Assembly (NCBI GenBank): GCA_021789695.1
Contig: JAJYJH010000003.1
Location: 1-64,000 of the forward strand
Origin: a bacterium
GTDB lineage: Bacteria > Elusimicrobiota > Elusimicrobia > Elusimicrobiales > UBA9959
Length of the DNA: 64,000 bases
Direction: 5' to 3'
Shown here: positions 1-64,000 of the stretch, piece by piece
Layout of the letters: every line of letters starts with the position of its first letter
Position numbering within the stretch: position 1 is the first letter of the stretch
Made by a program: the position numbers and the translations under genes
Notes under the pieces: generated by a model
The model's database searches: none
The model's input: the letters and a program-made list of their open reading frames with translations, nothing else
What the model was told of the DNA's origin: nothing

Positions 1-1
1 G

Positions 2-172
2 TTCGCCAAAGGCTACGACCAGCAGTACGGCGCAAGACCGATGAAGCGCGCCATACAGCGCTACCTGCAGAACCCGCTGGCCATGCGGATGCTGCAGGGC
101 GAGATCAAGGCCGGCGACAAGGTCCTGATAAAAGCCGGCGGCAAGGACGCCCTGGAGTTCGACAAGGAATAA
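2..172 (+). CDS. ClpA/ClpB-family AAA+ chaperone, C-terminal end (partial)
   Basis: Only the last 56 residues lie in the window and the gene begins upstream. The readable frame contains GYDQQYGARPMKRAIQR followed by NPLAM and a GD-K-hydrophobic strand. This is the D2 small-domain signature of Hsp100 disaggregases (consensus GYDPxYGARPLKRAIQ). The family unfolds or disaggregates proteins as hexameric ATPases. ClpB and ClpC/ClpA cannot be separated from this fragment, although the very short tail after the GD strand fits either. A weak hairpin follows before tmk. Confidence 0.85.
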   Translation, partial: FAKGYDQQYGARPMKRAIQRYLQNPLAMRMLQGEIKAGDKVLIKAGGKDALEFDKE

Positions 173-211
173 CTCAAAGGACTTCCCCGGACATACCCGG
201 ATTAGCGACCA

Positions 212-240
212 AGCATAGCCCGCCGCCCCCGGGCTTTGCT
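212..240 (+). terminator. Weak hairpin after the Clp gene
   Basis: Two 11-base arms (212-222 and 230-240) pair with a single T-T mismatch around a short C-rich loop. No clear T-run follows, only an AT-rich stretch that probably forms the -10 of the next gene. It may be a partial terminator or only an intergenic hairpin. Confidence 0.3.
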
Positions 241-244
241 ATCA

Positions 245-250
245 TATATT
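245..250 (+). promoter_or_regulatory. Putative -10 box of tmk, leaderless spacing
   Basis: TATATT lies 7 nt before the tmk ATG at 258. There is no purine-rich Shine-Dalgarno between them and no convincing -35. The predicted transcription start falls at or next to the start codon. It is one of several similar arrangements in this window. Confidence 0.35.
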
Positions 251-257
251 TTCATTC

Positions 258-875
258 ATGAAAAAGGGAGTTTTTATAGTACTGGAAGGTCCGGACCGCT
301 CCGGCAAGTCCACGCAGGCCGCTCTGCTGAAGGACTGGCTGGAGAAGCGCGGCCGCGAGGTAGTGGTCACCCGCGAGCCCGGCGGGACCTACCTATCCGA
401 GAAGATCCGCAGGATACTCCTCGACCCCAAAAGCGACATAGAGCCGATGACCGAGCTCTTCCTCTACGAGACATCCCGCATCAAGCACACGCTGGAGAAG
501 ATAATCCCCGCACTCAAGGCAGGGAAGGTGATTATCTCCGACCGTTACACGCTTTCCACCATCGCCTACCAGGGCTACGGCCGAGGTCTGGACCTGAGGA
601 CGGTGGAGACGCTCAACCGCATAGCCACGCTCGACCTGAAGCCCGACCTGACGATAGTGTTCTATATGCCTGACAGGATCTTCTCCCAGCGCGAGCGCCT
701 GAGAAACAGCCGGGACCGCATCGAGCGGGCCCCAGACACTTTCCGCCGGCGCGTGAACCGCGCCTACAAACTGCTGGCCCGCCGTCCCGGAGTTGAGAGA
801 GTCGACGCCGGACGCTCCATAGACGAGATTCAGGCCGACGTGCGGGCCCTGGCGGCGAAGGTGCTACGGAACTAA
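258..875 (+). CDS. tmk: Thymidylate kinase
   Basis: The 205-residue protein phosphorylates dTMP to dTDP in the cytoplasm, the step after thymidylate synthase (ThyX at 36.3 kb). The P-loop GPDRSGKST is at about residues 11-19 and TREPGG follows at about 38-43. The dTMP-binding/DR(Y) segment SDRYTLSTIAYQGYGRG lies near residue 95, and an Arg-rich LID region is at about 135-155. Length is normal for bacterial Tmk (200-215). ATG at 258 is chosen because the P-loop follows at the usual distance. No SD is visible, and a TATATT box sits 7 nt upstream. The next gene, holB, starts 2 nt after the stop, an arrangement common in bacteria. Confidence 0.96.
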   Translation: MKKGVFIVLEGPDRSGKSTQAALLKDWLEKRGREVVVTREPGGTYLSEKIRRILLDPKSDIEPMTELFLYETSRIKHTLEKIIPALKAGKVIISDRYTLSTIAYQGYGRGLDLRTVETLNRIATLDLKPDLTIVFYMPDRIFSQRERLRNSRDRIERAPDTFRRRVNRAYKLLARRPGVERVDAGRSIDEIQADVRALAAKVLRN

Positions 876-877
876 CC

Positions 878-1969
878 ATGTCTTTCTCCTCCGTGCTAGG
901 ACAGGACAGGACGATAAAACGCCTACGTGCGCTTATAGCGTCGGGCCGCGTGCCGCCGGCGATGGTTTTCCACGGCCCGCCAGGAGCGGGAAAGTTCTTG
1001 ACGGCCCTTGAGTTCGCCAAGGCACTGAACTGCTCGCACACCGCCCACCGCGAGAAACAGACGGGGCGGCAGCAGCCCGACCCGGACGATCTTTTCGCGG
1101 CAGCGGCCCCCGTCAACGTTCCGTCGTCAGAGCCGGAACCGCGACCCGAGCCGGCGGAGGAGCACACCGACAGATCGAACTCATGCGGTAAATGCCTCTC
1201 CTGTCTGCAGGCCGCCAGCGGCGCGCACCCTGATATCCGCGTGGTGGACACCGCCATGCAGGCCGCCCTGCTGGACGAGGACGAGAGCTCAAATCTGAAG
1301 ATCGACACGCTTCGCGAGATGACGCGCTGGGCGCAGCAAAAGGCCATGCTTTCGCCCTGGAAGGTCTTCATCATACGCGACGCCGAAGCCATGGTGACCG
1401 GCGCCCAGAACGCGATACTCAAAACCCTGGAAGAGCCGCCGCCAGGAACGATAGTCATACTTACCGTATCTCGCAAGACCTCGCTGTTGTCCACCATACT
1501 CTCCCGCTCCTGCCTTATAGAGTTCTCGCCGCTGCCCCGCGCCGCGCTGGAAACGGTGCTGGCCGCGCAGGGGGCCGGCCCGGAGCAGGCCGCCGCCCTT
1601 GCGGCGCTGGGGGCCGGCTCGCTAGAGAAGGCGGCAGAGGCCTCGGCCTTCCTCAAGCGCGTCTCCGCGCTGCGGCCTGGAGACCCGGCGCGCGCTTTCA
1701 AGTTCGCCGCCGGCCTGCCGCGCGACAGCCACAAGGCCCGGGACGAGGTGAAGACGCTTTTGGACCTCGTGCTCGCCAGGGCCCGCGCCGCCTGGGAGGC
1801 CTCCGAAGGCCAGCCCAAGACCCGTCTGACAGCACTGTTGCGCCGCACGCTAGAGTTAAGAGCGATGGCGGAGCGCAATGTTTCCTACCTGCTGCTGCTG
1901 GAAACGGCTCTGCTGGAGAGCGAACGCGCCGGGATAAAGCTTGAGGACCTGCTTCGCCCGGAACGATGA
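878..1969 (+). CDS. holB: DNA polymerase III delta' subunit
   Basis: This 363-residue AAA+ clamp-loader subunit helps load the sliding clamp in the replisome. It begins with FSSVLGQDRTIKRL, as DnaX/HolB proteins do. A Walker-A-like GPPGAGKF (about 33-40) has Phe at the usual Ser/Thr position, consistent with a non-hydrolysing delta'. The zinc module is split: C52 is separated from C103, C106 and C109 by about 50 residues of Pro/Glu-rich sequence. The SRC motif of clamp-loader subunits appears as ILSRSC near residue 208. It lies 2 nt downstream of tmk and overlaps metG by 4 nt (ATGA). holA, the partner delta subunit, is at 47.6 kb. Confidence 0.93.
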   Translation: MSFSSVLGQDRTIKRLRALIASGRVPPAMVFHGPPGAGKFLTALEFAKALNCSHTAHREKQTGRQQPDPDDLFAAAAPVNVPSSEPEPRPEPAEEHTDRSNSCGKCLSCLQAASGAHPDIRVVDTAMQAALLDEDESSNLKIDTLREMTRWAQQKAMLSPWKVFIIRDAEAMVTGAQNAILKTLEEPPPGTIVILTVSRKTSLLSTILSRSCLIEFSPLPRAALETVLAAQGAGPEQAAALAALGAGSLEKAAEASAFLKRVSALRPGDPARAFKFAAGLPRDSHKARDEVKTLLDLVLARARAAWEASEGQPKTRLTALLRRTLELRAMAERNVSYLLLLETALLESERAGIKLEDLLRPER

Positions 1970-3471
1970 ACGCCAAGAAATTTTACATAACCACCCCCCT
2001 CTATTATGTGAACGATAAGCCGCACGTAGGCCACGCCTACACCACGCTGGCGGCGGACGTGCTGGCCAGACACCTGCGTTCAAGGGATATCCCCGTTTAT
2101 CTGCAGACCGGCACTGACGAGCACGGCGCCGGCATAGAGCGCGCCGCCCTGGAGCATGGAGAGGGTCCAAAGGCCTGGTGCGACAAGGTTTCTTCCGAGT
2201 TCCGCTCCCTTTGGAGAACGCTGAACGTGGGATATGACCGCTTCATCCGCACGACCGACCCTTCCCACGAGGCGGCGGTCCAGGCTGCCTTCGAGAAGCT
2301 CCTTAAGGCCGGCGATATCTACAAGGGTTCCTACGAAGGCGTGTACTGTCCCTCCTGCGAGGTTTTTTACGACGAGACGGAGTTGAAGGACGGCAGGTGC
2401 CCGGTGCACAACACCCCGGCGGAACGCGTCAGCGAGGAAACATATTTTTTCAGGCTTTCAAATTACGAAAAGCCCCTGCTGAAGCATTATGCCGCTCACC
2501 CCGGCTTCCTTTCCCCCGGACATCGCGCGCAGGAACTGTTGAACTTCGTGAGGTCAGGACTGAAGGACGTCTCCGTATCCCGCAGTAGGGTGGCCTGGGG
2601 CGTGCCCGTAAGGCCAGCGCCGGGGCACACCGTACACGTTTGGTTCGACGCGCTGCTCAACTACGCGACCGGGCCGGGCTATCACCCGGAAAAACCATCT
2701 CCGGATCTTCCCGGCATCTGGCCTGCGGACGTGCATCTGGTAGGCAAGGAAATCTTCCGTTTCCACGGCGTTATCTGGCCGGCTATGCTCATGGCCCTGG
2801 GGCTGGAACTGCCGCGCAAGGTCTACGCGCACGGCTGGTGGACCATCAACGGCGCCAAGATGTCCAAAGCGAGGGGTAACTTCATCCGCGCCGAGGACGT
2901 TGTGCGCGACTACGGCGTGGACGCGTTGCGCTACTTTTTGTTCCGCGAGGTCCCCTTCGGCCAGGACGGGGATTTCTCCATGGAGGCGTTCCGCCGACGC
3001 TACAACGCGGACCTCGCCAACGACCTGGGCAACCTCTTCTCCCGGATTATGAACATGGCCTCACACTACCTGGACCTCAAGCTGCCCAGCAAGCCGGAGA
3101 GTTCGGACCTCTTCGGAGAACTCTCCTCCCTCACGCCGGTCATATACGGCGCCATGGAAGACCTGCGTTTCTCCGAAGCGCTGGAGAGCATCTGGGGCGG
3201 GATAGGCAGGCTGAACCGCCTGGTGGACGAGAGAAAGCCGTGGGCGCTTGCCAAGACGGACCCGGAGGCGCTAAAGTCCTTCCTTCACGAGATGATCTGG
3301 TGCCTGCGGCTGGTGGCCGGCTGGCTGGATCCATTCATGCCGGACACGGCCAGCAAGATGCAGCTACAGCTGGGCGTAGGCCGCAGCCTGGACGGCACAC
3401 CGCCGCAGAAAGTCCCGCCTCTTTTTCCCCGCAAGCAGGACGACGCCCCGAAGGACACGCGCACCAACTGA
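1966..3471 (+). CDS. metG: Methionyl-tRNA synthetase
   Basis: The 501-residue class I synthetase charges tRNA-Met with methionine. TPLYYVNDKPHVGHAYTT holds the HIGH-like motif (HVGH) near residue 22. A C-x2-C...C-x-V-H zinc knuckle (CPSC ... CPVH, about 127-147) follows, and KMSKARGN near residue 300 is the KMSKS loop. The anticodon-binding helical domain comes next. The C-terminal tRNA-binding (EMAP/Trbp111-like) dimerisation domain of longer MetRS is absent, as in many bacteria with about 500-residue enzymes. The start overlaps the holB stop by 4 nt, so the two are probably translationally coupled. It converges on pssA with only 8 nt between stops and no visible terminator. Confidence 0.97.
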   Translation: MNAKKFYITTPLYYVNDKPHVGHAYTTLAADVLARHLRSRDIPVYLQTGTDEHGAGIERAALEHGEGPKAWCDKVSSEFRSLWRTLNVGYDRFIRTTDPSHEAAVQAAFEKLLKAGDIYKGSYEGVYCPSCEVFYDETELKDGRCPVHNTPAERVSEETYFFRLSNYEKPLLKHYAAHPGFLSPGHRAQELLNFVRSGLKDVSVSRSRVAWGVPVRPAPGHTVHVWFDALLNYATGPGYHPEKPSPDLPGIWPADVHLVGKEIFRFHGVIWPAMLMALGLELPRKVYAHGWWTINGAKMSKARGNFIRAEDVVRDYGVDALRYFLFREVPFGQDGDFSMEAFRRRYNADLANDLGNLFSRIMNMASHYLDLKLPSKPESSDLFGELSSLTPVIYGAMEDLRFSEALESIWGGIGRLNRLVDERKPWALAKTDPEALKSFLHEMIWCLRLVAGWLDPFMPDTASKMQLQLGVGRSLDGTPPQKVPPLFPRKQDDAPKDTRTN

Positions 3472-3479
3472 TCCACGCG

Positions 3480-4283
3480 CTAGGCTTCCTTGACGGAGAG
3501 TATCCCGCGCAGGGCTTTGTAGATGCCGGCGATAATCCCGGAAAGGGCGTACAGCGAGAAGAACAGGAACAGCGCGTCCTGCGGGTATACGACTATCAGC
3601 GAGAGGATGGCCGTTATCAGCAGTATCCCCTTCACCGAAGTGGGCTTTATCATATCGCCTTTGAACGCGGCGTAAGGCGCCGTGGAAATCATCAGCAGCG
3701 CCAGGGCAATCATGATGAACGGGATGGCGGCGTAGACGTATGGCATCTGGTTCATCACCAGCTTTATGCTACGCGTGCCGCCGTCGCCCTCTAGCATGCT
3801 GTAGGCCAGCACGAACGAGACCAGTATACCGGCGGCGCCGGGTATCGGCAGGCCCTGAAAGAAGTCCTTAGAACCGCCGCCGAAGTGAGACTTAACGTTG
3901 AAGCGCGCCAGACGCAGCGCGCCGCACAGCACGTACAGGAAGGCCACAGGATAGCTCCAGACGCCGTAGTCCTTGAGAACCAGTTTGTAGATCAGGTAGG
4001 CGGGCGCTATGCCGAACGACATCCAGTCGGACAGCGAATCTATTTCCACTCCGAAAGAGCTCTCTCCGTGCACCAGCCTGGCCACACGCCCGTCCAGCAT
4101 GTCCATAACATACGAAAGTATTATAAACCAGGCGGCCTGCACGTAGCGCCCGTCGGAGGCCAGCAGGATGGAGAAGAATCCGAAGGCCATGTTGGCAATC
4201 GTGAAGATAGACGGCAGCACTACGGCCCCGGTCTTCTTTAGCTTCACCATGTCGATGCGTTTCTTTTCCTGTGTTTCTTCCAT
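3480..4283 (-). CDS. pssA: CDP-diacylglycerol--serine O-phosphatidyltransferase
   Basis: This 267-residue integral membrane enzyme makes phosphatidylserine from CDP-diacylglycerol and serine. The CDP-alcohol phosphotransferase motif D-x2-DG-x2-AR-x8-G-x3-D-x3-D is complete: it starts DMLDGRVAR near residue 65 and ends in VEIDSLSDW. Several hydrophobic helices follow (about 90-250). I take ATG at 4283, which has AGGT at normal distance; an in-frame GTG at 4292 is an alternative. psd lies 25 nt upstream on the same strand, so PE synthesis (PS then decarboxylation) is encoded as a pair. Confidence 0.95.
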   Translation of the reverse strand: MEETQEKKRIDMVKLKKTGAVVLPSIFTIANMAFGFFSILLASDGRYVQAAWFIILSYVMDMLDGRVARLVHGESSFGVEIDSLSDWMSFGIAPAYLIYKLVLKDYGVWSYPVAFLYVLCGALRLARFNVKSHFGGGSKDFFQGLPIPGAAGILVSFVLAYSMLEGDGGTRSIKLVMNQMPYVYAAIPFIMIALALLMISTAPYAAFKGDMIKPTSVKGILLITAILSLIVVYPQDALFLFFSLYALSGIIAGIYKALRGILSVKEA

Positions 4284-4308
4284 AATCTTCACCTCGTCCT
4301 GCGGGACC

Positions 4309-4935
4309 TCACCACAGCCCCAGCACAGTCTCCGCTCCGGCCACCTTGTCGCCAGGTTTGACCAGAACGCGGGCCGTGTCCGGCAGGTAAACCGCCACCT
4401 GCGAGCCGAAGTAAATCATGCCTATGCGCTCCCCGGTCTTGACCTGTTGGCCCGGCTTGACGTAGCAGGCTATGCGGCGCGCGATGGAGCCGGTTATCTG
4501 CTCCACCTCAGCGAAGCGCCCGTACTCGCCTGTTATGCTTATCCGGTTGCGCTCGTTGGAGGAGGCCTCCGGCTTGTAGGCGATGGCGAAAGTTCCCTTG
4601 GTGTACTGAGTCTTTTCCACCTTGCCTCCAAGAGGAGCGCGCTGGACATGGACGTTCAGTACCGACAGGAAGATGCGGACAACGGTGACTCCGGGCTTGC
4701 CTTCGTTGCCGACGCTCATCACGGTCCCGTCGGCAGGGCAGACAATTTCGTCAGGCGCGAAGACTTTGTCCCTCTCAGGGTCGCGAAAAAAGTAAGCGGA
4801 AAAAGCCGCGAAGAAAAAGCCGAGGACGAGCAACGGTATCCCGAAACCGGCGCTCCAAACGCTAAGCACTCCGCCGGCGACGGCCGCCAACACTCCGACT
4901 GCTATAATCTTCCTGCCTTCAGGAGCTAATCCCAT
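4309..4935 (-). CDS. psd: Phosphatidylserine decarboxylase proenzyme, short (PSD-A) type
   Basis: The 208-residue proenzyme decarboxylates phosphatidylserine to phosphatidylethanolamine at the inner membrane. The N-terminus has a hydrophobic stretch (about 10-45), then FFRDPER, PADGTVMSV and FLSVLNVHVQRAP, all typical of short Psd. The self-cleavage site is the FGS at about 176-178 within IGMIYFGSQV; its Ser would become the pyruvoyl group. A strong SD (GGAGGT) sits 6 nt before the ATG. It lies just upstream of pssA in transcription order. Confidence 0.96.
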   Translation of the reverse strand: MGLAPEGRKIIAVGVLAAVAGGVLSVWSAGFGIPLLVLGFFFAAFSAYFFRDPERDKVFAPDEIVCPADGTVMSVGNEGKPGVTVVRIFLSVLNVHVQRAPLGGKVEKTQYTKGTFAIAYKPEASSNERNRISITGEYGRFAEVEQITGSIARRIACYVKPGQQVKTGERIGMIYFGSQVAVYLPDTARVLVKPGDKVAGAETVLGLW

Positions 4936-4953
4936 GTTTTACCTCCAGGACCG

Positions 4954-4980
4954 AAAAACCCGTCCGGCCAGGCGCCGGAC
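4954..4980 (-). terminator. Rho-independent terminator after tRNA-Leu
   Basis: On the minus strand a perfect 7-bp GTCCGGC/GCCGGAC stem with a 5-nt loop is followed by GGG and five T. It ends transcription of tRNA-Leu and separates it from psd. Confidence 0.7.
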
Positions 4981-4990
4981 GCTTATTTAC

Positions 4991-5073
4991 TGGGCTTGGT
5001 GGGAATCGAACCCACACGGCCTTGCGGCCAACGGATTTTAAGTCCGTCGCGTCTGCCGTTCCGCCACAAGCCC
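4991..5073 (-). tRNA. tRNA-Leu (anticodon TAA)
   Basis: On the minus strand an 83-nt cloverleaf starts GGGCTTG and ends CAAGCCC plus discriminator A, giving a 7-bp acceptor stem. The anticodon loop CTTAAAA gives anticodon TAA, reading UUA/UUG leucine codons. The long variable arm (GGCCGCAAGGCC) is class II, as expected for Leu. The T-loop GGTTCGATTCC is intact. CCA is not encoded, because the bases after the discriminator are GTAA, so CCA addition is needed. Confidence 0.96.
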
Positions 5074-5087
5074 GCCTTCAACCGTCT

Positions 5088-5093
5088 ATTCTA
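5088..5093 (-). promoter_or_regulatory. Putative -10 of tRNA-Leu
   Basis: TAGAAT on the minus strand lies 14 nt before the mature tRNA 5' end. No good -35 is seen at 16-18 nt. The position is sensible for a tRNA with a short 5' leader. Confidence 0.3.
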
Positions 5094-5098
5094 CAAAT

Positions 5099-5524
5099 TT
5101 ACCTGCTTTCCTTGCGGAGCTCCTCTTCGGCCAGGCGCCGGAAGGTCTCGCAGTTCATGCTCTGCACATCCTCGGCCGCGGCACGGTCCCGCAGACCGTT
5201 GTCGGAAGTGACTATTATAACCCGTATCCCCTCGCTGCGCATGAAATAGCCGCGTTCCAGCAGCATCTCGTCGGCCGGCTCAGACTCGCTGTAATAGACC
5301 GTCACCGCCGGTCCTGCCGGGAAAGGCTTGCGCCAGGGTCCGTCAAAGACCACGCGGAAACAGGAAGCGCGCAGGGTCTGCGCGCGGGAAACTTCCGCCA
5401 GCCAGGCGAGGAAGGCCCGCTCCAGTTCGTCAGGCTTTTCCCCCGACGCGCGCTCCCAGAAGCGAAGCGAGAAATTGGAACCGTCTACCAGGTAGACCGT
5501 GGGTTTGGAGGAGAAGCGCTTCAT
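5099..5524 (-). CDS. NYN (YacP-like) domain protein, putative ribonuclease
   Basis: The 141-residue single-domain protein has the PIN-like NYN fold pattern. An early VDGSNFSLRF (about 12-21) supplies the first acidic residue. A central FDGPW and SEPADEMLLER carry acidic residues, and VTSDNGLRDRA (about 105-115) is the typical 'sDn.lr..a' motif. YacP-family proteins are predicted endoribonucleases acting on RNA. The ATG overlaps the stop of the TlpA-like gene by 4 nt (ATGA), so it is the last gene of a four-gene minus-strand run. Activity is inferred from family only. Confidence 0.75.
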   Translation of the reverse strand: MKRFSSKPTVYLVDGSNFSLRFWERASGEKPDELERAFLAWLAEVSRAQTLRASCFRVVFDGPWRKPFPAGPAVTVYYSESEPADEMLLERGYFMRSEGIRVIIVTSDNGLRDRAAAEDVQSMNCETFRRLAEEELRKESR

Positions 5525-6666
5525 TTAGCCTTCCCACAGGTTACCTTGAGCGCTGTAGTCTTACGGCGCGCCCGGAAGAGCCTGAGACCGAGACGGCCGC
5601 GCAGCTCGGAATCCATGGTCCCGGGGTCGGCCGTGTCCAGCGTAAAACTGTACTGGTAGGGGCCTGGCTCTGAGGTTTCGTCGCGCACCGGAGCGTTCAA
5701 CGCCTCTCCCAGCCTCTCGGCCAGCGCCGCGAAAGAGCCTCCGTCCACGCGCAGGACCGCTCCGTCTATACTGGCCGCGCCGTAGCTGCGGACTGACTTG
5801 ACGTTAAGCGGCCCGCCCGGAGCCCTGGCGAGCACATAGACTTCGGACTCTTCCTCCGACTTGGCGGCCCGCAAGCCCAGCGCCGCTTGCAAGCCGGTCA
5901 GGAGCAATTCCCTCCCGTCCCGGCCCGGCGGCACGCGCAGGCGCAGATCGTACGTCCCGGCCATGACCGCGGCGGCCGGGGGAGCTATCTCCAGGCGGTC
6001 CGTCTTCCCGAAGGCCCATTCCAGGGCGTAGCTCAGCGGCATGGCGACGGCGTCGAGGCGGTCCGGGCCGTACTGCGCCGCGCCGGCCCCGGCCGCGGAC
6101 CTGGAGATAGAGAACTCGGCCAGGGCCGGCGCGGTGGAGGGCCTGGCCGAGAATTCCCCCGCGCCTCCGGCCAGCAGCCGCATGACTGCGTCCGCCTCCG
6201 GCGCGGCCGAGTACAGGGCCGCCACTCTGCCCCACGAGTCCACCAGCACGACGCGCGGCCTGGAGTAGACCCTGAAGGCCTTGAACATCCCGGCACCGGC
6301 CTCCGGGGCCACCCAGCCGTCCACGCGGGCGCGCCCCAGGAAACGGGCCACGGCGGAGGAACTCTCGTCGGTTATGTGTATGAAAACCACCGGCCTGTCC
6401 TTGAAGCGCGCGGCCAAAGCGTTCAGGGATCGTATGGTACTGGCGCACTCGTCCGACCAAGTGGCCCAGAAATCCAGCACCACCACCTTTCCTTTCAGGC
6501 TGTTCCAGCCGTCCAGTTCCTTTACCGGGGCGTTCATCAGCTTCGGCAGCACGAGCTCCGGGGCCGGCCGGCCTTCTGCGGCCAGACTCGGCCGCCGCGG
6601 GCCGCCTCCGGAGCAGGCGCAGAGCGCTGCCAATGCCCCGGCCAGGATGACCTTTTTGTTCAGCAT
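5521..6666 (-). CDS. Lipoprotein with TlpA-like thioredoxin domain fused to a DUF3738/TIGR03435-like domain
   Basis: The 381-residue protein opens with a lipoprotein-type signal (LAALCAC, candidate lipidated Cys near residue 18). A TlpA/redoxin fold follows (about 30-165), with VVVLDFWATW. The active-site pair is broken: where CxxC is expected there is SDEC, leaving only C74. The C-terminal half (about 180-381) has MPLSYALEWAFG and later LNAPVRDETSEPGPYQYSF. Those match the TIGR03435 (DUF3738) family known mostly from Acidobacteria, in which the same kind of fusion occurs. Disulfide exchange is doubtful with one Cys; a structural or single-Cys redox role is possible. The start overlaps the O-methyltransferase stop. 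Confidence 0.7.
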   Translation of the reverse strand: MLNKKVILAGALAALCACSGGGPRRPSLAAEGRPAPELVLPKLMNAPVKELDGWNSLKGKVVVLDFWATWSDECASTIRSLNALAARFKDRPVVFIHITDESSSAVARFLGRARVDGWVAPEAGAGMFKAFRVYSRPRVVLVDSWGRVAALYSAAPEADAVMRLLAGGAGEFSARPSTAPALAEFSISRSAAGAGAAQYGPDRLDAVAMPLSYALEWAFGKTDRLEIAPPAAAVMAGTYDLRLRVPPGRDGRELLLTGLQAALGLRAAKSEEESEVYVLARAPGGPLNVKSVRSYGAASIDGAVLRVDGGSFAALAERLGEALNAPVRDETSEPGPYQYSFTLDTADPGTMDSELRGRLGLRLFRARRKTTALKVTCGKAK

Positions 6667-7343
6667 TTTATGCCCAGCGCCAGACCTTCTCCGGTAGGGA
6701 CGACTGAGGCGGAGACGAAACGGTTCGAATCGTAGAGGATATGGAAAAATTCACGCATCGCGCGCGCGCGGACATTGGCTTCCTGATCCTCCCCCTCGTA
6801 GCATAGTTTTCCCTTGAAGAGGACGCCGCCGGCCAGCACCAGCCCGCCGGGGCGCAGGTTGGAGGCCGCCCAGCGCAGGTATGCGGGGTAGTTCTCCAGG
6901 TCCGCGTCCATGTAGCAGAGATCGAACGGCCCCAGCTTGGAGAGCGTCCTGAGACTTTCAGAGGCCCGGCCCTCCATTACGGTCACGGTGCGCGAAAGGG
7001 CGGAAGTTTCCAGACCTTCCATGGCGGCGCTCACGCAGGAGGGATCTTTCTCCAGGGAATAGAGCCTGGCCCCCACGGGAAGACCGCGGGCCAGCCAATG
7101 CGCAGAATAGCCGTAGAGGGAACCTATCTCGACCGCTTTTTTAGCGCCCGAAAGACGGGTCAGCGCCTCCAGCAGCCTGCCCTCCGCGGCGGAAATGGAA
7201 AGCCCGCGCACCCCGGCCCTCTCCATGGCCTCTAAGACACTGGAGGCGTAGCCTTCGTCCGCGGCGGAAAGTGAAGCGAGGTAGGAAACCAGCTCCCTGG
7301 TGTGGTACGCCCCGGAGAATATACCTGCTTTCTCCTTTATCAT
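6660..7343 (-). CDS. O-methyltransferase family 3 (SAM-dependent)
   Basis: The 227-residue protein resembles the caffeoyl-CoA/catechol O-methyltransferase family. VEIGSLYGYSAHWLARGL (about 91-108) is the SAM-binding motif I, LYSLEKDP is motif II, and DLCYMDADLENYPAYL carries the metal-binding Asp. LRPGGLVLAGGVLFKG matches the post-motif region. Substrate is unknown, since such enzymes act on many small catechol-like or polyketide compounds. It overlaps both neighbours by a few bases, consistent with one transcript starting at the secreted protein gene. Confidence 0.85.
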   Translation of the reverse strand: MIKEKAGIFSGAYHTRELVSYLASLSAADEGYASSVLEAMERAGVRGLSISAAEGRLLEALTRLSGAKKAVEIGSLYGYSAHWLARGLPVGARLYSLEKDPSCVSAAMEGLETSALSRTVTVMEGRASESLRTLSKLGPFDLCYMDADLENYPAYLRWAASNLRPGGLVLAGGVLFKGKLCYEGEDQEANVRARAMREFFHILYDSNRFVSASVVPTGEGLALGIKC

Positions 7344-7825
7344 ATCGTCCCCGCGAACGGCCGCCTGTGGAGGGTAACTCCGTAGCGGCGGCCGTCAGCC
7401 GATATACCAGCGCACATGACCACAGGGAAAGGCAGAAAATCCCCGGCGTTAAGCGAAGAGGCGCAGAAAGCCCTGGCCGGGCCGGAAAGCGAGACCTGTA
7501 CCTGGAAATACCGGCCGGGACAGGCATCCCCGGTGCTGGGACAGACGGCGTAAAAATCCATCTCTACCGGAAGCCGCGCTCCGCCAGGCAACGCAAGGTT
7601 CAGCGAGGCGCGAACGGCCGAGGCCTGACCTGAGACTGAAGGCACGGACAGGCTTACGTTTAGCGGCGCGTCGCTCTGGCCAGCCACAGGCAGCTGACAC
7701 CCTCCCCCGGAACAATCCTGGGTCCAGACCGATACATAGCCTGAAAGCTTCAACGGGGTCCCGCCGGCGGACACCGGGAACGGCTGAAAAAGAAAGCAGA
7801 CAGAAATGATAAATATATTTTTCAT
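7340..7825 (-). CDS. Secreted hypothetical protein, cysteine-containing
   Basis: This 161-residue protein is not recognised. It has a clear Sec signal peptide (MKNIFIISVCFLFQPFPVSA, cleavage about residue 20). The mature part is beta-rich in appearance, with six cysteines in mostly spaced pairs (QDCSGGGCQ, AVCPSTGDACP, FCASS, VMC), suggesting disulfides in the periplasm or outside. No SD precedes the ATG. The AT-rich region just upstream has TATAAG 8 nt before the start, so it may be leaderless. It is divergent from the phosphohexomutase gene and heads a run with the methyltransferase, TlpA-like and NYN genes. Confidence 0.6.
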   Translation of the reverse strand: MKNIFIISVCFLFQPFPVSAGGTPLKLSGYVSVWTQDCSGGGCQLPVAGQSDAPLNVSLSVPSVSGQASAVRASLNLALPGGARLPVEMDFYAVCPSTGDACPGRYFQVQVSLSGPARAFCASSLNAGDFLPFPVVMCAGISADGRRYGVTLHRRPFAGTI

Positions 7826-7890
7826 TGTTTTGGCTTATATATTTTACAAATATTCCAGGATTCTGCGCCGCGCCGGCCCGCATGGCACTT

Positions 7891-7919
7891 TTGATTTGCC
7901 TGGTCTTTTATGCTATATT
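7891..7919 (+). promoter_or_regulatory. Promoter of the phosphohexomutase gene
   Basis: TTGATT (7891-7896), a 17-nt spacer and TATATT (7914-7919) form a good sigma-70-type promoter with an extended TGC before the -10. The ATG is only 10 nt after the -10, so the mRNA would have a 3-4 nt leader. Confidence 0.55.
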
Positions 7920-7929
7920 GCAGTTAACT

Positions 7930-9429
7930 ATGGCGACCCAAAATATCAAGTTCGGCACCTCAGGCTGGAGAGCCGTCATCGGCGAGGATTTCAATATAGC
8001 GGCCCTGCGCAGGGTAAGCCACGCGGCGGCAGAGCACGTCAAAGAGAACAAGGAATATGGTTATAAAGGCGAGGAGTACCTTTTAAGCCTGCAGAAAGAC
8101 GGCCGGGCGGCCCCCAAAACGCCCAGCGTGATAGTTGGCTACGACTGCCGCTATATGTCGGAAGATTTCGCCAAGAACGCCGCCGAGGCCATCGCCGCGG
8201 AAGGGATAACCGTCGTGTTCTCCGACCGGGAGGCTCCCACCCCGGTAACGGCCTGGGAGGTGCTGCGCAACCACGCCTCAGGGGGCCTGACCCTCACGGC
8301 CAGCCAGAACCCGCCGGAGTACAGCGGCCTGAAGTGGACCCCCTATTGGGGCGGCCCTGCCCTGCCCGAGATAACCGCGGACATAGAGGCCAGGGTACAG
8401 GCGTTGACCATAGCGGAAGTGGAAAAGCATATCCCGTTCGAACACGGGGTCTCTGCCGGAATAATAAAAGTGCAGGATTTCCACGAGGATTATTTCCGCC
8501 ATCTCTCCTCGCTGCTGGACCTGGGCGCGATAAAGAAGGCAGGCCTCAGGATAGCCGCGGACGCGGTTAACGGCGCGGCGCGCGGCTATCTGCGCCCGAT
8601 GCTGGAGAGGGCCGGGGCCAAGGTGACCGCGCTGCGCGAGGAACGCGACGTGCTCTTCGGCGGGCGCTCCCCCGACACGGGCGAGGAGAACCTGAAAGGG
8701 CTGCGCGAGGCCGTGGTGAAGGGAAAACTGAATCTTGGACTGGCCTGCGACGGGGACGCGGACCGCTTCGGGGTCATAGACTCGGACGGGACCTGGATCT
8801 CCCCTAACCTTGTGCTGGGCCTGGCTCTGGAACACCTGGTCAGGAACCGCGGACTCAAGGGCAAGGTGGTCCGCACCGTTGTAACCTCGCATTTCGTGGA
8901 CGCCATAGCTCGCAGCCACGGGCTGGAAGTGCGCGAGACCGCCGTCGGCTTCAAGCACGTCGGCAACCTGTTGCGCACCGGCCAGTACCTGATAGGCGGC
9001 GAGGAATCCGGCGGGCTGTCGGTAATGGGGCACGTGCCGGAGAAGGACGGCATCCTGGCCTGCCTGCTGATGGCGGAGCTGGTGGCCTACGAGCGCAAGC
9101 CGCTCAAGAAAATCCTCGCCGAGCTTTCCAAGAAAACCGGCAGTTTCAGCAGCACGCGCCTGACGTTGCAACTCGATAAGAACATGCACATGGAATCCCT
9201 GCTGGAGCGCCTGAAGCTGAACCCGCCGCTCTCGCTGGCCGGGACCCCAGTCTGGCGTATAGACCAGACCGACGGTTTCAAGTTCATCATGAAGGACGGC
9301 AGCTGGCTGGGCCTGCGCCCGGCCGGCCTGGGGGAATCCACCGTGCGCCTCTACGCCGAGGCAGCCGATCAGAAGAAGATAGCCGCGCTTTGCGAAGCCG
9401 GCAGAAAGATAGTGAGCGGGAAATTTTGA
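7930..9429 (+). CDS. Phosphoglucomutase/phosphomannomutase (alpha-D-phosphohexomutase)
   Basis: The 499-residue enzyme interconverts hexose-1-P and hexose-6-P. It starts ATQNIKFGTSGWRAVIGEDF as the family does. An in-frame upstream ATG at 7825 would add a hydrophobic, unrelated 35 residues and lies before the promoter, so I reject it. The catalytic phosphoserine loop is TASQNP (Gln replaces the usual His), the metal loop is DGDADRFGV and the sugar-binding loop is GEESGGLSVMGH. A C-terminal phosphate-binding region lies after residue 420. Specificity for glucose or mannose cannot be fixed. It probably feeds GlgC (38.5 kb) for glycogen and nucleotide sugars. Confidence 0.92.
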   Translation: MATQNIKFGTSGWRAVIGEDFNIAALRRVSHAAAEHVKENKEYGYKGEEYLLSLQKDGRAAPKTPSVIVGYDCRYMSEDFAKNAAEAIAAEGITVVFSDREAPTPVTAWEVLRNHASGGLTLTASQNPPEYSGLKWTPYWGGPALPEITADIEARVQALTIAEVEKHIPFEHGVSAGIIKVQDFHEDYFRHLSSLLDLGAIKKAGLRIAADAVNGAARGYLRPMLERAGAKVTALREERDVLFGGRSPDTGEENLKGLREAVVKGKLNLGLACDGDADRFGVIDSDGTWISPNLVLGLALEHLVRNRGLKGKVVRTVVTSHFVDAIARSHGLEVRETAVGFKHVGNLLRTGQYLIGGEESGGLSVMGHVPEKDGILACLLMAELVAYERKPLKKILAELSKKTGSFSSTRLTLQLDKNMHMESLLERLKLNPPLSLAGTPVWRIDQTDGFKFIMKDGSWLGLRPAGLGESTVRLYAEAADQKKIAALCEAGRKIVSGKF

Positions 9430-9461
9430 TTCAGCGCGCACAAACAGGAGAAAACACACAA

Positions 9462-10745
9462 ATGGAAGCCAAAATAAAGAAAATTATCGCCAGGGAGATC
9501 CTTGACTCACGCGGTTTCCCCACTGTGGAAGCCGACGTGACGCTGACAGACGGCTCTTTCGGCCGCGCGGCCGTGCCCAGCGGCGCCTCCACCGGGACTC
9601 ACGAAGCGCTCGAGATGCGCGACGGAGGGAAACGCTACCTGGGCAAGGGCGTATCCAAGGCCGTAGAGAACGTCAACAAGGCCATAGCCGACGAGATTAC
9701 CGGACTGAAGGCCGACCAGATAAAGATCGACGAGATGATGTTGGAGCTCGACGGCACCCAAATGAAGACCAAACTGGGCGCGAACGCGATACTCTCCGTC
9801 TCGATGGCGCTGGCCCGCGCGGGCGCGGCCTCGGCGAAACTTCCTCTCTACGCCTACCTCCGCAAAGCCTACGGCCTCAAGCACAAGGACTTCGTAATCC
9901 CGGCCCCGATGATGAACATCGTCAACGGCGGCAAGCACGCCGATTCGGGCATCAACATCCAGGAGTTCATGATCGTGCCGACCGGAGCCGCCAGGTTCAC
10001 CGACGCAATCCGCATGGGCAGCGAGATCTACCACACGCTGAAGAAGATCCTCGCCAAAGCCGGCTACACCGTGGCCGTAGGCGACGAGGGCGGCTTCGCT
10101 CCCAAGATTTTCACGCACGAATCGGTGCTCGAGACCATCTGCAACGCCATCAAGGACGCCGGCTACACCTTCAAGGAGGTCCAGATAGCTCTCGACTCCG
10201 CGGCCAGCGAGTTCTACCAGAACGACCGCTACGTCTTCGAGGGCAGCAACCTGACCGCGGAGGACCTGACCGCCAAGTACGCAGAGTGGAAAAAGCACTT
10301 CCCGATTATCTCGTACGAGGACCCGCTCTCCGAGGACGACTGGGAGGGCTGGGACCACCTCTCGAAGACCCTCTGCAAGAAGGCCCGCGTGGTCGGAGAC
10401 GACTTGTTCGTCACCAACCCCGAGCGCCTGAAGAAGGGCATAGAAGAGGGCGTCGCTAACGCCATCCTGATAAAGCTTAACCAGATCGGCTCGGTCACCG
10501 AGACCGTACGCGTCATCGAGATGGCCCACAAGGCCGACTACGCCACGATCATCTCGCACCGCTCGGGGGAAACAGAGGACGCGTTCATCGCGGACCTCGC
10601 CGTGGCCACGAACGCCGGCGCGATCAAGACAGGCGCCCCGTGCCGCTCCGAGCGCCTCTGCAAGTACAATCAGCTGATCCGCATAGAGGAGGAGTTGGGC
10701 AAGAAGTCCCGATACGCCAAGGATTCGGTCTTCAAGTTCAAGTAA
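9462..10745 (+). CDS. eno: Enolase
   Basis: The 427-residue glycolytic enzyme converts 2-phosphoglycerate to phosphoenolpyruvate. Family motifs are in order: SGASTGTHEALEMRDG (about 41-56), GGKHADSGINIQEFMIVP, GDEGGFAP, EDPLSEDDW, LIKLNQIGSVTET with the catalytic Lys, SHRSGETED, and KTGAPCRSERLCKYNQL at the end. ATG at 9462 is chosen because AGGAG lies 11 nt upstream and the protein then begins at the usual residue. Longer in-frame starts run into the preceding gene. It lies 32 nt after the phosphohexomutase and is followed by a strong terminator. Confidence 0.98.
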   Translation: MEAKIKKIIAREILDSRGFPTVEADVTLTDGSFGRAAVPSGASTGTHEALEMRDGGKRYLGKGVSKAVENVNKAIADEITGLKADQIKIDEMMLELDGTQMKTKLGANAILSVSMALARAGAASAKLPLYAYLRKAYGLKHKDFVIPAPMMNIVNGGKHADSGINIQEFMIVPTGAARFTDAIRMGSEIYHTLKKILAKAGYTVAVGDEGGFAPKIFTHESVLETICNAIKDAGYTFKEVQIALDSAASEFYQNDRYVFEGSNLTAEDLTAKYAEWKKHFPIISYEDPLSEDDWEGWDHLSKTLCKKARVVGDDLFVTNPERLKKGIEEGVANAILIKLNQIGSVTETVRVIEMAHKADYATIISHRSGETEDAFIADLAVATNAGAIKTGAPCRSERLCKYNQLIRIEEELGKKSRYAKDSVFKFK

Positions 10746-10760
10746 GACCGCCTCTCCGCG

Positions 10761-10795
10761 AGCCCCGTCCGCTTTCCTGCGGGCGGGGCTTTTTC
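10761..10795 (+). terminator. Rho-independent terminator after eno
   Basis: A 12-bp GC-rich stem (10761-10772 with 10779-10790, one G-U pair) with a 6-nt loop is followed by TTTTTCT. It stands only 10 nt before the next start codon. Confidence 0.85.
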
Positions 10796-10805
10796 TCACC
10801 GCCCC

Positions 10806-11096
10806 ATGAAACCACTCCGCCGCAAACTTAATTTCAAGTATCTCCTGATTGCAGCAGCCGCAGTGCTGCTGCTGGCCAACAGGGGGGTCCGTATGCTGGT
10901 CAGGAACTACAGGGAATACCGCCATCTCCAGCAGGAGAAGTCCATGCTGGAGGCCCAGGGAGCCGAACTGCGCGCCCAGCTCGGAGCCATCAATAATAAT
11001 CCCGCCATCGAACAGGCCGCCCGAAAGGAGCTCAGCATGATCAGGCCGGGAGAGACCGAGTACAGGTTCCCGACCCCGAAGGAGTCCGACCGATGA
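10806..11096 (+). CDS. FtsB/DivIC-like septum formation initiator
   Basis: This 96-residue bitopic membrane protein has a short basic N-terminus, one TM helix (about 12-27) and a predicted coiled coil (about 32-62). A conserved short segment (ARKELSMIRPGETEYRF) is typical of FtsB/DivIC, where it reads 'A R.e L gmv.pgE..y.f'. The family links FtsL and FtsQ/DivIB in the divisome. Position just after eno is classic for FtsB, as in E. coli and many others. No SD precedes ATG, and the eno terminator ends 10 nt upstream, so expression may depend on readthrough. Its stop overlaps the MBL gene by 4 nt. Confidence 0.85.
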   Translation: MKPLRRKLNFKYLLIAAAAVLLLANRGVRMLVRNYREYRHLQQEKSMLEAQGAELRAQLGAINNNPAIEQAARKELSMIRPGETEYRFPTPKESDR

Positions 11097-11725
11097 AGGT
11101 ACGGCAGTTCAAGCTGGGGCCTATGGACAATTTATCCTACCTGCTCTGGGACGAGGATACGCGCGAGGCTGCCGTGATAGACCCGGCCTGGCAGCCAGAG
11201 AAACTGGCGGCCTTTTCCGGAGAGAACAGCCTGAACCTGCAAGCGGTGCTGCTGACACACGCCCATCCGGACCATTTAAACGGCTTGGCGCCCTTCACCG
11301 ACCCGGAGGGCAGGCGCCCAGTCTACCTGCACGACGCCGATTATTTCATGCTGGAGGCAAAGCCCGCTGGGCTGAAGACGCTCAGCGACGGAGAAACTCT
11401 ACAGGCCGGCGCGCTGAAGATCGGGGTCATGCACACCCCGGGCCACACGCCGGGTTCCGTCTGCTACCTGGCTGGCGGATCGGTTTTCACCGGCGACACG
11501 TTGTTCATCGGAGAGTGCGGGCGCGTGGACCTGCCCGGATCCAGCGCGGAGGCGCTTTACGACAGTTTTGTCAGGCTGGCAGCCCTGCCGGACGATTCCG
11601 TGGTCTGGCCGGGGCACTCCTATAACGGGGACACGTCCACTTTCGGGGTACAAAAGGAGTACAACCTCTACCTGAAGCTGGCCCGGCAGGGAAGACGCGC
11701 GGACTTCCTCAAAGCCGTGGCATGA
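11093..11725 (+). CDS. MBL-fold metallohydrolase (glyoxalase II / ETHE1-like)
   Basis: The 210-residue protein has the metallo-beta-lactamase di-metal motif THAHPDH (about 61-67). Further ligands are in HTPGHTPGS (about 115), GDTLFIGECGRVDLPG (about 136-151) and WPGH near residue 170. The GDTLFIGxxGRxDL string is typical of glyoxalase-II-like and ETHE1-like persulfide dioxygenase-related hydrolases. Natural substrate is uncertain; thioester hydrolysis such as S-lactoylglutathione is one option. It overlaps both ftsB-like and HAD genes by 4 nt, so it is co-translated. Confidence 0.85.
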   Translation: MKVRQFKLGPMDNLSYLLWDEDTREAAVIDPAWQPEKLAAFSGENSLNLQAVLLTHAHPDHLNGLAPFTDPEGRRPVYLHDADYFMLEAKPAGLKTLSDGETLQAGALKIGVMHTPGHTPGSVCYLAGGSVFTGDTLFIGECGRVDLPGSSAEALYDSFVRLAALPDDSVVWPGHSYNGDTSTFGVQKEYNLYLKLARQGRRADFLKAVA

Positions 11726-12381
11726 AAAGGATCAAGGGCTGGGCGGCTGTCTCCGATTTTGACGGCACGATAACGCTCCGGGACGTGGGCGACCACCTGC
11801 TCCTGCACTACGGTTTCGCGGATAAAAAAACCATCGAGGCCTCCTATTCGCTGAGGGTCAGGGTTGAGGATTTCATGCGGCGGGCCTTCGCCGGAGTCAG
11901 GCTTTCGGAAAAAACCATCGCGGATTTCGTCATGGAAAAAGTGAAGGCGAGGCCCGGCTTCGCCGACTTCGCGCCTTTCTGCGCCAGGGCCGGAGTGCCG
12001 CTGGAGATAGTCAGCGGCGGCGTGGACCTCTACGCCGGACCGTTCCTCCGCAAACATGGTGTCAAGGTCCGCTCCTTCTTCGGCCGGGCACGGCTGGTTG
12101 GCGGAGGCATAAAAATAACGTATCCTTTTCTGAGACGGTCGGCGCTGAGCTCGTTCAAGGCCTCCAGGGTCCTGCGTTTCAGGAAGGCCGGCTACAAGGT
12201 CGTATTCTTCGGTGACGGTCCGAACGATCTGAAGGCGGCACGGCTGGCCCACAAGGTGTACGCGGCCGGGCGTCTCTACAAGTTGTGCCGGGAGCGCGGT
12301 ATCCCGGTTTCCCGCCTGACCGATTTCGAGAAAGCCGCCAGGTTCCTGGCGGCGGAGCTGGCGCTGCCTGGACGGAGGTAA
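11722..12381 (+). CDS. HAD superfamily phosphatase, MtnX/SerB-like (HAD-IB)
   Basis: The 219-residue protein has HAD motif I as VSDFDGTITLRD (about 11-22), with the nucleophile and general-acid Asp pair. Motif II Ser lies in EIVSGGVDLY (about 94) and motif III-IV is VVFFGDGPNDLKAA (about 160). A helical cap inserted after motif I makes it subclass IB, shared by SerB, MtnX and related 2,3-diketo-5-methylthio-1-phosphopentane phosphatases. Substrate is not determined by sequence. It sits in an overlapping run between the MBL hydrolase and lgt. Confidence 0.8.
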   Translation: MKRIKGWAAVSDFDGTITLRDVGDHLLLHYGFADKKTIEASYSLRVRVEDFMRRAFAGVRLSEKTIADFVMEKVKARPGFADFAPFCARAGVPLEIVSGGVDLYAGPFLRKHGVKVRSFFGRARLVGGGIKITYPFLRRSALSSFKASRVLRFRKAGYKVVFFGDGPNDLKAARLAHKVYAAGRLYKLCRERGIPVSRLTDFEKAARFLAAELALPGRR

Positions 12382-12387
12382 GACATC

Positions 12388-13185
12388 ATGCACCCGATAC
12401 TTTTCCAACTCGGAGCTTTCAAGTTCCCCACTTACGGGCTTATGGTCGCTTCCGGCTACCTGGCCGCGATACTCTACATCTTCAGCAAGTCCCGCGCGGC
12501 GGGCTTCAAAAAAGATGATCTCTCCGACTTGGTCTTCTACACCGTGATCAGCGGCATAATCGGCGCCAAGCTCTTCTATGCCGCCACTTACTGGAGCGAG
12601 TTCGGCCCCGACACGCTCTCCCGCCTGGTCTACGTCGCGCGGAGCTTCCAGTACGGTTTCGTGTTCTACGGCGGCCTCATCTTCGGGGCCGCGGCCTTCT
12701 TCTACGTGGGCCGCCGCAAGCGCATGGACCCGCTGCGCACTTCGGACCTGTTCGCCCCGGCCCTGTCGCTGGGGCACGCTTTCGGGCGCATAGGTTGCTT
12801 CATGGCCGGCTGTTGCTACGGCAGCCCGACGACCTGCCCGCTGAGCGTAATCTTCACCGATCCCAATTCAGAGGTCAATCCGGCTTTCCTTGGCCGTCCG
12901 CTGCACCCAGTCCAGCTCTACGAGTCAGCAGGGAACTTCGTCATCTTCCTGATCCTGAACTTTGCCCTGAAGCGTTCGCTGGCCGGAAAGCTGCCGCGCG
13001 GCTTCTCCATAGCCTTGTACGCGGCCCTCTATTCGCTGCTGCGTTTCTCGGACGAGTTCCTGCGCGGCGACGACAGGGGTGCCTTCCACCTGGGGCTCTC
13101 CCCGGCGCAGCTCATCTCGGCCGTGGTCTTCGTTATCGCCGTCACCGCGCTGGTCATGCTGAAGGTCAGGCATGAAAAGAACTAA
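12388..13185 (+). CDS. lgt: Prolipoprotein diacylglyceryl transferase
   Basis: The 265-residue polytopic inner-membrane enzyme transfers diacylglycerol to the lipobox Cys of prolipoproteins, the first step of lipoprotein maturation. An N-terminal PTYGLMVASGYL segment (about 14-25) and FYGGLIFG near residue 95 fit Lgt. The signature HAFGRIGCFMAGCCYG is near residue 131, followed by HPVQLYES. Seven or so TM helices fit. Later steps are represented by lnt (42.3 kb); lspA is not in the window, but the adjacent RluD-type gene often partners lspA in other genomes. Confidence 0.96.
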   Translation: MHPILFQLGAFKFPTYGLMVASGYLAAILYIFSKSRAAGFKKDDLSDLVFYTVISGIIGAKLFYAATYWSEFGPDTLSRLVYVARSFQYGFVFYGGLIFGAAAFFYVGRRKRMDPLRTSDLFAPALSLGHAFGRIGCFMAGCCYGSPTTCPLSVIFTDPNSEVNPAFLGRPLHPVQLYESAGNFVIFLILNFALKRSLAGKLPRGFSIALYAALYSLLRFSDEFLRGDDRGAFHLGLSPAQLISAVVFVIAVTALVMLKVRHEKN

Positions 13186-14071
13186 GTTTACATATTCCGG
13201 AGTCCCGGTTCGCCTGGACGTCTTCCTGACACAATCCGGGGAGAACTTTTCCCGCTCCTACGCGCGCAGGCTCATAGAAGAAGGCCTGGCGACCGTCAAC
13301 GGAGAAAGGAAAAAGCCCTCCTACCTGCTCGGCGAGAACGACAGGGTCGTCATAGCCGAGCCCGGCGTGACCCAGCCAGAGCTGGGCGGGTTGATCCTCT
13401 TCGAGGACAGGGCGCTCATCGCCGTCAACAAGCCGGCCGGGCTGGCCGTGCACCCGAACCCGCCGGGCTGGGAAACCAACCCCGAAGCGGCCATGATAGG
13501 GGAACCGACGCTGGTCTCTATGATCTACGCCGCGCGCCCGGAAATGGCTGAAGGGCTGGAGCGCCTGGGATTAGTCCACAGGCTGGACCGCGATACCAGC
13601 GGCCTCATGCTGATAGCGAAGACCCCGGAAACCCAGCAGACACTGAAGGAGGGCTTCAGGGAGCGCCTGATGGAGAAAACCTATATCGGAGGCGTGGCGG
13701 GGATACCGGGGAAAAGGACCGCCCTCATCGACGCTCCGATAGGCCGGGCCAGCGGTTTCAAGAAGATAAAGGTCTGGGAATACGGGCGCGAGGCCGTCAC
13801 TGAGTACACGGTCAAGGAGAAGGGCCGCGGCTGCGCGCTGCTCAGCGTCCACCCGATGACCGGCCGCACCAATCAGATAAGAATACACCTGGCGCACATC
13901 GGGCACCCGGTAATAGGCGACAGGCTATACGGCGGACCGGAGGCCGAACGCATGCTGCTGCACTCCTCCAGCCTCGTCTTCAGCCATCCCTCCACAGGGA
14001 AGGAAACGCGGCTGGAAGCCCCCCTCCCCGACGACTTCAAGCGCGTATGGAAGAAGTTCAAAGCCCGCTGA
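13172..14071 (+). CDS. RluA/RluD-family 23S rRNA pseudouridine synthase
   Basis: The 299-residue protein has an N-terminal S4 RNA-binding domain (about 10-60: RLDVFLTQSGENFSRSYARR). An RluA-type catalytic domain follows, with the motif HRLDRDTSGLMLIAKT (about 132-147) carrying the catalytic Asp. MTGRTNQIRIHLAHIGHPVIGD and the final LEAPLPDDF are family hallmarks. RluD modifies helix 69 of 23S rRNA; assignment to RluD rather than RluC or RluA is by domain layout only. It overlaps lgt by 14 nt and converges on the GH57 gene. Confidence 0.9.
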   Translation: MKRTKFTYSGVPVRLDVFLTQSGENFSRSYARRLIEEGLATVNGERKKPSYLLGENDRVVIAEPGVTQPELGGLILFEDRALIAVNKPAGLAVHPNPPGWETNPEAAMIGEPTLVSMIYAARPEMAEGLERLGLVHRLDRDTSGLMLIAKTPETQQTLKEGFRERLMEKTYIGGVAGIPGKRTALIDAPIGRASGFKKIKVWEYGREAVTEYTVKEKGRGCALLSVHPMTGRTNQIRIHLAHIGHPVIGDRLYGGPEAERMLLHSSSLVFSHPSTGKETRLEAPLPDDFKRVWKKFKAR

Positions 14072-14083
14072 GCCGCGGGCCGG

Positions 14084-15679
14084 TCAGAACCTGGAAACCG
14101 AAGCGAAGACCCTGAAATCAAGGCGGTGGAAGAGGTTGTTCTTCTTCTCCAGCACGGCCAGCGCCTGTTCGTCCACGCGCTTCTCTATGACTTCCCCCAG
14201 CAGCTTCAGCGCGTTGGAGGCGTGCTCTTCCAGGCGCCCCTGCGCGTAGGCCGAGTGGGAGCCGATGTAGAGCAGGAAGGCCCAGTCCGAGGACTGCGCC
14301 AGCAGCGTCTCCCGCGCGGCCTGGTTGAGCGCCCTGATGTGCAGGTTGTCCAGATCCTGGTTGCGGAAGCGGTTGGCGGTCTCTATCATCTTGTCGGTGG
14401 CGGCGTATACGGCCGGATAGATAAAATCGTTCGACTCGTTGATCCACGGATCGAAATAACCGTTCTCCCCCCACGACGAAACCCGCGGGGAAATCTCCTG
14501 AGGCTCCTGGCAGGAATTAAGATACTCGGAAGGGGTCACGAACTGCAGAGGGAGCCGCTCCTGTCTTATCCGGCGTATCACCGTCTCCAGGAAGGCGGGA
14601 CCTTCGAACCACCAGTGCCCAAAAAGTTCCGCGTCGTAGCAGCTGACGATCAGCGGCCTGCCGCCGCGGGAGGCATAAAACCCGTCGACGTCCTTCACGC
14701 GGCGCTCCAGGAAATCAGCCGCGTGCTCCTTCACGCGCGCCAGCGCGTCGTCGGGGCCGTAATATTGCTTCTCGGAAAGGTCCTTGCCGGGCCCGGTGAT
14801 GCGGTAATACTTCAGGCCAAGCGGACGCCTGACGCCGTCTGACCCCAGGTACGGGCGCACGTACTCCAGGTCGCCGTCGTAGCCCAGGTCGCGGTAGAAT
14901 TCCCTGTAAGCCGGGTCTCCGGGATAGCCGCCGCGCGAGCTCCAGACCTCTCTGGAGCTGGCCGCGTCACGCGCGAACAGTCCTACGCCGTTGGAAGTGC
15001 GGTAGGGAGAATAGACGCCGTCGGGCATGGCGCCCACGGAATGCGTTTCGGTGAACGTATAGTTAAAGCCGGAAAGCTTCAGGTAGGAGTTCAGGCGCGG
15101 CTCGTAGGCGCACTCCGGCAGCCAGAAACCGGCGGATTTGCGGTTGAACCTGTCCAGGTAGTCCTCCGCAGCCACGGAGAGCTGCGCGCGCACCGCCTCC
15201 GGCCGCTCCAGCAGCGGCAGTACGGCGTGTGTGGCGGCTGTGGTGATGATTTCTATCTGACCGGCGTGCTGCAGCGCCTTCAGCGGCGTTATCAGGTCCC
15301 CGCTGTACTTGTGGAGCAGTTTAGCGGCGGATTCGTAGAGATCGCGGTAGAGCTGGACCGTCTTCAGCAGGGCTGGATCGTTCTGCGCCCGCTCCAGTTC
15401 TTTTTCTATCAGCTCCAGACGAGACTCGACGTAAAGTCCCAGTTTCGCCTCAAGCGCCTCATTCTCTAACATCGCGCCAAGGGTCGGGGAGATGGAAAGC
15501 GTAATACCTGGGCGTATACCTTCGGAGGCCAGGCGTTCCAGGGAGACGATCAGCGGCACGTAGGCCTCTACCACGGCCTCGAAGAACCAGTTTTCCTCGA
15601 GAAAAGCGGAATCCTGCGGATGGTTCACGTACGGCAGATGCGCGTGAAGCAGGAACATCAGCGAGCCGCGAGAGCTCAT
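14084..15679 (-). CDS. Glycoside hydrolase family 57, 1,4-alpha-glucan branching enzyme type (DUF1957)
   Basis: The 531-residue cytoplasmic enzyme belongs to the GH57 branching-enzyme group. Motif 1 is LLHAHLPYV (about 10-18). Motif 3, GFWLPECAYEP (about 195), holds the catalytic nucleophile Glu. Motif 4, SCYDAELFGHWWFEGP (about 345), holds the acid/base Asp. A C-terminal helical DUF1957-like domain ends the protein. It would introduce alpha-1,6 branches in glycogen-like polymers, matching GlgC at 38.5 kb. The ATG overlaps the DUF4912 stop (ATGA), and the GH57-DUF4912 pairing is seen in other bacteria. Confidence 0.9.
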   Translation of the reverse strand: MSSRGSLMFLLHAHLPYVNHPQDSAFLEENWFFEAVVEAYVPLIVSLERLASEGIRPGITLSISPTLGAMLENEALEAKLGLYVESRLELIEKELERAQNDPALLKTVQLYRDLYESAAKLLHKYSGDLITPLKALQHAGQIEIITTAATHAVLPLLERPEAVRAQLSVAAEDYLDRFNRKSAGFWLPECAYEPRLNSYLKLSGFNYTFTETHSVGAMPDGVYSPYRTSNGVGLFARDAASSREVWSSRGGYPGDPAYREFYRDLGYDGDLEYVRPYLGSDGVRRPLGLKYYRITGPGKDLSEKQYYGPDDALARVKEHAADFLERRVKDVDGFYASRGGRPLIVSCYDAELFGHWWFEGPAFLETVIRRIRQERLPLQFVTPSEYLNSCQEPQEISPRVSSWGENGYFDPWINESNDFIYPAVYAATDKMIETANRFRNQDLDNLHIRALNQAARETLLAQSSDWAFLLYIGSHSAYAQGRLEEHASNALKLLGEVIEKRVDEQALAVLEKKNNLFHRLDFRVFASVSRF

Positions 15680-16065
15680 GGCTGGGACCTCTTCATGAAC
15701 TCCATGCTGGCGTAAGCGCGGCCGTCCTGACCAGAGGCTGGCTCCGGGGCCGCGGCCTGGTTAGACTCCAGCAGACGTTCCCAGGCGCCGTTGCGCAGCG
15801 CGTAGAGGGCTGCCTCGCAGTTTCCGCCGCGCTCCGGCACTGGCAGATAGGCGCGACCCGAGTTCCAGACCGCCTTGTGGATAGAGGCATGGGCCTTGTC
15901 GTCGGAATAGGCGAGCCTCAATTCCACTTCGGGGGAAAAGGAGGCGGAACGGAAAGCCTCGAGGCGGCTCTCTGAGAACTGCCAGAAAACGAAAAAGGCC
16001 CCCGGGTTCTTGGGGAGCAGCACGAGTCTGTCTTCAGGAGGCAGCGGCCTGGCTAGTTCCGGCAT
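15676..16065 (-). CDS. DUF4912 domain protein
   Basis: The 129-residue protein has LPPEDRLVLLPKNPGAFFVFW near its start, the diagnostic DUF4912 beta-sandwich opening ('R.vLlprdP.w.faYWe'). Function is unknown; the domain often accompanies GH57 branching enzymes and may bind glycan. I choose ATG at 16065. A TTGAAC-16-TAAATT promoter ends 10 nt before it. A longer form starting at 16176 would overlap the divergent Tdh-like CDS and cross the promoter. Confidence 0.72.
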   Translation of the reverse strand: MPELARPLPPEDRLVLLPKNPGAFFVFWQFSESRLEAFRSASFSPEVELRLAYSDDKAHASIHKAVWNSGRAYLPVPERGGNCEAALYALRNGAWERLLESNQAAAPEPASGQDGRAYASMEFMKRSQP

Positions 16066-16075
16066 CTTAAAGAAT

Positions 16076-16103
16076 AATTTACCAAATTTTTCCGGAAGTT
16101 CAA
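16076..16103 (-). promoter_or_regulatory. Putative promoter of the DUF4912-GH57 operon
   Basis: TTGAAC (16103-16098) and TAAATT (16081-16076) on the minus strand are 16 nt apart. The ATG lies 10 nt beyond the -10, with no SD, giving a near-leaderless mRNA. Confidence 0.4.
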
Positions 16104-16165
16104 CGCGTTTTTTTATATCATAATAGTGGGCCGGCGCGTGGCGCAGGGCCGCCAAGGAGCCAGGA

Positions 16166-17197
16166 ATGAAAGCCATAACGAAGACCTCTAAATCCCGCGG
16201 CGCGGCGTACCGCGACGCCGAGGTGCCGGAGACGCCCAGGGACGGGCTGTTGATACGCGTCACGGCGGCTTCAATCGGCCCTGGAGACCTGGCCGTGTAC
16301 AATTCCGCGGGGCCGGACGGCGCCCCGCCTTTCCTGCCTTTCGTCTTCGGCCAGGAATTTTGCGGCGAGGTGGTGCAGATAGGAGCCCAGGCCAAAGGCT
16401 TCGATAAGGGCGACTTCGTCTCGGTGGAATCGCATATCTTCTGCGGAGTCTGCGGACAGTGCCGCAACGACCAGCGGCACATATGCCGGGACCTCAGGGT
16501 GATAGGACGCGACGTGCCTGGCGGCCTGGCGGAATACGCGGCGGTCCCTGCGCGCTGCGCGTGGAAGCACACAGACGATTCGCTCAAGGACATCGGGGCC
16601 GTAATGGCCCCTTTCGGCAGCGCCGTGCATGCCGTGCTGTCGGAGGACCTCGTCGGCCGCAGTGTGGTCATCTCGGGGAACGCTCCGCACGGACTTTTCG
16701 CCGCCGGCATAGCGAGGGCTGCCGGCGCCAAGCGGGTCATCGCTCTGGACCCTTCCCCATACCGCCGGGCCCTCGCGCTTAAGCTGGGTGCCTCCACGGC
16801 GCTGGACCCGGCGGACACGGACTGCCTTTCCCGGCTCTCCCGGCTCTGTCAGGATGGCGTCGACACTGTCATAGAGATGAGCGGCAGCCCGCGCTCGGTG
16901 GCGCTGGGTCTCAAGGCGCTGCGCCCCGGCGGACGCATGGTCGCCTTCGGACTGCCAGCCGAGAACCTGGACTTGGACTACGCAGGAGACATCGTCAAGC
17001 GAGGTCTGAGGCTGGAGGGCATCTCCGGGCGCGAGATCTTCCGCAGCTGGTACAAGATGGAGAGCCTGCTCAAGTCCGGCGCAGTTAACCCGCGTCCGGC
17101 GATAACGCACCATTTCAAGTTCAAGGACTTCAAGAAGGCCTTCGACCTGATAAATTCAAAGGAAAAGAAATGCGGCAAGATAATTCTGACCCCGTGA
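16166..17197 (+). CDS. Threonine-dehydrogenase-like MDR protein lacking catalytic zinc ligands
   Basis: The 343-residue medium-chain dehydrogenase aligns without large gaps to E. coli L-threonine 3-dehydrogenase, with WYKMESLLKSG and THHFKFKDFKKAFD near the end. It lies 20 nt upstream of kbl, the classical tdh-kbl order (threonine to 2-amino-3-ketobutyrate). The structural zinc cysteines are intact (C92, C95, C98, C106). The catalytic zinc site is not: the position of E. coli Cys38 is Gly38, Thr40 is Gly40, His43 is Ala43 and His63 is Gln63; Glu64 remains. Rossmann segment VVISGNAPHGLFAAGIA is near 172, with altered glycines. An SD (AAGGAG) precedes ATG. It may have lost or changed chemistry. 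Confidence 0.8.
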   Translation: MKAITKTSKSRGAAYRDAEVPETPRDGLLIRVTAASIGPGDLAVYNSAGPDGAPPFLPFVFGQEFCGEVVQIGAQAKGFDKGDFVSVESHIFCGVCGQCRNDQRHICRDLRVIGRDVPGGLAEYAAVPARCAWKHTDDSLKDIGAVMAPFGSAVHAVLSEDLVGRSVVISGNAPHGLFAAGIARAAGAKRVIALDPSPYRRALALKLGASTALDPADTDCLSRLSRLCQDGVDTVIEMSGSPRSVALGLKALRPGGRMVAFGLPAENLDLDYAGDIVKRGLRLEGISGREIFRSWYKMESLLKSGAVNPRPAITHHFKFKDFKKAFDLINSKEKKCGKIILTP

Positions 17198-17217
17198 GGG
17201 GCGCAAGGAGAGAACAC

Positions 17218-18414
17218 ATGCTAACAACTTTCGACACGTTGAAGTTCGCGGACGAGGAGATCGCGGCTCTCAAAAAGGAAAACCGATTCATACAGCCCCG
17301 CGTGCTGCAGTCCGCGCAGGCGCCGGTCTCGGTGATAGACGGCAAGGAGGTCGTCAACCTGACCTCGAACAACTACCTGGCGCTGGCCGATCACCCAAAG
17401 GTCAAGAAGGCGGCCATAGAGGCAATTAAGAAGTACGGCGTAGGGTCGGCCGCCGTGCGCACCATCATCGGGACGATGTCCCTGCACACGGAGCTCGAGG
17501 AGAAGTTCGCGGCGTTCAAGCACGCCGAGGCCTCAATCCTGTTCCAGTCCGGCTTCACGTCCAACGTCGCGGTCTGCCAGTCGCTGATGTCGTCCGAGCA
17601 GGACCTGCTTATCTCTGACGAGCTGAACCACGCCTCTATCATAGACGGCGCGCGTCTGGCCAAGGCCCCGCGCAAGATCTACCGCCACAAGGATATAAAG
17701 CACCTGACCGAGATACTGGAATCCCCGGAGGCCAGGACGGCCCGCCGGAAGATGATTGTCACCGACGGCGTCTTCTCTATGGACGGAGACATAGCCGACT
17801 TAGACCAGGTCGTGGAGGTCGCGCACCGTTACGGTGCGTTTGTGATGGTGGACGACGCTCACGCCAGCGGCGTTATAGGGAAGGAGGGACGCGGCACTGT
17901 CAGCCACTTCAGCTTGGACGGCAAGGTGGAGATCCAGATAGGCACTCTCTCCAAGGCCTTCGCCGCCGTGGGAGGCTACGCCGCCACTACGAGAAGCCTG
18001 CGCGACTACCTGGGTTCGGTGGCCAGGCCCTTCCTGTTCTCCAGCTCCCAGCCGCCGTCTGTGGCCGCCACCTGCATAGAGGTTCTGGACATCCTGCTGA
18101 ACGAGCCCAAGTATCTCAAGAGCCTCTGGGACAACACCGCCTTCTTTAAAGAGGAGCTCAAGAAGGCAGGTTTCGATACCGGCGGGTCGGTCACGCCTAT
18201 AACTCCGGTGATGGTTGGCGACATGGACAAAGCCAAGGCGCTTTCCGCCAGGCTCTTCGAGGAGGGAGTCTTCGCGCTGCCGCTGGGCTTCCCGACGGTG
18301 CCGAAGGGCAAGGAGCGTCTGCGCACGATAGTGACCGCCGGCCACAGGCTGAAGGACCTCAAGTTCGCGGTGGAGAAGTTCCGGAAGGCGGGCAGAGAAC
18401 TCGGAATTATCTAA
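17218..18414 (+). CDS. kbl: Glycine C-acetyltransferase (2-amino-3-ketobutyrate CoA ligase)
   Basis: The 398-residue PLP enzyme of the alpha-oxoamine synthase family would cleave 2-amino-3-ketobutyrate with CoA to glycine and acetyl-CoA, or run in reverse. SNNYLALADHP (about 48), the Gly-rich GVGSAAVRTIIGTMSLHTELE, VDDAHASGVIG (PLP-ring Asp/His) and GTLSKAFAAVGGY (Schiff-base Lys near 243) are present. ATG at 17218 has AAGGAGAG upstream. An in-frame ATG at 17170 lies inside the preceding gene. BioF and serine palmitoyltransferase are relatives, but the Tdh-like neighbour favours Kbl. It is followed by a bidirectional terminator. Confidence 0.88.
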   Translation: MLTTFDTLKFADEEIAALKKENRFIQPRVLQSAQAPVSVIDGKEVVNLTSNNYLALADHPKVKKAAIEAIKKYGVGSAAVRTIIGTMSLHTELEEKFAAFKHAEASILFQSGFTSNVAVCQSLMSSEQDLLISDELNHASIIDGARLAKAPRKIYRHKDIKHLTEILESPEARTARRKMIVTDGVFSMDGDIADLDQVVEVAHRYGAFVMVDDAHASGVIGKEGRGTVSHFSLDGKVEIQIGTLSKAFAAVGGYAATTRSLRDYLGSVARPFLFSSSQPPSVAATCIEVLDILLNEPKYLKSLWDNTAFFKEELKKAGFDTGGSVTPITPVMVGDMDKAKALSARLFEEGVFALPLGFPTVPKGKERLRTIVTAGHRLKDLKFAVEKFRKAGRELGII

Positions 18415-18435
18415 GCCGCTCCGCTCCGGGAGACG

Positions 18436-18466
18436 AAAAGCCCCGGCTTCAGGGCCGGGGCTTTTT
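18436..18466. terminator. Bidirectional terminator between kbl and GH84 gene
   Basis: AAAAGCCCCGGC pairs with GCCGGGGCTTTTT around a 6-nt loop, with A/T tracts on both sides. It can end the plus-strand kbl transcript and the minus-strand GH84 transcript. Confidence 0.88.
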
Positions 18467-18487
18467 AACGTCCCGCCGAAGCGCGGA

Positions 18488-19576
18488 TCACTGCGACAGT
18501 ATGCGTTCCTTCGTTACTCTGTACCGGCCAGCGAGCCAGTCTAGCACTTCATGCGCCGCGCGGACGGTATCGTTCTCCCTTGTCTCCAGGAAGGCGGAGT
18601 AATCGTCCCTCAGCGAGGCCTTCTCCTCTTCGGTCAACGCGTCCAGGCCCCTGTCCGCAAAAGCGGCCAAGTCGCGTTCCAGTAGTTCCGCCATGCCGCC
18701 GCAGGTCGCGGCCCTGGCAGCTTTCCGGAAAGCTTTCTGCGGGTCATAAGCCGCGCCCTCCCGGCGGGCCTCGGCCAGCGTCAGCAGCGGAATCCTGGAA
18801 AGCGCGGCCTGGTTCATCGGATTGACAGCATGGCCGGATAGCAGGTCCCACATCCCGGATGGGCGGCCGGTGAACGGGCGCAGATGCAGGAAGCCGCACA
18901 TCCGCGGCCCGTCGTTTACCGGGTAGTTGTCCCACAGGAACGGCCTGCGTCCCAACTTCCGCCCAGCCTCCGCCAAGTGTTCCTGGGTATAGGAGGGAGA
19001 ACAGACCTGCTCGCCGGTCCAGAACACCGAGACCCCTGGCGGCAGATGTTCGTTGAGCGTTTCAAAATAGCCCTCCGGCATCTTGCCGAAAAGGCGTTCC
19101 AGCGCCGGGTCGTCGGAGTAGTAGGTAGGGCAGAACAGAACCTGCTTCGCGCGCGAGCGGGCGGCCATCCAAGCGACCACCTCGGCCTGGCGCTCGGCCA
19201 GTCCGGGCAGATCGCCCCTCATGTCGTCCATAAGCACGCAGAGTTTAGCGGCGCCTGTGCGGTTAAAGACCTCAAGCCTTGACTGCAGAAGTTTCTTGGC
19301 CGCTGAGTCGAACGGCGAGAGATATATCTCGTAAGGGCTAAAGCCGACCCCGAACTCAACGCCCGCTGAACGGAACTGCCCGGCCAGGCGCGTCATTTTT
19401 TCTTCGTGCGCCTTAGGGAAAGGCTCGCGCCACTTCCTGCGCAGGTACGGGTCGCCCTTCGGGGCGTAGATGTAAAATGAGAAGCCGTGCTTCCCTAGGA
19501 ACGCGGCATAGTCTGCGCGCTCGCCCCAACTCCACGGCTGACCGTAGAAGCCTTCTATGACTCCGAGCTGCGTCAT
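18488..19576 (-). CDS. Glycoside hydrolase family 84-like beta-N-acetylglucosaminidase
   Basis: The 362-residue protein starts GVIEGFYGQPWSWGER, the GH84 (O-GlcNAcase/NagJ) opening. The catalytic Asp pair is in LCVLMDDMRGD (about 113-123). FCPTYYSD and FLWDNYPVNDGPR (substrate Asp/Asn) follow as in GH84. The mechanism uses the substrate acetamido group. There is no signal peptide, so it may act on imported GlcNAc-containing sugars. It begins 1 nt after the TPR-like gene stop. Other hexosamine enzymes here (GH3 at 34.3 kb) point to amino-sugar salvage. Confidence 0.85.
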   Translation of the reverse strand: MTQLGVIEGFYGQPWSWGERADYAAFLGKHGFSFYIYAPKGDPYLRRKWREPFPKAHEEKMTRLAGQFRSAGVEFGVGFSPYEIYLSPFDSAAKKLLQSRLEVFNRTGAAKLCVLMDDMRGDLPGLAERQAEVVAWMAARSRAKQVLFCPTYYSDDPALERLFGKMPEGYFETLNEHLPPGVSVFWTGEQVCSPSYTQEHLAEAGRKLGRRPFLWDNYPVNDGPRMCGFLHLRPFTGRPSGMWDLLSGHAVNPMNQAALSRIPLLTLAEARREGAAYDPQKAFRKAARAATCGGMAELLERDLAAFADRGLDALTEEEKASLRDDYSAFLETRENDTVRAAHEVLDWLAGRYRVTKERILSQ

Positions 19577-19577
19577 A

Positions 19578-20963
19578 TCAGAACTTCCCCGCCGCGATCC
19601 TCGCGACCCGGCCGGCGGCCTTGCGGAACTCGCCAGAACCCGGGTAGAGGTCCATTATCTTATGGAAGTACCAGTTGGCCTTTCCCGAGTTTTTTTGTTC
19701 GTAGAAGAGCTCCCCCGCCTGGTAAAGCGCCTTGGGGGCTTCCGGGCTGGCGCTGTAGTCGGAAGCTATCCGGTCGTACATCTTCACCTCCCCGTCGGAA
19801 TTCTTAAGGTCTTTTCGGTATATCTTTGCCGCCAGTTCCAGAGCGTTCAGGCCCCGGCCGTCCTTGTAATTGTCGGCTAGGCGGTTAAGCGCGTCCACTG
19901 CCTCCTGGTATTTATCCAGTTTGTCGCGCAACACGCGCGCTTCCGAGACGTAAGCCTTGTAGGCTTCCGGTTTCTGCGGGTACAGCGCGATAATCTTCTC
20001 ATAAGTCCGCACGGCCAGGTCGTATTTTTTTCTTTTTTCAGCCAGCTCCGGCAGGCGCTGATAGGAAGCCCAGGCCTCGCCCGTGCCAGGGAACGAGGCG
20101 GCGATGTCCTCGTAGACGTCTATGGCCCGGTCGTACTTCTTGAGCTTGTAGGAAAGCGTGTCCGCCAGCGCCAGTTTCGCCGCCGCCATGAGCGGGCTGG
20201 AAGGGTAGAGCTTCGCCATTTCCTCGTAGACAAGCGAGGCGGCCAGGAACCTGCCGTTCAGTTCGTCCAGAGAGGCCAGGGACATGCGAAGCACGTCGTT
20301 GCCGGGATAGTCGGGGAACCTGTCGAAGAAATAGCGGTATTCTTTCAGGAGGGGTTTGTAATAGGCCTCGCCGGCGCGCTCGGAGAGCTTTTTCAGCAGG
20401 CCGGCCAGGTTAAAATCCGGAGCCGCCGTGGCGGGCGCGGAGGAAGCGTCCTCAAGCGCCGCGCGAGTCCTCTTGTCGCCTTTTTTCGCCAGTATCCCCT
20501 CGAAAAACTTCCTGGCCTCCGCCGCGCCGTCCGCTCCGGGATAGAGCTGAAAATATTTAAGCAAATCCACCAGCGCGAACCTGTGGCAGCCCAGTTCCTC
20601 GTGAATCATGGCTTTCAGCATCTGGGCGTCCGGGGCCGCCGAATAGGAGGGATACCGGTCCAGCCAGTCGTCCAGTTCCGGCAGCACCAGCTTGAGCGTG
20701 TCCTCGTCCTTAGAGGAACCCGCCTCCTTCAGAAAAGACCATTCGGCTCCCGGCCCGCCGGAATGCCCGCCCCATACGGGAATCATCGGAACCGACCGGA
20801 TATCCTCTGCCGGAGAGGCGGCCGCATTCCCGGGAACGGTCTTGACGGAGATTACCGCGGCCACGCCGCTGCCGTCAGAGACCGCGAAAGCCCGCTGACA
20901 AAGCGCCGCGCAACAGAATGCCGACAGCCCTGCCGCCGCGGCGAGTTTGAGCATCTCACGCAT
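19578..20963 (-). CDS. Periplasmic/outer-membrane TPR-repeat protein
   Basis: The 461-residue protein has a Sec signal peptide (about 1-28, AAAGLSAFCCAALCQRAFA). A long series of helical TPR-like units runs from about residue 90 to 455. Repeated patterns of the kind 'A...YE.ia..yP.s..A..A...la' occur at least six times (for example YEKIIALYPQKPEAYKAY and YFHKIMDLYPGSGEF). The spacing resembles BamD/CpoB/YbgF-type repeats that scaffold envelope complexes. ATG at 20963 follows a GGAG-like SD. It lies 61 nt after the BMC operon; a shared transcript is possible but a functional link is not evident. Confidence 0.7.
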   Translation of the reverse strand: MREMLKLAAAAGLSAFCCAALCQRAFAVSDGSGVAAVISVKTVPGNAAASPAEDIRSVPMIPVWGGHSGGPGAEWSFLKEAGSSKDEDTLKLVLPELDDWLDRYPSYSAAPDAQMLKAMIHEELGCHRFALVDLLKYFQLYPGADGAAEARKFFEGILAKKGDKRTRAALEDASSAPATAAPDFNLAGLLKKLSERAGEAYYKPLLKEYRYFFDRFPDYPGNDVLRMSLASLDELNGRFLAASLVYEEMAKLYPSSPLMAAAKLALADTLSYKLKKYDRAIDVYEDIAASFPGTGEAWASYQRLPELAEKRKKYDLAVRTYEKIIALYPQKPEAYKAYVSEARVLRDKLDKYQEAVDALNRLADNYKDGRGLNALELAAKIYRKDLKNSDGEVKMYDRIASDYSASPEAPKALYQAGELFYEQKNSGKANWYFHKIMDLYPGSGEFRKAAGRVARIAAGKF

Positions 20964-21024
20964 ATTCCGAATCGCTCCGTATTGGCGGGCCGCCGGGCCG
21001 GCCCTCCCGCAATCCCCCAGGGTG

Positions 21025-21273
21025 TCAGTTCCTGACCACATCGACGCCTTCGTAGTCCAGCCAATCCATGGAAAGCGGGCTGAGAATGGCGTCGGCGGGC
21101 ACCGTCACGGTCCTGGAGCCGGGCCTGTATAGCCTGCGCAGTTCCAGGTCGCTCAGAAACACCTTTTTCCTGAGCCCCGGTACTTTCCTGGCTGCGGGCA
21201 TGGCGCGGTCTTCCCCGCGCCCCCGGGAAAGGTGCGCAAAGATAAGGTCTTCTACCGCGCCCTTGGTCAACAT
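21025..21273 (-). CDS. Small BMC-locus protein with EutT/PduM N-terminal-like motif
   Basis: The 82-residue protein has VFLSDLELRRLYRPGSRTV followed by VPADAILSPLSMDWLDYEGVDVV. This matches the short 'ltp.A.d.l...gi.i' module at the start of EutT adenosyltransferases and in PduM-like proteins encoded in other BMC loci. It has none of the EutT catalytic region, so cobalamin adenosylation is not suggested. A structural or assembly role like PduM is the better guess. It lies 27 nt after the BMC-H gene and is the last clear gene of the BMC operon. Confidence 0.55.
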   Translation of the reverse strand: MLTKGAVEDLIFAHLSRGRGEDRAMPAARKVPGLRKKVFLSDLELRRLYRPGSRTVTVPADAILSPLSMDWLDYEGVDVVRN

Positions 21274-21300
21274 CCGGCCGCTCCGCCGCCGTACCGCAGT

Positions 21301-21597
21301 TTAGGCGACCTTCACAGAGATCTTGGCCAGGTACTTGTCCAGATCGTCGGAGGGACGCGGTATCACGTGCATTCCGACGAGCTCTCCGACCTTCTGTGCG
21401 GCCGCCGCGCCTGCTTCTACGGCGGCGCGCACCGCGCCGACCTCGCCGGCGCACAGCGTGGTCATGTAGCCGGAGCCAATCTTCTCGTAGCCGAGCAGAC
21501 GTACCTTGGCCGCCTTGCTCATGGCGTCGGAGGCTTCAATCATGCCGATGAAGCCTTTGGTCTCTATCATGCCCAACGCTTCTTTAGGTTCAGACAT
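21301..21597 (-). CDS. BMC-H hexameric shell protein (copy 2)
   Basis: The 98-residue single BMC domain (Pf00936) begins [20 protein letters not shown] and contains the pore loop YEKIGSGYM, the PduA/PduJ-type Lys-Ile-Gly-Ser-Gly pore. It ends with [14 protein letters not shown]. Hexamers tile the facets of the shell and the small polar pore passes metabolites. Compared with copy 1 it has a few extra N-terminal residues (MSEPK) and a basic, shorter tail. An AAGGAGAAAG SD precedes ATG. It follows deoC by 28 nt. Confidence 0.96.
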
Positions 21598-21625
21598 ATT
21601 CTTTCTCCTTAAGTTAGTTAGGAAA

Positions 21626-22606
21626 TCAATATTGCCCTTTGGCGGCTTCTCCGCCTGAAACTATCGCTATGCTGGCGCTCGTGCCAAGGCGGTTGGCGCC
21701 GGCCTTGATCATGGCCGCGGCGACCTCGGCGTTCTTGATGCCGCCGGAGGCCTTCACGCCCATCTCGGGGCCCACGGTCTCGCGCATCAGGGCCACGTCC
21801 TCTGGGGTGGCGCCGCCCGAGCCAAAGCCGGTGGAGGTCTTCACGAAGTCGGCCTGCGCCTGCTTTGACATCTTGCAGGCCCGTATCTTCTCGTCGCGGG
21901 TCAGGTAAGAAGTCTCGAGGATGACCTTCAGCACTTTGCCGCGGGTGGCCTCGCGCACGGCCTTTATGTCGTCGAGGACCAGCTGGTCGTTGCCGCTTTT
22001 CAGCGCGCCGATGTTAATGACCATGTCTATCTCCTCGGCGCCATTGGCTATGGCGTCGCGGGCCTCTATGGCCTTGACGGTCGGCGTCGTCGAGCCGAGC
22101 GGGAAGCCGATGACCGTGCAGACCTTCGCGCACGAGCCGCGCAGCAGACGGGCGGAGAGCGCGACATAGGCCGGGTTCACGCAGACGGACGCGAAGCCGA
22201 AGCGGCGCGCCTCTTCGCAGAGCTTGCCGATCTCCTCCTGCGTGGCGTTGGCCTTGAGCAAGGTATGGTCTATCATGCCGGCTATGGACGAACTGGCTGC
22301 GTTCGGATTGCAAAAACTTACGCGGTCGGCCGAGGCCTTTATCTGCTGCGGGGTATAGCTGTTCAGCGGGTTGCAACTCTGGCAGCTGGGACCGCAGGTA
22401 TTAGGTTCCAGGCGGCATTCGTCTCCGGAGCAAACCTTCTTTTCCTGGGCGCCCGGCTTGTTCACAAGCGGGTGCTGGAAGACCTTGCCGGCTGTGCCGA
22501 TGGAAACGGAGTCGCCGGGCATCTTGCGGGGAGCGGCGCCCCCCTCTTTCTCGCGCATTATTCTGGCCACCTCGGCCGCTATCTTCTTTATATCCTCTTC
22601 GTTCAT
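21626..22606 (-). CDS. deoC: Deoxyribose-phosphate aldolase with BMC encapsulation peptide and Cys-rich linker
   Basis: The 326-residue enzyme would split 2-deoxyribose-5-phosphate into glyceraldehyde-3-phosphate and acetaldehyde. The aldolase domain (about 107-326) has [17 protein letters not shown] and [11 protein letters not shown] with D194. VKTSTGFG holds the Schiff-base Lys K256 and VKASGGI holds K285. Typical bacterial DeoC is about 220-260 residues. The extra 105 N-terminal residues comprise an amphipathic helix (about 3-20, [15 protein letters not shown]) like the encapsulation peptides of AldDH and PduL. A linker then carries five cysteines (C59, C64, C71, C75, C78). It is 1 nt after the preceding pentamer gene. 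This is the signature enzyme of the compartment. Confidence 0.95.
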
Positions 22607-22607
22607 A

Positions 22608-22886
22608 TCATTTCTCCAGGTGTATCTTATCCACTATGCCGGCTATAACCGTGCGCACCGGCGCCTTCGGGTTCCTCAATATCTTGCGGGCGCTGCCGCC
22701 CTCATCCACTATCAGCACGGTGTCCCCCACGCCGGCGCCCTGGTTGCCGTCTAGCGCGAGCTGCGCCTCTCCGGAGAGCGTGCCGTCAGCCGGGCTCACG
22801 GGCTTCACCAGCAGCAACGTGGCGTTCTTCAGCCCCGCGTGCTTGCGGGTGGCCCAGACGTTCCCTATCACTTTGGCTACAAACAT
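22608..22886 (-). CDS. BMC-P pentameric vertex protein (copy 3)
   Basis: The 92-residue EutN/CcmL/PduN-family protein (Pf03319) begins [16 protein letters not shown] and carries LLLVKPVSP, the [18 protein letters not shown] loop and a C-terminal VIAGIVDKI strand. Pentamers cap the icosahedral vertices. The deoC ATG follows 1 nt after its stop. GGSAR is the canonical pentamer loop and makes this the most standard of the three copies. Confidence 0.95.
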
Positions 22887-22891
22887 AAAAT

Positions 22892-23188
22892 TCAGCCCAG
22901 CCTCTTGCCGTCTATGATGCCCACGATAGCCGCGTCCACCGGCGGCGGGTTGGACCGGGAGGCTGTCTCGCCCTCCCAGCCCTCGAAGGCCACTATGGCC
23001 TCGCGCGAGGCCACGAAGAAGACGGTCTCCCCCGCCCCCGCGCCCACGGTATCTCCGGCCACCAGCGGATCGCCGGACGGTTTATCGGTCTCCCAATCGA
23101 GAGGCTGGATAAGGAGCAGCGTCTTCTGCTCCAGCCCACAACAGTAGCGGGAGCAGAACACCCTTCCTATGATCTTGGCTTGTTTCAT
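22892..23188 (-). CDS. BMC-P pentameric vertex protein (copy 2)
   Basis: The 98-residue EutN/CcmL-family protein starts KQAKIIGRVFCSRYCCGLE, then LLLIQPLDW, VGAGAGETVFFVASREA and a C-terminal AAIVGIIDGKRL strand. The usual GGSAR loop reads ASREA and is followed by a longer acidic insertion (about 68-84). Three cysteines cluster near residues 12-17, absent from the other copies. It overlaps nothing and lies 5 nt before copy 3. Confidence 0.93.
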   Translation of the reverse strand: MKQAKIIGRVFCSRYCCGLEQKTLLLIQPLDWETDKPSGDPLVAGDTVGAGAGETVFFVASREAIVAFEGWEGETASRSNPPPVDAAIVGIIDGKRLG

Positions 23189-23195
23189 TCTCTTG

Positions 23196-23642
23196 CTAGC
23201 AGCAGCGCTGCTCTATGGCGGTTATCTTGTCGAGGCGCTTCTGGTACTTGCCGCCTTCGAACGGCGTGGAGAGCCACACCTTGAGCATCTCCTGCAGCGC
23301 CAACTCGCCGTGCGTCTTGCCGCCGAGGCACAGTACGTTGCAATCCTCGTGGGCCGCGGCGAAGCGCGCCGAAATCGTGTCGTAGGCGCCCACCGCGCGG
23401 ATGCCATGTATTTTGTTGGCGGCCAACGGCATGGCGCCGTTGAAGCCATCCACCAGCACGCCCTTGTCGAACTCGCGCTTGTGTACGGCCTCTCCGACAA
23501 GCAGCGCTATGTCCGGAAAGTCCACAGGCTCGGCCGAGTAACAGCCGAAATCCGTCACTTCGTGGCCGAGACCCTGCAGGAACTTCTTAAGCCTCTCCTT
23601 CGCCTCAAAACCCGAGTGGTCCGCGCCTATGACTATTCTCAT
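23196..23642 (-). CDS. rpiB: RpiB/LacA/LacB-family sugar-phosphate isomerase, catalytic Cys replaced by Asp
   Basis: The 148-residue protein aligns to E. coli RpiB end to end: GADHSGFEAK at the start, AANKIHGIRA, HEDCNVLCLGG and KITAIEQR at the end. RpiB interconverts ribose-5-P and ribulose-5-P. The active-site segment CGTGxG of E. coli is DGFNGA here, so Cys66 aligns with D65 and Thr68 with F67. The actinobacterial alternative Glu is also absent (Met). The phosphate-binding His in HEDCN and one Arg are kept. Inside the BMC operon, 8 nt after BMC-T, it probably handles a pentose phosphate upstream of DeoC. The exact reaction may differ from classical RpiB. No encapsulation helix is seen. Confidence 0.88.
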   Translation of the reverse strand: MRIVIGADHSGFEAKERLKKFLQGLGHEVTDFGCYSAEPVDFPDIALLVGEAVHKREFDKGVLVDGFNGAMPLAANKIHGIRAVGAYDTISARFAAAHEDCNVLCLGGKTHGELALQEMLKVWLSTPFEGGKYQKRLDKITAIEQRCC

Positions 23643-23650
23643 GCTGCCCC

Positions 23651-24199
23651 CTAGATAACCTCGCCTATATGCTCGTGGGCGTTAGAAATAACGATCCGGC
23701 TCACCACTGCCCCGTTGCCGACGGCCTTCACTCCGGCGGCCACGGCGGCGCGTACCGCGCCGGGCTCTCCGACCACGGTGAAATAGCCCTTGCCGCCTAT
23801 GCCCTTGCCGGTGTTCACCTCAGCCACGTGGACGTAGGCGGCCTTGGCGGCGGCGTCGGCGGCGAACAGCGCCGGCAGCGCTTCCTTCGTCTCGACGATC
23901 CCCACGGCTTCCAGCTTCTCCGGCTTAATCTTCTTGTTGAGCGCCGCCAACGCGCCGGCATGGATGTTGCGGATGATGTGGCGGGCGATGACGGTGTCGC
24001 CGGCTATCTCGGCGCCCTTCGCCAGCGAGGATTCCACCTCGCCTACCGGGCCGGAGATTACGACAATGTACTTGCCCTTGGAGATGGCCTGGTGCACCTC
24101 GGGCTTCACACCGGCGGCCTTGCACATCCCGTCAAGGGCCTCGATACCCTTGGCTATCGAGGAGGTCTCCATCAGTCCCACGGCTATGTTCGCCTGCAT
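23651..24199 (-). CDS. BMC-T tandem-domain trimeric shell protein without Fe-S cysteine
   Basis: The 182-residue protein has two fused BMC domains: about 5-88, starting AVGLMETSSIAKGIEALD, and about 95-180, starting EAVGIVETKEALPALFAADAA. It resembles PduT in layout. At the position of the PduT pore cysteine it has S40 (AISKGKY). It is therefore not expected to bind the central [4Fe-4S] cluster and may form a metabolite pore. It is encoded between aldehyde dehydrogenase and rpiB, with a good AAAGGAG SD. Confidence 0.93.
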   Translation of the reverse strand: MQANIAVGLMETSSIAKGIEALDGMCKAAGVKPEVHQAISKGKYIVVISGPVGEVESSLAKGAEIAGDTVIARHIIRNIHAGALAALNKKIKPEKLEAVGIVETKEALPALFAADAAAKAAYVHVAEVNTGKGIGGKGYFTVVGEPGAVRAAVAAGVKAVGNGAVVSRIVISNAHEHIGEVI

Positions 24200-24209
24200 A
24201 AAAACTCCT

Positions 24210-25622
24210 TTAAGCTATCCTTAGGTCGCCCACCACGCTGCACTGCAGCGGCCGCACGAAATGGCTGGTCTTGGTTATGCCGTCGCCCGTCGGCGTGCCG
24301 ATGGACATGGAGGCGTAGCCCTCGCCGAGGCCGAGGCCGTGCAGCGTACAGCCGTTCTTGACGAAGATGGAGCAGGCCATGCGGCGCCCCATCTTCGTCA
24401 TATTCTTGACGTTCGTGGAATACATCCCCGCGCTGTGGTGGTTATCCCACTCCACCTTCTTGGCCGTCTCTATGGCGGCGTCCACGTCGCGCGCCACCGT
24501 GACCGGCAGCACCGGCATGAGCTGCTCGCTGACCACGAACGGGTGGTCGTTGCCGACTTCCGCCCACAGCACGCGTACCTCGTCGGAGAGGCTAAGGCCT
24601 ATGGCCTTCGCTATCACGGAAGGATTCTTGCCTATGAACTTGCGGTCCACCTTGGGCTCGCGGCCCGGCTCGAGAATGGCTATCTTCGCGAGCTGGTCCA
24701 TCTGCGCGGTGGTAAGCTCGTAGGCGCGCTTGTCGGCGCGCATAGCCTCAAGGAAGCGGCCCCGCGCGGCCTCGGTCACTATCACTTCCTTCTCGGCGAT
24801 GCAGAGCACGTTGTTGTCGAAGCCGCATCCGGTGATTATCTCGGAGGCGCAGTCCGGAAAAACCGCGGTCTCGTCCACCACCACCGGCGGGTTGCCCGGG
24901 CCGGCGGCTATGGTCTTACAGGGCTTGCCGGCGGTCATGGCCACCTTCACTATGGCCGGGCCGCCGGTAACGATGTTCATGTTCGTGCGCGGGTGGCAGA
25001 GCAGCTGCTTGGTGGCCTCCTGCGTGGGGTTGGCGATGGTAGTCACCAGGTTCGCCGGCCCGCCCGCGGCGACTATGGCCTGGTTGAGCGAGCGTACGGC
25101 GTCGGCCACGCAGCCCTTGGCGGCGGGATGCGGCGAGAAGACCGCTGAATTTCCGGCGGAGAGGATACCGATGGAGTTGCTTATGATCGTCGCCACCGGG
25201 TTGGTGGACGGTGTGATGGCGGCAACCACTCCGAACGGCGCGAACTCCACGAGAGCCAAGCCCTTGTCGCCGGTGTAGGCCAGCGCGCGCAGGTCCTCTA
25301 CACCCGGGGTCTTGTCCGCGCAGACCAGGTTCTTGAGCACCTTGTCGTCCACGCGGCCCATGCCGGTCTCGGCCACAGCCATCTCGGCCCAGCGGCGGGC
25401 GTTGGCGCGCGAGACCTCGCGTATCGCGGTTATGATTTTCTCCCGGGCGGCGAGCCCCAGGTCCTGGAAAACAGGCTGGGCACGGCCGGCGGCGCCCACG
25501 GCTTGGTCCACGGTGTCGAACACCGGGCCGCCCGAGGAGGCCGGCGGCGCCGCGGGCTCGGCCTCGAGGTTCCGCACGACCTCGGCGACTATCTTCTTGA
25601 GCTCTTCCTCGGTAAGGGGCAT
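24210..25622 (-). CDS. CoA-acylating aldehyde dehydrogenase (PduP/EutE type), BMC-targeted
   Basis: The 470-residue enzyme would oxidise acetaldehyde from DeoC to acetyl-CoA with NAD+. The N-terminal helix TEEELKKIVAEVVRNLEAE (about 4-22) plus a Pro/Ala linker is a typical encapsulation peptide. The catalytic Cys is C274 in FDNNVLCIAEKEV, as in EutE/PduP. ITPSTNPVATIISNSIG, TGGPAIV and AAGPGNPPVVVDE belong to the nucleotide-binding and substrate regions. It is flanked by BMC-P and BMC-T genes and is one of the two core metabolosome enzymes with PduL. Confidence 0.96.
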   Translation of the reverse strand: MPLTEEELKKIVAEVVRNLEAEPAAPPASSGGPVFDTVDQAVGAAGRAQPVFQDLGLAAREKIITAIREVSRANARRWAEMAVAETGMGRVDDKVLKNLVCADKTPGVEDLRALAYTGDKGLALVEFAPFGVVAAITPSTNPVATIISNSIGILSAGNSAVFSPHPAAKGCVADAVRSLNQAIVAAGGPANLVTTIANPTQEATKQLLCHPRTNMNIVTGGPAIVKVAMTAGKPCKTIAAGPGNPPVVVDETAVFPDCASEIITGCGFDNNVLCIAEKEVIVTEAARGRFLEAMRADKRAYELTTAQMDQLAKIAILEPGREPKVDRKFIGKNPSVIAKAIGLSLSDEVRVLWAEVGNDHPFVVSEQLMPVLPVTVARDVDAAIETAKKVEWDNHHSAGMYSTNVKNMTKMGRRMACSIFVKNGCTLHGLGLGEGYASMSIGTPTGDGITKTSHFVRPLQCSVVGDLRIA

Positions 25623-25631
25623 GATGACCGC

Positions 25632-25940
25632 CTATCCTTCAAGTTTGTCCGCGGACTTCTTGAACACTATCTTACCGCCCTTCTCGATAGTGTCCACTAT
25701 CGCGAAGACGGTGCAGTCCACTGGGGTGTTCTCGGTCTTGGAAGTCTGCCTGGCGCTCGAGCCCTGCACCAGCAGCACCAGTTCTCCGGAGCCTGCGCCT
25801 ACGGCGTCCACGCCCACGAGCGTGTTGCCCTTCGGCTTATCGTCCAGGCCCACCGGCTGCACCATCAGCAGCTTTGTCCCCACGAGTTTGTCGTCCTTGC
25901 GCGTACAGACCACATTCCCCACCACGCGTGCAAATAACAT
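25632..25940 (-). CDS. BMC-P pentameric vertex protein (copy 1)
   Basis: The 102-residue EutN/CcmL-family protein starts MLFARVVGNVVCTRKDDKL. LLMVQPVGLD, VGAGSGELVLLVQGSSAR and VFAIVDTIE follow. The loop reads GSSAR, close to the canonical GGSAR. The C-terminus is longer and Lys-rich compared with copy 3. It is separated from the upstream BMC-H gene by a 123-nt gap that contains an inverted-repeat element, and has its own strong SD (GGAGG) in that gap. Confidence 0.95.
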   Translation of the reverse strand: MLFARVVGNVVCTRKDDKLVGTKLLMVQPVGLDDKPKGNTLVGVDAVGAGSGELVLLVQGSSARQTSKTENTPVDCTVFAIVDTIEKGGKIVFKKSADKLEG

Positions 25941-25960
25941 ATTTCCTCCGCAGTAAAACG

Positions 25961-26051
25961 GGGACAGACACCTAATTACCAGAAATCTCCCAATAGCGCG
26001 ATTTACCGATATCCTTACCCATGACCAGTTCGGGAAACCTGCGTCTGTCCC
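25961..26051. repeat. Inverted-repeat element inside the BMC operon
   Basis: GGGACAGAC (25961-25969) and GTCTGTCCC (26043-26051) are perfect 9-base inverted ends around 73 bases that encode nothing. They occupy almost all of the gap between BMC-H copy 1 and BMC-P copy 1, in an operon where other gaps are mostly 1-43 nt. The ends resemble GGGGACAGACAC-type palindromes known near REP-associated transposases. The assignment is tentative. Confidence 0.5.
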
Positions 26052-26063
26052 TATTCCTATTTT

Positions 26064-26348
26064 TTACTTCTTTTTAGGTTCGCTGATAGGGAGTTTGCCT
26101 TCGAGGTCGCCGTGCGGCTGGGGGATCACGTGCACGCTGACCAGCTCACCCACTTTCTGGGCGGCGGCGGCGCCGGCGTCGCAGGCGGCGCGGCAGGCGG
26201 CGACTTCGCCCCTAAAAAGTATGGTAACAAGTCCGGAGCCGATCTTCTCGTAGCCCACTATATGGACGTTGGCGGCCTTAACCGCGGCGTCTGCGGCTTC
26301 CACGCAGGCCACGAGGCCTTTGGTCTCTATCATTCCGAGTGCTTCCAT
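26064..26348 (-). CDS. BMC-H hexameric shell protein (copy 1)
   Basis: The 94-residue single BMC domain starts [20 protein letters not shown] with pore loop [10 protein letters not shown], identical in type to PduA/PduJ. It ends [17 protein letters not shown] and a Lys-rich tail. It is the first facet protein gene in transcription order and has a strong TAGGAGG SD. Position right after pduL and before the inverted-repeat element could let it be expressed at a different level from downstream genes, as needed for the most abundant shell component. Confidence 0.97.
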
Positions 26349-26384
26349 GTTATCCTCCTATAGTCGCTTCTAAACAACGAAAAT

Positions 26385-27014
26385 TCAAACTATGTACGCC
26401 TGGTCGCCGTTCTTAAGGCCGGAGGCGTTGGCCTCGTCCGTGTCCAGATGCAGCTCCAGGGCGTACTTGTCAGAAACGCGGCACAACACGCGCTCGTAAA
26501 TGACCTCGCGCTCGGTAGCGCGGCCGCAGAGCACGCGCACTTCCTGCCCGTCATTGACCTTGTATTTTTCTGCTTCCTTGGTATGAAAATGTATATGGCG
26601 CTTGGAGACGATGACTCCCCCGGAGAGCGTGACCGACCCCTTAGGACCGGCCAGCCTGATGCCGGGGGTATTGTCGAGCTTGCCGGAGTCGCGCACCGGC
26701 GGTTCCACTCCGAGCCTGCGGGTGTCGGCCAGCGAGACTTCCACCTGCGAGGCGGACCTGAACGGGCCGAGCACTCGGACGTCTTTGATGCTCCCTTTGG
26801 GGCCCTCTATCGTGACGGTCTCCGCGCAGGCGAACTGTCCGGGCTGTTTGAGGTCCTTGTGGACCGTCATCCTGTCGTATCCGAACAGCGCCTTGAAATG
26901 CTCAGCCGTAAGGTGCATATGGCGATTGGAAATACCCACCGGCACCGGCAGGGAGGAACGCTCCTGCCGCAGCTGCAGGTCTTCGAGTATCTCTTTGAGC
27001 AGTTTTTCGTTCAT
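26385..27014 (-). CDS. pduL: Phosphate propanoyltransferase, PduL type, BMC-targeted
   Basis: The 209-residue enzyme transfers acyl from acyl-CoA to phosphate, here probably making acetyl-phosphate and recycling CoA inside the shell. The N-terminal helix EKLLKEILEDLQLRQE (about 3-18) is an encapsulation peptide. Zinc-binding His residues appear in PVGISNRHMHL (H32, H34) and SKRHIHFH (H140, H142), the two PduL domain signatures. Length matches PduL (about 210). Acetyl-phosphate could then yield ATP through an acetate kinase encoded elsewhere. Confidence 0.96.
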   Translation of the reverse strand: MNEKLLKEILEDLQLRQERSSLPVPVGISNRHMHLTAEHFKALFGYDRMTVHKDLKQPGQFACAETVTIEGPKGSIKDVRVLGPFRSASQVEVSLADTRRLGVEPPVRDSGKLDNTPGIRLAGPKGSVTLSGGVIVSKRHIHFHTKEAEKYKVNDGQEVRVLCGRATEREVIYERVLCRVSDKYALELHLDTDEANASGLKNGDQAYIV

Positions 27015-27029
27015 AGGATCGCCCGGCCG

Positions 27030-27809
27030 TCACCGGCTCAGCGCCGGCTGAAAATGTATCACGCGCAGGAACTTGTCGGCCTTCAGGCTCTCGCCTCCGA
27101 CCAGCGCGCCGTCTATGTCGGGCTGCGCCATCAGTTCGTCTATGTTGTCGGCCTTCACGGAGCCGCCGTAGAGTATGCGCACGGCCCCGGCGTAATCCTT
27201 GCCGTAGATACGCTCCATCTGCTTGCGCACGAAAATATGGGCGTCCTGGGCCTGGTCGGGGGTGGCGGTCTTGCCGGTGCCTATGGCCCAGACGGGTTCG
27301 TAGGCGATGACGGCCTTAGCTGCCTCGGCGGGAGTGATGCCGGCGAACGCGCCGGTCAGCTGGGTTTCCAGCACGCGGTAGGTCTTCTGGGTCTCGCGCT
27401 CCTCCAGCGTCTCGCCGATGCAGAGCACCGGCACGAGGCCGGCCTTTATCGCGGCCTTCATCTTCTTGTTGACTACTTCGTCGGTCTCAAGGAAGATCTT
27501 GCGGCGCTCGGAGTGGCCTATGATAGCGTGGGTGCAGCCGGCGTCAAGAATCTGGGCCGGAGATACCGCGCCGGTGAAGGCGCCTTTCTCCTCCCAGGCC
27601 ACGTCCTGGGACGAGAGGAATATCTTAGAGCCGGCTATCGCGGCTTTTACCGCGTGCAGGTTGGTGAAAGTAGGGGCGAGCAGCACTTCGTGCTTCAGGT
27701 CCGGGTCCAGGCCTTTTTTCACCGCGGCGGCCAGGTCGGCGGCCTCCCTGGAGGTCAGGTGCATCTTCCAATTGCCTGCTATCATCGGGACCCTTTTATC
27801 GGAAGCCAT
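27030..27809 (-). CDS. tpiA: Triosephosphate isomerase
   Basis: The 259-residue glycolytic enzyme interconverts glyceraldehyde-3-P and dihydroxyacetone-P. GNWKMH (catalytic Lys), GHSERR (His), YEPVWAIGTGKTA (Glu) and LYGGSV (phosphate loop) are intact, so it should be active. It has no encapsulation helix, suggesting a cytosolic enzyme that draws off DeoC's glyceraldehyde-3-P. It lies in the BMC operon between the PduT-like gene and pduL, with an AGAGGAG SD. A TATAAT in the 43-nt gap upstream could be an internal promoter. Confidence 0.97.
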   Translation of the reverse strand: MASDKRVPMIAGNWKMHLTSREAADLAAAVKKGLDPDLKHEVLLAPTFTNLHAVKAAIAGSKIFLSSQDVAWEEKGAFTGAVSPAQILDAGCTHAIIGHSERRKIFLETDEVVNKKMKAAIKAGLVPVLCIGETLEERETQKTYRVLETQLTGAFAGITPAEAAKAVIAYEPVWAIGTGKTATPDQAQDAHIFVRKQMERIYGKDYAGAVRILYGGSVKADNIDELMAQPDIDGALVGGESLKADKFLRVIHFQPALSR

Positions 27810-27835
27810 AGAGTTCTCCTCTGCCTTTCGAAAGA

Positions 27836-27841
27836 ATTATA
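27836..27841 (-). promoter_or_regulatory. Possible internal promoter -10 before tpiA
   Basis: TATAAT on the minus strand sits in an AT-rich island between the PduT-like gene and tpiA, about 26 nt before the start codon and upstream of its SD. No matching -35 is evident. Confidence 0.3.
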
Positions 27842-27852
27842 CAAATATAGGC

Positions 27853-28401
27853 CTAGATTATCTCCCGCAACAACTCCGGCCTGGGCTGCGGGATGACCAC
27901 CTTCTCCACCAGCAACCCCTTTTTGGCGGCTACGGCCGCGCCGGCCGCCACCGCGCTCTCGGCAGCGGCCACGGAGCCTGTAAGGGTAACAAAGGCCTTC
28001 CCCCCCAGCGCCATCGCCAATCGCACCTCGAGGAGCTTCACCGGCGCGGCCTTCACGGCCGCGTCGGCGGCCTCTACCAGCGCGGAGACCGAGAAGGCCT
28101 CTATAATACCGAGCGCCTCCAGTTTCTCAGGCACCGTGGTCCCCTCTATGGCCGGGAACACGTCCGGATGTATGTTGGGGATGACGAAACTGTCCACCAG
28201 CGAGTGGGCGGCCTTGGCGGCGCCGGCCTCAACGGCGGCGTTCACGTCGCCCACGTCTCCGGAGACCAGCACGATGTACTTGCCGGCGCAGATGGAGCGG
28301 GAAAGGAGCATCCGCACTTTGGCTGTCTTGAGCATCGCGTCGGCCGTCTCGAGGCCCCTGGCGACGCTGGAAAGTTCTACTCCGCCGATGGCGTTAAGCA
28401 T
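27853..28401 (-). CDS. pduT: BMC-T trimeric shell protein, PduT-like with Fe-S pore cysteine
   Basis: The 182-residue tandem BMC-domain protein aligns closely with Pdu PduT: GGVELSSVARGLETADAMLK, LSRSICAGKYIVLVSGDVG, VDSFVIPNIHPDVFPAI and VVIPQPRPELL. C38 falls exactly at the PduT Cys that coordinates a [4Fe-4S] cluster at the trimer three-fold pore. This suggests electron transfer across the shell. Its gene starts 1 nt after the pduS-like stop, matching the known PduS-PduT interaction in propanediol microcompartments. Confidence 0.93.
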   Translation of the reverse strand: MLNAIGGVELSSVARGLETADAMLKTAKVRMLLSRSICAGKYIVLVSGDVGDVNAAVEAGAAKAAHSLVDSFVIPNIHPDVFPAIEGTTVPEKLEALGIIEAFSVSALVEAADAAVKAAPVKLLEVRLAMALGGKAFVTLTGSVAAAESAVAAGAAVAAKKGLLVEKVVIPQPRPELLREII

Positions 28402-28402
28402 A

Positions 28403-29746
28403 TCAGGCTATTATCTCCACGTATCTCTCGTTGACCCGGCCGACGGTGCCGGAAACGCTGGCGTGCACCGGGCAGCCCAGCGCGCCCGCTGGGACGCCCC
28501 CCACCACGGCGCCTTTCTCTACCCGCTGGCCTTCCTTCACCGCCGGGGCGCAAGGCGCGCCGATGTGCTGGGCCATCATTATCCTGACCCTGGACGGGCT
28601 CAGCGTACCGTCGTTCCATGGAGCGTCCTTGTTGTAGTCATCCAGACCCAGGCGCTTCACCAGCCTGGAGACCGGAACTTTGCGGAAATCTCTTACCGGA
28701 TGGGCTTCCGGCTTGCTGGCGGTATTTAGCCGGAAGTTCTTCACCCCTATCTTCGCCTCGCGCAGGTCGGCCTTGGCGGCCACGCAAGCCTCCCTCGGGT
28801 TAAGCCCCTCCGGGCAGGAATAGAGCGAGCACAACGAGCACTCGCAGCAGAGCAGGCCGTACTGGCTGTGCAGCTTATGTTCCGGGCCGCCCGCGAACAA
28901 CAGGGAGCGCATCACGCGGTGCGGCTGCACGTTGTGCCCCAGCAGGTAGCGCGGGCAGAGCTCGGTGCAGTAGGAGCACTGGTCGCAGGCCGAGCGGCCT
29001 ATGCGCGAGAAAACCGGACGGGACTGCGTTTTTTTCGCGATGAGCTGATGCGTTTTCGGCAGGACGATAATGCCCGCCGACGCCTTCACCACGGGGAGGT
29101 CGAAATCCGTCCGCACATTGCCCATCATCGGACCGCCGTCTATGTAGGCCGGGTCCTTCACGGAAAAACCGCCGCAGAACTCCACGCATTCGCGCCACGC
29201 GACGCCCACGGGTACGCGGAAAGTGGCGGGCCTCTTCACGCCGCCGTTGACCGTGACGAAGGTCTCGGTGACCGGCCTTGGCGCGAACGCGGCGTTATAG
29301 AGGGTCTCGACGTTGCTGACCACGCAGCCTACGTCCAGCGGGATGCCGCCCGGTGGCACTACGCGCCCGGTGGCCTCGTAGACAAGGCACTGCTCGTCGC
29401 CTGCGGGGTAGTAGTCGCCCATCTCCAGCACCGAGACGTTCCTGCGCGAGGCCGCTATCTCTTTAAGCCGCGGTATCAGCTTCTCGTGCTTCCGCTTGAT
29501 GCCTACCATCCCCCTGGACGCGCCCACGGCCCTCATCAGCAGGCCCAGCCCGTCAAAGACCTTCTCCGGCCAGTGCTCGAGTATCTTCTGGTCCTTCTTA
29601 AGCAACGGTTCGCACTCCGCGGCGTTCACCAGGGCGATCTCGGCCTTCCCCTGCGCTTTCACGTAGGACGGAAAACCGGCGCCGCCGGCCCCTACAACGC
29701 CGGCGGTGCGGAGGTTCCCGCTGAACTCGGCTGAGAAGTCCGACAC
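28403..29746 (-). CDS. pduS: PduS-like Fe-S flavoprotein (RnfC-related), electron transfer
   Basis: The 447-residue protein starts with a GTG at 29746, 2 nt after the aminotransferase stop; the reading frame upstream of it is antisense-like noise. RTAGVVGAGGAGFPSYVK (about 13-30) is the RnfC/NuoF-type NADH/FMN glycine-rich motif. An SLBB-like region follows. Two [4Fe-4S] sites are at C254/C257/C260/C264 and C300 or C301/C303/C306/C311. In Pdu systems PduS reduces cobalamin; no B12 enzyme is present here. The likely role is therefore NADH oxidation and passing electrons to the PduT-like shell protein. An RnfC-type membrane complex is less likely because no other rnf gene is nearby. Confidence 0.9.
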   Translation of the reverse strand: MSDFSAEFSGNLRTAGVVGAGGAGFPSYVKAQGKAEIALVNAAECEPLLKKDQKILEHWPEKVFDGLGLLMRAVGASRGMVGIKRKHEKLIPRLKEIAASRRNVSVLEMGDYYPAGDEQCLVYEATGRVVPPGGIPLDVGCVVSNVETLYNAAFAPRPVTETFVTVNGGVKRPATFRVPVGVAWRECVEFCGGFSVKDPAYIDGGPMMGNVRTDFDLPVVKASAGIIVLPKTHQLIAKKTQSRPVFSRIGRSACDQCSYCTELCPRYLLGHNVQPHRVMRSLLFAGGPEHKLHSQYGLLCCECSLCSLYSCPEGLNPREACVAAKADLREAKIGVKNFRLNTASKPEAHPVRDFRKVPVSRLVKRLGLDDYNKDAPWNDGTLSPSRVRIMMAQHIGAPCAPAVKEGQRVEKGAVVGGVPAGALGCPVHASVSGTVGRVNERYVEIIA

Positions 29747-29748
29747 GG

Positions 29749-30978
29749 TTATTTCGCGGCGGCGAGGCGCTTCTTGACCGTGGTGGCCAGGCGCTTTATC
29801 CCTTCGTCGATCTCGTCGAGAGTGGGGTAGGAGAAGTTCAGGCGCATCGTGTTCTTGCCCGAGCCGTCGCAGTGGAAAGCCGAGCCTATCACGTAGGCCA
29901 CGTTCTCCTTTATCGCGTCGTGGAACATATCGTCGGCGCTCATGCCCTCCGGCAGGCGCACCCACAGGAACAGTCCGCCCTCGGGCTTTGTCCAGGTGAC
30001 GCCTTCCGGCATATACTTCTCCAACGCGCCCACCATAGCGTCTTTCTTGGCCTTGTAGGCTTTCTTTACCTTTTCCACGTGCGCCTCGAACACGCCGTTG
30101 CGCAGGAAGTCGGCCGCGATAAGCTGGTTCAGGCTGGAGGAGCAGAGGTCCAGCGACTGCTTGAGGATCTCCATCTTCCGGACTATGTGCGGATGGGCCA
30201 GGATGACGCCCAGGCGCAGGCCCGGAGCGAAGGTCTTGGAAAAAGTGAACAGCGAGATGATATTGCTGGTCCTGCGCGTCTCCTGGTCCAACTTGTAGAG
30301 CATCTTCGGAGCCTTGCCCTCGAAACGGATCTGGCGGTAGGGGGAATCCTCTATTATCGCCACGTCGTACTTCTCGGAAAGCTCGATTACCTTCAGCCGC
30401 TTCTCCTCGGAAAGGGTCACGCCGCTCGGGTTCTGAAAGTCCGGGACGAGATAGACGAACTTGTAGTGCTCGTCCTGCGATTTGAGCCAGGACAGGCGCT
30501 CCTCCAGCTCGGTCACGGAGACGCCATCCTCCTCCAGTTTGACCCCGACGAAGTCGGCGCCGTAGGACTTGAACACCTGCAACCCGCCCATGTAGCTGGG
30601 CTTCTCCACCAGCACCGGGTCGGAGGCATCTATGAACAGGCGTCCGACCATGTCCAGCGCCTGCTGGCTGGCCGTGGTGACTATCACGTTCTCCGGCTTG
30701 GCCTCTATCCCCTCGTGCTTCTTGAGGAACTTCAGGAATTCCTCCTTGAGCTCCGGCAGGCCGTCAGTAGGGCCGTACTGCAGCGCCACGCGGCCCTTCC
30801 TGGCCATTATCTCCTTCACGGAATCTGTCACAAAATCGTACGGAAAATGTTCCGGGTCCGGCAGGCCGCCGGCGAAAGAGATGACACCGGGCTTGTTGGT
30901 GATCTTGAGCAGTTCGCGAATAACGGAAGCCTTCGTGCGCCTGGGCGCGGTAGCGATGTTCTTTGTGATGTCTATCAT
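29749..30978 (-). CDS. PLP-dependent class I aminotransferase, LysN/2-aminoadipate type
   Basis: The 409-residue enzyme of aminotransferase fold I resembles 2-aminoadipate/MocR-type transaminases. It has SFAGGLPDPEHFP (about 35-47), LQYGPTDGLPELK, VPDFQNPSG, IIEDSPYRQIRFEG and FTFSKTFAPGLRLG, which holds the PLP Lys. LRLNFSYP has the substrate-carboxylate Arg. The ATG at 30978 has GGAGGGA 5 nt upstream. It is first in the BMC transcript and almost touches pduS. Substrate is not known. It could be unrelated housekeeping (lysine, branched or aromatic amino acids) or feed the compartment. Confidence 0.88.
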   Translation of the reverse strand: MIDITKNIATAPRRTKASVIRELLKITNKPGVISFAGGLPDPEHFPYDFVTDSVKEIMARKGRVALQYGPTDGLPELKEEFLKFLKKHEGIEAKPENVIVTTASQQALDMVGRLFIDASDPVLVEKPSYMGGLQVFKSYGADFVGVKLEEDGVSVTELEERLSWLKSQDEHYKFVYLVPDFQNPSGVTLSEEKRLKVIELSEKYDVAIIEDSPYRQIRFEGKAPKMLYKLDQETRRTSNIISLFTFSKTFAPGLRLGVILAHPHIVRKMEILKQSLDLCSSSLNQLIAADFLRNGVFEAHVEKVKKAYKAKKDAMVGALEKYMPEGVTWTKPEGGLFLWVRLPEGMSADDMFHDAIKENVAYVIGSAFHCDGSGKNTMRLNFSYPTLDEIDEGIKRLATTVKKRLAAAK

Positions 30979-31018
30979 AAGTCCCTCCGCATTGATGGCG
31001 GCGCGGGGCCGCATTAAC

Positions 31019-31048
31019 AATTTACTCAATTAATACAAGTTCTGGCAA
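31019..31048 (-). promoter_or_regulatory. Putative promoter of the BMC operon
   Basis: On the minus strand TTGCCA (31048-31043) and TAAATT (31024-31019) are 18 nt apart, in the only AT-rich stretch upstream of the aminotransferase. A leader of about 35 nt with an SD follows. No operator or riboswitch-like structure is obvious. Confidence 0.35.
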
Positions 31049-31064
31049 GCGGAATAAAGCCGCC

Positions 31065-32339
31065 TCATTTCCGGCCGTCCGGGAGCGGGGCGTCGGAGAA
31101 ATATTCGAGATTCTCCCTGTAATACTCTTTTTTCGCCGGGTTCTTCTCGGCGGCCAGCTTGCCGGCGTAGTACTTTATAGCCCCGGGCCAAGTCTCCTTC
31201 CGAAGAGGCTCCAGGTCCTCCGGGAACGGACGGCCGGTGACGGCGCAGGCGTTCCCGAGCGACTTCAGGTACTGGCTCAGTTCCTCCATCCCCATCTTCC
31301 CGCTGTTGTCGCGGATAAAGGAGGCCGCTTCCAGTATGGCCAGCGCCCCTTTCGTCCTGAGCGATTCCAGCGTTTTGGGATCCATACCGTACCTCCCGGA
31401 GTTCGCGTCGGCCACGGCCAGGCAATCCAGCGCCAGCGGGTAGTTCTTCTCTTCCAGCGCGGTCGTTCCGACAAAAAGCAGCGCGCGGGAGCTGAAGGCC
31501 GGCCAGCGCTTCCTGTAGAAGCCGTCCAGAAAGGCGGCGTACGCCTTCTTTTCCCTGTCCAGGCGCGCCAGCCGGCCGGCGTCCTTCCTGTACTCGGCCA
31601 CGGCGCCGGAGGCGTAGGCCATCACCTTCTCTCCGGCCAGGCCGCTCCGCTTCTCCCTCTCGGCCCTGCCGAGAGTAAGGTAGCCGCGTTCCTCCTCGTA
31701 GTAACGGCGGATCTTCTCCTTGTACTTCCCGGGGTCCAGCGACAGCGTGAAGTAACTGCCCAGGACATTGGAGGTATAGACGTCGCTGTACTCGCCGCGA
31801 ATGAACTTGCGAAGCAGGCCCGGCTCCGCCCTCATCAGCTCGTCGACGTACATATCCTCGCGCAGGTAGGCCTCGTACTCGAACTCCAGCGGGTTGGCCC
31901 CGGCGTCGCGGCGGTACTCAGGGTACTTGTAGTACTGCAGCGCGTGGACCAGCTCGTGCAGGTAGACCGGGCTTACGTGTTCTACCAGGAACAGGCGCAC
32001 CTTGCTGTTGCTCCACAGCACCTCCACCACCTGCGGGTCCCGGAAACCCTTCGCCTCGAAGAACCGGAGGATGTAGCGGGAGTTCAGATAGACGGCGTTG
32101 GCGGACGGATCGAACCAGGCCAGCGAGTCGGAGCGGTCGCTCCTGGCCAGGACGCGCAGTTCGCCGTACTTTTCCCTCCCCCGCAGGCGGTCCAGCAGTT
32201 CCCGGCCGGTGCGGGTTGTCCGGAGCTTGGTGCCCAGTTCGGCCTTCAGCACGGAGCTGAGCCGCGCGTCGTAGCGGTAGGCCGAGGCCGGGCACGGCAG
32301 CAGCAACGCCGCTAAAAGCAGTATGGACGACCCGCGCAT
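31065..32339 (-). CDS. Secreted protein with HELVH metallopeptidase-like motif
   Basis: The 424-residue protein has a signal peptide (about 1-20, LLLAALLLPCPASA). A zincin-like YLHELVHALQYY (about 128-139, HExxH) is followed about 20 residues later by FEYEAYLRED, which could supply the third Glu ligand. The C-terminal half (about 200-400) is helical and rich in Lys/Glu/Tyr with TPR-like segments. No named peptidase family was recognised. TATAAT lies 7 nt before ATG without an SD, implying a leaderless mRNA. It stands alone between the BMC operon and ytxH. Confidence 0.6.
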   Translation of the reverse strand: MRGSSILLLAALLLPCPASAYRYDARLSSVLKAELGTKLRTTRTGRELLDRLRGREKYGELRVLARSDRSDSLAWFDPSANAVYLNSRYILRFFEAKGFRDPQVVEVLWSNSKVRLFLVEHVSPVYLHELVHALQYYKYPEYRRDAGANPLEFEYEAYLREDMYVDELMRAEPGLLRKFIRGEYSDVYTSNVLGSYFTLSLDPGKYKEKIRRYYEEERGYLTLGRAEREKRSGLAGEKVMAYASGAVAEYRKDAGRLARLDREKKAYAAFLDGFYRKRWPAFSSRALLFVGTTALEEKNYPLALDCLAVADANSGRYGMDPKTLESLRTKGALAILEAASFIRDNSGKMGMEELSQYLKSLGNACAVTGRPFPEDLEPLRKETWPGAIKYYAGKLAAEKNPAKKEYYRENLEYFSDAPLPDGRK

Positions 32340-32346
32340 ATTACGG

Positions 32347-32352
32347 ATTATA
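32347..32352 (-). promoter_or_regulatory. -10 box of the HELVH gene, leaderless spacing
   Basis: A perfect TATAAT on the minus strand ends 7 nt before the ATG at 32339. There is no room for an SD. Confidence 0.5.
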
Positions 32353-32392
32353 TAGCTTTGCCGGCGGCCGGGCCATAGGCTTTACCGCGCGT

Positions 32393-32421
32393 TTGACAAA
32401 CGCAGCGGCAATGTTTAAGAT
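32393..32421 (+). promoter_or_regulatory. Promoter of the ytxH-like gene
   Basis: Perfect -35 TTGACA (32393-32398), 17-nt spacer and TAAGAT (32416-32421). A leader of about 30 nt with GGAGG precedes ATG. It is the best consensus promoter in the window. Confidence 0.65.
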
Positions 32422-32456
32422 TACAGGGAAGCAGGCGGAATTTCACGGAGGCTATT

Positions 32457-32681
32457 ATGTCTGAGAACAGAGGAAGTGAGATTATCGGCGCTTTCATCAT
32501 CGGCGGCCTCATCGGGGCCGCGCTCGGTATGCTGTTCGCCCCCGCGGCCGGCAGCGAGACGCGCGAGAAGCTGGGCGAATGGTTCGACGAGAACAAGACG
32601 AAGGCCAAGGAGAAATTGGACAAGCTGGAGGGAGAGATAAAGAAACGCAAGGAGCAGCTGTTCAAAAACGCGGAGGAGTGA
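32457..32681 (+). CDS. YtxH-domain small membrane protein
   Basis: The 74-residue protein has a glycine-rich hydrophobic helix (about 9-30, GAFIIGGLIGAALGMLFAP) followed by AGSETREKLGEW and a Lys/Glu-rich amphipathic tail. This is the YtxH (Pf12732) pattern. The family is general-stress associated in Bacillus; molecular role is unknown. A monocistronic unit is indicated by its own strong promoter, SD and terminator. Strong expression is likely. Confidence 0.85.
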   Translation: MSENRGSEIIGAFIIGGLIGAALGMLFAPAAGSETREKLGEWFDENKTKAKEKLDKLEGEIKKRKEQLFKNAEE

Positions 32682-32697
32682 GAGGACAACTCTTTCC

Positions 32698-32730
32698 GGG
32701 AAAACCCCGCCGCCGGCGGGGTTTTCCTTT
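32698..32730. terminator. Terminator after ytxH, probably bidirectional
   Basis: AAAACCCCGCC (32701-32711) pairs perfectly with GGCGGGGTTTT (32715-32725) around a 3-nt loop. T-tracts occur on both strands, so it may also serve the minus-strand symporter gene ending at 32756. Confidence 0.88.
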
Positions 32731-32755
32731 CCGCACCGGATTCGGCGGGCAGGCC

Positions 32756-34267
32756 TCAGTCCTGCCCCCCCTGCCGGGCGTCCGCGGCCCGGCCTCCCAG
32801 TCTGGATTCCAGCGGGGCCAGCAGCCAGCCGATGACGAAAGTGGAAACCGTCCCTATCACTATTATCCAGCTCCAGCCCAGAGGGGCTACGCCCTTCTCG
32901 GAGAGATAAAGCGCCGCGCCCGCCAGCACGGAGCTGGCGCACATGGCGACGACGTTTCCCCTGTTGACGGCCCTCTTCGTCATCAAGCCCAGCAGGAACA
33001 CGCCCAGCAAGCTGCCGGCCGTGACGCCGTTGATCTTAAAGGCGAGCCAGAGCATGCGCCCGGAGCCGCCCGCGCAGAGCCACGCTATCCACGCCAGCAA
33101 CAGGCCGAAGACGACCACGCTGACACGCGAGGCGAAAAGATAATGCCGCTCCGTCCCGTCTTTCCTTACCAGCGGCCGGTAGATATCGGTGATGAACGAG
33201 GAGGACAGCGAATTGAGCGGCGAGTCTATGCTGGCCATCACGATTGCCGTGAGCACCAGGCCCTTGAGGCCGGCGGGCAGCACATAAATGGTGAAATGGG
33301 AAAGTATCTTGTCCGGGTTGGCCGGCAGCGGCAGCGATGGGTGCTGCTTGTAGAAGACGAACAGCAGCGTGCCTATGCCGAGGTAAAGCCAGGTCACCGG
33401 AAGGCTCGCGAAGATGGTGGCGATAATTGTCTTCTGGCTCTCGCGGCGGGTCTCCAGCGTCAGAAGCCGCTGCATTAGTTCCTGGTCGGTGCCGAACGAG
33501 GCCATCGAGCCGAATACTCCGTTGAGTATGGCGACCCACAGCACATTCGGGTCTTTCATGCTCCAGCGGAAATCGAAGACGGAGAGCTTGCCGGCCGCGG
33601 AGGCGGTATTCCAGGCCCCGGCCAGGCCGCCGTTGATGTGCAGTATCAGGTACAGCGCCAACGCTCCGCCGGCGACGTAGAAGGTCGTCGCCTCGAAAGC
33701 GCCGGTCCACAGCACGGCCTTGATACCGCCAAAACCTATAAAGATTACGCTGACCAGCGTGAACAGGGCTATCGTCCAGCCGAGATGCCAGCCCATTATG
33801 ACCGCGACGGCAAGGGAGGCCGCGTAGAGCCTGACCCCGGAGGCGAACAGGCGCGTTATGAAGAAGAAGGAGGAGCCGGCGTACTGCGTCTCCGCGCCGA
33901 AACGGTGCTTGAGAAACTCGTAAATCGTGGTGCAGTTGAACTTGTAGAAGGCCGGGATGAAGAAGAGCGCTATCAGGATGCGGGCCGAAGCCGAGCCGAT
34001 GAAGAACTGCAGGTACTGCCAGTTCTCGGTGAAGCCGACCGGCGGAATGCCGACTATCGTCATAGCGCTGATCTCGGTGGCCACGAAGGACAGCGTGCCT
34101 ACCCAGACCGGGGTCTTGCGGCTGCCCAGGAAGTAGTCCCGCGTGTCCGTCTCGCCCCTGCCCTTGAAATAGGAGATAACGAACAGCGTTATCACCGCGG
34201 CGGCCAGCAGCGCGTAGTCCAGCGGGGCCAGCCCGGTGATGCGTTGAAAACCGGCGGCGGCGTTCAT
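32756..34267 (-). CDS. Sodium:solute symporter (SSS family)
   Basis: The 503-residue transporter has about 13 TM helices. It begins LDYALLAAAVITLFVISY, followed by RDYFLGSRKTPVWVGTLSFVATEISA. The Na+-site region FVATEISAMTIVGIPPVGF and FGGIKAVLWT are typical of the NIS/SGLT-like branch (RxxxFLAgrs...s.fAtw.Sa). Substrate is unknown, but the ATG overlaps the GH3 hexosaminidase stop by 4 nt. Uptake of an amino sugar, sialic-acid-like or anhydro-muropeptide product is therefore a reasonable guess. It is the last gene of the mazG-GH3-SSS run. Confidence 0.9.
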   Translation of the reverse strand: MNAAAGFQRITGLAPLDYALLAAAVITLFVISYFKGRGETDTRDYFLGSRKTPVWVGTLSFVATEISAMTIVGIPPVGFTENWQYLQFFIGSASARILIALFFIPAFYKFNCTTIYEFLKHRFGAETQYAGSSFFFITRLFASGVRLYAASLAVAVIMGWHLGWTIALFTLVSVIFIGFGGIKAVLWTGAFEATTFYVAGGALALYLILHINGGLAGAWNTASAAGKLSVFDFRWSMKDPNVLWVAILNGVFGSMASFGTDQELMQRLLTLETRRESQKTIIATIFASLPVTWLYLGIGTLLFVFYKQHPSLPLPANPDKILSHFTIYVLPAGLKGLVLTAIVMASIDSPLNSLSSSFITDIYRPLVRKDGTERHYLFASRVSVVVFGLLLAWIAWLCAGGSGRMLWLAFKINGVTAGSLLGVFLLGLMTKRAVNRGNVVAMCASSVLAGAALYLSEKGVAPLGWSWIIVIGTVSTFVIGWLLAPLESRLGGRAADARQGGQD

Positions 34268-35736
34268 GCCGCGCCTCCCATCGATATCTTCACGGGCATG
34301 GTCCCGGCCGCCCTCTCCTTGCCGGCCAGCACGCGCGCGGCAGTCCGCTGAAAATCCTCCAGAGCGCAGAAAGCGCAGAGTCCCGCCGACGGGGCCAGGC
34401 CGTCGAGCGCGAACGGGCTGCCGAAAGCCAGCAGCACGGAGGCAGCAGCGCCGGCTATGGCGGCTTCCAGCGCGGCCATCGCCTCGGCGGACAGGCCTAT
34501 GCTGCCCCCTCCGGCGCGGGGACCGCAGAAGCAACCGGCAGCCAGCTTCATGCCGCAGCCGGGCTGGTAGGGTTCCACGCGCACCCCTAGCGAGGCAAGT
34601 TCCTCGGTGAAAGCGCGGCCTTTCCAGTCCTCGCGCCGGGCCAGCGGCTCAAGATAGCCGACCGTATCTCCAGCCGCGAGGGAGAACCTTCCAGCCGAAG
34701 CCCAAGCCAGACACGACGGGGCCGCCTCGAAACCGAAAGCCAGATGCTCAGGGCAACGCAGCGCGCCCGACGGCAGCGGCTGCTGCCTGAAAGAGGAGAG
34801 TTTGCGGACCAGCGCGTCCTGCCTGGCAAGGGCGGCCTCGACAGCGGCGGCGGATATGGCTCCTTCCCCGAAAGCGCGCAGCAGGGCCGTGTGCAGCGCG
34901 AAAGGGTCCTCGGGCGCCAGAAGCACGTCCGCGCCGGCGATGAAGGCCTTCACCCCGGCGAGGGGGTCCGCGGAGACGGCCTTCATCTCCAGCGCGTCGG
35001 TAACAATCAGGCCAGGGAAGCCGAGACTACCCCTGAGCAGGCCGGTCAATATTTCTTTCGAAAGCGAGGCCGCAACGGAGCGGTCCAGCTCCGGAAGCAT
35101 CAGATGGCCGGCCATCACGGCGTCGGCCCGGCGCGCCAACCCGGCAAAAGGCCTCAGATCCGCCTCCTGCAGGGAAAAAAAATCCTTCTCCACGGACGGC
35201 AGCTCCAGGTGCGAATCCGCGGCGGTTCCGCCGTGCCCGGGAAAATGCTTAAGGCAGGAGAGCGCGCCCTGCGAGCCCAACCCGGAAATAAAGGCCCGGG
35301 CCATGGAGGAAACCAGGGAGGGATCGGCCCCGAAGGATCTGACGTTGACTATGGGGTTGTCAGGGCGGTAGGCGAGGTCGACCACGGGGGCCAGCACCCA
35401 ATCCACCCCTAGAGCGCGCGCTTCCAGGCCCGTGATTTCGCCCTTGCGCCTGGCCAGGGCCTCCAACCCGGAGGCGCCTATAGCCATGTTGGAGGGCAGC
35501 TCGGTGGCGCCACGCACCCACTTTCCGGCGCCGTACTCGTAATCGGCCGAGATGAGCAGCGGGGTAGCCGAGGCCGACTTGAGCAGCGCCGACATCCCGC
35601 GCACCTCGTCAGCGGAGCCGCCGTAGAGGCAGAAGCCTCCGACTCCGAGCTCCGCCAGCTGGACGGCCCGGTCGGGGTCGGAAATCCCGAACCTGAAGGC
35701 AGGGTGGATGAGACGTGCAAGCTTTCCCGGTTTCAA
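34264..35736 (-). CDS. Glycoside hydrolase family 3 beta-N-acetylhexosaminidase (NagZ-like)
   Basis: The 490-residue protein has the GH3 N-terminal domain. LLISADYEYGAGKWVRG precedes the NagZ signature KHFPGHGGTAADSHLELP (about 205-222, with the His-Asp general acid dyad). VTDALEMKAV near residue 290 holds the nucleophile Asp. NagZ removes GlcNAc from muropeptides. A further region of about 150 residues after the barrel exceeds single-domain NagZ. No ATG fits; TTG at 35736 forms a TTGA overlap with the mazG stop, giving the right N-terminus. No signal peptide is seen. Confidence 0.85.
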   Translation of the reverse strand: MKPGKLARLIHPAFRFGISDPDRAVQLAELGVGGFCLYGGSADEVRGMSALLKSASATPLLISADYEYGAGKWVRGATELPSNMAIGASGLEALARRKGEITGLEARALGVDWVLAPVVDLAYRPDNPIVNVRSFGADPSLVSSMARAFISGLGSQGALSCLKHFPGHGGTAADSHLELPSVEKDFFSLQEADLRPFAGLARRADAVMAGHLMLPELDRSVAASLSKEILTGLLRGSLGFPGLIVTDALEMKAVSADPLAGVKAFIAGADVLLAPEDPFALHTALLRAFGEGAISAAAVEAALARQDALVRKLSSFRQQPLPSGALRCPEHLAFGFEAAPSCLAWASAGRFSLAAGDTVGYLEPLARREDWKGRAFTEELASLGVRVEPYQPGCGMKLAAGCFCGPRAGGGSIGLSAEAMAALEAAIAGAAASVLLAFGSPFALDGLAPSAGLCAFCALEDFQRTAARVLAGKERAAGTMPVKISMGGAA

Positions 35737-36188
35737 GATCTCTTCCCGCGGGCGGCGCGGGCCTTCTCCGTTTTTTTGATGCGCTTCCACTCGCGCAGCA
35801 CCTGCGCCGGGGTCTCCAGCCTGCCGCCTCCAAAAACGTGAGGGTGGCGGCGGACCATCTTGGCATTGACCGTCCGTATAACGTCGGAGAGTCTGAAACG
35901 CCCGGCCCTGCGGGCCAGCTCGCTGTGAAAGACCACCTGCAGCAGCACGTCGCCGAGTTCCTCGCGTAGGTTGGCCCAATCCTTGCGGCGCACGGCCAGG
36001 CCCACCTCGCCGGCCTCCTCGTGCAGGTACTTGAGCAGCGTAGAGTGGGTCTGTCGGCGGTCCCACGGGCAGCCGTCAGGGTCCAGCAGCAGCTTCATGA
36101 TGCGCGACAGAGAGGCCAGACTGCCGCTGCGTGCGAGCCGGAGGCCCTCGCGGGACGTCGCTGTTCTTTTTGCGGCTTTTCTAATCAT
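35733..36188 (-). CDS. mazG: MazG-family nucleoside triphosphate pyrophosphohydrolase, single domain
   Basis: The 151-residue protein carries one MazG domain: LLLDPDGCPWDRRQTHSTL (about 29-47), then the metal-binding EEAGEVGLA and EELGDVLLQVVFHS helices, and KMVRRHPHVFGG. E. coli MazG has two such domains in about 263 residues, so this is a half-size form like many others. It hydrolyses dNTPs or NTPs to monophosphates, for house-cleaning. ATG at 36188 follows TATACT by 7 nt with no SD (leaderless). It is divergent from thyX and overlaps the GH3 gene. Confidence 0.88.
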   Translation of the reverse strand: MIRKAAKRTATSREGLRLARSGSLASLSRIMKLLLDPDGCPWDRRQTHSTLLKYLHEEAGEVGLAVRRKDWANLREELGDVLLQVVFHSELARRAGRFRLSDVIRTVNAKMVRRHPHVFGGGRLETPAQVLREWKRIKKTEKARAARGKRS

Positions 36189-36195
36189 CTGTAAA

Positions 36196-36201
36196 AGTAT
36201 A
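36196..36201 (-). promoter_or_regulatory. -10 box of mazG operon, leaderless spacing
   Basis: TATACT on the minus strand lies 7 nt before the mazG ATG. It overlaps by 2 nt the plus-strand TATAAT of thyX. Confidence 0.4.
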
Positions 36202-36205
36202 TAAT
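36200..36205 (+). promoter_or_regulatory. Putative -10 box of thyX
   Basis: TATAAT on the plus strand, 49 nt before the thyX ATG, is followed by a leader with GGAGGG. The two divergent -10 boxes interlock, so the two polymerases would compete. Confidence 0.4.
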
Positions 36206-36254
36206 TTTGTAACGGTTTCCCGAAAAGCGGCTGCGCCGCGGCGGCGGAGGGTTG

Positions 36255-36953
36255 ATGACAGGAACAGATATAAAGGCCGGCCAGGACCTTGTGAAGGTCT
36301 TGGACAACGGCTTCGTGAAGCTGGTCGATTTCCTCGGCGGAGACTCGCGGGCGGTGGATTCCGCCAGGGTTTCGTTCGGTTCGGTCTCCAAGGGGGAAGC
36401 CGCGGACCGCAAGCTGATAGAATACCTGTTGGAACACGGACACCTAAGCCCGTTCGAGCACTCCGTCTTCCAGTTTCACGTCAAGTGTCCCATCTTCGTA
36501 GCGCGCCAGTGGATGCGCCACCGCATCGCCTCCTACAACGAGATATCGGCGCGCTACACCGAGGTGAACGACGAGTTCTATTTTCCGGAGGCTTTCCGAG
36601 CGCAGGACCGGAGCAACAGGCAGGGCTCGTTGGAATACTCTTCGCTGGACCAGGAGAGGATGAAGGCCATTTACGACCGGGCGATAAAGGGCTCCTACGC
36701 CGCCTACAAGGAGTTGCTGGACGCCGGCGCAGCCCGCGAAATGGCCCGCATGGTGCTGCCGGTGGCGCAGTACACACAGTTCTACTGGAGCATCAACGCC
36801 CGCAGTCTGCTTAACTTCATTTCCCTGCGCGCCGACTCCCACGCGCAATGGGAGATACGCCGCTACGCCGAGGCCATACAGACCATCTTCCGCGCCAAAA
36901 TGCCGTGGACTTGGGAGGCCTATTGCGAACTTCATGAAAAGAACCCTCGTTAA
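36255..36953 (+). CDS. thyX: Flavin-dependent thymidylate synthase
   Basis: The 232-residue FAD enzyme methylates dUMP to dTMP using methylene-tetrahydrofolate and NAD(P)H. The ThyX signature RHRxxSxNExSxRY is present as RHRIASYNEISARY (about 91-104). GHLSPFEHSVFQFHVKCP precedes it, and WSINARSLLNFISLR (about 177) follows with the dUMP-binding Arg. ATG at 36255 is preferred over TTG at 36252 because of GGAGGG spacing. It works just before Tmk (258-875) and overlaps the adaptor gene by 20 nt. Confidence 0.97.
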   Translation: MTGTDIKAGQDLVKVLDNGFVKLVDFLGGDSRAVDSARVSFGSVSKGEAADRKLIEYLLEHGHLSPFEHSVFQFHVKCPIFVARQWMRHRIASYNEISARYTEVNDEFYFPEAFRAQDRSNRQGSLEYSSLDQERMKAIYDRAIKGSYAAYKELLDAGAAREMARMVLPVAQYTQFYWSINARSLLNFISLRADSHAQWEIRRYAEAIQTIFRAKMPWTWEAYCELHEKNPR

Positions 36954-37791
36954 GACCACCGCTTTGCTGCTCTGGCTGGCGCCGGCGGCCGTGGCGCAGG
37001 TCCCCTGGAAGACCGGGCCCGAGCACGGCATCAAGATAGGGGACATTAAGGTGGTCTCCCCCGTAACGGGGATCTCCACCGCCCAGGACACCTACGACGT
37101 GTTCGCTCCTTTCGACGGGAGGGTCGAGGACGTAGAGGCGGAGCTTTTCGGCTTCGTAAGGAAGAAGACCCTGCTGGCGCGCATGGTCTCCACCGACATG
37201 GCCGCGCTGCTCGACGCCAGCCCTGACTCCCAAAAGCTGACCGAGCAGCGCTGGAAGGACATTTACAAATACACGGAGATAAAGCCGGAGACGGAGGGCG
37301 TTATTTCCGACGTATACGTTAAGCCGGGCGACAGGGTGAGCAAGGGGAACCGCCTCTTCACCGTGGCGAAGAAGGTCATCATAATCGGCAGGAACACCGC
37401 GCCGCTCTACTCCGCCCTGTCCGCCGGCATGAAGGCCAGGGTGACGCATGTCCGCACAGGCGCCAAATTCGACGCCACGCTGACCAATTTCCTGCCGGTG
37501 AAGGGCGACCCACGCACGGACCGCATCTGGCTGCAGGTGGACGACCTCAGAGCCGGGATCAAGATAGGGGAGCAGTTCGACGGCACGCTTCTTGTGGGCG
37601 AAAGCAAGCACACGATGCTGGTGCCGCGCGGGGACCTGATAGAGTCCGGCGGCAGGCTCTTCCTGGTCACGGAGGTTAAGCCTGGGTTGCAGACCGCGGA
37701 CAAGGTAGAAATCCTCGGCCACACCTCCCTTTACCTGGAGCCGCAAACAGCGGCGGGAGTAGACAATGGAAAAGATAAAAAAAACCGCTGA
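36934..37791 (+). CDS. Periplasmic HlyD/RND-adaptor-like protein (orphan)
   Basis: The 285-residue protein has a signal peptide (about 1-21, ALLLWLAPAAVAQ). A barrel-sandwich (lipoyl) hybrid appears in two halves: VFAPFDGRVEDVEAELFGFVRKKTLLARM (about 55) and IKPETEGVISDVYVKPGDRVSKGNRLF (about 115-141). A beta-barrel follows. The hairpin between the halves is very short, unlike full tripartite pump adaptors. No inner-membrane transporter or outer-membrane factor is adjacent. It overlaps thyX and the HemQ-like gene, so all three are co-transcribed. Partner unknown. Confidence 0.7.
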   Translation: MKRTLVKTTALLLWLAPAAVAQVPWKTGPEHGIKIGDIKVVSPVTGISTAQDTYDVFAPFDGRVEDVEAELFGFVRKKTLLARMVSTDMAALLDASPDSQKLTEQRWKDIYKYTEIKPETEGVISDVYVKPGDRVSKGNRLFTVAKKVIIIGRNTAPLYSALSAGMKARVTHVRTGAKFDATLTNFLPVKGDPRTDRIWLQVDDLRAGIKIGEQFDGTLLVGESKHTMLVPRGDLIESGGRLFLVTEVKPGLQTADKVEILGHTSLYLEPQTAAGVDNGKDKKNR

Positions 37792-38464
37792 GATCTTCTC
37801 CAGCTTCATGTTCGTGAAGCTGCAGCCTGAGTTCCGCCGCCTTATCTCCAACGAAAAGATCACCGCCAAGCAGGAGTTCGAGAATATGGTCGGCTCGGCC
37901 CAGGAGAAGCTCTTCCTGCGGACCTATATGGTCTCCGGCTTCCGCTCCGACTCGGATATCCTTTTCTGGCGTATGTCGGACGACCTGCCCTACCTGCAGG
38001 AGGTCTGCGCGCGCACCTTCTCCTCCGGGGCGGGCAGATATTTCACCCAGTCCTACACCTACCTCGGAGTCTACCAGGTCCAGGACGCGGGCCTGCAGAA
38101 AAAGGACCTGGATTTCGGCTTCCTGCCCAAAGGCACTTTCGGACGCTTCCGCTACCTGCTTTTCCACCCGGTCGTAAAGACCCACGCCTGGTACGAACTC
38201 TCGGACGAGGAGCGCGCCAAGCTCATGGCGGACAGGACCCAGGTGCTCTCCCGCTACCGCGACATACAGGAGAACTTTTTCATGTCGTACGGTCTCGACG
38301 AGCCCGATATGCTCGTCGCCCGCGAGGCCAGGGCCCTGGACGACCTGACAGCCGCCACGCAGGAATTGCGCCAGCAGCGCATCAAGAGCTACACCTGCGG
38401 CGACAAGCCGGTCTTCCTGTGTCTGGGCCGGGACCTGCGCGAGATTATGGACGCAATAAGCTGA
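37766..38464 (+). CDS. Chlorite dismutase/HemQ-family protein lacking the heme His
   Basis: The 232-residue protein matches the Cld/HemQ fold pattern: SGFRSDSDILFWRMSDDLPYLQ (about 57-78), FHPVVKTHAWYELSDEER (about 133-150) and SYGLDEPDMLVAREA (about 174-188). HemQ is coproheme decarboxylase of heme synthesis, and Cld degrades chlorite. In both a proximal His follows the 'eeR..lM.eH' stretch; here that position is R157 (KLMADRTQ). A normal heme ligand is therefore missing and the function is uncertain. The gene overlaps the adaptor by 26 nt and is followed by glgC 18 nt later. Confidence 0.72.
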   Translation: MEKIKKTAEIFSSFMFVKLQPEFRRLISNEKITAKQEFENMVGSAQEKLFLRTYMVSGFRSDSDILFWRMSDDLPYLQEVCARTFSSGAGRYFTQSYTYLGVYQVQDAGLQKKDLDFGFLPKGTFGRFRYLLFHPVVKTHAWYELSDEERAKLMADRTQVLSRYRDIQENFFMSYGLDEPDMLVAREARALDDLTAATQELRQQRIKSYTCGDKPVFLCLGRDLREIMDAIS

Positions 38465-38482
38465 CGGCGGTTCGGAGGCAAC

Positions 38483-39691
38483 ATGAGAACGCTTGGGATA
38501 ATAATGGCCGGGGGCAAAGGGGAGAGGCTGTACCCGCTGACTAAGGAGCGCTCCAAGCCGGCCGTGCCTTTCGGCGGAAAGTACCGTATCGTAGACTTCG
38601 TGCTTTCTAACTTCATTAACTCAGGCATCTACTCCAATTACGTGCTGGTGCAGTATATGTCACAGTCGCTGATAGAGTACCTGCGTTCGACGTGGAACCT
38701 CGGCGGCATCACAAAGGACCACTTCATCACCGTGGTCCCTCCGCAGATGCGCCTCGGCGAGATGTGGTACCGCGGCACCGCCGACGCCGTCAAGCAGAAC
38801 CTGAACCTGATCACGGACTACAAGCCGGACCTCGTGGCGATCTTCGGCGCGGACCACATCTATCGAATGGACATCCGCCAGATGATAGACTTCCACCTGG
38901 CCAGCAAGGCCGACGTCAGCGTTTCAGCCATCACCGTGCCGCTGAAACAGGCATCCCGCTTCGGCACCATAGTCGTTGACGCCAAAAACAGGGTCAGCGC
39001 CTTCGAGGAGAAGCCCAAGAATCCCAAGCCGCTGCCGAACGACCCACATTCCGTCTACGCCTCGATGGGCAACTATATCTTCACCTACGACGCGCTGGTC
39101 AAGGTGCTGCACGAGGAATCCGGAGAGACCGCCGCGCTCGACTTCGGCAAGACAATCCTGCCAAACATCCTGAAGCGCTACCGGGTCTTCGCCTACAACT
39201 TCGACGAGCAGCTGCTGCCCGGAGTAAAGCCGTACGAGGAGAAGAACTATTGGCGGGACGTGGGGACGCTGGAAACATTCTGGCAGACACATATGGACCT
39301 GCTCGGCGCCAAGCCCAAACTGGACCTCAACAACAAACAGTGGCCCATCCAGGACGCGCGCAAGACCACGGCGCCGGCCAAGATCATAGAGTCCAACCTG
39401 CAGGACTGCATGGTGGCCGACGGCTGTTTCATCTGCCAGTCCTCGCTGAAGCGCTGCATTCTCGCCAACGACGTCGTCGTGCACGAGAAGTGCCAGTTGG
39501 AGGACTGCATCATCATGGACGCCTGCGAGATAAAGGCCGGCAGCCGCCTAAAAAAGGTCATCATGGACCGTTACAACACCATAGAGGCCAAGACCGTGAT
39601 AGGGCACAACCCGGACCAGGACGCCCAACGGTACTACATAGACCCCGACGGCATCGTCGTGATACCGCGCGGCATCTCGAAATGGCAGTAA
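38483..39691 (+). CDS. glgC: Glucose-1-phosphate adenylyltransferase
   Basis: The 402-residue enzyme makes ADP-glucose from ATP and glucose-1-P, the committed step of glycogen synthesis. IIMAGGKGERLYPLTKERSKPAVPFGG (split nucleotide-binding loop, about 6-32), WYRGTADAVKQN, FGADHIYRMD and FEEKPKNP (glucose-1-P Lys) are present. YWRDVGT and a left-handed beta-helix C-terminus (about 300-400) follow. A GGAGG SD precedes ATG. It fits with the GH57 branching enzyme (14.1 kb) and the phosphohexomutase (7.9 kb). glgA is not in the window. Confidence 0.96.
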   Translation: MRTLGIIMAGGKGERLYPLTKERSKPAVPFGGKYRIVDFVLSNFINSGIYSNYVLVQYMSQSLIEYLRSTWNLGGITKDHFITVVPPQMRLGEMWYRGTADAVKQNLNLITDYKPDLVAIFGADHIYRMDIRQMIDFHLASKADVSVSAITVPLKQASRFGTIVVDAKNRVSAFEEKPKNPKPLPNDPHSVYASMGNYIFTYDALVKVLHEESGETAALDFGKTILPNILKRYRVFAYNFDEQLLPGVKPYEEKNYWRDVGTLETFWQTHMDLLGAKPKLDLNNKQWPIQDARKTTAPAKIIESNLQDCMVADGCFICQSSLKRCILANDVVVHEKCQLEDCIIMDACEIKAGSRLKKVIMDRYNTIEAKTVIGHNPDQDAQRYYIDPDGIVVIPRGISKWQ

Positions 39692-39695
39692 CGCG

Positions 39696-40661
39696 GTGAA
39701 CCCGCTCGGACGAATGGAAGGACGCAAGTTCCGGCTCAAGAACCGCGAGGAGATCATGGCGCTGCTGGGCGCCCAGGACGAGGGTTTGCGCGACCTGGAG
39801 CGGCGTCTGAGGGTACGGATCTACGTGAAGCACCACCACGAGACCGAGAGCGCGGAGCTCACCGTCACCGGCAAGCCGTCCTCCGTGGACAAGGCCGTCA
39901 ACCGGCTGCGGGAGGAGCTAGAGGGATTCTACGGCGCCAGCCTCGGAACGCAGCGCCCGCAGCCCCGCCCGGACCAGGAGGCCCTGCCGGAGGACGGACT
40001 TTACAAGACCTACTACGGAGAACTGATCCAGCCGCGCACCGAGAACCAGCGCAGGTACGTCGAAGCCGTTCTCTCCAGGGACCTGGTGTTCGGCATAGGG
40101 CCCGCCGGCACCGGCAAGACCTTCCTGGCCGCCGTCTGCGCGCTGCGCGCTCTCAACGAGGGCAGCGCCAAGCGCATCATCCTGACCCGCCCGATCGTGG
40201 AGGCCGGAGAGAAGCTGGGGTATCTGCCCGGAGACGTCTCGGAGAAGGTGCATCCCTACCTGCGCCCGCTTTACGATTCTTTCTTTACGCTGCTGGGCCC
40301 GGACAGGTTCCGCGCCCTTCGTGCCGACGAGGTCGTCGAGACCGTGCCGCTGGCCTATATGCGCGGCCGCACGCTGGAGAACTCCTTCATCATCCTGGAC
40401 GAGGCGCAAAACACCCTGCCGGAACAGATGAAGATGTTCCTGACCCGCCTGGGGCAGAACTCCCGCATGGTCATAACCGGGGACGTCACGCAGATAGACA
40501 TCAAGGAAAAGGGCCGCTCCGGCCTGGTACTGGTGCGCGACATCCTGAAGAAGGTCGGCGGGGTCAAATTCGTAAATTTCACGGCCAGGGACGTAAGCCG
40601 GCACCCGCTGGTAAAGGACATCCTGACCGCTTACGACGATTGGGAACAAGAGAACCCGTGA
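39696..40661 (+). CDS. phoH: PhoH-family ATPase
   Basis: The 321-residue protein has an N-terminal KH-like/PhoH-N segment (about 20-95). The ATPase domain has Walker A GPAGTGKT (about 134-141), IILTRPIVEAGEKLGYLPGD and Walker B SFIILDEAQNT (about 228). TGDVTQIDI is sensor-like. The family is RNA-linked and phosphate-starvation associated. It starts with GTG, 4 nt after glgC. Its stop overlaps the ybeY ATG (TGATG), the conserved phoH-ybeY order that ties both to rRNA maturation. Confidence 0.95.
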   Translation: MNPLGRMEGRKFRLKNREEIMALLGAQDEGLRDLERRLRVRIYVKHHHETESAELTVTGKPSSVDKAVNRLREELEGFYGASLGTQRPQPRPDQEALPEDGLYKTYYGELIQPRTENQRRYVEAVLSRDLVFGIGPAGTGKTFLAAVCALRALNEGSAKRIILTRPIVEAGEKLGYLPGDVSEKVHPYLRPLYDSFFTLLGPDRFRALRADEVVETVPLAYMRGRTLENSFIILDEAQNTLPEQMKMFLTRLGQNSRMVITGDVTQIDIKEKGRSGLVLVRDILKKVGGVKFVNFTARDVSRHPLVKDILTAYDDWEQENP

Positions 40662-41083
40662 TGGCCGTCAGCGTATTCTTCGGGCGAGGGCTTCCGGCGT
40701 GGGCCAGGGCAGGGCAAGGCCAGCTGAAGACAGCCGCGGGGCTGGGGCTGGGCCGGTTCGCGCGCAGGCCGGTGAACCTCGTAATCGTCGGCGGCGCGGC
40801 CATCAAGTCCCTCAACAAACGTTTCCTTGGAAAGGACCGGCTTACCGACGTGATAGCCTTCAGCCTGCCCCCAGCGCCCGTGCCCGGAGCGCCGTGGGGC
40901 GAGATTTACGTCTGCGCGCCGGTGGCCGCGCGGCAGGCCAGGGCTATAGGCCACTCCCCGATGACCGAGCTGCTGGTCCTGACCGTCCACGGCGCGTTGC
41001 ACCTGGCCGGCATGGACGACTCCACCCCGGCGCTGCGCCGCCGGATGAACGAGCGCACGGCCAGCCTGCTCAGAAGGCTCTGA
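40661..41083 (+). CDS. ybeY: YbeY endoribonuclease, third zinc ligand His replaced by Asp
   Basis: The 140-residue protein follows phoH as usual. YbeY is a zinc RNase for 16S rRNA 3' maturation and ribosome quality control. The segment KDRLTDVIAFSLP (about 58-70, usual 'T DVLSFP') is present. The zinc motif is HGALHLAGMDD instead of HGxLHLxGYDH: H110 and H114 are kept, but D120 stands where the third His is expected. Asp can bind zinc, so activity is possible. ATG at 40661 shares a base with the phoH stop. Confidence 0.88.
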   Translation: MAVSVFFGRGLPAWARAGQGQLKTAAGLGLGRFARRPVNLVIVGGAAIKSLNKRFLGKDRLTDVIAFSLPPAPVPGAPWGEIYVCAPVAARQARAIGHSPMTELLVLTVHGALHLAGMDDSTPALRRRMNERTASLLRRL

Positions 41084-41162
41084 GCGCCGCGCCCGGCCGG
41101 GCACCGGTCTGAATTGACAGCGGCCCCCATAACCTGAGCCGGACGGCTGCGGAAAAATCCGT

Positions 41163-42182
41163 TCAGGTCCGGAACCGCCCCAGGAACGACGCCAGGACGT
41201 CCTCCACCCGCACCGAGGTTATCGGTTCCCCCGAGACAGAAATGACGGCGAATGGCCTGTTGGAGGAATCCAGCCACTCGTCGGCGCAGCGTCCGCCTTT
41301 CCCGTCCAGGCCGCTCATCACGCAGGTGAAAGGACAACCGCACATCTGGAAGACGTGCCCCGGGCCGCAGTCGTTGCCGACCGCCCCGGCGCAGGAAAAG
41401 GCCGCCGCAGCCAGGTCGCGCAGCGGCGCGCTCTGCAGCACGGAGGATCTGCCAGCTACGGGCGAGGCGGAGATCCTCTCCCGCAGCCCGGCCTCCCTCG
41501 GGCCCAGCACCCACAGGAAATTCAGCGACCGGTCCAGCGAGGCGAGCCTGCCGCACAATTCAAGATAGCGGTCTGCCCCCCAGAGCTTGAAATCTCCTGA
41601 GCCGCCGCCTGGCAGCACTGCAATAGCGCGGCCTGAAGGCGCGCGGAAAGCGGAGAAGGCGGCCGCCTCACGGAACCAGCCGTCCAGCGGGGCCGACAGC
41701 GCGGCCTCCCGCTCCAGCAGCAGCGCCAGGTACTTGCGGGCGCGGTAGATGTCTCCTCTGGCCGGAGCGACTCGGGAGTAGAGCAGGCGGCCCAGCCAGG
41801 ACTCGTAGCCGACGGAGGCGCGCGGGCGGCAGCTGGCCACGGCCAGGTCCAGCCCGCGGGAAGCCGGCCGCAGCACGAAGACCAGGTCGGGACCAATGGC
41901 GCGCAACGTCCTCCTTATGCCGGAGAAGCTCCAATCGTAGCGCACGAACTCGTCCGCGGCCCCCTCGTCGCGCAGCAGCGACATGGGGCCGGCGGGGGAT
42001 AGCGCGACGAGGCGCACGCCGGGATACGCGCGGCGCAGCAGGTGCAGGAAAGGGATATGGACGAGGGTGGCCCCGAAATACGGTTTCTTTTCCAGGAAGA
42101 CCGCCGCGGTTCCCGCTCCGGAGGCCAGCGGCGGCAACAGACCTGCCTGGGCCTGGGCGGCGGAGTCTGGATCTCTGGACAT
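41163..42182 (-). CDS. Glycosyltransferase family 9 (heptosyltransferase-like)
   Basis: The 339-residue protein has the ADP-heptose:LPS heptosyltransferase pattern. ALSPAGPMSLLRDEGAADEFVRYD opens the acceptor half. The donor half has IAVLPGGGSGDFKLWGADRYLELCGRL (about 188-214), FLWVLGPRE and CAGAVGNDCGPGHVFQMCGCP (about 265-285, the conserved 'nDSGp.HlA.a.g.p', here NDCGPGH). It likely adds a sugar to LPS core or a related glycan. TATAAT lies 6 nt before ATG with no SD (leaderless). It stands between ybeY and lnt on the opposite strand. Confidence 0.82.
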   Translation of the reverse strand: MSRDPDSAAQAQAGLLPPLASGAGTAAVFLEKKPYFGATLVHIPFLHLLRRAYPGVRLVALSPAGPMSLLRDEGAADEFVRYDWSFSGIRRTLRAIGPDLVFVLRPASRGLDLAVASCRPRASVGYESWLGRLLYSRVAPARGDIYRARKYLALLLEREAALSAPLDGWFREAAAFSAFRAPSGRAIAVLPGGGSGDFKLWGADRYLELCGRLASLDRSLNFLWVLGPREAGLRERISASPVAGRSSVLQSAPLRDLAAAAFSCAGAVGNDCGPGHVFQMCGCPFTCVMSGLDGKGGRCADEWLDSSNRPFAVISVSGEPITSVRVEDVLASFLGRFRT

Positions 42183-42188
42183 CGCTCT

Positions 42189-42194
42189 ATTATA
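42189..42194 (-). promoter_or_regulatory. -10 box of the GT9 gene, leaderless spacing
   Basis: A perfect TATAAT on the minus strand ends 6 nt before ATG. The predicted +1 coincides with the start codon. Confidence 0.5.
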
Positions 42195-42283
42195 GCGAAA
42201 TCCCCCCGCCCGTACGCGGCCGGGAGGGAAAGATGGTAGAATTAGTTCCCGTTAATCCCGGCCCCCGGGCCAAGGAAAACTCA

Positions 42284-43738
42284 ATGAACTTACGGAACGG
42301 ATATCTCAGGGCCGCGCTGGCCGCTCTCTCGGGCGGGCTGCTTGCGCTTTCTTTTCCTCCTTTCGGCCTCTGGCCGCTGGCCTGGGCGGCGTTCGTGCCG
42401 CTGCTGCTAGCCGCCATGGAAAGTCAGACGGCACGGGGAGCGGCGGACCTGGGCGCGCTGGCAGGGCTGGTCTTCTATAGCGTCTCCCTGCACTGGATGT
42501 ACGGGCTTTTCGGGCCGCTCGCCGCCGCCTTCTGGTGCATCTTTTCCATCTGGCCCGGACTCTTCGTCTGGCTGCTGTGGGGAATAGACCGAGGCAGACT
42601 GTTCCCGGGCCTCCGGGAACGCTACAGGCCGCTGCTGTTCACGGCGGCCGCCGGCCTGCTCTGGGCTGGGCTGGAATATTTCCGCGCCGAGGTCTGGTGG
42701 CTCCAGTGCGCGTGGCTGGCCATAGGCTACAGCCAGACGCCTTTCACGGCGATGCTCCAGACATGCAGCCTTATCGGCGTGTACGGCCTGTCGGCGCTGA
42801 TGCTCTCCACCAACGCGGCCCTCTTCCAGCTGATAAAGGGAAAACACCGGGCTCCTGCGGCCGCCATGCTGCTGCTATCGGCCGCGCTGGCGCTCTGGGG
42901 CCTGCGCCGGGAGGCGACCTTTCCCGCAAAAAACGGCAGGGAACTGAAGGTCGCCCTGGTGCAGGACGAGTCGGCCGACCTGAAGCGCCTCTCCGTCTTC
43001 AGCCTGGGCGGGGAGGCTGCCGGCGCGGACCTGTTGATCTGGCCCGAGTACTCCTTTCTGGTTGCGTCAGAGCGCGACCCGGGCAACATCGCTTTGCTGG
43101 CGAAGGCGCTGAAAGGTTCCGGCGCCACGGCTGTCGTAGGCGCCGCGGTCATGCCGGACGAAAAGCTGAGAACTCCGCTGCGCGATTTTATGTGGCTGCT
43201 GTCCCCGGACGGGAAGTTGCTTGGGCGCTATGACAAGATGCACCCGGTGCCTTTCGTGGAGAAGGACCTCCGGGATACATGGAAGAACATGATTCCGAAC
43301 AGGGACCCGCGCCCGGTGGACACCCCGGCTGGACGACTGGGCCCTCAGATCTGCTACGACCTCGACTTCGAGAACGGATCCAGGCTGATGGCCCGGCGCG
43401 GGGCGCAGCTGCTGGCCGTGGACAGCCTGGACCCGATGGCCTGGGGCCGCTGGCAGCATCTGCAGCACTCTGCCATGGCCCCGGCTCGCGCCGCCGAAGA
43501 GGGGCTATGGGTGGCGAGGGCCGCCTCCTCAGGCACTTCGCAGATCATAGACCCGGCCGGTCGGGTCAGGGCCTCGCTCGGGCCCGGGACCTCCGGCGTG
43601 CTGGCCGGAAAGGTCTGGCTGCTCGTGCCCGGCACTTTCTATTCGCGGGCAGGCTGGCTTTTCGGACCGTTCAGCCTCCTGTTCGCGCTGGCGCTCTCCA
43701 TCCTGGCGGCCGCCCGGGCGCTGCCGAAGCAGCGCTAA
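42284..43738 (+). CDS. lnt: Apolipoprotein N-acyltransferase
   Basis: The 484-residue inner-membrane enzyme N-acylates the lipidated Cys of lipoproteins, the last maturation step. Six N-terminal TM helices (about 8-205: LSFPPFGLWPLAWAAFVPLL) precede a nitrilase-like domain. That domain has the catalytic triad Glu in WPEYSF (about 264), Lys in GRYDKMHPVPFVE (about 330) and Cys in GPQICYDLDF (about 370). ATG at 42284 has AAGGAAA; an in-frame ATG at 42233 would add 17 unrelated residues. lgt is at 12.4 kb. Confidence 0.95.
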   Translation: MNLRNGYLRAALAALSGGLLALSFPPFGLWPLAWAAFVPLLLAAMESQTARGAADLGALAGLVFYSVSLHWMYGLFGPLAAAFWCIFSIWPGLFVWLLWGIDRGRLFPGLRERYRPLLFTAAAGLLWAGLEYFRAEVWWLQCAWLAIGYSQTPFTAMLQTCSLIGVYGLSALMLSTNAALFQLIKGKHRAPAAAMLLLSAALALWGLRREATFPAKNGRELKVALVQDESADLKRLSVFSLGGEAAGADLLIWPEYSFLVASERDPGNIALLAKALKGSGATAVVGAAVMPDEKLRTPLRDFMWLLSPDGKLLGRYDKMHPVPFVEKDLRDTWKNMIPNRDPRPVDTPAGRLGPQICYDLDFENGSRLMARRGAQLLAVDSLDPMAWGRWQHLQHSAMAPARAAEEGLWVARAASSGTSQIIDPAGRVRASLGPGTSGVLAGKVWLLVPGTFYSRAGWLFGPFSLLFALALSILAAARALPKQR

Positions 43739-43793
43739 CGCCGGCACCGCTCCCCGCCGAGGCCGGAGCCGGACCCAAGCTCCCTCCTATATT

Positions 43794-43802
43794 TGATAAA
43801 AT
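43794..43802 (+). promoter_or_regulatory. Extended -10 before the 43.8 kb gene, leaderless spacing
   Basis: TGA followed by TAAAAT (43797-43802) is an extended -10. ATG comes 7 nt later with no SD. Confidence 0.45.
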
Positions 43803-43809
43803 ACCGAGA

Positions 43810-44487
43810 ATGCGCAAGTTACTATTCATCCTGCCGTTCACGCTCCTCGTTCAGCGGGCCCCGGCCCAGACTAAGCCTGTTCCACAGCGGGCGGACAAGG
43901 CCGCCGCGGATCCTGAACAGGTCAGCGAGGACATGATAAAGGACGTGGACGACTGGCTCGGCCGGCTGGACGCAAGGCTAGAGTCCGGCAAACCCGTCCT
44001 GCCGCGGGACTTCGATTCTTTCTTCGGGAACTCGTTTTTCGAGAGTTCCAAAGACCCCGCGCTGGATATGCAGGCGGCGCAGAAACGCATACGCGACAGG
44101 CTGGGCAACAAGGCGGGAGTCGCCGAGGCCTACGACAAATGGATGGCGGAAAAACTTTCGCCGGCGGACCTATCTCCCAGGATAACGCCAGGTAAAAAGA
44201 CCATAACCGTGGCCTTCACCGCGCCGAAGAACGCGGAAAGCGGGCTGAAGGCCGCAGTTTCCATGAAACTGATAAAGATCAGTTACTCCAGCCGCGGCAC
44301 CAGGGCAGAGAAACGCTCCGACGGCGCACAAGCCTCCCGCTCGTCCCAGAGGAAACAGCTGCGCGTCATGCCGGTGCCAGCCGGCGCGGATTCCGCCAAG
44401 TACAGGATGAAGGCGTCCCGGCGCGGCATAGAGATAATTTTCGACCGCCTTAAGGCTAACGGCGGCCAAGCGGAGGCCACAAAGTGA
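43810..44487 (+). CDS. Secreted hypothetical protein upstream of leuS
   Basis: This 225-residue protein is not recognised. It has a signal peptide (about 1-19, LLFILPFTLLVQRAPAQ). A helical acidic region follows (about 35-60, DMIKDVDDWLGRLDARL), then FFGNSFFESSKDPALDMQ. The beta-rich C-terminal part (about 120-220) contains GKKTITVAFTAPKNAESGL. The layout faintly recalls small-heat-shock-like domains, but no motif proves it. The start at 43810 follows an extended -10 by 7 nt. Its stop overlaps the leuS GTG start by 4 nt (GTGA), so leuS may be translated from the same mRNA. Confidence 0.6.
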   Translation: MRKLLFILPFTLLVQRAPAQTKPVPQRADKAAADPEQVSEDMIKDVDDWLGRLDARLESGKPVLPRDFDSFFGNSFFESSKDPALDMQAAQKRIRDRLGNKAGVAEAYDKWMAEKLSPADLSPRITPGKKTITVAFTAPKNAESGLKAAVSMKLIKISYSSRGTRAEKRSDGAQASRSSQRKQLRVMPVPAGADSAKYRMKASRRGIEIIFDRLKANGGQAEATK

Positions 44488-47003
44488 AGACTACCGAAGC
44501 CCGCACCTTCCCGGAGATTGACGCGCGCCAGCAGAAGCGCTGGCTGGAGCAGAACGCCTTCAGGACGGCGCGCCTGCCAGGCGCCAAGCCCAAGTTCTAC
44601 TGCCTCGATATGTTCCCCTATCCTTCCGGCGACGGCCTGCACGTAGGCCACCCGCTCGGCTATATCGCCACCGATATACTCTGCCGCTTCAAACGCATGA
44701 AGGGCTTCGAAGTCCTGCACCCCATGGGCTGGGACGCCTTCGGACTGCCCGCCGAGAACTACGCCATCTCCACCGGCGTGCACCCGCGCGTGACCACCGA
44801 AAGGAACTGCGCCAATTACCGGCGCCAGATCCAGTCCCTCGGCCTGAGCTACGACTGGGAGCGCGAAGTGGCGACTATAGATCCCGGCTACTACAGGTGG
44901 ACGCAGTGGATCTTCCTGCAGCTCTTCAAGAAAGGCCTGGCCTACGAGTCCACCATGCCCATCAACTGGTGTCCCAAGTGCAAGACCGGCCTCGCCAACG
45001 AGGAGGTCTTCCAGGGCAAGTGTGACCGCTGCGAGACCCCGATAGAGCGCAGGAACCTCAAGCAGTGGATGTTAAAGATCACGGCCTACGCCGACCGGCT
45101 GCTGACCGACCTGAAGGACACCGACTGGCCGCACTCCACCCGCCTGATGCAGGAGAACTGGATAGGACGCTCCGAGGGCGCCGAGGTGGATTTCGAGGTC
45201 CCCGCCGCCGGCGAGAAATTGCGCGTTTTCACGACGCGCCCCGACACGCTCTACGGCGCCACATATATGGTGCTAGCGCCAGAGCATCCACTGGTCGCGA
45301 AGATCACGGCGCCGGAGCAGGAAAAGGCCGTCAAGGCCTACGTCGCGGCCGCCGCCAACAAGTCCGATCTCGAGCGAACCGAGCTGGCCAAGGAAAAGAC
45401 CGGCGTCTTCACCGGCGCTTACGCCGTGAACCCCGTCAACGGGGAGAAGATCCCGGTCTGGGTAGCAGATTACGTGCTGATCACCTACGGCACCGGCGCC
45501 ATCATGGCCGTGCCCGCCCACGACGACCGCGACCACGAGTTCGCGGTAAAGTTCGGGCTGAAGATAGTGGAAGTACTCAAGCCCCCGGCTGACTGGAAGG
45601 GCGAGGGCGCCTTTTGCGGCGACGGCACCTCGATAAATTCCGGCGTAATTACCGGCCTGCCCACGCCGGAGGCAAAGCGGAGGATCACGGCCTGGCTCGA
45701 GGAGAAGGGCATAGGCAAGGCCAAGGTCAATTTCAAGCTGCGCGACTGGCTGTTCGCCCGCCAGCGCTACTGGGGCGAGCCCTTCCCGCTGGTGCACTGC
45801 CCCAAGTGCGGCGTCGTGCCCGTGCCGGAAAACCAACTGCCCGTGCTGCTGCCCGAGGTGGAGAAGTACGAGCCCACCGGCACCGGCGAGAGCCCGTTGG
45901 CCGCCATCGAGTCCTGGGTCAACATTAAGTGCCCTGCCTGCGGCGGCCCCGCCAAGCGCGAGACCAACACCATGCCACAGTGGGCCGGTTCCTGCTGGTA
46001 CTACCTGCGCTTCATCGACCCGAAGAACGACAAGGCCTTCGTGGGCAAGGAACTGGAACGGGCCTGGGGACCGGTGGACCTCTATATCGGCGGCGCCGAG
46101 CACGCGGTGCTGCACCTGCTCTACGCCCGCTTCTGGCACAAGGTGCTGTTCGACCTCGGCCACGTCTCGACCAAGGAGCCTTTCACCAGGCTGGTGCACC
46201 AGGGGATGATGCTCGCCCCGGCCTACCGCGACTCCAAGGGCGTCTACCGCGGCTACAAGGAGCTGGAGATCGCCGACGACGGCACCGCGAAGACCCGCGA
46301 CGGGGAGTCCATTGCCCCGGTCATGGAAAAGATGTCCAAGTCCAAGAAGAACGTAATAAACCCCGACGAGGTGCTGGAAAGCCACGGGGCGGACACGCTG
46401 CGCCTCTACGAGATGTTCATGGGCCCGCTCGAGGACACCAAGCCCTGGGACCTGCGCGGCATAGAGGGCGCCTCCAGGTTCCTCAAGCGCGCCTACAGCT
46501 GGGGACTGGAGCGCTGCGCCTCGCTGACGGACAAGCCGGCCGAAGGCCAGGACCTGATCCTGCGCCACCAGACCATAGAAAAGGTAGGCGCGGACATCGA
46601 AGCGCTTAAGTTCAACACGGCCATCTCCGCGCTGATGGTCTACCTGAACCGCCTTACCGAGCAGGGAGAGACCTCCCGCGAGGACTTCGAGACGTTCCTC
46701 GCTCTGCTGCACCCGTTCGCGCCGCACCTCACCGACGAGCTGTGGGAGCTCGCCGGCGGCAAGGAACTGCTGATGAAGCGCGCCTGGCCGCTGGCCGACA
46801 AGGCCGTAATCGCGGCGCGCGACATCGAGATCCCGGTGCAGGTCAACGGCAAGATCAAGGAAAAACTGCACGTAAAAGAGACGACTCCGCAGGAGGAGAT
46901 TAAACGCCTGGCCCTCGAGGCCGCGGCGCCGCACACCGCCGGCAAAACCGTGGTTAAGACGATAGTCGTGCCCGGCCGGCTGGTCAGCATAGTGGTGAGA
47001 TAG
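44484..47003 (+). CDS. leuS: Leucyl-tRNA synthetase
   Basis: The 839-residue class I enzyme charges tRNA-Leu (one such tRNA is at 4991-5073). HVGHPLGY (about 52-59) is the HIGH motif. The zinc-finger-like CPKCKTG...CDRCE is near 165-185. The CP1 editing domain has TTRPDTLYGATYMV (about 250) and GTGAIMAVPAHDDRDHEF (about 337). KMSKSKKNVINPDE (about 618) is the KMSKS loop. The start is GTG, overlapping the preceding stop. It leads the leuS-lptE-holA order known from Proteobacteria. Confidence 0.98.
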   Translation: MKTTEARTFPEIDARQQKRWLEQNAFRTARLPGAKPKFYCLDMFPYPSGDGLHVGHPLGYIATDILCRFKRMKGFEVLHPMGWDAFGLPAENYAISTGVHPRVTTERNCANYRRQIQSLGLSYDWEREVATIDPGYYRWTQWIFLQLFKKGLAYESTMPINWCPKCKTGLANEEVFQGKCDRCETPIERRNLKQWMLKITAYADRLLTDLKDTDWPHSTRLMQENWIGRSEGAEVDFEVPAAGEKLRVFTTRPDTLYGATYMVLAPEHPLVAKITAPEQEKAVKAYVAAAANKSDLERTELAKEKTGVFTGAYAVNPVNGEKIPVWVADYVLITYGTGAIMAVPAHDDRDHEFAVKFGLKIVEVLKPPADWKGEGAFCGDGTSINSGVITGLPTPEAKRRITAWLEEKGIGKAKVNFKLRDWLFARQRYWGEPFPLVHCPKCGVVPVPENQLPVLLPEVEKYEPTGTGESPLAAIESWVNIKCPACGGPAKRETNTMPQWAGSCWYYLRFIDPKNDKAFVGKELERAWGPVDLYIGGAEHAVLHLLYARFWHKVLFDLGHVSTKEPFTRLVHQGMMLAPAYRDSKGVYRGYKELEIADDGTAKTRDGESIAPVMEKMSKSKKNVINPDEVLESHGADTLRLYEMFMGPLEDTKPWDLRGIEGASRFLKRAYSWGLERCASLTDKPAEGQDLILRHQTIEKVGADIEALKFNTAISALMVYLNRLTEQGETSREDFETFLALLHPFAPHLTDELWELAGGKELLMKRAWPLADKAVIAARDIEIPVQVNGKIKEKLHVKETTPQEEIKRLALEAAAPHTAGKTVVKTIVVPGRLVSIVVR

Positions 47004-47024
47004 GGGTTAATAAGGGGAATAACG

Positions 47025-47609
47025 ATGAAGAAACTGGTATTTCTGGCGTTGCTCGCGGGCTTGGCGGCCTGCGGTGGCTCTTCGGACATAGTCTACCGGC
47101 CTTCGGAACAGATACTGCCTCAGCATATCAAGAACATAGCAGTAAGGCCGTTCACCAACAAGACCCAGCAGTTCGGTCTGGAGGAAAAGCTGACGCTCAA
47201 GGTGATAGACGAATTCCTCAAGAACGGAGAATACGCCGTCACCCCGGAAAGTTCGGCCGAGGGCGTGGTTGTGGGAGAAATATCGCATTACATCCTCACC
47301 CCGATACAGTACGACGTCAACCTGGTGCCTACGGTTTACAAACTCAACGTTATAGTTTCGGTGCGCCTGCTGGACAAGAAGTACAACCGCTACCTCTGGG
47401 AGGAGCCGGCCCTGCAGGCGACCAAGATCTACTCCGCCTCCACCCTGCCCGGCGGCATGACCGAGGAGCAGGCGAGAAGCGATCTCTGGGAGATACTGGC
47501 AAAGGACATAGTTTTGCGCACAGTGAAGGGCTTTGGGTCCGTCTCCAGCACCTCTCAGAAGGAGATCCCCAACGCGGGCGACTCCTCGCATCAGCCTGCC
47601 ATCCCCTGA
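47025..47609 (+). CDS. lptE: LptE-like LPS-assembly lipoprotein
   Basis: The 194-residue lipoprotein has a signal peptide with lipobox LAAC (Cys at about 16). An LptE-like body follows: IKNIAVRPFTNKTQQFGLEEKLTLKVIDEFLKNG, a beta-alpha-beta start also seen in LptE/DUF4136 relatives ('i.vp.f.N.t...glE..lt..l...f'). In the outer membrane LptE plugs LptD for LPS insertion. Its place between leuS and holA is the E. coli order and supports the call. A strong AAGGGG SD precedes ATG. The stop shares a base with the holA ATG. Confidence 0.85.
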   Translation: MKKLVFLALLAGLAACGGSSDIVYRPSEQILPQHIKNIAVRPFTNKTQQFGLEEKLTLKVIDEFLKNGEYAVTPESSAEGVVVGEISHYILTPIQYDVNLVPTVYKLNVIVSVRLLDKKYNRYLWEEPALQATKIYSASTLPGGMTEEQARSDLWEILAKDIVLRTVKGFGSVSSTSQKEIPNAGDSSHQPAIP

Positions 47610-48610
47610 TGCAGACGCTTACCCCCAGGGCCCTGGCCGAAGAGTGGGCCAATAAACGTACGCGGCCGGTCTACTACCTCTGCGGGGAGGAGTCCGCGAT
47701 GAAAGAGGCAGCGCTGAAGCGCCTGCAGGCGACCTTCAGGCCCGAGCCCTTCAATTTCTCGGTGCGGGACGCAGAAACCTCGGACATACAGCAGGCGCTG
47801 GACGAGGCGCGCACCTCACCGATGCTGGCCGACGTGCGCTTCGTGGCGCTCAAGAGGGTGGAGAAACTGAAAAAAGAGCCGCTGAGGCGCCTGCTGGACT
47901 ACCTGGAGGACCCGTGCCCGAGCGCCTGCCTTCTGCTGCTGGCCGACTGGCCGCGCGAGAAGCAGGACCCGATACCCGGCGCCCTCGGGCCTGATTGCGC
48001 GCTGGCGGACTTTGCGCCGATGACGCACGCCCAGGCCGTGGAACGGCTGAACTCGGCGCTGCTGGCCGAAAGCGTCAAGGCCGACGGAGAGGCGTTGGAG
48101 CTGTTGGTGGAGCTGCTGGGAACGGATTCGGTCACGCTCGACGGGGAGACGGAGAAGATAAAGCTTTATATGCACGGAGCCGAGAGGTTCTTCGGCCCCG
48201 GGGACGCGCTCGCGCTGGCCGGCTTCTCGCGCGTGCAGAATCCGTTCGAACTGTCCAACGCCGTCTGCGGCCGGCGGCCGCGCGAGGCAGCCGTGGCCGC
48301 CGGCCGCCTGCTGGCCTCGGGGACGGAACCGCTGGCGCTGCTAAGCCAGGTTTCCCGCGCTATGGAGCGCCTGCTCAAGGTCAAGCGCCTCTCGGCCACT
48401 GGTGAAGGTCCCGGCGCGGCCTACCAGGCGGGCATGTCGCCCGGCCAGTACCACGCAGCCCTGCGCGACGCCGGGACCTATACCGAGGATAAGCTGCTTC
48501 GCTCGATGCGCCGCTGCCTGGAGGCGGAAGCGCTCCTCAAATCCACATCCAGACGCGACCCGGCCCTGGTGCTGCGGCAGCTGGTATACGAGATAACGGT
48601 GGCAAAGTGA
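47609..48610 (+). CDS. holA: DNA polymerase III delta subunit
   Basis: The 333-residue clamp-loader subunit opens the beta clamp. The N-terminal RPVYYLCGEESAMKEAALKRL (about 17-37) matches the HolA 'vyll.GeE.yl..ea...i' opening. ILADVRFVALKRVEKL-like sequence near residue 68-84 and ALSRxxxxNPFELSNAV-like sequence near 210 fit the family. The C-terminal domain has LLSQVSRAMERLLKVKRL (about 245). It pairs with holB at 878. Its ATG shares one base with the lptE stop. The stop merges into the rpsT terminator hairpin. Confidence 0.9.
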   Translation: MQTLTPRALAEEWANKRTRPVYYLCGEESAMKEAALKRLQATFRPEPFNFSVRDAETSDIQQALDEARTSPMLADVRFVALKRVEKLKKEPLRRLLDYLEDPCPSACLLLLADWPREKQDPIPGALGPDCALADFAPMTHAQAVERLNSALLAESVKADGEALELLVELLGTDSVTLDGETEKIKLYMHGAERFFGPGDALALAGFSRVQNPFELSNAVCGRRPREAAVAAGRLLASGTEPLALLSQVSRAMERLLKVKRLSATGEGPGAAYQAGMSPGQYHAALRDAGTYTEDKLLRSMRRCLEAEALLKSTSRRDPALVLRQLVYEITVAK

Positions 48611-48634
48611 AAACCCCGGCTGACTGCGCCGGGG
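48609..48634 (-). terminator. Terminator of rpsT
   Basis: On the minus strand CCCCGGC, a 7-nt loop and GCCGGGG are followed by TTTTC. The hairpin starts at the holA stop codon on the other strand. Confidence 0.7.
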
Positions 48635-48663
48635 CCGGGCCTTTCTCCCTCGGAAAGATGGAA

Positions 48664-48960
48664 CTACTTTACGGAAGGGTTTTCGGCGATGGACTTGATG
48701 CGGGCGGCCAGACGGGACTTCTTGCGCGCGGCGGCCTTCCAGTGGATAGTGCCGGTCTTCGCGGCCTTGTCGAGCAGCCCGTAAGCCTTGGGCAGCATCT
48801 TCTGCGCGTTCTCCATGTCCTTCTTCGCTACGAGCGCTCCGAATTCCCTGGAGGTATCGTGTATCCTGGACTTCACGCCCCTGTTGCGGGACGCCAGCTT
48901 TTCAGATTTGCGCCAGGCTTTTATAGCGCTGGTATGCCTTCCGGTCTTGAGTTTTGCCAT
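48664..48960 (-). CDS. rpsT: 30S ribosomal protein S20
   Basis: The 98-residue basic helical protein binds 16S rRNA. It has AIKAWRKSEKLASRNRGVKSRI near the start and the S20 hallmark GTIHWKAAARKKSRLAARI (about 73-91, usual 'iHkntAaRkkSrL..k'). No SD precedes the ATG. TAGACT lies 9 nt upstream, so even this ribosomal gene looks near-leaderless. It is divergent from murJ, with only 23 nt between the starts, so the two promoters must overlap. Confidence 0.96.
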   Translation of the reverse strand: MAKLKTGRHTSAIKAWRKSEKLASRNRGVKSRIHDTSREFGALVAKKDMENAQKMLPKAYGLLDKAAKTGTIHWKAAARKKSRLAARIKSIAENPSVK

Positions 48961-48969
48961 AGTGTGTTT

Positions 48970-48975
48970 AGTCTA
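48970..48975 (-). promoter_or_regulatory. Putative extended -10 of rpsT
   Basis: TAGACT on the minus strand, preceded by TGA (extended -10), lies 9 nt before the rpsT ATG. It is in the 23-nt rpsT-murJ gap. Confidence 0.35.
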
Positions 48976-48983
48976 TCATTTCC

Positions 48984-50546
48984 ATGACGGCAAAAGCAAA
49001 TCCAGGGCGCCGCGGCGGGGGGTTCACCGGCGGCATGGCCGGCCTGACTGCGGCCAACCTGGTCACTAAGGCCCTCGGCTTTGTGCGCGACGCGCTGTTC
49101 GTGGCTGTTTTCGGGGGTGGCGCCCTGGCGGACGTTTATTACGCCGCTTTCAGACTAGTCAACGTGTTCAGGCGCACCGCCGGCGAGGGGGCCATCAACG
49201 CGGTCGTCATTCCCCGGCTGGAGGAGGAAAAAAGCGTGGGAGCCGACGCGGAAGCGGGGTTCTTCCCATCGGCCTGGACCGTTATGCTCCTGTTCTCCTG
49301 CCTGCTGGCAGCGGCCGGAATACTCTTCCGCGGGCAATTCGCGCTGCTAAGCGCCTGGGGCTTCCGCGCCGACCCTGAGAAGTTCGCTCTGGCGGCCCTG
49401 CTCACCGCCGTGCTGATGCCGCACCTGCTCTTCGCGAACCTGGCGGCCCTATTCACCGCGGCCCTTAATTCCGCCCGCCGGTTCTTCCTGCCGGCCCTGG
49501 CGCCGGCAGCCTTCTCCGTAACCGTTATCGCCCTGCTGCTCGCTTTCAGACACGGTTTTCTGGCCGCGCAGAGCGGGCGCGGGCGGATACTGGTACTTGC
49601 AGCTACGGCCTCCGCCTCGGGACTGCTTCAGGCCCTGCTGTTGCTGCCGCAGCTCCGGAAGGCCGGCTTCAGGCTGAAATTAGCCAACCCGTTCAGCCGG
49701 CTCTCCACGGCCAGGACGCTGCTGGCAGCCGCCCCGGCTGCGGTGACACTCGCGCAGGACCAGATTTCAATGCTCATAGACACCCTTTTCGCCAGCTTTC
49801 TGGCCGCCGGCTCCATAACCGCCATCTACAATTCCGCCCGCCTGGTGCAGTTCCCGGTCTCGCTGTTCGCCACCGCCGCGGCCACGGCTTCCATGCCGGA
49901 ACTGGCAGACAGGACGGCCGCGGGGGACATGCCCGGCTACCGCGACCACCTAAGGGACGCTTTGGCGGCCTCCTGGCTCATAATGCTGCCCGCGGCCGCC
50001 GGGCTGGCAGTCGTCGCGCTGCCTGTCTGCAGGGCGCTCTTCGAGCACGGCAGGTTCTCCCCGGCGGCCTCCGAAATGACGGCCGGGGCCCTGTTCTGGC
50101 TGGCCATTGGCCTGCCGGCGTACGGCTTCAACAAGGTCGCGGCCTCCTCTCTCTACGCGATGGGCCGGCAGAGAGGCCCGATGGCCATAGCGGCGGCGCA
50201 GCTGGCGCTGAACGCAGTCCTGTGCCTGGCTCTGATGGGGCCAATGGGCGTCGGAGGCCTGATGCTGGCCACCTCCCTGAGCTCCTGGGCGGCGGCCATC
50301 GTCTTCCTGCTGGAGTTGAGGAGGCATTCCGGTTTTTCCTTGCTATCCGGCATACCACTCCTGCGCCCCGCGCTGGCGGCGGCGGCCGGCACCCTCACGG
50401 CTTTCCTGCTAAGGCGGTCGCTGACCTCCTGCGGCCCGCTGGCTGTGACGGCCGCCGCGGTGCCGGCGGCGGCTGCCGTGTATTTCATCGGGCTGCGGCT
50501 GCTAAAGGTGGAGGAGCGCGGCCTTCTCACCGGAGGCCGGTTCTGA
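48984..50546 (+). CDS. murJ: Lipid II flippase MurJ
   Basis: The 520-residue polytopic membrane protein of the MVF family flips lipid II to the periplasm for peptidoglycan synthesis. LTAANLVTKALGFVRDALFVAVFGGGALADVYYAAFRLVNVFRR (residues about 15-58, given here in part only as landmark) holds the typical GxxRD and FR..N.fRR motifs. About 14 hydrophobic helices follow, with AAATASMPELADRTAAGD near 295. No SD is seen and the gap to rpsT is short. Its stop shares a base with the uvrC start. Confidence 0.93.
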   Translation: MTAKANPGRRGGGFTGGMAGLTAANLVTKALGFVRDALFVAVFGGGALADVYYAAFRLVNVFRRTAGEGAINAVVIPRLEEEKSVGADAEAGFFPSAWTVMLLFSCLLAAAGILFRGQFALLSAWGFRADPEKFALAALLTAVLMPHLLFANLAALFTAALNSARRFFLPALAPAAFSVTVIALLLAFRHGFLAAQSGRGRILVLAATASASGLLQALLLLPQLRKAGFRLKLANPFSRLSTARTLLAAAPAAVTLAQDQISMLIDTLFASFLAAGSITAIYNSARLVQFPVSLFATAAATASMPELADRTAAGDMPGYRDHLRDALAASWLIMLPAAAGLAVVALPVCRALFEHGRFSPAASEMTAGALFWLAIGLPAYGFNKVAASSLYAMGRQRGPMAIAAAQLALNAVLCLALMGPMGVGGLMLATSLSSWAAAIVFLLELRRHSGFSLLSGIPLLRPALAAAAGTLTAFLLRRSLTSCGPLAVTAAAVPAAAAVYFIGLRLLKVEERGLLTGGRF

Positions 50547-51850
50547 TGGACCTCTCCCATCTGCCGGATGCCCCGGGCGTCTACCTGATGCGCGACGCCT
50601 CCGGCGCCGTGCTCTATGTCGGCAAGGCCAAGAGCCTGCGCAAAAGGGTGGCGCAGTACTTCGGCAAACACCCTGCGGACAGGCGCGGCAAGGTCCCCAG
50701 CCTCACCGCCCTGATACGCCGCATAGACTATATAGCCTCGGCCAGCGAGCGGGAGGCCCTGCTCACCGAACGCCAGCTCATCCACAAGCTGCAGCCCTTC
50801 TTCAACGCGATGTGGAAGGACTCCAAGACCTACCCGTACATAGAACTGACGAAGGAGGACTTCCCGCGCCTGCGGTTCACCCGCCGCAAATTGCGCGGCC
50901 GCGGCCTTTACTTCGGCCCCTATCCCAAGGTGGAACCGCTGAGAAGGCTGCTGGCCTACCTTTGGCGCATCAAGTTCATAAATCTGCGGCGCTGCCGCTG
51001 GGACTTCTCGCTGGCGAAGCCCCTCGAGGAGAAAAAGATAAAGGCCTGTCTTTACTTCCATACCGGCCAGTGCACCGCGCCCTGCGCGGGACGCATCTCG
51101 CGGGAGAGTTACCAGGCCCTGGCCGGGCGAGTAGCCGACTTCCTGCGCGGCGATTTCGAGAAGCTCCGCTCCGGCTTCACGGCCAGGATGAAGAACGCCT
51201 CCGACGAGCTGCGCTTCGAGGAGGCCGGACGCTACCGCGACTTCCTGGCGGCCCTCGACCATATGCGGGAGCGCGTGCTGGTGGGCGAGCTGGAGCCGGA
51301 CTTCCTGGAGAAGGCCACGGTGCGCACCGGCGCGGTCACGACGCTGAAGGACGCGCTGGGCCTCGGGCGGCCGCCCGCGCACATCGAGGCCTTCGACACC
51401 TCCAGCCTCTTCGGCCGGCAGGCCGTAGGCTCATCGGTCTGCTTCGTCAACGGCGAGAAGCACGCGGCGCATTACCGGCATTACAGGATAAAGTTCAGGA
51501 ACGCCGAGGCCGGCTCCGACGATTTCGCGATGATAGAGGAGATCGTGGGGCGGCGCCTGGCCCAGTTGAAGAAGCCCGGGGCCGAGGTCCCCGACCTGCT
51601 GCTGATAGACGGCGGGCCAGGCCAGCTGGCCGCCGCGATGAAGGCGCTCTTCGCCGCGAAGATGAAGATTCCTGTCATCAGCCTGGCCAAGCGACTGGAG
51701 GAGATCTACTCCCCCCTGCGCGCGGGCCCGCTGCTGCTGGACCGGGCTCACCCAGGACTGCGCCTGCTGCAGGCCCTGCGCGACGAGGCCCACCGCTTCG
51801 GGATTACATACCATAGAAAGCTCAGAGGGCGTTCCGAATTATCCGGATGA
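50546..51850 (+). CDS. uvrC: UvrC-family excinuclease subunit lacking the C-terminal HhH domain
   Basis: The 434-residue protein has the GIY-YIG nuclease domain (about 9-90, GVYLMRDASGAVLYVGKAKSLRKR), with a catalytic Glu in SEREALLTE. A Cys-rich loop (CLYFHTGQCTAPCAG) and the UVR UvrB-binding motif follow (about 208-235). The RNase H-like nuclease has IEAFDTSSLFG, GSDDFAMIEE, LLIDGGPGQL and DEAHRFGITYHRK. Normal UvrC is about 600 residues and ends in a tandem helix-hairpin-helix domain. Here the stop comes about 9 residues after HRK, so HhH is absent. It starts at ATG 50546, overlapping the murJ stop. Confidence 0.88.
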   Translation: MDLSHLPDAPGVYLMRDASGAVLYVGKAKSLRKRVAQYFGKHPADRRGKVPSLTALIRRIDYIASASEREALLTERQLIHKLQPFFNAMWKDSKTYPYIELTKEDFPRLRFTRRKLRGRGLYFGPYPKVEPLRRLLAYLWRIKFINLRRCRWDFSLAKPLEEKKIKACLYFHTGQCTAPCAGRISRESYQALAGRVADFLRGDFEKLRSGFTARMKNASDELRFEEAGRYRDFLAALDHMRERVLVGELEPDFLEKATVRTGAVTTLKDALGLGRPPAHIEAFDTSSLFGRQAVGSSVCFVNGEKHAAHYRHYRIKFRNAEAGSDDFAMIEEIVGRRLAQLKKPGAEVPDLLLIDGGPGQLAAAMKALFAAKMKIPVISLAKRLEEIYSPLRAGPLLLDRAHPGLRLLQALRDEAHRFGITYHRKLRGRSELSG

Positions 51851-51868
51851 CGCGGCAAGCGGAGGGAT

Positions 51869-52180
51869 ATGACCAGAAAGGAGATCCTCGGGAAGATGGC
51901 GGGCTATACGCCGTTCCAGCAGGCGGTCTGGAAGGCCTGCATTGAGATACCGGCAGGCCAGACCCGCAGCTACAAGTGGATAGCCGAGCGTATAGGCAGG
52001 CCCGGGGCCGCGCGCGCAGTGGGCGGCGCGCTGGGGAAGAATCCGTTCGCCCCTGACGTACCCTGCCACCGGGTGATAAGAAGCGACGGCAGCCCCGGAG
52101 GCTTCTCGGCTCCCGGAGGCGTCAGGGCGAAGCTGAAGCTCCTGGAGAGGGAAAAGAGCGGCAGCCGCAGGACAGCCTGA
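51869..52180 (+). CDS. ogt: Methylated-DNA--protein-cysteine methyltransferase domain protein
   Basis: The 103-residue protein is only the C-terminal DNA-binding/alkyltransferase domain of the O6-alkylguanine repair family. TPFQQAVWKACIEIPAGQTRSY (about 14-35) and GAARAVGGALGKNP precede the active-site PCHRVI (about 70-75). The acceptor Cys is present, so it is not an alkyltransferase-like (ATL) protein with Trp at that place. The N-terminal ribonuclease-H-like domain of Ogt/MGMT is missing, but single-domain active forms exist. A GGAGGG SD precedes ATG. It follows uvrC by 18 nt, giving a small DNA-repair pair. Confidence 0.88.
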   Translation: MTRKEILGKMAGYTPFQQAVWKACIEIPAGQTRSYKWIAERIGRPGAARAVGGALGKNPFAPDVPCHRVIRSDGSPGGFSAPGGVRAKLKLLEREKSGSRRTA

Positions 52181-52246
52181 AACTTTCCGGGCCTCCGGGC
52201 ATCTAGTTATATAAGAGCTTCAATCTTTTCAGCCAAGCGAGGAGCG

Positions 52247-52603
52247 ATGACCTTCGACTTCGATGCCATAAAATTTTACCTTATACCCGCGGCCTTCGTG
52301 GCCTTCCTCCTGTACCGCCAGCTGCGCTACCGCGCGGTGGCGGGCCGGCTGGACGGACTGGCCCGGGAAGGCGCCGTCTTCGTGGACGTGCGCACCCCAG
52401 CGGAATTCTCCGCCGGCTCCAGACCGGGGGCCGTCAACATCCCCTTGGACGACCTTTCCCGCAGGGCCGGGGAACTGGACAAGAAGAAACCGGTGGTGCT
52501 CTGTTGCGCCTCAGGTGCCCGCAGCGGCATGGCGGCCAGGACGCTCAAGAGTCTGGGGTTCAGCCGTGTGGTGGACGCCGGTCCCTGGCGCAATACGCTC
52601 TGA
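52247..52603 (+). CDS. Membrane-anchored rhodanese-like protein
   Basis: The 118-residue protein has one N-terminal TM helix (about 8-23, FYLIPAAFVAFLLYR) followed by a rhodanese domain. FVDVRTPAEFSAG (about 46-58), AVNIPLDDL and the active-site loop CCASGARSG (about 87-95, Cys first in the loop after LC) are present. It could carry persulfide sulfur. GAGGAG gives a good SD, and TATATA lies upstream with a leader of about 35 nt. It is monocistronic by spacing. Confidence 0.85.
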   Translation: MTFDFDAIKFYLIPAAFVAFLLYRQLRYRAVAGRLDGLAREGAVFVDVRTPAEFSAGSRPGAVNIPLDDLSRRAGELDKKKPVVLCCASGARSGMAARTLKSLGFSRVVDAGPWRNTL

Positions 52604-52633
52604 TCCGGGAAACAGGCCGGCCGGCGCGTATTA

Positions 52634-52642
52634 TGGTACAAT
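52634..52642 (+). promoter_or_regulatory. Extended -10 of the GT2 gene, leaderless GTG start
   Basis: TGG then TACAAT (52637-52642) form an extended -10. The GTG start at 52649 is 6 nt later, exactly where +1 is expected. Confidence 0.45.
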
Positions 52643-52648
52643 TCTAGC

Positions 52649-53917
52649 GTGCAGCTGCTGTTCTCCGGGATTTCCAATTTCATCCAGGTCTTCCTGGTCT
52701 TTACCGGTTTTTTCTACCTTTTTATAAGCCTGGCCGGGCTGCGCCCTGTGGTCCGGCGGCCGGCGGGGGCGGACAGGCTGCACCGGTTTGCGGTGGTAAT
52801 GGCCGCCTATAACGAGGAAGGGGTCATCGCCTACGCGCTGGACAGCCTGCTCAGGATGGACTACCCGCGCGAGTTGTTCGACGTCTTTCTGGCGGCAGAC
52901 CACTGCACCGACCGCACCGTCGAGATAGCCAGAAACAAGGGCGTCAGCGTCTTCCCGCACGAAGGCGCCCTGCCGCGGGGGAAAGGCTTCGCCCTAAAGG
53001 CCGTCTGCGACCACATAATCTCCTTGAAGCGTTATGACGCGCTCTGTTTCTTCGACGCGGATTCGCTGGCCCATCCGGATTTTCTGCGGCAGATGAACGG
53101 CCATGTGGACCGCGGCGAATGCGCGGTGCAGGCCTACGAAGAGCCTAAGAATCCGGACGACAACTGGCTCTCCAGGATGGCGTACGTCAGCCAGACCATT
53201 TTCAACCGTCTCTACCAGTACCCGAAGCACGTGCTGGGCCTCTCCGCCACGCTGCACGGCAAGGGTATGTGTTTTACACCCGATATCATGCGGCGCTTCC
53301 CGTGGGACGGCACCTGCCTGACGGAGGACATAGAACTGCAGATGCGTCTGATCGCGGCCGGCGTGAGGGTCTCCTTCGCCCCGGCCGCGATAGTCTACGA
53401 TGAGGAACCCACCAGTTTCCGCGAGCACATCCACCGCTCCGTGCGCTGGGCCGCCGGGGCTCTGGACACCGCCCGCCGCCACCTGGTCCCGCTCTGGACC
53501 CGCGCCTTCAGGAAACGCGACGTCCGGGCATTCGAGGCGGCGGTGAGGCTGACGCAGACCTACCGTTTCGCGATACTGCTGGCGCTGGCGGCGCTGATCT
53601 GGCTGACCCATGACAGTTTCCATTTCCTGTCCTGGCTGTTCGACCGCCCCTACGGGGCCCAGTTGCGCTATAAGCTGGTCCATTGGAGCCCGCTGTTCTT
53701 CTACCCGCTCGTCGCCCTGCTGATGGAGAGGGCCAGACCCCGCTATTTCCTACATTATTTCCTGATGCCGGCGCTCAGCGTAATGACAGGTCTGCCGGTC
53801 TTCGTGCTGGGCGCGCTGAAGAACCGCAAGCGCGAATGGTACAGGACGGCGCACACCAGCCGCGTTTCCATTGACGAGATCTCCCGCCGGCAAGCCAGGG
53901 CGGCCGCCGAAGACTGA
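52649..53917 (+). CDS. Membrane glycosyltransferase family 2
   Basis: The 422-residue enzyme starts with GTG. One N-terminal TM helix (about 10-30) precedes a GT2 catalytic domain. VVMAAYNEEGVIAYALDSLL (about 49-68), the DxD-type FFDADSLAH (about 134), TEDIELQMRLIAAG (about 228) and RSVRWAAG (the Q/RxxRW motif) are present. C-terminal TM helices lie at about 310-395. This is the processive or polyprenol-type GT2 layout, related to cellulose synthase-like and BcsA-type enzymes. The sugar and acceptor are unknown. A bidirectional terminator follows. Confidence 0.85.
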   Translation: MQLLFSGISNFIQVFLVFTGFFYLFISLAGLRPVVRRPAGADRLHRFAVVMAAYNEEGVIAYALDSLLRMDYPRELFDVFLAADHCTDRTVEIARNKGVSVFPHEGALPRGKGFALKAVCDHIISLKRYDALCFFDADSLAHPDFLRQMNGHVDRGECAVQAYEEPKNPDDNWLSRMAYVSQTIFNRLYQYPKHVLGLSATLHGKGMCFTPDIMRRFPWDGTCLTEDIELQMRLIAAGVRVSFAPAAIVYDEEPTSFREHIHRSVRWAAGALDTARRHLVPLWTRAFRKRDVRAFEAAVRLTQTYRFAILLALAALIWLTHDSFHFLSWLFDRPYGAQLRYKLVHWSPLFFYPLVALLMERARPRYFLHYFLMPALSVMTGLPVFVLGALKNRKREWYRTAHTSRVSIDEISRRQARAAAED

Positions 53918-53931
53918 GCGCCCGGCAGGCA

Positions 53932-53960
53932 TAAAAAAACCCGGGGCCGCCCGGGTTTTT
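53932..53960. terminator. Bidirectional terminator between GT2 and pilC
   Basis: AAAAACCCGGG pairs with CCCGGGTTTTT around GCCG. A- and T-tracts on both sides make it usable by the convergent GT2 and pilC transcripts. Confidence 0.88.
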
Positions 53961-53981
53961 CTCCGCCCCCCCCCCCGGCGC

Positions 53982-55187
53982 TCAGCCCCCGACAATCTCC
54001 CCCAGGTTGAACATCGGCATGAACATGGCTATGACGATGGTGCCTATGACGAGGCCGAGGAAGATCATGATCAACGGCTCAAGCATGGAGGTGAGGCCTT
54101 TCACGGCGGTGTCCACTTCCTGGTCGTAGAAATCGGCTATCTTCGTGAGCATCGTGTCCAGACCGCCGGTCTCCTCGCCCACGCTGATCATCTGGATAAC
54201 CATCGGCGGGAAGATGTTGGCCTTCTTCAGCGGGTCGGAGATGCGGCCGCCTTCCTTGATGGATTTCTGGCTGCCGTCTATCGCCTCCTCAATGACCTTG
54301 TTGCCGGCCGTCTTTGCCACGGTCTCCAGGCCCTGCAGGATAGGCACTCCCGACTTGATCAGCGTGCCCAGCGTGCGGCTGAACTTGGCGATGGCCACCT
54401 TCTTGAGCAGGATGCCGAAAACCGGCAGCCTCAGCGAGATCTCGTCCACCTTGCGCTCGCCTTTAGGGGTCTTCATCCACTTCTTTACGCCCCAGACCGC
54501 CAGGCCTATCGGGGGGACCAGGAAAAGGATGTAATGCCGCATGAAATCGGAGAGATTAATCAGGGCCTGCGTCAGGAACGGCAGCTTGGCGCCGAAGCTG
54601 GAGAAGATGCCCTTGAAGACCGGGATGATGAAAACAATAAGGAAGATCGTGATCAGGCCGGCCGCGCTGAACACTACGGTCGGGTACATCAGCGCGCTCT
54701 TGACCTTGGACTTCAGCGCCTCGTTGGACTCGAGGTAGGCGGAGAGTCGCTCTAGGATGGTATCCAGGATGCCGCCGACCTCTCCGGCGCGGATCATGGC
54801 CACATAGAGCTCGGTGAAGGCGTTCGGGTGCTTCTTCATCGCGTCGGCGATGGAGAGGCCGGCCTCTATGTCGGTACGCAGGCTGGTCAGGACCAGCTTG
54901 AAATTGGGGTTCTCGGCCTGCTCGCTCAGTATCGTGAGCCCCTGCACTATCGGGACTCCGGAGGAGACTAGTGTGGAAAGCTGGCGAGAGAAAACGACTA
55001 CGTCCTTGTTCTCGATCTTGCCGCCGGGCTTGCCATGCTTGCCGGCCTTCCCCTTGGCCCGCGCTATCTCGGTGACCGACAGGCGCTGCCCGCGAAGGCG
55101 GCCGAGCGCCGTCTTCTCGTCCGGCGCCTCCACGAGGCCCTCGGTGAGCTTGCCGGAGGCGTCCTTGGCTTTATAGGCGAATTGCAT
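53982..55187 (-). CDS. pilC: Type IV pilus inner-membrane platform protein PilC
   Basis: The 401-residue GspF/PilC protein starts MQFAYKAKDASGKLTEGLVEA, the family opening. Two GspF domains follow (about 68-190, SRQLSTLVSSGVPIVQGLTIL; about 270-395, FSRTLGTLIKSGVPILQGLE), each with TM helices near 165-185, 215-235 and 375-395. It couples the motor ATPases to the pilin. It is third in the pilB-pilT-pilC order on the minus strand, 6 nt after pilT. Confidence 0.95.
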   Translation of the reverse strand: MQFAYKAKDASGKLTEGLVEAPDEKTALGRLRGQRLSVTEIARAKGKAGKHGKPGGKIENKDVVVFSRQLSTLVSSGVPIVQGLTILSEQAENPNFKLVLTSLRTDIEAGLSIADAMKKHPNAFTELYVAMIRAGEVGGILDTILERLSAYLESNEALKSKVKSALMYPTVVFSAAGLITIFLIVFIIPVFKGIFSSFGAKLPFLTQALINLSDFMRHYILFLVPPIGLAVWGVKKWMKTPKGERKVDEISLRLPVFGILLKKVAIAKFSRTLGTLIKSGVPILQGLETVAKTAGNKVIEEAIDGSQKSIKEGGRISDPLKKANIFPPMVIQMISVGEETGGLDTMLTKIADFYDQEVDTAVKGLTSMLEPLIMIFLGLVIGTIVIAMFMPMFNLGEIVGG

Positions 55188-55193
55188 CGTTCA

Positions 55194-56270
<1,077 letters not shown>

Positions 56271-56301
56271 TATATTGGCTCCTGTATACGCGGCCCCTTC
56301 C

Positions 56302-58068
56302 CTAATCCACGTCGGACCCGGTGACGCGTATAACTTCCTCCACCGTGGTCATGCCGGCGAAAAGCTTGCGCAGCGCAGATTCCCTCAGCGTTATCATCCC
56401 GTTCTTGCGCGCGGTCTCTTTGATCCTGGAGGCATGGGCCTTCTCTATAATCAGAGCCCGGATGGCGTCGTTAACCTCGAGGATCTCGTGTATGCCCATG
56501 CGCCCTTTGTAGCCGGTGTTGGCGCAAACCTCGCAGCCGCGGCCTCGGGACAGAATGATTTTACCATTTTTAATACTATTATCAAGGAGAGGCTTGGGCA
56601 CGCCCAGACTGACCAGAAGGTCGGGGGTGACCTCGTAAGTCTCCTTGCAGTTCTTGCAGATGCCGCGCACCAGGCGCTGGGCCACCACCATCAGCAGCGT
56701 CGAGGACGTCAGGAACGGTTCCACCCCCATCATGCCTATTCGGGTTATCGCGCCCGGAGCGTCGTTGGTATGGAGCGTGCTGAACACCAGGTGGCCGGTC
56801 ATGGCCGCGTTGATGGCAATCGACATCGTCTCGAAGTCCCGGATCTCGCCCACCATGATAATGTCCGGGTCCTGGCGCAGGAAAGAGCGCAGGCCGGCCG
56901 AGAACGTGAGGCCGACATCGGCGTTGACGCCCACCTGGTTTATCCCCTCCAGCTGGTATTCTATCGGGTCTTCTATCGTGACGATGTTGACGTCCGGCTC
57001 GTTCAGCGTCGCGAGCGCGGAGTAGAGAGTGGTGGACTTGCCGGAGCCGGTGGGGCCGGTCACCAGGTTGATGCCGTGAGGGGCCTTGATGCACTTGGAG
57101 AAGATGGCCAGGTTCTCCGGCTCCATGCCCATATCCTCGAGTTTCAGTTTGAGGCCCGAGGAGTCCAGGATGCGCATCACGACCTTTTCTCCCGGACCGC
57201 AGGGCAGCACCGAGACGCGCAGGTCTATCTCGCGGTCGTCTATTTTGAGCTTGGTACGGCCGTCCTGCGGCAGGCGGCGCTCGGAGATGTCCAGCGTGGA
57301 CATGATCTTCAGGCGGCTGACTATCGCGTTGTGGAACTTCTTGGGCGGCGAAGGCTGCGTGTGCAGCACGCCGTCTATGCGGAAGCGGACCTTGGTCTCC
57401 TTGTAGGTGGGCTCTATGTGGATGTCCGAGGCGTGCGCCTTTATGGCCGACGAGATGATCAGGTTCACCATCTTGACTATCGGTGCGGCCTCCGTCTCGT
57501 TTAGGGAGATCAGGTCCCCGCCCCCGCCTTTGTCGGCGTCCTCTTCCACCAGCGAGACCTCCGTGGTCCCCTCGGTGGTCTTCTTCAGGATGTCGTCCAG
57601 CGCGTCCTGCGAGGTTTTGGTGCCGTAGTTCCTGTCTATAGCCTCGCTTATGTCCGACTCGGCCCCGAAAACAGGCTTTATGTCGAAGCCGGTCATCATC
57701 TTGAGGTCGTCCAGGACCACGATGTTCAACGGGTCCTCCATCGCAACCTTCAGTTTGTTGTCGGCCTTCCCGACGGCCACCAGACCGTAGCGGCGGGCTA
57801 TGTTTTCCGGGATTATCTTAAGGACGTCGGGGTCTATCTGTACGCTGCGAAGGTCCACGAACTCTATGCCGAACTGCTTGCTGAGGAACTCCAGCAGTTT
57901 ACGCTCCTCTATGAACTTCTTGTGCACCAGCAGCTGCCCCAGCTTGCCGCCGCTGGTGCGCTGCAGCTCCAGGGCTTCGTTGAGCTGGGAGGACGTGATA
58001 AGTCCCGAGGAGACGAGCATCTCACCCAGGCGTCTTGAAATATTGACCGCTATGCCTTTATCAGCCAT
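56302..58068 (-). CDS. pilB: Type IV pilus assembly ATPase PilB
   Basis: The 588-residue GspE/PilB ATPase has an N-terminal MshEN domain (about 5-150, RRLGEMLVSSGLITSSQLNEAL). The motor domain has Walker A GPTGSGKST (about 343), IVTIEDPIEYQ, Walker B IIMVGEIRDFETM and HTNDAPGA. A zinc-type cysteine tetrad follows (C-KN-C near 457 and C-EV-C near 494). It powers pilus extension. ATG at 58068 is chosen; a GTG at 58077 is possible, and neither has an SD. TATATA/TATTAT boxes lie about 45-50 nt upstream. Confidence 0.95.
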   Translation of the reverse strand: MADKGIAVNISRRLGEMLVSSGLITSSQLNEALELQRTSGGKLGQLLVHKKFIEERKLLEFLSKQFGIEFVDLRSVQIDPDVLKIIPENIARRYGLVAVGKADNKLKVAMEDPLNIVVLDDLKMMTGFDIKPVFGAESDISEAIDRNYGTKTSQDALDDILKKTTEGTTEVSLVEEDADKGGGGDLISLNETEAAPIVKMVNLIISSAIKAHASDIHIEPTYKETKVRFRIDGVLHTQPSPPKKFHNAIVSRLKIMSTLDISERRLPQDGRTKLKIDDREIDLRVSVLPCGPGEKVVMRILDSSGLKLKLEDMGMEPENLAIFSKCIKAPHGINLVTGPTGSGKSTTLYSALATLNEPDVNIVTIEDPIEYQLEGINQVGVNADVGLTFSAGLRSFLRQDPDIIMVGEIRDFETMSIAINAAMTGHLVFSTLHTNDAPGAITRIGMMGVEPFLTSSTLLMVVAQRLVRGICKNCKETYEVTPDLLVSLGVPKPLLDNSIKNGKIILSRGRGCEVCANTGYKGRMGIHEILEVNDAIRALIIEKAHASRIKETARKNGMITLRESALRKLFAGMTTVEEVIRVTGSDVD

Positions 58069-58175
58069 ATAGGGCACGGCGCGCCCCGCGCGACGGGAAA
58101 GCGCCGTCTATATAATACAATATCTGCGCTGAGCGGTTGGCGCCCCGGGCTTCGCCGCGGAGGCGGTCCGGAGCG

Positions 58176-60674
58176 CTAGAACAGTTCCTCGTCAGACTCC
58201 TGCGCCTTTAGGTATTTGACCTGGTCCGGCTCGGTCTGTGGGTTCTCGAAGCCGCTCGGGGCCTGGTCGGAACGATCGGCCGCCGGCTCTTCCGGCAGCG
58301 GCAATATCGGGATTTCGCCGCCGTGGCGTTTCCCGGATTTGATGGAACGCTTGACCGTCTTGCGGACATGCTTCCTGACCGGCGCGGCGCTGGCCGTGGC
58401 GGCCTTTGCGGGGGAACTAAGCAGATCTATCGCATTGTTGTTTATCCCCCGCACGATGTCGTTATTGGCCGCGTCCACCTCGAACTGGTAGACGACCGGC
58501 TCCTGCCTCGGCCTCAGCAAGCGGTACTGCACCACCAGGATATCGCCGTGCAGGGGGGTGGCGGTCCACTCCTCGCTGGCGCCGCCGCGGGAGGTGAGGA
58601 ACGAGTTCGCGAACCAGCTGGAGATGGTACCGCGCCCGCCGGAAAGCTTGTAATTCTTGACTATGTCCAGCGCCTTCTGGATATTGTCGTTCGCCGGCTG
58701 CTGCGCCTCCTGAGGCTGCACGACGGGAGCCTGGGCCGCGGCCGGAAGCTGCTGCTGGCCTGCGGGGGCCTGCTGCGCCGCCGCGGCGCCGGTCTGGCCG
58801 GGCAGGGCGGCTGGCTGCTCGGTCGCCTTGGGCCCGGACTGCGGAAGCTGGCTCGCCATGACGGGGCCCTTTTTATTGCTCCCGAGATTGAGCATGGAGA
58901 ACTGGGAGAAACTGACCCCCGAGCCAAGGAAGAAATAGCCGAGTCCGCCGGCGGCTATGGAGCCGAATGCGACCATAATAACTATAAACGCCGTTTTTCC
59001 ACCGCGCCTGGGCTTAACGGCCTGCTTCTGCGGCACTTCAGCCTTGGTTTTGCCCTTCAGTTCCGGGACGGGGATGCGCTGCGTCTTATCCGGAGAGTCT
59101 GCCGGAGCTTTAACGGCGGCGGGCACGGCGGAAGTGGCCGGCTCGGCGCGAAGCGGGGCCGCGGCCTGCGGCTCAACGGCGGCCGAGGCCGCACGAAGCG
59201 GCTGGAACTGGAAGGATGGCAGAGCCTCCTGGGCGCGGGAAGACTGCTGGGCGGGTTGTAGCGGTTGGCTGGCCGGCTGCATAACGGGTAGTGGCCGGGG
59301 GACAGGGACAGGCTGCTGAGGCTGGACCGGATGAGATATACCCATGTCGAAGGTCGGCGGCTTGACCGGCCTGGGTTCCGGCTGAACCTGCTGCGGCACG
59401 TTCTCCTGGCGAGGCTCTATCTGAAAGCGCTGTATTTCCGGCTGGGTGGTGACTACGGTGAAATCATATACCAGGCCTCCCGCCTGCTGAGGCAGAGGCT
59501 CCAGGTTCTCCGGCTTTAAGGCGCCCTGGGGAGCGGGTTCCGGGCCAGTAAGAGGCTGACCGTAATCGAAAGCGGGGTGCTGCGTCTGGCCCAGGCTCTT
59601 CAGTTTGCGGCTGGTAAGGCCCGCATCCTCGTCTTTAGCCTCTTTGCCGAGAGAGCTCTCCATCCTGATCTCGGCCGCGGGTTTCATGCTCTTGAATGTT
59701 TTCAGCTTTACGTCCCGAAAAACCGGTTCCTGGGCAGGCTGGGCCGCGGCTTCCTGGACCGGCTGCTCCTGCCCGGCCGCGCCGACAAGGCTTTGCGGCG
59801 CGACGGCTTCGGCCCTGAGGGACTTAAGCGGTTCAGCCTCGGCCCGGGGCTCGGCTTCAAGGGGCTTGGCCTCCGCTTCCGGCTGCGGGACCGGAGGGAG
59901 CTGTTCCGCGCGTACCGCGGCCCCGGGGCCGCGGGCGGGAGGCTCTTCGGCCGGCGCTTCCTCCTTGGACAGAGTTACCTCTTTGGCCAGCTTCTCTTCT
60001 TTAAAGGAAAGTTCTTCTTTCTTGATTTCCTCTATCTGGCGCAGGGTTTCCGCCTTGCGCCCGAGGTCGGCCAGGTGGCGCAGCTCTTCCAGCTCCTTTA
60101 CGTCTTCGCCGGACTTTTCCAGCTCGCCCTTGAGGCGGGCCTCAAGTTCGTGTATACGGAGCTGGTTCTTCTTCTCCTCCATCTCCTTCAGACGCATCTT
60201 CTCCAGGAGGAGGTTCTTCTCCCAGCGCGCGGCTTCCAACTCCTCCTGTATGCGGGAAAGGCGAATATCGAACTTCTCTGCGAGCTCGTAATCGGCCTCG
60301 ACCGGCTGGCCTACGGAAGCCGACGTGGGCTCCTGCCGCTGACCCAGTACGCCGTCTATGGCGGCAAGCAGGTCGCCATAAGAGGCGCCTGGCCCTGGTT
60401 CGCGGTCCTCGAAATACCTGACGGAGGAATTAAAGCCCGTCTCGTACTCGTAAAGGCCGGAAACGGCGCCGGAGGTCACGACACGGCCGGCGCCGATGCT
60501 AGTGGCGGCGGCTATCTCTGCCACCTGGGAGGCCGGGCGCCAGTCTCCGGGGTTATCGCCGGTGGCGCTCTCGGGGCAGACCAGGCTTTCCTCGGCAAAA
60601 GCGGGCAGGGCCAGCAGTTCAGCCGGCTCATAGGGCCCGAGAATATTGCCTTCCGAGTAGAACCAGTATTTCAT
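58176..60674 (-). CDS. Large GYF-like, coiled-coil and Pro/Gln/Ala-rich single-span membrane protein
   Basis: The 832-residue protein starts KYWFYSEGNILGPYEPAEL and ends that module with GDWRPASQV (about 48), the GYF_2/DUF4339 pattern. A coiled coil follows (about 125-240, Glu/Lys/Leu rich). A long low-complexity Pro/Gln/Ala/Glu region runs to about 545. One TM helix lies near 560-580 (FIVIMVAFGSIAAGGLGYFF). A second Gln/Ala-rich linker and a small folded domain follow (about 665-755, with ISSWFANSFLTSRGGASEEW). The tail is acidic. Function unknown. It lies upstream of pilB in the same direction, with 107 nt between. Composition-driven annotation is uncertain. Confidence 0.65.
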   Translation of the reverse strand: MKYWFYSEGNILGPYEPAELLALPAFAEESLVCPESATGDNPGDWRPASQVAEIAAATSIGAGRVVTSGAVSGLYEYETGFNSSVRYFEDREPGPGASYGDLLAAIDGVLGQRQEPTSASVGQPVEADYELAEKFDIRLSRIQEELEAARWEKNLLLEKMRLKEMEEKKNQLRIHELEARLKGELEKSGEDVKELEELRHLADLGRKAETLRQIEEIKKEELSFKEEKLAKEVTLSKEEAPAEEPPARGPGAAVRAEQLPPVPQPEAEAKPLEAEPRAEAEPLKSLRAEAVAPQSLVGAAGQEQPVQEAAAQPAQEPVFRDVKLKTFKSMKPAAEIRMESSLGKEAKDEDAGLTSRKLKSLGQTQHPAFDYGQPLTGPEPAPQGALKPENLEPLPQQAGGLVYDFTVVTTQPEIQRFQIEPRQENVPQQVQPEPRPVKPPTFDMGISHPVQPQQPVPVPRPLPVMQPASQPLQPAQQSSRAQEALPSFQFQPLRAASAAVEPQAAAPLRAEPATSAVPAAVKAPADSPDKTQRIPVPELKGKTKAEVPQKQAVKPRRGGKTAFIVIMVAFGSIAAGGLGYFFLGSGVSFSQFSMLNLGSNKKGPVMASQLPQSGPKATEQPAALPGQTGAAAAQQAPAGQQQLPAAAQAPVVQPQEAQQPANDNIQKALDIVKNYKLSGGRGTISSWFANSFLTSRGGASEEWTATPLHGDILVVQYRLLRPRQEPVVYQFEVDAANNDIVRGINNNAIDLLSSPAKAATASAAPVRKHVRKTVKRSIKSGKRHGGEIPILPLPEEPAADRSDQAPSGFENPQTEPDQVKYLKAQESDEELF

Positions 60675-60762
60675 AGGTCTAGCCAGATAAATTCTACAAC
60701 TCGGCTATGTAGGATGTAATGCAAAAATGTGGCTATTTTGTTACAGGTCCGGCTTTTTCACT

Positions 60763-60800
60763 CGGCCCTCGCGCTGCGCAAGCGCGGGCTTCGCGAGGCC
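60763..60800. other. GC-rich palindromic segment between GYF-like gene and gltX
   Basis: CCTCGCG (60767-60773) and CGCGAGG (60792-60798) pair, and the 18 nt between can pair again around GCGCAAGCGC-like bases. There is no T-run on either strand. It may be a REP-like hairpin or an mRNA 3' end for gltX. The 182-nt gap holds nothing else recognisable. Confidence 0.3.
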
Positions 60801-60856
60801 CCTGGGAAGGCGCACCCTCACTTCTGCGCTTCCTGCGTTTCCAGGCAAAACCGGGA

Positions 60857-62299
60857 CTACAGGCGGCTTACGGCGTGGGCGATGCGGCGCAGGGACTCTT
60901 CTTTGCCCAGGAGCTCGGCGATCTCGGGCGCGCCCGTCGGGGTGACGGCCATGCCGGAAAGCGCTATGCGCAGCGGCCACATGACCGGCCCCAGTTTGGC
61001 GCCCTTGGACTCGGCATAGGACCTTACGGCGGCCAGGATGAAGACGTTGTCCCAGGCGGCCAGGCCGCCCAGGATCCCCTTCAGGTCAGTAAGCGTCGCC
61101 TTGCTGCCCTCCAGGGTGGTCTTGTTCTTGGCGTGCACGAACAGCTCCGTGGAGTAGTCCGCGTCGAAGGCCGTCAGGAAGGAAGTCATGGCCGTCAGGT
61201 CGCCGAGCTTCTCCACCTTGCCCTGGATATAGGCCGAGAGTTTCTTCGCGTCGAAGCCGGCTTTCACCGCCTCGGGATAGAACTTCAGGAACAGCTCGTG
61301 GGCCCGCTCGGGCGGCAGGGCCTTCACGTGCTGGGCGTTTAGCCAGGTCAGCTTGGTCTCGTCGAACATCGCCGGCGCCTTGCCTATGCGGGCTATGTCG
61401 AACTTGGCCACCAAGTCGGCCTTCGTGAAGAACTCCTGCTCGGTGCCGGGGTTCCAGCCGAGAAGCGCGATATAGTTGACGATGGCCTCGGGCAAAAAGC
61501 CCTTGGCGAGCAGGTCGGACAGGGCCGCGCTGCCCTCGCGCTTGGAGAGCTTCTTGCCGTCGTGGCCGAGTATATGTGGCAGGTGGATGTGCTCCGGTAT
61601 GGCCCAGCCGAAGGCCCGGTAGAGCAGGATATACTTAGGTGTCGAGGAGATGTATTCGCAGCCGCGCATCACGTGCGTGATGCCCATCAAGTGGTCGTCC
61701 ACGACATTGGCGAAATTGTACGTCGGGAAGCCGTCTCGCTTGAGCAGGATCTGGTCATCGAGCTGCTTATTCTCCACCACAATGTCGCCGTAGATGAAGT
61801 CCTTGAAGGAGGTGGAGCCCTCCTCGTCTATCTTCTGCCTTATCACGAAAGGCATGCCCTTGGCGAGGTTGACCCGCACCTCCGCCTCGGAGAGGCGCGA
61901 GCAACGGCCGTCATAGCCCAGTATCGGGCCGTCGTGCTCCTCGTCGCCGGACTCGTCCTGCTTCTCCGTCTTCTCGCAGAAGCAGCGGTAAGCGCGGCCT
62001 TCCTTCACCAGCTGCTCCGCGTACTGTCGGTAGAGGTGGCGCCGCTCGCTCTGCACGTACGGCCCCGCGGAGCCGCCCACGTCGGGCCCCTCATCGTGCT
62101 CGAGGCCCGTCACGCGCAAGCTCTCGTAGATCACCTTCACGGCATCTCCGACAAGGCGGGCCTGGTCGGTATCCTCTATGCGCAGAATGAATTTTCCGCC
62201 GTTCTTGCGCGCGTGCAGATAGGCGTAGAGCGCGGTACGCAGGTTGCCTATGTGCATGTAGCCGGTGGGGCTGGGGGCGAATCTGGTCCTGACTTCCAT
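60857..62299 (-). CDS. gltX: Glutamyl-tRNA synthetase
   Basis: The 480-residue class I enzyme charges tRNA-Glu (and possibly tRNA-Gln). FAPSPTGYMHIGNLRTAL (about 7-24) is the HIGH-type motif and LRIEDTD follows. A catalytic core with HVMRGCEYISSTPKY (about 209) and KKLSKREG (about 250-257, KMSKS equivalent) is complete. A C-terminal anticodon-binding helical domain (about 330-480) follows. A short AGGA SD precedes ATG. It starts 32 nt downstream of the recN stop, so recN-gltX may be one transcript. Confidence 0.97.
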   Translation of the reverse strand: MEVRTRFAPSPTGYMHIGNLRTALYAYLHARKNGGKFILRIEDTDQARLVGDAVKVIYESLRVTGLEHDEGPDVGGSAGPYVQSERRHLYRQYAEQLVKEGRAYRCFCEKTEKQDESGDEEHDGPILGYDGRCSRLSEAEVRVNLAKGMPFVIRQKIDEEGSTSFKDFIYGDIVVENKQLDDQILLKRDGFPTYNFANVVDDHLMGITHVMRGCEYISSTPKYILLYRAFGWAIPEHIHLPHILGHDGKKLSKREGSAALSDLLAKGFLPEAIVNYIALLGWNPGTEQEFFTKADLVAKFDIARIGKAPAMFDETKLTWLNAQHVKALPPERAHELFLKFYPEAVKAGFDAKKLSAYIQGKVEKLGDLTAMTSFLTAFDADYSTELFVHAKNKTTLEGSKATLTDLKGILGGLAAWDNVFILAAVRSYAESKGAKLGPVMWPLRIALSGMAVTPTGAPEIAELLGKEESLRRIAHAVSRL

Positions 62300-62331
62300 A
62301 GGGTCCTCTTGGGCTGCGGATTAGGCGGAAA

Positions 62332-63981
62332 CTATTTACGGCTCTCGGCTATAAGCTCGCGGGCGTGCTTAAGGCCGAGCTCGGTGGATTGTTTTTTTCC
62401 TCCGAGCATACGGGCTATCTCGCGCTCGCGGGCGGCGGGATCCAGCTCGCGCACGGCGGCGGCGGCGACGCCGTCCCGCACGTCCTTCTCCACGAAGAAA
62501 TGCCGCTCGCCGAAGGCCGCCACCTGCGGCAGGTGCGTTATGCAGAAGAGCTGCTTGTCGCGGGCGAGCTTGGCGAGCTTCTCCCCCACCAGGCGGCCGG
62601 TCACCGCGCCCACGCCAGCGTCCACTTCGTCGAAGACCTGCGCGCCTATGCGGTCGGCGCGGCTGAGCACGGTCTTCAAAGCCAGCATGACACGGGCCAT
62701 CTCGCCTCCGGAGGCCGTGTAGCGCAGCGGCCGCAGCGGATAGCCGGGGTTGGCCGTAAAAAGGTATTCCACCGAATCGCCGCCGGCGGCGGTAATGCCG
62801 GCCTCGTCGTAGGCGCAGTCCGCCGAGAAGCGCACTTCCTTGAAGCCGAGGCCCTCCGCCTCCTTGACGATCTCGGCCGAGAGTTTCTTGGCAGCCGTCT
62901 CGCGCTTGTCATGCAGCGCGGAGGCCAGCTTCTCCAGCTTGGCGCGCGCGGCGGCGAGTTTTTTCTCTATTTCGGAGCGGTCGAGCGACATATCGTCGAG
63001 ACTCGCGGCTTTGGCACTAAGCTCCCCGGCCCTGGCGAGCACGGCGCGGATGTCGGCCCCGTACTTCTTCTTTAGGGACTTGAACTTCTCCAGCCGGCCC
63101 TGCACCCTGTCCACCTCGCCGGCGTCGCAGTGCACGCTCTTGCCGTAGGCGCGCAGCTCCCCGCAGAGGTCGCGCAGCTCTATCACGGCCGAATTCAGGC
63201 GGACGGCCAGCGGGTCGGCCACGGCGTCTATCACGGCGAGGGCCTTCAGGCGCTCCAGGGCCTTTTCGGCGGCGGCGGCGGCTTCATCCAGACCGCCGTG
63301 GGCCTCGCCGGAGATGGTAGAGAGCTTCTCGGAGTTCTTCAGGCGCGGCCAGAGGGCTTCCAGCTCCTCCTCCTCGCCTTCCTTCAGGTTCGCGGATTCT
63401 ATCTCGTTCAGCTGGAACCTGTAGAGGTCCAGCAGGCGGGCGCGCTCGTCCTCGGAAAGGGAAACGGCGTTCAGCGCTTCCTCCAGGGACTTAGCGGCGG
63501 TCCAGGCCTCGCCTACGGCTTTAACCTCTTTCTCCAGCCGGCCGTAGCGGTCCAGCAGGTCGCGCTGGGTCTCGGATTTAAGCAGGCTCTGGTGCTCGTT
63601 CTGCCCGTGAAAATCCACCAGCCAGCCGCCCAGCTCGGAGAGCTGGGCCAGCGTGGCCGGGGCGCCGTTTACGACGGCGCGCGTGCGGCCCCTGGGGTCG
63701 GCCTGGCGGCGCACCTTGAAAGTTTTCCCGTTAACGCTCCAGCGCTCGGCGGCGCCGGGAGGCAGATTATCGGCCTCGAACTCGCCCTCCACCTCGGCCG
63801 CGGCCGCGCCGGGACGCAGGATGTCGGAACCGGAGCGCTCGCCCAGCAGGAAGCCCAGCGCCGAGATAATGATGGACTTGCCGGCGCCGGTCTCTCCGGT
63901 GAAGACGTTAAGTCCGGGCCCGGGCTCCAGGTCCAGCGAATCTATCACCGCGAAGTTGCGTATCGAGAGCTTCTTAAGCAT
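62332..63981 (-). CDS. recN: DNA repair protein RecN
   Basis: The 549-residue SMC-like ATPase acts in double-strand break repair. It starts LKKLSIRNFAVIDSLDLEPGPGLNVFTGETGAGKS (Walker A within the first 40 residues). DFHGQNEHQSLL (about 121) is the RecN-specific Q-loop region. Coiled coils flank a short hinge, and the C-terminal half has SGGEMARVMLALKTVL (signature) and QVFDEVDAGVGA (Walker B). ATG at 63981 gives the standard N-terminus. A TTG at 63990 is possible and the true upstream region lies beyond the window edge. Other repair genes here are uvrC and ogt. Confidence 0.94.
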   Translation of the reverse strand: MLKKLSIRNFAVIDSLDLEPGPGLNVFTGETGAGKSIIISALGFLLGERSGSDILRPGAAAAEVEGEFEADNLPPGAAERWSVNGKTFKVRRQADPRGRTRAVVNGAPATLAQLSELGGWLVDFHGQNEHQSLLKSETQRDLLDRYGRLEKEVKAVGEAWTAAKSLEEALNAVSLSEDERARLLDLYRFQLNEIESANLKEGEEEELEALWPRLKNSEKLSTISGEAHGGLDEAAAAAEKALERLKALAVIDAVADPLAVRLNSAVIELRDLCGELRAYGKSVHCDAGEVDRVQGRLEKFKSLKKKYGADIRAVLARAGELSAKAASLDDMSLDRSEIEKKLAAARAKLEKLASALHDKRETAAKKLSAEIVKEAEGLGFKEVRFSADCAYDEAGITAAGGDSVEYLFTANPGYPLRPLRYTASGGEMARVMLALKTVLSRADRIGAQVFDEVDAGVGAVTGRLVGEKLAKLARDKQLFCITHLPQVAAFGERHFFVEKDVRDGVAAAAVRELDPAAREREIARMLGGKKQSTELGLKHARELIAESRK

Positions 63982-64000
63982 ATCAGCCAAATCGCCTTGG

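Follow-up and report, generated by a model that had tools for sequence, protein, structure and literature searches.

Electron passage out of a microcompartment shell was suggested for the PDU organelle by Parsons et al. (2010; PMC2982820), who reported that PduS carries FMN and two coupled clusters, undergoes NADH-dependent reduction and copurifies with PduT. For the PDU homologues, FMN, the two clusters, NADH oxidation, PduS-PduT binding and a cluster in PduT have been shown by others (PMC2982820, PMC6325248). The same passage via PduS/PduT has been discussed for glycyl-radical (GRM) shells (Ferlez et al., 2019; PMC6325248), a PduT-like redox carrier was suggested in Listeria (Zeng et al., 2021; PMC8547011), and for Bilophila, whose locus has no alcohol dehydrogenase (ADH), it was proposed that the electrons of acetaldehyde are possibly exported via PduS and PduT (Burrichter et al., 2021; PMC8667426). 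The idea of export from a shell without an ADH is therefore already published, and the interpretation as such is not new. Trans-shell electron transfer by the two proteins has nevertheless been debated since 2010, because B12 reduction in PDU and radical activation in GRM shells offer other uses for the electrons. Sugar-phosphate-utilising (SPU) loci have neither of the two. According to the passages on SPU loci in the two papers that describe them, more than 280 such loci occur in 26 phyla (Sutter et al., 2021; PMC8217296), and those of Atribacteria include PduS, PduL, an aldehyde dehydrogenase (ALDH) and, once, triosephosphate isomerase (TPI), with no alcohol dehydrogenase (Axen et al., 2014; PMC4207490).

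The locus analysed here lies in a 64-kb stretch of DNA (the window) from an Elusimicrobiota MAG, a 2.45-Mb draft genome that is 95.7% complete. It forms one minus-strand gene run from 29746 down to 21301 (Table 1), which includes seven shell genes and holds all BMC-domain genes of the draft genome, and its gene order is identical in the 20 congeners wherever the contig is long enough.

Table 1. Genes of the microcompartment run in their order from 29746 downwards, followed by the linked gene upstream of it (window coordinates).
Feature	Position	Strand	Basis
PduS-like flavo/Fe-S protein, 447 aa, GTG start, RnfC/NuoF-related	28403..29746	-	FMN/NADH domain and two [4Fe-4S] motifs; Pfam, 21-row alignment
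PduT-like BMC-T shell protein with pore cysteine C38	27853..28401	-	two BMC domains; alignment with 3PAC
Triosephosphate isomerase (TPI)	27030..27809	-	PF00121, 311 bits
PduL-type phosphotransacylase	26385..27014	-	PF06130; NF011652 above cut-off; encapsulation-peptide-like N-terminal helix (by eye)
BMC-H shell protein	26064..26348	-	PF00936
BMC-P (EutN/CcmL) vertex protein	25632..25940	-	PF03319
CoA-acylating aldehyde dehydrogenase (EutE/PduP family)	24210..25622	-	PF00171; NF011927 566.7 bits vs cut-off 403; encapsulation-like N-terminal helix (by eye)
Second BMC-T shell protein, SKGK, without pore cysteine	23651..24199	-	PF00936 x2
RpiB-type sugar-phosphate isomerase	23196..23642	-	PF02502
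BMC-P vertex protein	22892..23188	-	PF03319
BMC-P vertex protein	22608..22886	-	PF03319
DeoC deoxyribose-phosphate aldolase with ~110-aa N-terminal extension	21626..22606	-	PF01791; TIGR00126 288 bits, above cut-off
BMC-H shell protein	21301..21597	-	PF00936
Class I/II PLP aminotransferase, 2-nt gap upstream of pduS	29749..31029	-	PF00155; linked gene

The presence of DeoC and RpiB in a shell locus defines the SPU type. PF01791, PF02502, PF00936 and PF03319 occur together in the one gene run, and the CoA-aldehyde dehydrogenase and PduL both pass the cut-offs of their models (NF011927 and NF011652), whereas no annotated gene in the run encodes the B12 diol dehydratase, ethanolamine lyase or PduQ/EutG that mark a PDU or EUT type. 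Judged by its genes, the locus is a further member of the published type, sharing with the SPU loci of the passages cited above the DeoC-type aldolase (pfam01791), RpiB (pfam02502), the CoA-ALDH, PduL and the shell genes; it differs from those accounts in its Elusimicrobiota host and in the pairing of a PduT-like cysteine-bearing trimer with PduS, which is documented here (PMC4207490, PMC8217296). With PDU it has in common a putative NADH:FMN reductase, predicted to carry two [4Fe-4S] clusters and to bind a PduT trimer; in PDU, however, PduS serves B12 reduction together with PduO and diol dehydratase while PduQ recycles NAD+, and none of these is encoded in the SPU locus (PMC2982820). GRM shells are likewise B12-independent, have pduS almost always beside pduT and share the cysteine motif C-P/S/A-G-K, but contain a glycyl-radical enzyme and an activase able to use electrons (PMC6325248). 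The isethionate microcompartment of Bilophila wadsworthia also combines PduS and PduT homologues with the lack of a B12 enzyme and of an in-locus alcohol dehydrogenase; its signature enzyme, in contrast, is the glycyl-radical isethionate lyase and its locus is without DeoC, RpiB and TPI (PMC8667426).

The pduS-like gene begins with a GTG at 29746 and ends with its stop at 28405-28403, and the ATG of the pduT-like gene follows at 28401, which confirms the 1-nt gap described in an earlier note on this DNA. The PduS-like protein contains PF01512, PF10531, PF13534 and PF13375, all four in the right order and the same four that Ferlez et al. (2019; PMC6325248) give for PduS. It carries two cluster motifs, C254xxC257xxC260xxxC264 and C300xxC303xxC306xxxxC311, as well as GAGGAG, an instance of the nucleotide motif GxGxxG, and the eight cluster cysteines and GAGGAG are invariant in all 21 rows of an alignment of the window with the 20 congeners. 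From these features the protein is predicted to bind FMN and to oxidise NADH. Its best PDB relative is a solved RnfC; a role as RnfC/Rnf subunit was rejected, with TIGR01945 reaching 229.3 bits at a cut-off of 245.95 and no other RnfC-like match in the genome (PF01512).

The pore cysteine of the adjoining trimer was likewise borne out: in the alignment with the solved PduT (3PAC, and also the homologue 3NWG), C38 falls on the pore cysteine, and it is invariant in the same 21 rows. The second trimer of the locus provides a built-in control, reading SKGK (as in the window) or SRGK, with no cysteine. Since C38 is conserved in 21/21 rows and this other trimer has S-K-G-K at the position, the match is more than chance. 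The protein is named PduT-like here because it does not reach the curated cut-off of the NCBIfam PduT model TIGR02526 (130.5 bits vs 250.3). A [4Fe-4S] cluster held by C38 may sit in the trimer pore.

The earlier note had reasoned that, with no diol dehydratase, cobalamin gene or PduQ/EutG in the locus, NAD+ recycling inside the shell would rely on electron transfer through the shell rather than on ethanol formation. The premise holds: over about 14-38 kb of the window, which takes in the locus and the genes around it, none of the annotated genes is a diol dehydratase, Fe-ADH, B12 or glycyl-radical enzyme gene. A genome-wide check for a PduQ-like dehydrogenase with an encapsulation peptide also came back empty, and the genome has no PduQ/EutG-type or AdhE-type enzyme, as only one PF00465 match is present. 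This single Fe-ADH (L001) lies on another contig between unrelated genes, scores 248.7 bits to PRK15138, which we take to be the YqhD model, against 107.9 to EutG, and has no N-terminal extension; it appears to be a YqhD-like, cytosolic enzyme. Two Zn-type matches were rejected as encapsulated alcohol dehydrogenases, being threonine-3-dehydrogenase-like (by a PF08240 search, which does not extend to short-chain and aldo-keto reductases). In the window itself a divergent threonine-3-dehydrogenase-like gene is found at 16166-17197 (+), with 320 bits below its cut-off, and a bona fide one resides on contig C26. An encapsulation peptide on an alcohol dehydrogenase is in any case a weak means of refuting export, since PduQ itself enters shells without a peptide of its own (PMC6325248). 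A route for NADH oxidation in the cytosol is available: the genome has complex I genes, with NuoF/E adjoining NuoD, G, H, L and M, and another cluster of the NuoF type that includes a molybdopterin subunit.

The distribution of the pair was surveyed in 341 Elusimicrobiota genomes, with PduS counted at E up to 1e-80 and Fe-ADH at E up to 1e-15; the genomes are MAGs, and absence calls hinge on their completeness. BMC genes occur in 128 of the 341, with the SPU type confirmed for only part of these and at least two (G319 and G324, loci L168 and L169) looking like another type. A EutG-like gene lies near the pair in L169. PduS is encoded in 83 of the 341 genomes, all 83 of them with BMC genes, and in none of the 213 BMC-less ones (Fisher p about 1e-46, kinship uncorrected). 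In 44 of 46 further PduS loci a cysteine-bearing PduT adjoins PduS, and the other two are cut by a contig end. Six BMC domains are counted in 48 of 58 high-quality PduS-positive genomes and at most four in all 22 high-quality PduS-negative ones: the two-domain PduT is present or absent along with PduS. These observations support PduS and PduT as one module that occurs only in genomes with microcompartment genes.

The position of the module varies. The pair stands within the locus, between ALDH and RpiB, in four families (f19, f26, f28, f29), and as a satellite away from the SPU genes in several others (f2, f6-f8, f13-f15) as well as in two genomes of the source genome's own family (G156, G165). 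For 11 genomes whose SPU locus is without pduS, a complete lack of the pair was ruled out, as it is present there as a satellite. The PduS tree requires three changes of arrangement, and pairwise distances of PduS correlate with those of PduT (r 0.94) and of ALDH (r 0.92); tree and correlations fit a long joint inheritance. As a separate observation, the PLP aminotransferase gene is directly upstream of pduS in 20/20 congeners and adjoins it even at satellite pairs (L142, L162); in other families it does not accompany the pair, and L069 has it on the opposite strand, beyond the locus. Among relatives without an organelle, the one fairly complete congener lacking BMC genes and PduS (G047, contig C19:5329-5865) has an AdhE-sized Fe-ADH frame of 917 aa, and among the matches listed many BMC-less relatives have Fe-ADH frames of ~880-900 aa while BMC-bearing relatives of the class have frames of only ~380-470 aa.

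The same data bear on the view that PduS is a relic or free-flavin reductase, left over from the corrin/flavin reductase of a PDU ancestor and with no trans-shell role, as was raised for SPU loci in the pertinent passage of Axen et al. (2014; PMC4207490). A leftover of this kind is hard to reconcile with the invariance of all cluster cysteines and C38, with a pair that is never found apart and survives the move to satellite sites, or with the absence of PduS from all BMC-less genomes, and we regard it as very improbable.

Whether the pair takes the place of an alcohol dehydrogenase can be read from the 80 high-quality BMC-positive genomes, in which PduS and Fe-ADH co-occur in 41, PduS alone is present in 17, Fe-ADH alone in four and neither in 18. 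The two are not complementary, and a model in which the wire replaces the dehydrogenase was rejected as a general rule. In the 13 "neither" genomes that were examined, the SPU loci are all complete and have a single BMC-T with the pore motif ARGK or PRGK. No hidden pore cysteine was seen in the trimers of PduS-less loci, no other redox gene was recognised in the 13 loci, and no Zn-ADH with an encapsulation peptide was evident in the PduS-less genomes (30 loci read), whose Zn-type dehydrogenases are threonine-dehydrogenase-like or quinone oxidoreductase-like and without such peptides. Among the congeners, inserted open reading frames in the loci are glycosyltransferase-like, hypothetical or nuclease/ATPase-like, with no match to the ADH queries. 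In several relatives the SPU locus (L023, L028, L036, L046, L110, L084) is broken up by genes of no apparent relation to it, namely glycosyltransferases, DNA methyltransferases and an ATPase, while shell and enzyme genes are kept. As there are complete SPU loci without PduS, cysteine-bearing PduT or a genomic Fe-ADH (L213-L225), the module is not needed for the pathway to operate. For the SPU loci of this phylum the absence of an alcohol dehydrogenase is the default and does not predict the pair; on its own it should not count as evidence for a wire.

The argument of the earlier note thus stands in part. Electron transfer through the shell is favoured by a pair that is a conserved module in a locus with no ADH, B12 enzyme or glycyl-radical enzyme to explain it otherwise, but the step from a missing dehydrogenase to reliance on the wire fails on the 18 high-quality shell genomes with neither PduS nor Fe-ADH and on the YqhD-like Fe-ADH of the source genome itself. 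Since other SPU shells do without it, we regard the pair as an optional module for electron export and not as a proven sole route of NAD+ recycling.

In the organelle that we envisage, DeoC would cleave deoxyribose-5-phosphate to acetaldehyde and glyceraldehyde-3-phosphate, the CoA-aldehyde dehydrogenase would convert acetaldehyde to acetyl-CoA and NADH, being the presumed source of the latter, and PduL would recycle CoA with formation of acetyl-phosphate. PduT would hold PduS at the luminal face, where PduS could oxidise NADH via FMN and its two [4Fe-4S] clusters and pass single electrons to the PduT pore, where three C38 residues would hold a further cluster; PduT in turn would hand them to a cytosolic acceptor. 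We infer the formation of the clusters, the outward direction and the acceptor; in sum, surplus electrons probably leave through the shell by way of the two-gene module. An SPU metabolosome with PduS/PduT as an optional module for electron export, supplementing and not defining NAD+ recycling, is the account we favour on balance. Counting against export are the failure to pass TIGR02526 and the potential of PduT, cited as +99 mV (PMC2982820), which is far above that of NADH, together with the lack of a known cytosolic acceptor.

Where Fe-ADH is lacking, in 17 high-quality PduS-positive genomes, the pair may serve as the principal route, and in other genomes at least as a safety valve. A bolder version, which we hold to be somewhat doubtful, takes pduS-pduT as a self-contained, relocatable plug-in that wires an otherwise closed SPU organelle to the cytosol, with lineages switching between wired and unwired states and with the pair as the sole recognisable route of luminal NAD+ recycling in those 17 genomes. 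The same 17 genomes weaken the opposite proposal of an overflow valve, in which NAD+ is mainly recycled otherwise, through NADH/NAD+ exchange via shell pores or a piggy-backed luminal reductase such as a YqhD-like Fe-ADH, while PduS/PduT drains only excess or stray electrons. In its favour, SPU loci with neither pair nor Fe-ADH exist, an Fe-ADH is kept in the source genome and in 41/58 high-quality PduS-positive genomes, and the peptide-free entry of PduQ provides a precedent for piggy-backing; the Fe-ADH of the source genome is, however, YqhD-like, unlinked and without N-terminal extension, and we judge this proposal to be rather unlikely.

The debate could be advanced in this phylum, as Elusimicrobiota offer a natural paired comparison of nearly the same organelle with an in-locus pair, a satellite pair or none, so that exchange of a single two-gene module would put the export hypothesis directly to the test. 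Across the 341 genomes the pair behaves as an optional plug-in that never occurs without organelle genes.

Electrons might also flow inward, the pair bringing cytosolic reducing power to a luminal reaction or keeping luminal thiols or clusters reduced, as has been proposed for glycyl-radical shells (PMC6325248). A candidate recipient would be the N-terminal extension of DeoC, whose conserved CxxC-type cysteines could need a reductant; genomes that lack PduS have the cysteine-rich extension too, however, and the locus encodes no reductive enzyme for the lumen. Moreover, PduS is predicted to oxidise NADH, which the luminal ALDH would already supply. We consider inward flow improbable. The extension is of note in itself. 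It spans ~110 aa (window 22277-22606, minus strand) and comprises an encapsulation-like helix, a GTAGKVF motif and a cysteine-rich linker with CxxC-type spacing. Nearly all of the SPU DeoCs of Elusimicrobiota that were compared (L039-L114), with or without PduS, share the motif, conserved as (T/S)(I/M)G(T/S)(A/S)GKVF, and the CxxC-type cysteines; the extension is possibly a metal or cluster site or a core-assembly tag. In the DeoC of L114 the SAGK motif appears three times.
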